10,695 nt of DNA from positions 1 to 10,695 of the forward strand of contig JAADFV010000011.1 of the NCBI GenBank assembly GCA_013152695.1. The letters are read 5' to 3'. The stretch is from Chloroflexota bacterium. GTDB taxonomy: Bacteria; Chloroflexota; Anaerolineae; J102. Within the stretch, counting starts at the first letter, position 1, and each line of letters begins with the position of its first letter. Positions 1 to 10,695 of the stretch are shown here, one piece after another. The position numbers were made by a program, and so were the translations under genes. Below the pieces are notes generated by a model. It had not been told where the DNA came from. It saw nothing but the letters and a program-made list of their open reading frames with translations, and made no database searches.

Positions 1-10
1 CACCGACTTT

Positions 11-64
11 CGTCCTACCATCACCTTCCAGGCGTCAGCCGCATCCATGATGCGGCGCAATACA
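11..64. repeat. Palindromic dispersed-type repeat, left copy
   Basis: This 54-base element matches the reverse complement of 10624-10677 at 47 of 54 positions (my hand alignment). Its core at 38-56 is a perfect 8-base-pair hairpin, GCCGCATC-CAT-GATGCGGC, and the right copy has the same arms with a different 3-base loop. A long near-identical stretch built around a hairpin is typical of REP-like dispersed palindromes in intergenic DNA. It could also be the end of a small non-autonomous mobile element. No flanking target duplication can be judged because the copies lie close to the window ends. Confidence 0.75.
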
Positions 65-399
65 CCGCCCCCTTGCCTTTCCACCTTCACAAACACGACC
101 CCGCCAAGGTTCTCGCCGACTGTAAGCCGGGCTCTACAGACCTGCGGCCGGAGGATCGCGCCAGCTGTCCTTGTCGCGATAAGTTCACATTTGTGCACAG
201 ACCACCGCGTCCTTTTTCAATACAATGCGTCATAGTGATTAGACACCACCTGACAATGAAGACATGTGGTGGCCGTTGCATCCCCGGTGCACGGGACGCG
301 ATTGGAACAGGTATGGCGACGCGTCCAGCCCAATTCGCAACCGGGCAAGTTAACTCCATCGACGACAAATTGACAATCGTGGTTCCCTTAAAATTGCAG
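65..399. other. Intergenic region without a convincing gene
   Basis: I see no credible gene between the left repeat and the promoter. Open frames exist on both strands (73-492 on +, 87-368 on -), but their translations are rich in Cys, His, Arg and Pro, lack recognisable domains, and have no ribosome binding site. Small structures present are an 8-base palindrome TGTGCACA at 192-199, a 6-base-pair inverted repeat at 244-249/266-271, and a 7-base-pair inverted repeat GGACGCG/CGCGTCC at 294-300/320-326. It may hold upstream regulatory sites or the 3' flank of a neighbouring gene. Confidence 0.5.
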
Positions 400-428
400 T
401 TGTCACTCAGACACCAAGGCAGTATAAT
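400..428 (+). promoter_or_regulatory. Sigma70-type promoter of the stressosome operon
   Basis: A -35 element TTGTCA (400-405, five of six consensus bases) and a perfect -10 element TATAAT (423-428) are separated by exactly 17 bases. Transcription would begin near 434-436, leaving a leader of about 60 bases before the first start codon at 495. It is the only strong promoter I can find, and it lies directly upstream of the first gene, so it probably drives the whole run of nine genes. The site resembles a housekeeping promoter, not a sigma B-type one, although the operon encodes stress-signalling proteins. Confidence 0.75.
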
Positions 429-494
429 ACATAATAATTTGTGTATCTCTTATCCCACTGAATCATCCCCCTTGTCGGGAATGGAGGTTTAGCC

Positions 495-1382
495 ATGGTA
501 TCTGCAGCGGCTCGGCATAAACTAACAAAGATGTTCTTACATGATCGCAAGGCCATCTTGGATCAATGGCTACAATACTTGCGCAAGCAGGACACAAACT
601 GGGGTGCCTTGATTGATGAATCGACACTCCAGCAAGAATCCCAGGCCTTTTTAGACCTGTTTGCCAAAGCCATTTCCGAAACAGAGGACTGGCAAGACGT
701 CCAATCCTCTGCCTTTGCCCCCTTACGACAGTATCTGGAGAATTTGGCTGACTCTCGTGTTATCCAGGGATTTACTCCATCACAAACAGCGCTTTATATC
801 TTTGCCCTCAAACAGGCCGTTCTGCATGTGGCCCAAGAGGATACTGAGCCTAAAACCAAAGCGCTTACACAATCCTTACTAAACATCGATCTCTTGCTGG
901 ACAAACTGGGCTTGATGACCTTTGACACCTATGTCAATCATCGTGAAGCTCTCATTGCCGAGCAGACCGCCGCCATCCTGGAAATGGCTTCACCTACCTT
1001 ACGGGTGTGGGACGATGTTGTACTGCTCCCCTTGGTAGGGGTAATCGATACGGAACGTGCCCAGGTCATGCTTGACAGCTTACTCAACGCCATCGCCGAA
1101 ACCGAAGCAACCGTTGCCATCCTTGACGTGACGGGAGTACCAGTGATCGATACCCAGGTCGCCAAACATGTCCTCACCGCCGTTGATGGGGCCCACATGC
1201 TCGGGGCAACCGTCATCATCACTGGCGTAAGCGTCGACGCCGCCAAAACCCTGACCAAACTTCGCATTGATCTCGGCAACGTGATCACGCGGGGTACTTT
1301 GCGGGCTGGGCTACGTCATGCCTTACGCCTATCAGGTTATCGGGTCGAAAAACTTTCATCAGGGCCAAAAAGAGGAGCTTAG
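495..1382 (+). CDS. rsbR: RsbR-type stressosome scaffold/sensor (RsbRD-like N-terminus + STAS)
   Basis: This 295-residue cytoplasmic protein would be the sensory scaffold of the stressosome, the complex that holds the kinase RsbT until stress. Residues about 12-150 are helical and resemble the RsbRD-type N-terminal domain, not the haemless globin fold of Bacillus RsbRA. Residues about 172-283 form a STAS domain with the signature LDVTGVPVIDT. Thr186 and Thr220 lie 34 residues apart, as do the RsbT targets Thr171 and Thr205 of Bacillus RsbRA, so both phosphorylation sites appear kept. The ATG at 495 follows GGAGG (483-487) with a 7-base gap, which fixes the start. The rsbS gene begins 2 bases after the stop. 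What the N-terminal domain senses is not visible. The family call is strong, but only one RsbR paralogue is present here, so the full complex may use others encoded elsewhere. Confidence 0.92.
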   Translation: MVSAAARHKLTKMFLHDRKAILDQWLQYLRKQDTNWGALIDESTLQQESQAFLDLFAKAISETEDWQDVQSSAFAPLRQYLENLADSRVIQGFTPSQTALYIFALKQAVLHVAQEDTEPKTKALTQSLLNIDLLLDKLGLMTFDTYVNHREALIAEQTAAILEMASPTLRVWDDVVLLPLVGVIDTERAQVMLDSLLNAIAETEATVAILDVTGVPVIDTQVAKHVLTAVDGAHMLGATVIITGVSVDAAKTLTKLRIDLGNVITRGTLRAGLRHALRLSGYRVEKLSSGPKRGA

Positions 1383-1384
1383 TC

Positions 1385-1747
1385 ATGGACTTTGCAATGA
1401 TGAAACTGGATGATGTGCTACTGGCTCCGGTCAGTGCCTTCATGGATGACGATGATGCCGAGGCTTTTCGTGACCAAGTTCTTACCGAAATCAAGAAAAT
1501 GGAAGCGGCAGGACTGGTGCTCGACATCAGTGGTTTGCCTATTATCGATTCTTTTCTTTCACGTGTGATCAGCGAAATCGCAACCAGTGCCGGCATTCTT
1601 GGCGCCAAATGCGTCGTCGTCGGCATGCGTCCTGCGGTCGCGCTCACCCTCTTACAGATGCAACGCCCCATAGCCGGTGTGGCCCATGCCTCTTCGCTGG
1701 CGCGTGGTTTAGAAAAACTGCGCGCCATGCTGGGGGAGGAGGCCTGA
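1385..1747 (+). CDS. rsbS: RsbS-type stressosome STAS protein
   Basis: This is a single STAS domain of 120 residues, almost the length of Bacillus RsbS (121). It would co-assemble with RsbR into the stressosome core and bind and restrain RsbT. The central motif LDISGLPIIDSFLSRVI places Ser56 at the position of Bacillus Ser59, whose phosphorylation by RsbT releases the kinase. A later MRPAVALTLL segment matches the conserved RsbS stretch. AGAGGAG at 1371-1377, 7 bases upstream, supports the ATG at 1385; in-frame ATGs four and five codons on are less well placed. The stop TGA (1745-1747) shares its last base with the start of rsbT, so the two proteins are probably translationally coupled in fixed ratio. 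Having Ser, not Thr, at the switch site separates it from the RsbR partner upstream. Confidence 0.95.
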   Translation: MDFAMMKLDDVLLAPVSAFMDDDDAEAFRDQVLTEIKKMEAAGLVLDISGLPIIDSFLSRVISEIATSAGILGAKCVVVGMRPAVALTLLQMQRPIAGVAHASSLARGLEKLRAMLGEEA

Positions 1748-2136
1748 TGCAAGTAGCTAAGCTAAAATTGCTGACAGGCCGCGATGTTGTTACTGCCCGT
1801 GAGGTCGTTCGACGAAAAGCACAAGAAATAGGCTTTGGTCTTGCCAAGCAAACACGTCTGGCTACGGCAGTGTCCGAAATTGTACGCAACGCCGTTGTCC
1901 ATGGCTTAGGCGGAGAAATGATCGTCGAACGGCTACAGAAAAATTCACCAATTCTCCGGGTCACCATACGGGATCAAGGTCCTGGCATAGCCGACATCGA
2001 CAAAGCCCTCCAAGATGGTTACAGCACGACCGGCACGCTGGGAGCAGGCCTTCCCGGCGCCCGCCGACTGGTCGATGATTTTAAGATTGAGTCAGCGGTC
2101 GGGCAAGGCACCACGGTGATTATGGAAATGCGATGA
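1747..2136 (+). CDS. rsbT: RsbT serine/threonine kinase, stressosome switch
   Basis: A 129-residue GHKL-fold protein kinase of the RsbT/RsbW/SpoIIAB group, close in length and sequence to Bacillus RsbT (133). It would phosphorylate RsbR and RsbS on activation, leave the stressosome, and switch on a downstream partner. The ATP site is complete: N-box with Glu44 and Asn48 (SEIVRNAVVHG), G1 box DQGPGI (76-81), and glycine-rich lid GTLGAGLPGARRL (96-108). GLPG in this last motif is typical of true RsbT. The start at 1747 lies in a TGATG overlap with rsbS and follows a GGGGGAGGAGG tract (1732-1742). An in-frame start further upstream (1609) would run through rsbS with unrelated sequence and is rejected. 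A second, divergent copy follows directly. Confidence 0.95.
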   Translation: MQVAKLKLLTGRDVVTAREVVRRKAQEIGFGLAKQTRLATAVSEIVRNAVVHGLGGEMIVERLQKNSPILRVTIRDQGPGIADIDKALQDGYSTTGTLGAGLPGARRLVDDFKIESAVGQGTTVIMEMR

Positions 2137-2555
2137 CTCTCACCACCGTTGTCCAACCTTATTCCCGTACCTTTACGATTGACAAGAATAGTGATGTCCG
2201 CCGAGTACGTCGCGCTGTTAGGGCCTTGGCTCGCGGCCTGGGCTTCACTGAGGTGCAAGAATACGAACTGGCCATCGCCGTAAGCGAGCTTGCCCAAAAT
2301 TTAGTGCACCACGCCACCGCCGGCGGCACCATCATAGTGCAATCCATCGAGAAGGAGGGAAGAGGCGGCATCGAGGTGTTTTGCCGCGACCAAGGCCCGG
2401 GTATCAGCGATATCGCCCAATCCCTCCAGGATGGTTTTAGCACGACGGGGAGTTTGGGAGGAGGGCTGGGTACGGTGCAGCGGATGGCAGATGAATTTCA
2501 TATCGAGTCTCCCCCTGAGGCTGGACTCACAATCATCTTTAGAAAATACACATGA
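2133..2555 (+). CDS. Second RsbT-like anti-sigma-type kinase (GHKL ATPase)
   Basis: This 140-residue protein is a paralogue of the preceding RsbT, with the same ATP-site layout: N-box Glu52 and Asn56 (SELAQNLVHH), G1 box DQGPGI (86-91), then FSTTGSLGGGLGTVQRM. The lid has GGGLGTVQRM where RsbT has GAGLPGARRL, and the N-terminus is longer. From family knowledge, this type is often the N-terminal half of fused ATP-binding SpoIIE-type phosphatases encoded after rsbST. Here it is a separate protein, and the phosphatase half is the next gene. The start lies in an ATGA overlap with rsbT, and the stop overlaps the next start (ATGA at 2552-2555). No strong ribosome binding site precedes it, which fits coupled translation. 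Its substrate is unknown; it could modify the same STAS proteins or regulate the adjacent phosphatase. Confidence 0.88.
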   Translation: MTLTTVVQPYSRTFTIDKNSDVRRVRRAVRALARGLGFTEVQEYELAIAVSELAQNLVHHATAGGTIIVQSIEKEGRGGIEVFCRDQGPGISDIAQSLQDGFSTTGSLGGGLGTVQRMADEFHIESPPEAGLTIIFRKYT

Positions 2556-3139
2556 TGCAGTTCGGTCTCGCTAAAAAGTCCCTTTATGGCACCAGCTGGT
2601 GCGGTGATGATGCCTTCACCTTCGATGATAAGGAACGGGCCGTCATGGCCGTCATCGATGGCTTGGGACACTCGCAAAAAGCTGCTGCAGCAGCTCAGGC
2701 CGGCATCGTTCGCTTGCAGGATCACGTCTATCTTCCCCTCGTCGACATGATGAGGACGGTAGAATCTGCCATGCAGGACACCATTGGTGGCGCCGTTGCC
2801 ATTGCCATCGTCCATAAACCGCGGGGACAGATCGAGGTATGTGGGGTTGGTAGCGTGCAACTCCAACTGGCCACCTCCGACAAACTCTATCGCTTCGATG
2901 GTACCCCCGGCATTGCTGGTCATCAAAGCAACCATTATCAACCGCAAATCCTTCCCTATCGACAAGGCGACATCATCGTAATGTATAGTGATGGCATTTA
3001 TTCCTCCTTTAGTGCCAAAGAGCTGATTCGCATCCTCCATCCCAATCCCCAGCGTTTGGCAAGGCAAATCCTCAGCCGCTACCACCGTGGTACTGATGAT
3101 GCGCTGGTTCTTGTGGGGTGGGAACCACCGCGTCCCTAA
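2552..3139 (+). CDS. rsbX: RsbX/SpoIIE-type PP2C serine phosphatase
   Basis: A 195-residue PP2C-fold phosphatase about the size of Bacillus RsbX (199), which resets the stressosome by removing phosphate from RsbS and RsbR. The metal-binding acidic residues are all present: Asp19/Asp20 (CGDDAF), Asp36 in DGLGHS (36-41), Asp147 in YSDGI, and Asp182/Asp183 in TDDALVLV. The middle GGAVAIAIV and CGVGSVQ strands fit the RsbX pattern. There is no regulatory N-terminal domain, so it is not a full RsbU. It overlaps the preceding kinase gene by 4 bases. In related clusters the two are commonly a single fused polypeptide, so the products may act as a complex. A second ATG three bases on (2555) is possible. 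The symbol reflects domain type and context; phosphatase specificity is inferred. Confidence 0.85.
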   Translation: MMQFGLAKKSLYGTSWCGDDAFTFDDKERAVMAVIDGLGHSQKAAAAAQAGIVRLQDHVYLPLVDMMRTVESAMQDTIGGAVAIAIVHKPRGQIEVCGVGSVQLQLATSDKLYRFDGTPGIAGHQSNHYQPQILPYRQGDIIVMYSDGIYSSFSAKELIRILHPNPQRLARQILSRYHRGTDDALVLVGWEPPRP

Positions 3140-3216
3140 AAAAGTTTCTTTTCATCGGCATGGTTCAGGAAAAAGGAATCACGCCTTCTCCAAATGTGTT
3201 TGCTACGAGGTGCATT

Positions 3217-5190
3217 GTGAACGATGACTTTCTCGACACTTACACCAACATCCTCGAAAACCATTATCTGCACCCAGGCGAAACCTGGTTTGAAAAAGCT
3301 TATCGTTTGGGACGGAATTTTGTAAAGGCAGGCTTTGAGCTGGAAGAAGTCGTCGAACTTCATGACAATGCTCTTCAGCGTTTGAGTGAAAAATACCCCG
3401 ATGCCGATTTTACCGCCGAACGGGGCCATTACCTGCTTGTTCATGTACTCATCGCTTATGCTATGAGTTTCGAAGCCCAAGGCGAGCTTTTGGAACTACG
3501 TTCCAAAGCCCTGTTCGAAAGCGAGCAGAAATATCGTACTCTGGTCGAACAGGCTCACGATGGTATTCTCATTGTGCAAAAAGATCACATCCAGTTCGCC
3601 AATAACAAACTGGGTGAAATGACAGGCCACAAAACAGAAACGCTTATCCAAAAAAATTTGGGCGAATTGATGCATTCGCCAGAGCTATTTAAATATTTGA
3701 ACGAAGGGCTCAATCCCTCCCTCGAATCCCCCTTTTTTGTCATGGGCAATCTCTACACACCCAAGGGAGAAATTCCAGTCGAACTATCGGCCAGCACCAT
3801 CCTATTCCGCCAGCAACCGGCCCATCTTCTCGTCGTTCGTGATTCCCGCGAACGGCTGAACTTTCAGCGCGCGCTCGAAAACCGCAGTCAACGTCTACGC
3901 GCCCTCAATCATATTGCTAGAACCGTAAGCGCCACCCTCGATCTCGACATTCTATTACCCAACGTCTATCAAGAAATCCAAGAAATATTTCAGCCCGATG
4001 CATTTTTCATTGCCCTTTATGATCCCGAAAAGAAAGTGATTGATTACCGTTTTTTAATCGATGAAGGCCAACAGGACACGCCCCAGCAAGGCCCTCTGAG
4101 CTCAGATTTGACTTCGCATGTGATCCGAACTGGCGAGCCTCTCCTCATTACCGATCTGAGTAAGCAACAGGCTGATTTACCAGGTTATCAGACCTGGGGA
4201 ACACATAAAGTCGCGGCCACATGGATGGCAGTGCCCATGATCTTGGGGGAGCGGGTGGTGGGGGTGATGAATGTTCAGCGCTATCATGCCTACGCCTACG
4301 ACGATGATCATCTCGAATTTTTACGAACCATTGCCGACCAGGTCACAGTTGCCATCGAAAATGCCCGTCTCTACAACCAGGCCCAGCATGAAATTGCCCA
4401 ACGGAAGGCGGCCGAAGAAGCCTTGCAAACTTACACATCCAATCTAGAATCTCTGATCGATGCCCGCACAGATGAACTGCGAGAGGCCCAAGAGCAAATC
4501 CTGCGTCAAGAAAAACTCGCTGTTTTAGGCCGGCTTGCCGCCAGCATCAGCCACGAACTGCGCAACCCCCTTGGCGTAATCACCAATGCTGTCTACTATT
4601 TGAAAATGGTGCTATCTGACCAAGATGCCAAAGTTCAAGAATATCTGAACCTCATCGACGATCAGGCCCATAAAGCGGCTAAAATTGCCACCAATCTTCT
4701 CGAATACACCCGTTCCCGCCTGCCCCAACGCGAAATTGTTCAGCTCGAACCCTTTATCTCTCATGTTCTCACCTTGATACCACCCCCTCCCACCATACGC
4801 TGCCATACCGACATTCCTCCCGATCTCCCGTCCATCTTCATCGATTCCATCCACCTCGAACAGATTCTTACGAACCTGATCAATAATGCTTATCAAGCCA
4901 TGCCTGCCGGTGGCGACCTGAGTTTCCTGGCCCAGGTTGCAGAGGACTACGTTTCTCTGGCCGTGCAAGATAGCGGTGAAGGTATGTCTGAAAAAGTTCT
5001 GGCTCACATTTTCGAGCCGTTATTTACGACCAAAGCCCGAGGCATCGGCCTGGGTCTGGCCGTAACACAGAATTTAATCGAGGCCAATGGCGGTCGCATC
5101 GAAGTCGAAAGCCGTGAGGGCGAGGGAAGCACTTTCACCTTATTTTTACCTATCGCCAAAGATGATGAATTTGCAACCTCACAGCCCTAG
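3217..5190 (+). CDS. RsbU-N-domain / PAS / GAF sensor histidine kinase
   Basis: A soluble 657-residue sensor kinase with no transmembrane segment. Residues 4-92 match the N-terminal RsbT-binding domain of Bacillus RsbU, with the same order of motifs: ET-x-aromatic, EEVVELHDNALQRL, then a YAMSFEAQ helix. A continuous helix (about 90-108) leads into a PAS domain (about 106-215), a GAF domain (about 225-387) and a coiled coil. The kinase core has His446 in SHELRNPLGVI, N-box Asn553/Asn557, G1 DSGEGM (585-590), FEPLFTTK and G2 GIGLGLA. It would autophosphorylate His446 and pass phosphate to receivers downstream. The GTG start at 3217 is chosen because GAGGTG (3207-3212) precedes it and the RsbU-type homology begins just after. 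GTG 3118 and ATG 3160 are in frame but lack a ribosome binding site. The domain placement suggests control by RsbT in place of a RsbU phosphatase. Confidence 0.88.
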   Translation: MNDDFLDTYTNILENHYLHPGETWFEKAYRLGRNFVKAGFELEEVVELHDNALQRLSEKYPDADFTAERGHYLLVHVLIAYAMSFEAQGELLELRSKALFESEQKYRTLVEQAHDGILIVQKDHIQFANNKLGEMTGHKTETLIQKNLGELMHSPELFKYLNEGLNPSLESPFFVMGNLYTPKGEIPVELSASTILFRQQPAHLLVVRDSRERLNFQRALENRSQRLRALNHIARTVSATLDLDILLPNVYQEIQEIFQPDAFFIALYDPEKKVIDYRFLIDEGQQDTPQQGPLSSDLTSHVIRTGEPLLITDLSKQQADLPGYQTWGTHKVAATWMAVPMILGERVVGVMNVQRYHAYAYDDDHLEFLRTIADQVTVAIENARLYNQAQHEIAQRKAAEEALQTYTSNLESLIDARTDELREAQEQILRQEKLAVLGRLAASISHELRNPLGVITNAVYYLKMVLSDQDAKVQEYLNLIDDQAHKAAKIATNLLEYTRSRLPQREIVQLEPFISHVLTLIPPPPTIRCHTDIPPDLPSIFIDSIHLEQILTNLINNAYQAMPAGGDLSFLAQVAEDYVSLAVQDSGEGMSEKVLAHIFEPLFTTKARGIGLGLAVTQNLIEANGGRIEVESREGEGSTFTLFLPIAKDDEFATSQP

Positions 5191-5219
5191 CGGCCTATCA
5201 TCCCATCAGTTCTTCCACC

Positions 5220-6773
5220 ATGCCAAAACTTCCCTATTCACCTCTGTTCAAACATAGGCCACGTGGCCGTCACCTTCTTGCCCTTGCCGTCGTCGGTATT
5301 TATGTCCTGGCTTGGCTAAGTGCCCGTGCCCATAACTTTGTCCTTCCTCAGAGCTTATTACTGGTTCCCATCTTTACCTTTGCCATTCTTTATGGCTTAT
5401 GGGGAGGAATTGTAAGCGGCGTCTTGTTCTGGCCTTTGCATATCTTCTTGCTTGCCCCTGCCACAAATATCAGTTCTCGCTGGGCTGCCCTTTTAGATGG
5501 CTGGACCGTGTACGCCATTTTTCTCAGTATCGCTGTGTTTGTAGGCTACATGAAAGAGCTGATTGATCGCCTGCAACATGAAAATGAAGAGCACCGGCGA
5601 ACACAACAGGCCCTGGAAAAACAAATCCATCAAAATCAGCTCATGCTCAACACCATGTTGGATGGCTACGTTCTCACCGACACCGAGGGCCGAATCTTAC
5701 ATGTGAATCCAGCCTACTGTGCGATGACGGGCTATTCTGCCGAAGAGCTCTTGCAAATGAACATCTATGAAATTGGGGTGCAACTGAGTGCCGAAGAAAT
5801 TACAGAACGCATTCAGGAAATCATAACGCAGGGGGGTGCTCGCTTCGAGACCAAACATTTACACAAAGATGGGAGGATTCTCGATTTTGATCTCAGCATC
5901 GCCCTCATGCAAACCGAAGAAGAACCCTTGCTTGCCGCCTTCATCCGTGACATTACGGAGCGTAAACAGGCACAACAAAAACTGCAAGAATACGCCGAGC
6001 AGCTCGAAGAAATGGTGGAGGAACGCACCCTTGCCCTGCAGGAGGTCCAGGAAAGGCTCCTGCAACAGGAAAGGCTGGCGACTCTCGGACGCCTGGCCAG
6101 CGGCGTCAGTCACGAACTACGGAACCCCCTGGCCGTAATTGCCAATGCCGTCTATTACCTCAAGCTCGTGCAGACGAATGCACCGCCGACCATCATCGAA
6201 TACCTCAATCTCATCGATTCCGAAATCAAGGCAGCAACCCACATCATCGCCGAACTCCAGGACTTTGCGAAAACGCCACTGGCCCAACGCAAAGCCGTTA
6301 TCCTCACCGAGGCCGTGGCAGAGGCACTACAACGCCGCCCCATCCCTCCCCACATCCAAACCCACATTCAAATCCCCGCCGACCTCCGTCCTGTTCTCGT
6401 CGATCCCGAACATCTCGCCCGCCTTCTCGATGAGCTCATTAAAAATGCCTACGATGCCATGGAGCAAGGCGGTGAATTGCGTATCAGTGCTACCCTCGAA
6501 GAAGAGGAAGAGCAACAATTCATCCGTCTTGACATCGCAGACACAGGTGCAGGTCTCACTCCCGAAGCCCAAAAACATGCCTTTGAACCCCTCTTTAGCA
6601 CCAAAGCGCGAGGGATAGGTTTGGGCCTCACCCTTTGCCAGGCGTTGGTTGCCGCCAACAGTGGTCGCATAGCCCTCCGGCCCGGCCCTAAACAAGGTGC
6701 CATCGCCAGCTTATGGTTCCCCGCCGTACTCTTAGACATGACTGTCTCTCTGGAATCTGGCGAAAACAAATGA
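5220..6773 (+). CDS. Membrane-bound PAS sensor histidine kinase
   Basis: A 517-residue inner-membrane kinase. Four hydrophobic stretches (about 18-37, 41-60, 61-80 and 89-111) form an N-terminal membrane domain with very short loops, suggesting sensing within or near the membrane. A PAS domain follows (about 140-250; NPAYCAMTGYSAEEL), then a long charged coiled coil (246-290) and the kinase core: His298 in SHELRNPLAVI, N-box Asn409 (ELIKNAYDAM), G1 DTGAGL (441-446), FEPLFSTK and G2 GIGLGL. The core is clearly related to that of the preceding kinase, including NAVYYLK and EYLNLID, so the two are probably paralogues with exchanged sensor regions. The gap to the preceding gene is 29 bases, with no obvious ribosome binding site before the ATG. 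Its last bases overlap the next gene (ATGA), coupling it to the two-receiver protein, a plausible phosphotransfer partner. Confidence 0.9.
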   Translation: MPKLPYSPLFKHRPRGRHLLALAVVGIYVLAWLSARAHNFVLPQSLLLVPIFTFAILYGLWGGIVSGVLFWPLHIFLLAPATNISSRWAALLDGWTVYAIFLSIAVFVGYMKELIDRLQHENEEHRRTQQALEKQIHQNQLMLNTMLDGYVLTDTEGRILHVNPAYCAMTGYSAEELLQMNIYEIGVQLSAEEITERIQEIITQGGARFETKHLHKDGRILDFDLSIALMQTEEEPLLAAFIRDITERKQAQQKLQEYAEQLEEMVEERTLALQEVQERLLQQERLATLGRLASGVSHELRNPLAVIANAVYYLKLVQTNAPPTIIEYLNLIDSEIKAATHIIAELQDFAKTPLAQRKAVILTEAVAEALQRRPIPPHIQTHIQIPADLRPVLVDPEHLARLLDELIKNAYDAMEQGGELRISATLEEEEEQQFIRLDIADTGAGLTPEAQKHAFEPLFSTKARGIGLGLTLCQALVAANSGRIALRPGPKQGAIASLWFPAVLLDMTVSLESGENK

Positions 6774-7531
6774 ACAACGCCCACATTCTCATTGTTGACG
6801 ATGATCAAAGTCTGGCCGACACCACCGCCGATATTCTTTCCATCAGCGGCTATCCGGTACAGGTAGCCTACAACGGTGCCCAGGCCCTAAAAAAACTGCG
6901 TTCCCTGCGTTTTGACTGTATCCTTTCTGATGTTAAAATGCCTGATATAAGCGGCGTGGAACTTTACTTACAGAGCAGGAAGTATTCACCCCGCCTTCCT
7001 TTTGTGCTGATGACTGCCTACGCCGCTCCCGAACTTATCAATCAAGGGCTCGAAGCTGGCATTCTCGCGGCATTGACAAAACCTCTAGACATGCCCCGAG
7101 TTCTCTCCTTTCTGGCCCTCCTCGACACGGACATCAGCATCATCGCCGTTGATGATGATTTCCTGTTCTGTCAGACCCTCGGTAATGAACTCCGTCACCG
7201 AGGGTATCATATTGTCAGCAGCACCGATCCCCAGCACGCACTCTCCCATATGATTGCTGACACCCAGGTGATATTAGTAGATTTTGCGCTGGGTAACAGT
7301 AAAGACCTCGACGTCTGGCGCACAATTCATAACCAATATCCGCACTTACCCATCATCCTCATCAGTAGACGCCAATATCTTTGGCAAGAGGCCCTCGCCA
7401 CTGCCCCTGACCTCGCTTCATTCCTCCACCTGAGTAAGCCCTTGCAAACCAACAAACTCACCACCCTCATTGAGGGTATTCGCCGACAACGTCTGCAAAA
7501 TGCGCTGAATCAAGAGCCGGTTCCTCGATAG
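6770..7531 (+). CDS. Tandem two-receiver response regulator without output domain
   Basis: A 253-residue protein made of two CheY-like receiver domains and little else. REC1 (about 4-118) has acidic Asp10/Asp11, phosphoacceptor Asp54 (ILSDVKMPD), Thr82 and Lys104 (TKP). REC2 (about 122-240) has Asp128/Asp129, Asp171 (ILVDFAL), Ser199 in the Thr/Ser position and Lys223 (SKP). Both sites look functional, though REC2 is more divergent and lacks the usual MP after its Asp. There is no DNA-binding, enzymatic or phosphotransfer domain, so it may act as a phosphate shuttle or sink between the kinases, or by protein contact. The ATG at 6770 overlaps the kinase stop (ATGA). An upstream in-frame start (6713) would add residues read through the kinase gene, and the receiver fold begins right after 6770. 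Confidence 0.88.
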   Translation: MNNAHILIVDDDQSLADTTADILSISGYPVQVAYNGAQALKKLRSLRFDCILSDVKMPDISGVELYLQSRKYSPRLPFVLMTAYAAPELINQGLEAGILAALTKPLDMPRVLSFLALLDTDISIIAVDDDFLFCQTLGNELRHRGYHIVSSTDPQHALSHMIADTQVILVDFALGNSKDLDVWRTIHNQYPHLPIILISRRQYLWQEALATAPDLASFLHLSKPLQTNKLTTLIEGIRRQRLQNALNQEPVPR

Positions 7532-7629
7532 ATAATGACTCAGACTGGCGACCTTCGTCCGAGTGCTTTACAGTCCCAGCCGTTATCCTATCGGAAAGCA
7601 CCTCTCGCTTAGATAACGCACCACGCATC
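7532..7629 (+). promoter_or_regulatory. Structured gap before the hybrid kinase, possible leader RNA
   Basis: This 98-base gap is the largest inside the operon. Two stems are possible on the transcript: GAGTGCTTT (7561-7569) with AAAGCA-C-CTC (7595-7604, one bulged C), and CGTTATC (7581-7587) with GATAACG (7612-7618). Because the stems interlock, they would form a pseudoknot or compete. The second ends 11 bases before the start codon at 7630, where no ribosome binding site is visible. A 25-codon open frame (7535-7612) also spans the gap, without support as a gene. I see no convincing promoter here. A regulatory role is inference from pairing only. Confidence 0.3.
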
Positions 7630-10515
7630 ATGCCCCAACAATCTGCTATTCCCAACACATCCACTATCGTCGTTATCGATGATGATCCCGGCTTTTGCCG
7701 CACACTCACCGATATCCTGGAAACACGTGGCTTACATGTAGTCGCCATCCCTGACGGTAACAAAGCCCTGAATATGATTGCTGCCAACAAACCGGCAGCC
7801 GTCTTGATCGATCTGCGTCTCCCTAAGGTGTCGGGGCTTAAATTGTTGGAGCAAATCAAGCAGGTGTCCCCAGAAACAGAGTGTATTTTGCTCACAGGCT
7901 ATGCCTCGCAGGAATCAGCCATTGCTGCGGTCAATCTTGGGGCCTTTAGCTATCTGCAAAAACCTTACGATCTGGATCAGCTGATCCTCACCGTCCAGCA
8001 GGCCGTGCAAAAATACCAGGGTACGATTTCCCTGCGCCAGCGTACGGCTGACCTCGATCTCATCAATCGCCTGAACCATGCCGCCAACCATGGCGCCAGC
8101 CTCTCAGAATTAGTCGACATCCTTTCGCGCGGTGTAAAAGAGAATTTCGGCATCTTTTCGGTAACGCTCTACCTGCTCACCCCTGATCGTACCCATCTTG
8201 AGATGGTGCAAACCTCCCTTGAAAATTCTTATTTGCAGCGGATCAGCGAAATTATCCATACCGATATACCGCCTGTTCGCCTCCCCCTGGATAAGGTACC
8301 CGACACAGCCGCACTCATCGAAAAAAAAGAACCCACCCTTCTCGAAGATCCAAAGCAAATCGAACAGTGGATCAGCAATTTTGTCGAAACCGAAACCTTA
8401 ACAGATCTCCTGCGTACGACAGTGCGTAAGGCTATTCCTCTCATTATTGACGAGCTCAACTTTGCCGCCGTCTTATGTATCCCATTGTACTCAGAGGAAG
8501 GCCCCATTGGCTTACTTGATTTTACCAGTCTCACCCCTCTGCCCGCGGGTGTGGTCGAACGCCTTACAGGTTTTAGTGAACAGCTAACCGCCATCCTCCA
8601 ACGTAAGAAAACTGAAGAAGCGCTGGCCCGCATGAGCCATGAAAATGAGCTCATCTTGAATACGATGGCAGAGGGTATTTTGGGATTGGATTTATTGGGA
8701 CGTCACACCTTTGTCAATCCAACAGCAGCCCGCATGCTCGGTTACACTATCAGCGAGCTCCTGGGACAGCCCGCCCACACCCTGTGGCATCACCATCACG
8801 CAGATGGCACACTCTATCCTGAGGAAGAATGCCCCATCTACCAAACCCTGGAACAAGGCGTCGTACATTCGGTCGATGATGATGTGTTCTGGCGCAAAGA
8901 CGGCAGCATAATCCCCGTGGCGTACACCAGTGCCCCTCTCATTGAAGATGGAGAAATCATTGGTACAGTCGTCGCTTTTCGCGATATCAGTGCCCAAAAG
9001 GAAGCAGAAGCGCAGTTGCAGCATCTTTTGACTCAAGTCAAAGAGCAATCTCAGCAACTGACGGAAGTCATGGATGCCGTCCCCGAAGGCGTCCTCTTCC
9101 TGGACAATCAGTCTTACATTGTCCTGGCCAATCGCGTGGCTCGAGAAGATTTAGAGTTCTTGGCCGGGGCACAGGTGGGTGATCTGCTCGAGCGCTTGGG
9201 TGATCGTCCTCTCAACGAGCTCCTTACTTCCCCTACAAAAGGGACCTGGCACGAAGTACAACATGAAGGCCATATCTTCGAAGTCATCGCCAGACCCATT
9301 GTCACGGGTACAGAGACAAAAGGCTGGGTCATGGTCATCAACGACGTGACCGAAGAGCGTACCCTGCAACAACAGGTGCAGCAGCAAGAGCGCCTGGCCG
9401 CGATCGGACGTCTGGCCGCCGGTATCGCTCACGACTTCAACAACATTCTTGCCGTCATCGTTCTTTATGCAAAACTGGCTTTACGTGGAGACGACATCTC
9501 TCCGACCCTGGAGGACTATCTCCAAACCATTCTCGAACAAACCAAACGTGCCAGCAATCTCATCCAGCAGATCCTCGATTTCAGCCGCCGTGCTGTTCTC
9601 GAACGCCAAGCCACCGATCTCAACCGCTTCGTTGCTTCCCAGGTTGAGCTCTTGCGACGCACCCTTCCCGAAGACATCGACATCGTCTGGACCCCTTATG
9701 GCCGCGAAGCCATGGCCAACATCGATGTCACCCGCATCCAACAGGCGATCCTGAACATTGCCATGAATGCTCGTGACGTCATGGTCGACGGGGGAAAACT
9801 CCAAATTACCCTTAAAGCCTATGACGATACCGATAACAAAGAATGCCTCACTTGTGGTCGCCCCTTAACAGGTTCCTGGTATGCCATCGAGTTTACTGAT
9901 ACGGGCCCAGGCATCGATCCGGAGATACTCCCTCACCTTTTCGAACCCTTCTTCACGACCAAAGAAGGGGGACAGGGAACCGGTTTGGGATTGGCGCAGG
10001 TGTTCGGTATCATGCAGCAGCATGAAGGCCACGTTTGGGTACAATCGCAAAAAGGCAAAGGAGCCACCTTCACCCTCCTTCTTCCTGCCGTGGCTACCAG
10101 CGCTGTGCCTCTACCCGAAACAAGAGACGATGTGGTGGTCTTGGGCCATAACGAGACTATTCTTGTCGTCGAAGACGACAAAATGGTACTGCAGGCCCTT
10201 TCCCTCACCCTCAAAGACCTCCATTATCGCGTCATTTCCGCTGCTCACGGCCGCGAAGCTTTGGACATTTTGAAAAAACATGGAAAAGAAATTTCCCTGG
10301 TTTTGACCGACATGGTCATGCCGGTCATGGGCGGTAAGGCACTGTTCTACACGATCAAGGAACGCCGCTATAACATCCCCGTGATGATTATCACCGGCCA
10401 CCCCATGGAAGCAGAGCTAGAAAAACTACGCCAGGAAGGCCTTGGAGACTGGATACTCAAGCCCCCTGACCCCCTCATACTTTCTCAGAAAATTGCCCGT
10501 CTCCTGCGGAAATAA
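7630..10515 (+). CDS. Hybrid histidine kinase REC-GAF-PAS-PAS-HK-REC
   Basis: A 961-residue soluble hybrid kinase. The N-terminal receiver (about 12-128) has Asp18/Asp19, Asp61 (LIDLRLP), Thr89 and Lys111. A GAF-like domain follows (about 143-325), then a PAS domain (about 338-455) with the HHHHADGTLYPEEECPI and FWRKDGS motifs of a common PAS subfamily, and a second, weaker PAS (about 476-575). The kinase core has His601 in IAHDFNNILAVI, N-box Asn709/Asn713, G1 DTGPGI (757-762), FEPFFTTK (771-778) and G2 GTGLGLA (783-789). A CLTCG motif (Cys739, Cys742) sits between the N-box and G1. The C-terminal receiver (about 842-960) has Asp849/Asp850, Asp894 (LTDMVMP), Thr922 and Lys944. Input at the first receiver and output at the second suggest a relay node fed by the upstream kinases. 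The reading frame stays open upstream but has no other start codon. Final output partner unknown. Confidence 0.92.
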   Translation: MPQQSAIPNTSTIVVIDDDPGFCRTLTDILETRGLHVVAIPDGNKALNMIAANKPAAVLIDLRLPKVSGLKLLEQIKQVSPETECILLTGYASQESAIAAVNLGAFSYLQKPYDLDQLILTVQQAVQKYQGTISLRQRTADLDLINRLNHAANHGASLSELVDILSRGVKENFGIFSVTLYLLTPDRTHLEMVQTSLENSYLQRISEIIHTDIPPVRLPLDKVPDTAALIEKKEPTLLEDPKQIEQWISNFVETETLTDLLRTTVRKAIPLIIDELNFAAVLCIPLYSEEGPIGLLDFTSLTPLPAGVVERLTGFSEQLTAILQRKKTEEALARMSHENELILNTMAEGILGLDLLGRHTFVNPTAARMLGYTISELLGQPAHTLWHHHHADGTLYPEEECPIYQTLEQGVVHSVDDDVFWRKDGSIIPVAYTSAPLIEDGEIIGTVVAFRDISAQKEAEAQLQHLLTQVKEQSQQLTEVMDAVPEGVLFLDNQSYIVLANRVAREDLEFLAGAQVGDLLERLGDRPLNELLTSPTKGTWHEVQHEGHIFEVIARPIVTGTETKGWVMVINDVTEERTLQQQVQQQERLAAIGRLAAGIAHDFNNILAVIVLYAKLALRGDDISPTLEDYLQTILEQTKRASNLIQQILDFSRRAVLERQATDLNRFVASQVELLRRTLPEDIDIVWTPYGREAMANIDVTRIQQAILNIAMNARDVMVDGGKLQITLKAYDDTDNKECLTCGRPLTGSWYAIEFTDTGPGIDPEILPHLFEPFFTTKEGGQGTGLGLAQVFGIMQQHEGHVWVQSQKGKGATFTLLLPAVATSAVPLPETRDDVVVLGHNETILVVEDDKMVLQALSLTLKDLHYRVISAAHGREALDILKKHGKEISLVLTDMVMPVMGGKALFYTIKERRYNIPVMIITGHPMEAELEKLRQEGLGDWILKPPDPLILSQKIARLLRK

Positions 10516-10543
10516 TTGGTTGTCGATAGTCGACAGTCCTCAG

Positions 10544-10595
10544 TCGTCGCCACGAGAGCCCTGGTCTTTGGAAAAAGCACCTCTCGTGGTGGCGA
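10544..10595 (+). terminator. Strong hairpin after the operon, possible terminator
   Basis: The RNA arms 10544-10558 and 10581-10595 pair over 15 positions around a 22-base loop. The inner nine pairs (CCACGAGAG with CTCTCGTGG) are perfect, and the outer part includes two G-U pairs. Those wobble pairs form only in the + strand transcript, which fits RNA structure at the end of this operon. It lies 28 bases after the last stop. There is no U-tract after it (it is followed by AAAAAGGGG), so it is not a standard intrinsic terminator and may instead stabilise the 3' end or assist another termination route. Confidence 0.45.
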
Positions 10596-10623
10596 AAAAA
10601 GGGGCACGACGGTGTGGGTGTCT

Positions 10624-10677
10624 TGTGTTGCGCCGCATCACGGATGCGGCTGACGCCTGCTACGCGATGGAAGGACG
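10624..10677. repeat. Palindromic dispersed-type repeat, right copy (inverted)
   Basis: This is the inverted partner of the element at 11-64, matching it at 47 of 54 positions. The hairpin core at 10632-10650 keeps both 8-base arms, GCCGCATC and GATGCGGC, with loop ACG in place of CAT. The differences cluster in the outer part, while the hairpin and the adjacent GGCGTCA/TGACGCC segment are conserved. That pattern points to selection on, or spread through, the hairpin. The two copies face each other across the operon. Confidence 0.75.
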
Positions 10678-10695
10678 AACGCGAGTGACAGCAGG

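Follow-up and report, generated by a model that had tools for sequence, protein, structure and literature searches.

In some alpha-, beta- and gamma-Proteobacteria, genes downstream of rsbX encode proteins with RsbU_N, which are probably involved in stressosome signalling, according to the accessible part of PMC9237108. Histidine kinases with RsbU_N also occur in the rsbT operons of some Proteobacteria, for which control through the linker was proposed, and a Moorella GGDEF enzyme headed by RsbU_N was cited as a target of RsbT (both in the accessible part of PMC12143880). The same part of that paper implicates E24, Y28, I74 and I78 of RsbU and R19, R23 and N24 of RsbT in binding, and describes a charge swap as evidence that R91 contacts D92. 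No direct test of RsbT on an RsbU_N kinase was found in the accessible parts of PMC9237108, PMC12143880 and PMC4976288, and the stems Chloroflex- and Acidobacteri- were absent from the main texts of PMC9237108 and PMC12143880.

The window, which here means the whole stretch of DNA analysed (10,695 nucleotides), is a clean, well-preserved case, from another phylum, of this design already in print for Proteobacteria (PMC9237108, PMC12143880). Nine genes, all in one direction, were arranged across it (Table 1). The best explanation of the whole is that the output of the stressosome is a cytosolic RsbU_N histidine kinase switched by the docking of RsbT, and this was considered probable.

Table 1. 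Features of the window, with positions counted from its first nucleotide
Feature	Position	Strand	Evidence or remark
Promoter-like site TTGTCA-17-TATAAT, 11/12	400..428	+	upstream of rsbR; consensus match only
RsbR-like, RsbRD_N + STAS	495..1382	+	Pfam E 2.5e-21 and 8.5e-10; both STAS threonines present
RsbS-like STAS protein, IDSF serine	1385..1747	+	Pfam E 2.7e-9; 92% identity to G612 protein
RsbT-like switch kinase	1747..2136	+	HATPase_c_2 E 5.9e-14; 81% identity to G612
Second RsbT-like ATPase (W2)	2133..2555	+	HATPase_c_2 E 8.6e-15
RsbX-like single-domain PP2C phosphatase	2552..3139	+	SpoIIE family E 9.7e-10; alignment
RsbU_N-PAS-GAF-HisKA-HATPase histidine kinase, 657 aa	3217..5190	+	Pfam, database protein
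RsbU_N four-helix bundle + linker helix, residues 1-111 (predicted)	3217..3549	+	AlphaFold2, pLDDT 86 and 92
Probable membrane PAS histidine kinase (HK2)	5220..6773	+	Pfam; hydrophobic stretches between residues 17 and 115
REC-REC protein, no recognised output domain	6770..7531	+	two Response_reg stretches; start and 51% identity common to L103
Hybrid kinase REC-GAF(weak)-PAS-PAS-HisKA-HATPase-REC	7630..10515	+	Pfam; 70% identity in L103

Neighbouring genes from rsbS to rsbX overlapped by 1-4 bases and a gap of 77 bases separated rsbX from the kinase gene, and from this spacing alone the cluster may be co-transcribed. Promoter-like sites numbered 11 in the window against a shuffle mean of 8.9, and an Rfam scan of the window gave no match at the gathering score. 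The W2 and rsbX-like genes between rsbT and the kinase gene were absent from the preliminary description of this DNA. Further downstream, the core of HK2 was related to that of the RsbU_N kinase (40-42% identity, for the proteins of the window and of L103), and the gene after HK2 encoded two receivers, as if one per kinase.

In the kinase, RsbU_N (Pfam PF08673) was matched with 36.2 bits (E 6.8e-9; curated cut-off 25.5) at residues 41-116 of the ORF opening at 3118, which are residues 8-83 when counted from the GTG at 3217, and the N-terminal 141 residues alone gave 39.0 bits (E 9.1e-10). The RsbU-type N-terminal domain, which had been recognised by eye in the preliminary description, was thereby confirmed. 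No other Pfam family was listed for these 141 residues at E up to 10, in a search whose HMMER filters drop most weak matches, and a single-sequence search of the PDB placed N-terminal chains of B. subtilis RsbU at the top, weakly (2j6z, E 0.028). PAS, GAF, HisKA and HATPase_c each exceeded their own Pfam cut-offs, which agreed with the earlier reading that they stand in place of the phosphatase: the PP2C catalytic domain of RsbU was replaced by a HisKA domain with its phospho-His (SHELRNP motif) and HATPase_c, as in a histidine kinase. No transmembrane stretch was revealed by hydropathy in the 657-aa protein. A PLSDB search with the kinase listed 5000 records, all below 60% identity, and the rows inspected were PAS/GAF kinases or unannotated.

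The putative start at 3217 was supported by an AGGTG located 4 nt upstream of the GTG, by the 657-aa length of the database entry for the window kinase itself, and by the kinase of the closest relative (genome G612), which had a GTG start at the matching place. AlphaFold2 gave a mean pLDDT of 86.1 and a pTM of 0.55 for residues 1-240 (21 aligned rows), with predicted helices at 3-18, 23-37, 42-59 and 67-111 followed by the PAS strands, and a pLDDT of 92.3 for residues 1-112, with helices at 3-18, 23-37, 42-59 and 68-111. The four-helix bundle and linker helix of RsbU_N were present in these models, and the last helix (67-111) was predicted to enter the PAS domain unbroken, as had been proposed for the helix that follows the RsbU-type domain.

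The linkage with rsbRST claimed earlier also held, since Pfam and alignments supported rsbR, rsbS and rsbT as neighbours of the kinase gene. The IDSF serine of RsbS and the two STAS threonines of RsbR lined up with Bacillus, and the motifs of RsbT and RsbX were retained in the alignments; we take the serine and the threonines to be phosphosites. The order R-S-T-X of a stressosome module was found together with these phosphosites, with the extra ATPase gene between rsbT and rsbX, and the stressosome core looks functional as judged from its sequence. A quick tree placed the window RsbT among RsbT proteins. W2 fell in a clade of 55 rows (SH-aLRT 90; quick, unfinished tree) and is probably related to the ATPase that forms the N-terminus of fused ATPase-PP2C proteins. 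The reading of W2 as a true RsbW was rejected, because in this quick tree it grouped with the PP2C-fused ATPases and the two RsbW rows stood apart on a long branch.

The presence of two small ATPases raises the reading that W2 is the partner of RsbU_N, or that both ATPases compete for it, which seems quite unlikely. It agrees with the position of W2, nearer to the kinase gene, with the R19, R23 and D92 equivalents present in W2, and with the two or more small ATPase genes in 15 of the 71 RsbU_N loci; yet 35 of the 71 (such as L014, L104 and L106, several loci being short) showed one small RsbT-like ATPase gene, and the grouping of W2 with the PP2C-fused ATPases in the quick tree also speaks against it. 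RsbT itself is the preferred partner.

The closest relatives found were Chloroflexota. When the RsbU_N portion was used as a database query, two proteins were found among 118 candidates, namely the window's own and P0002. The latter matches the kinase encoded on a 9896-base contig of G612, a genome from the same order as genome G196. This contig kept the window order R-S-T-W2-X-kinase, with identities of 65% for R, 92% for S, 81% for T, 46% for W2, 55% for X and 61% for the kinase. In G196, which belongs to the same phylum as a Chloroflexaceae genome, four kinase/receiver genes were found in window order (62, 55, 51 and 70% identity); its 14-kb contig (L103) held no rsb genes, and genome searches for RsbT and RsbR were negative in this assembly, the completeness of which was not given. 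This kinase train without rsb genes might come from loss, separation or incomplete assembly. G196 is a counter-example to RsbT control, unless the assembly is without its rsb genes.

A kinase kept where no RsbT was found would suit a merely structural RsbU_N, a dimerisation and linker module which binds no RsbT and leaves sensing to PAS and GAF; this was judged unlikely. Across the kinases of the window, G612 and G196, RsbU_N (65-79% identity) was better conserved than PAS (44-57%) and GAF (56-62%), which counts against such a role, with the linker at 71-76%, HisKA at 72-80% and HATPase at 65-69%.

Stand-alone RsbU_N-like proteins of about 104-112 aa, 64% identical to each other, were encoded in G196 (L116:7800-8138) and in G612 (L126:6834-7148), the one in L116 scoring below the Pfam cut-off. 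They lie beside an mrp-like ATPase gene. Such a protein could be a competitor for RsbT.

GTDB contigs were scanned with the window RsbT, and the best 80 of at least 382 confirmed relatives together with the window made up 81 loci, in 20 of which RsbU_N was detected with a custom profile. Eight of the 20 were from Bacillota, 332-344 aa long and encoded where RsbU normally lies, and are presumably RsbU phosphatases; one was a phosphatase (L054), two were short ORFs (L075, L076), and nine were kinases (the window, L014, L022, L037, L040, L045, L056, L058 and L060). Besides the window, 10 of the 11 non-Bacillota cases were run against Pfam: L014, L060, L045 and L056 reached the RsbU_N cut-off, L054, L037, L022 and L058 matched below it, and for L040 and L076 no RsbU_N was listed despite the match to the custom profile. 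In L045 and L056 an RsbT gene lay tail to tail with the RsbU_N kinase gene on the opposite strand, and a second RsbT copy was present in the rsb cluster. In L005, titled Bacillus subtilis DE0224, RsbU was unlike the B. subtilis sequence deposited in the PDB and resembled that of Lederbergia (L004), so this contig may be misnamed.

RsbU_N was further surveyed in genomes with alignment A1 at E <= 1e-3. The genome counts are lower bounds, because only part of the first-look candidates was scored in many genomes, and those outside Chloroflexota include the seed genome. RsbU_N was found in at least 11 of 400 genomes of Chloroflexota, at least 15 of 247 of Acidobacteriota (the phylum of a Terriglobia genome), at least 7 of 199 of Planctomycetota (the phylum of a Singulisphaera genome), at least 10 of 339 in the phylum of a beta-proteobacterium, at least 5 of 148 in that of a Syntrophobacteraceae genome, and at least 1 of 200 of Gemmatimonadota, the seed itself. 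The best RsbU_N ORF was labelled a kinase in 42 of 56 non-seed loci, some of which list one gene pair twice, and RsbT was located within about 1.5 kb at 12 of the 15 non-seed Acidobacteriota places. All ten proteins chosen from RsbT-linked loci had RsbU_N above the Pfam cut-off and a kinase core. Two RsbU_N domains were encoded close together in L174, L176, L177 and L192, from the phylum of the beta-proteobacterium.

RsbT (E <= 1e-12) was present in 49 of the 400 Chloroflexota genomes, by their handles the same draw as in the RsbU_N survey. It was present in 10 of the 11 genomes with RsbU_N, the exception being G196, and in 39 of the 389 others (one-sided Fisher p 3e-9, kinship not corrected), a co-occurrence which is not expected of a mere dimerisation module. 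The kinase gene adjoined rsb genes in 8 of the 11, in two of them before rsbR; G196 and all three copies in G313 were unlinked, and the match in G242 was weak (E 5e-4). The minimal forms L106, L112 and L113, in which RsbU_N was joined directly to HisKA and Pfam listed no other input domain, also argue against sensing by PAS and GAF alone. Linker lengths of the direct RsbU_N-HisKA fusions fell in modulo-7 classes 0 (4), 3 (3) and 1 (1), a pattern which was dropped as a signature with 8 cases being too few; the linker was 34 residues in all 6 HisKA_3 cases.

The contact residues were compared by eye in an alignment of the window with B. subtilis RsbU: E24 was kept (E22 of the window kinase) as was I78, I74 was changed to V, Y28 to E and R91 to L. 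The Y28 position was variable in the linked relatives as well, and position 76 was H in the window and E in 89% of linked domains. The lack of Y28 and R91 fits a dimerisation module, as does the location of 22 of 75 RsbU_N domains apart from rsbT. On the RsbT side, R19, R23 and D92 were rejected as a discriminating signature, because they were kept in most RsbT proteins whether RsbU_N was nearby or not.

The E24 equivalent was followed in a set of 75 distinct RsbU_N domains, drawn from the window and 70 further loci, with identical aligned domains removed and two entries excluded, the weak hit L098 and the short protein of G612 (L126); 45 domains were linked (an RsbT-like ORF within 6 kb) outside Bacillota, 8 were from Bacillota and 22 were unlinked. 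One row was gapped at this position both among the linked domains outside Bacillota and among the unlinked ones, and E was found in 44/44 linked, 8/8 Bacillota and 12/21 unlinked domains (p 9e-6 for linked outside Bacillota against unlinked), kinship being uncorrected and the unlinked domains scoring lower on average. When Bacillota were counted as linked, E22 had the lowest p among 86 positions (3e-6; the next was 1e-4), and at matched scores (34-60 bits) the difference became smaller, E being kept in 8/8 linked and 5/11 unlinked domains (p 0.018). Y9 showed no difference between the groups, and H49 was kept in 22/22 unlinked and 38/45 linked domains. E was also kept in four unlinked copies of G313 and G221, genomes with RsbT elsewhere, and in both RsbU_N copies of G196. 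This glutamate signature is a further point against a dimerisation module.

The idea that RsbT controls the kinase, put forward in the preliminary description, therefore gained indirect support from the RsbT co-occurrence and from the E24 signature in RsbT-linked domains, and was weakened by the differing Y28 and R91 positions and by the G196 kinase. In the preferred reading, RsbR, RsbS and RsbT with the feedback phosphatase RsbX and W2 as a helper ATPase would form the stressosome, and the histidine kinase would be its output in place of the RsbU phosphatase. Under stress, RsbT would be released from the RsbR:RsbS core, and free RsbT would dock on the dimeric RsbU_N and the helix after it, which would fix the helix pair entering PAS and alter the activity of the HisKA-HATPase core. 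Two products of the downstream genes, the REC-REC protein and the hybrid kinase, might then receive the phosphate, and PAS and GAF would probably provide a second input. The binding of RsbT, the dimerisation, the direction of the effect and the path of the phosphate are parts of this scheme which we infer.

RsbT could instead act by phosphorylating the kinase, which was rated very unlikely. PMC9237108 proposed this for downstream kinases, but those were proteins without detected RsbU_N, and although in the accessible part of PMC4976288 the Moorella cyclase is said to be phosphorylated, the activation of RsbU is described as by binding in the accessible part of PMC12143880, and RsbT kinase activity was not needed to activate the phosphatase target, according to the title of Kang 1998. 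Docking of RsbT on RsbU_N is retained as the preferred mode.

A second arrangement was observed among the same 81 loci (the best 80 of at least 382 relatives plus the window), where the type of RsbX differed. PP2C was fused to an ATPase in 43 of the 81, none of them with RsbU_N, a single-domain RsbX was present in 24 (19 with RsbU_N), and no RsbX was found nearby in 14 (one with RsbU_N); fused against single RsbX gave a Fisher p of 2e-12 for RsbU_N, kinship not corrected. Fused RsbX does not strictly exclude RsbU_N, and a rule to that effect was rejected because both occur in L171 and L172, two of the 71 RsbU_N loci. The next ORF could be picked in 41 of the 43 fused loci, and 28 of these 41 opened with an RsbT-like ATPase domain (as in L001, L012, L049, L010, L013 and L057), 23 of the 28 being labelled as kinases. 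The domain match was weak or partial (24-33 bits) in six of the 28, and several of the other 13 ORFs look wrong-frame. By Pfam, the N-terminal HATPase_c_2, HisKA and HATPase_c were seen in all six checked, with HisKA of L012 just under the cut-off. The 41 ORFs gave no sign of a hidden RsbU_N when searched with the filters disabled (best E 0.79), and the 71 RsbU_N loci, many extending no further than about 1.5 kb each side, yielded no kinase ORF headed by an RsbT-like domain. Stressosomes may be wired to kinases in two alternative ways, in trans by RsbT docking on an RsbU_N kinase, as in the window, and in cis by fusion of an RsbT-like ATPase to the kinase; the two were never seen in one cluster in the loci examined, and the choice would largely track whether RsbX is single-domain or ATPase-fused, with L171 and L172 as exceptions. 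This generalisation is tentative and somewhat doubtful.

If RsbT drives the kinase, a Ser/Thr partner switch would feed a His-Asp relay directly, and stressosomes would have a defined output in phyla for which no report of such a link was found. With the minimal RsbU_N-HisKA forms, the coiled-coil toolkit idea from the literature could be tested on a small kinase. The interest lies in the E24 signature, the spread over phyla and the RsbT-fused second design; no report of the spread beyond Proteobacteria, the glutamate signature or the RsbT-fused kinase design was found in the accessible part of the open-licence literature, and priority for the other phyla is not certain.

The window shares with the Vibrio vulnificus stressosome the tie between stressosome genes and two-component genes, but no RsbU_N was detected in the downstream proteins there (PMC9237108). 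In Moorella MtG, an RsbU_N-GAF-GGDEF protein, RsbU_N is likewise placed on a different output under RsbT, which is a cyclase there and a kinase in the window (accessible parts of PMC12143880 and PMC4976288). The RsbT-RsbU pair of Bacillus subtilis has in common with the window the RsbU_N family, the E24 equivalent, the hydrophobic contacts at I74 (to V) and I78 and an RsbT nearby; in the window, however, the output is a histidine kinase instead of a phosphatase, Y28 and R91 differ, and no RsbV or sigma factor gene was recognised. The nearest likeness is to the Proteobacterial RsbU_N kinases (PMC9237108; AlphaFold2 dimer of MBI3545564.1 in PMC12143880, both for the accessible parts), which also carry RsbU_N in front, lie beside rsbT and rsbX, and were proposed to receive the same RsbT input. 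Unlike them, the window groups with Chloroflexota, has PAS and GAF domains and a separate W2, its RsbR carries RsbRD_N where the RsbR surveyed in PMC9237108 is a globin, and its kinase is followed by three more kinase/receiver genes.
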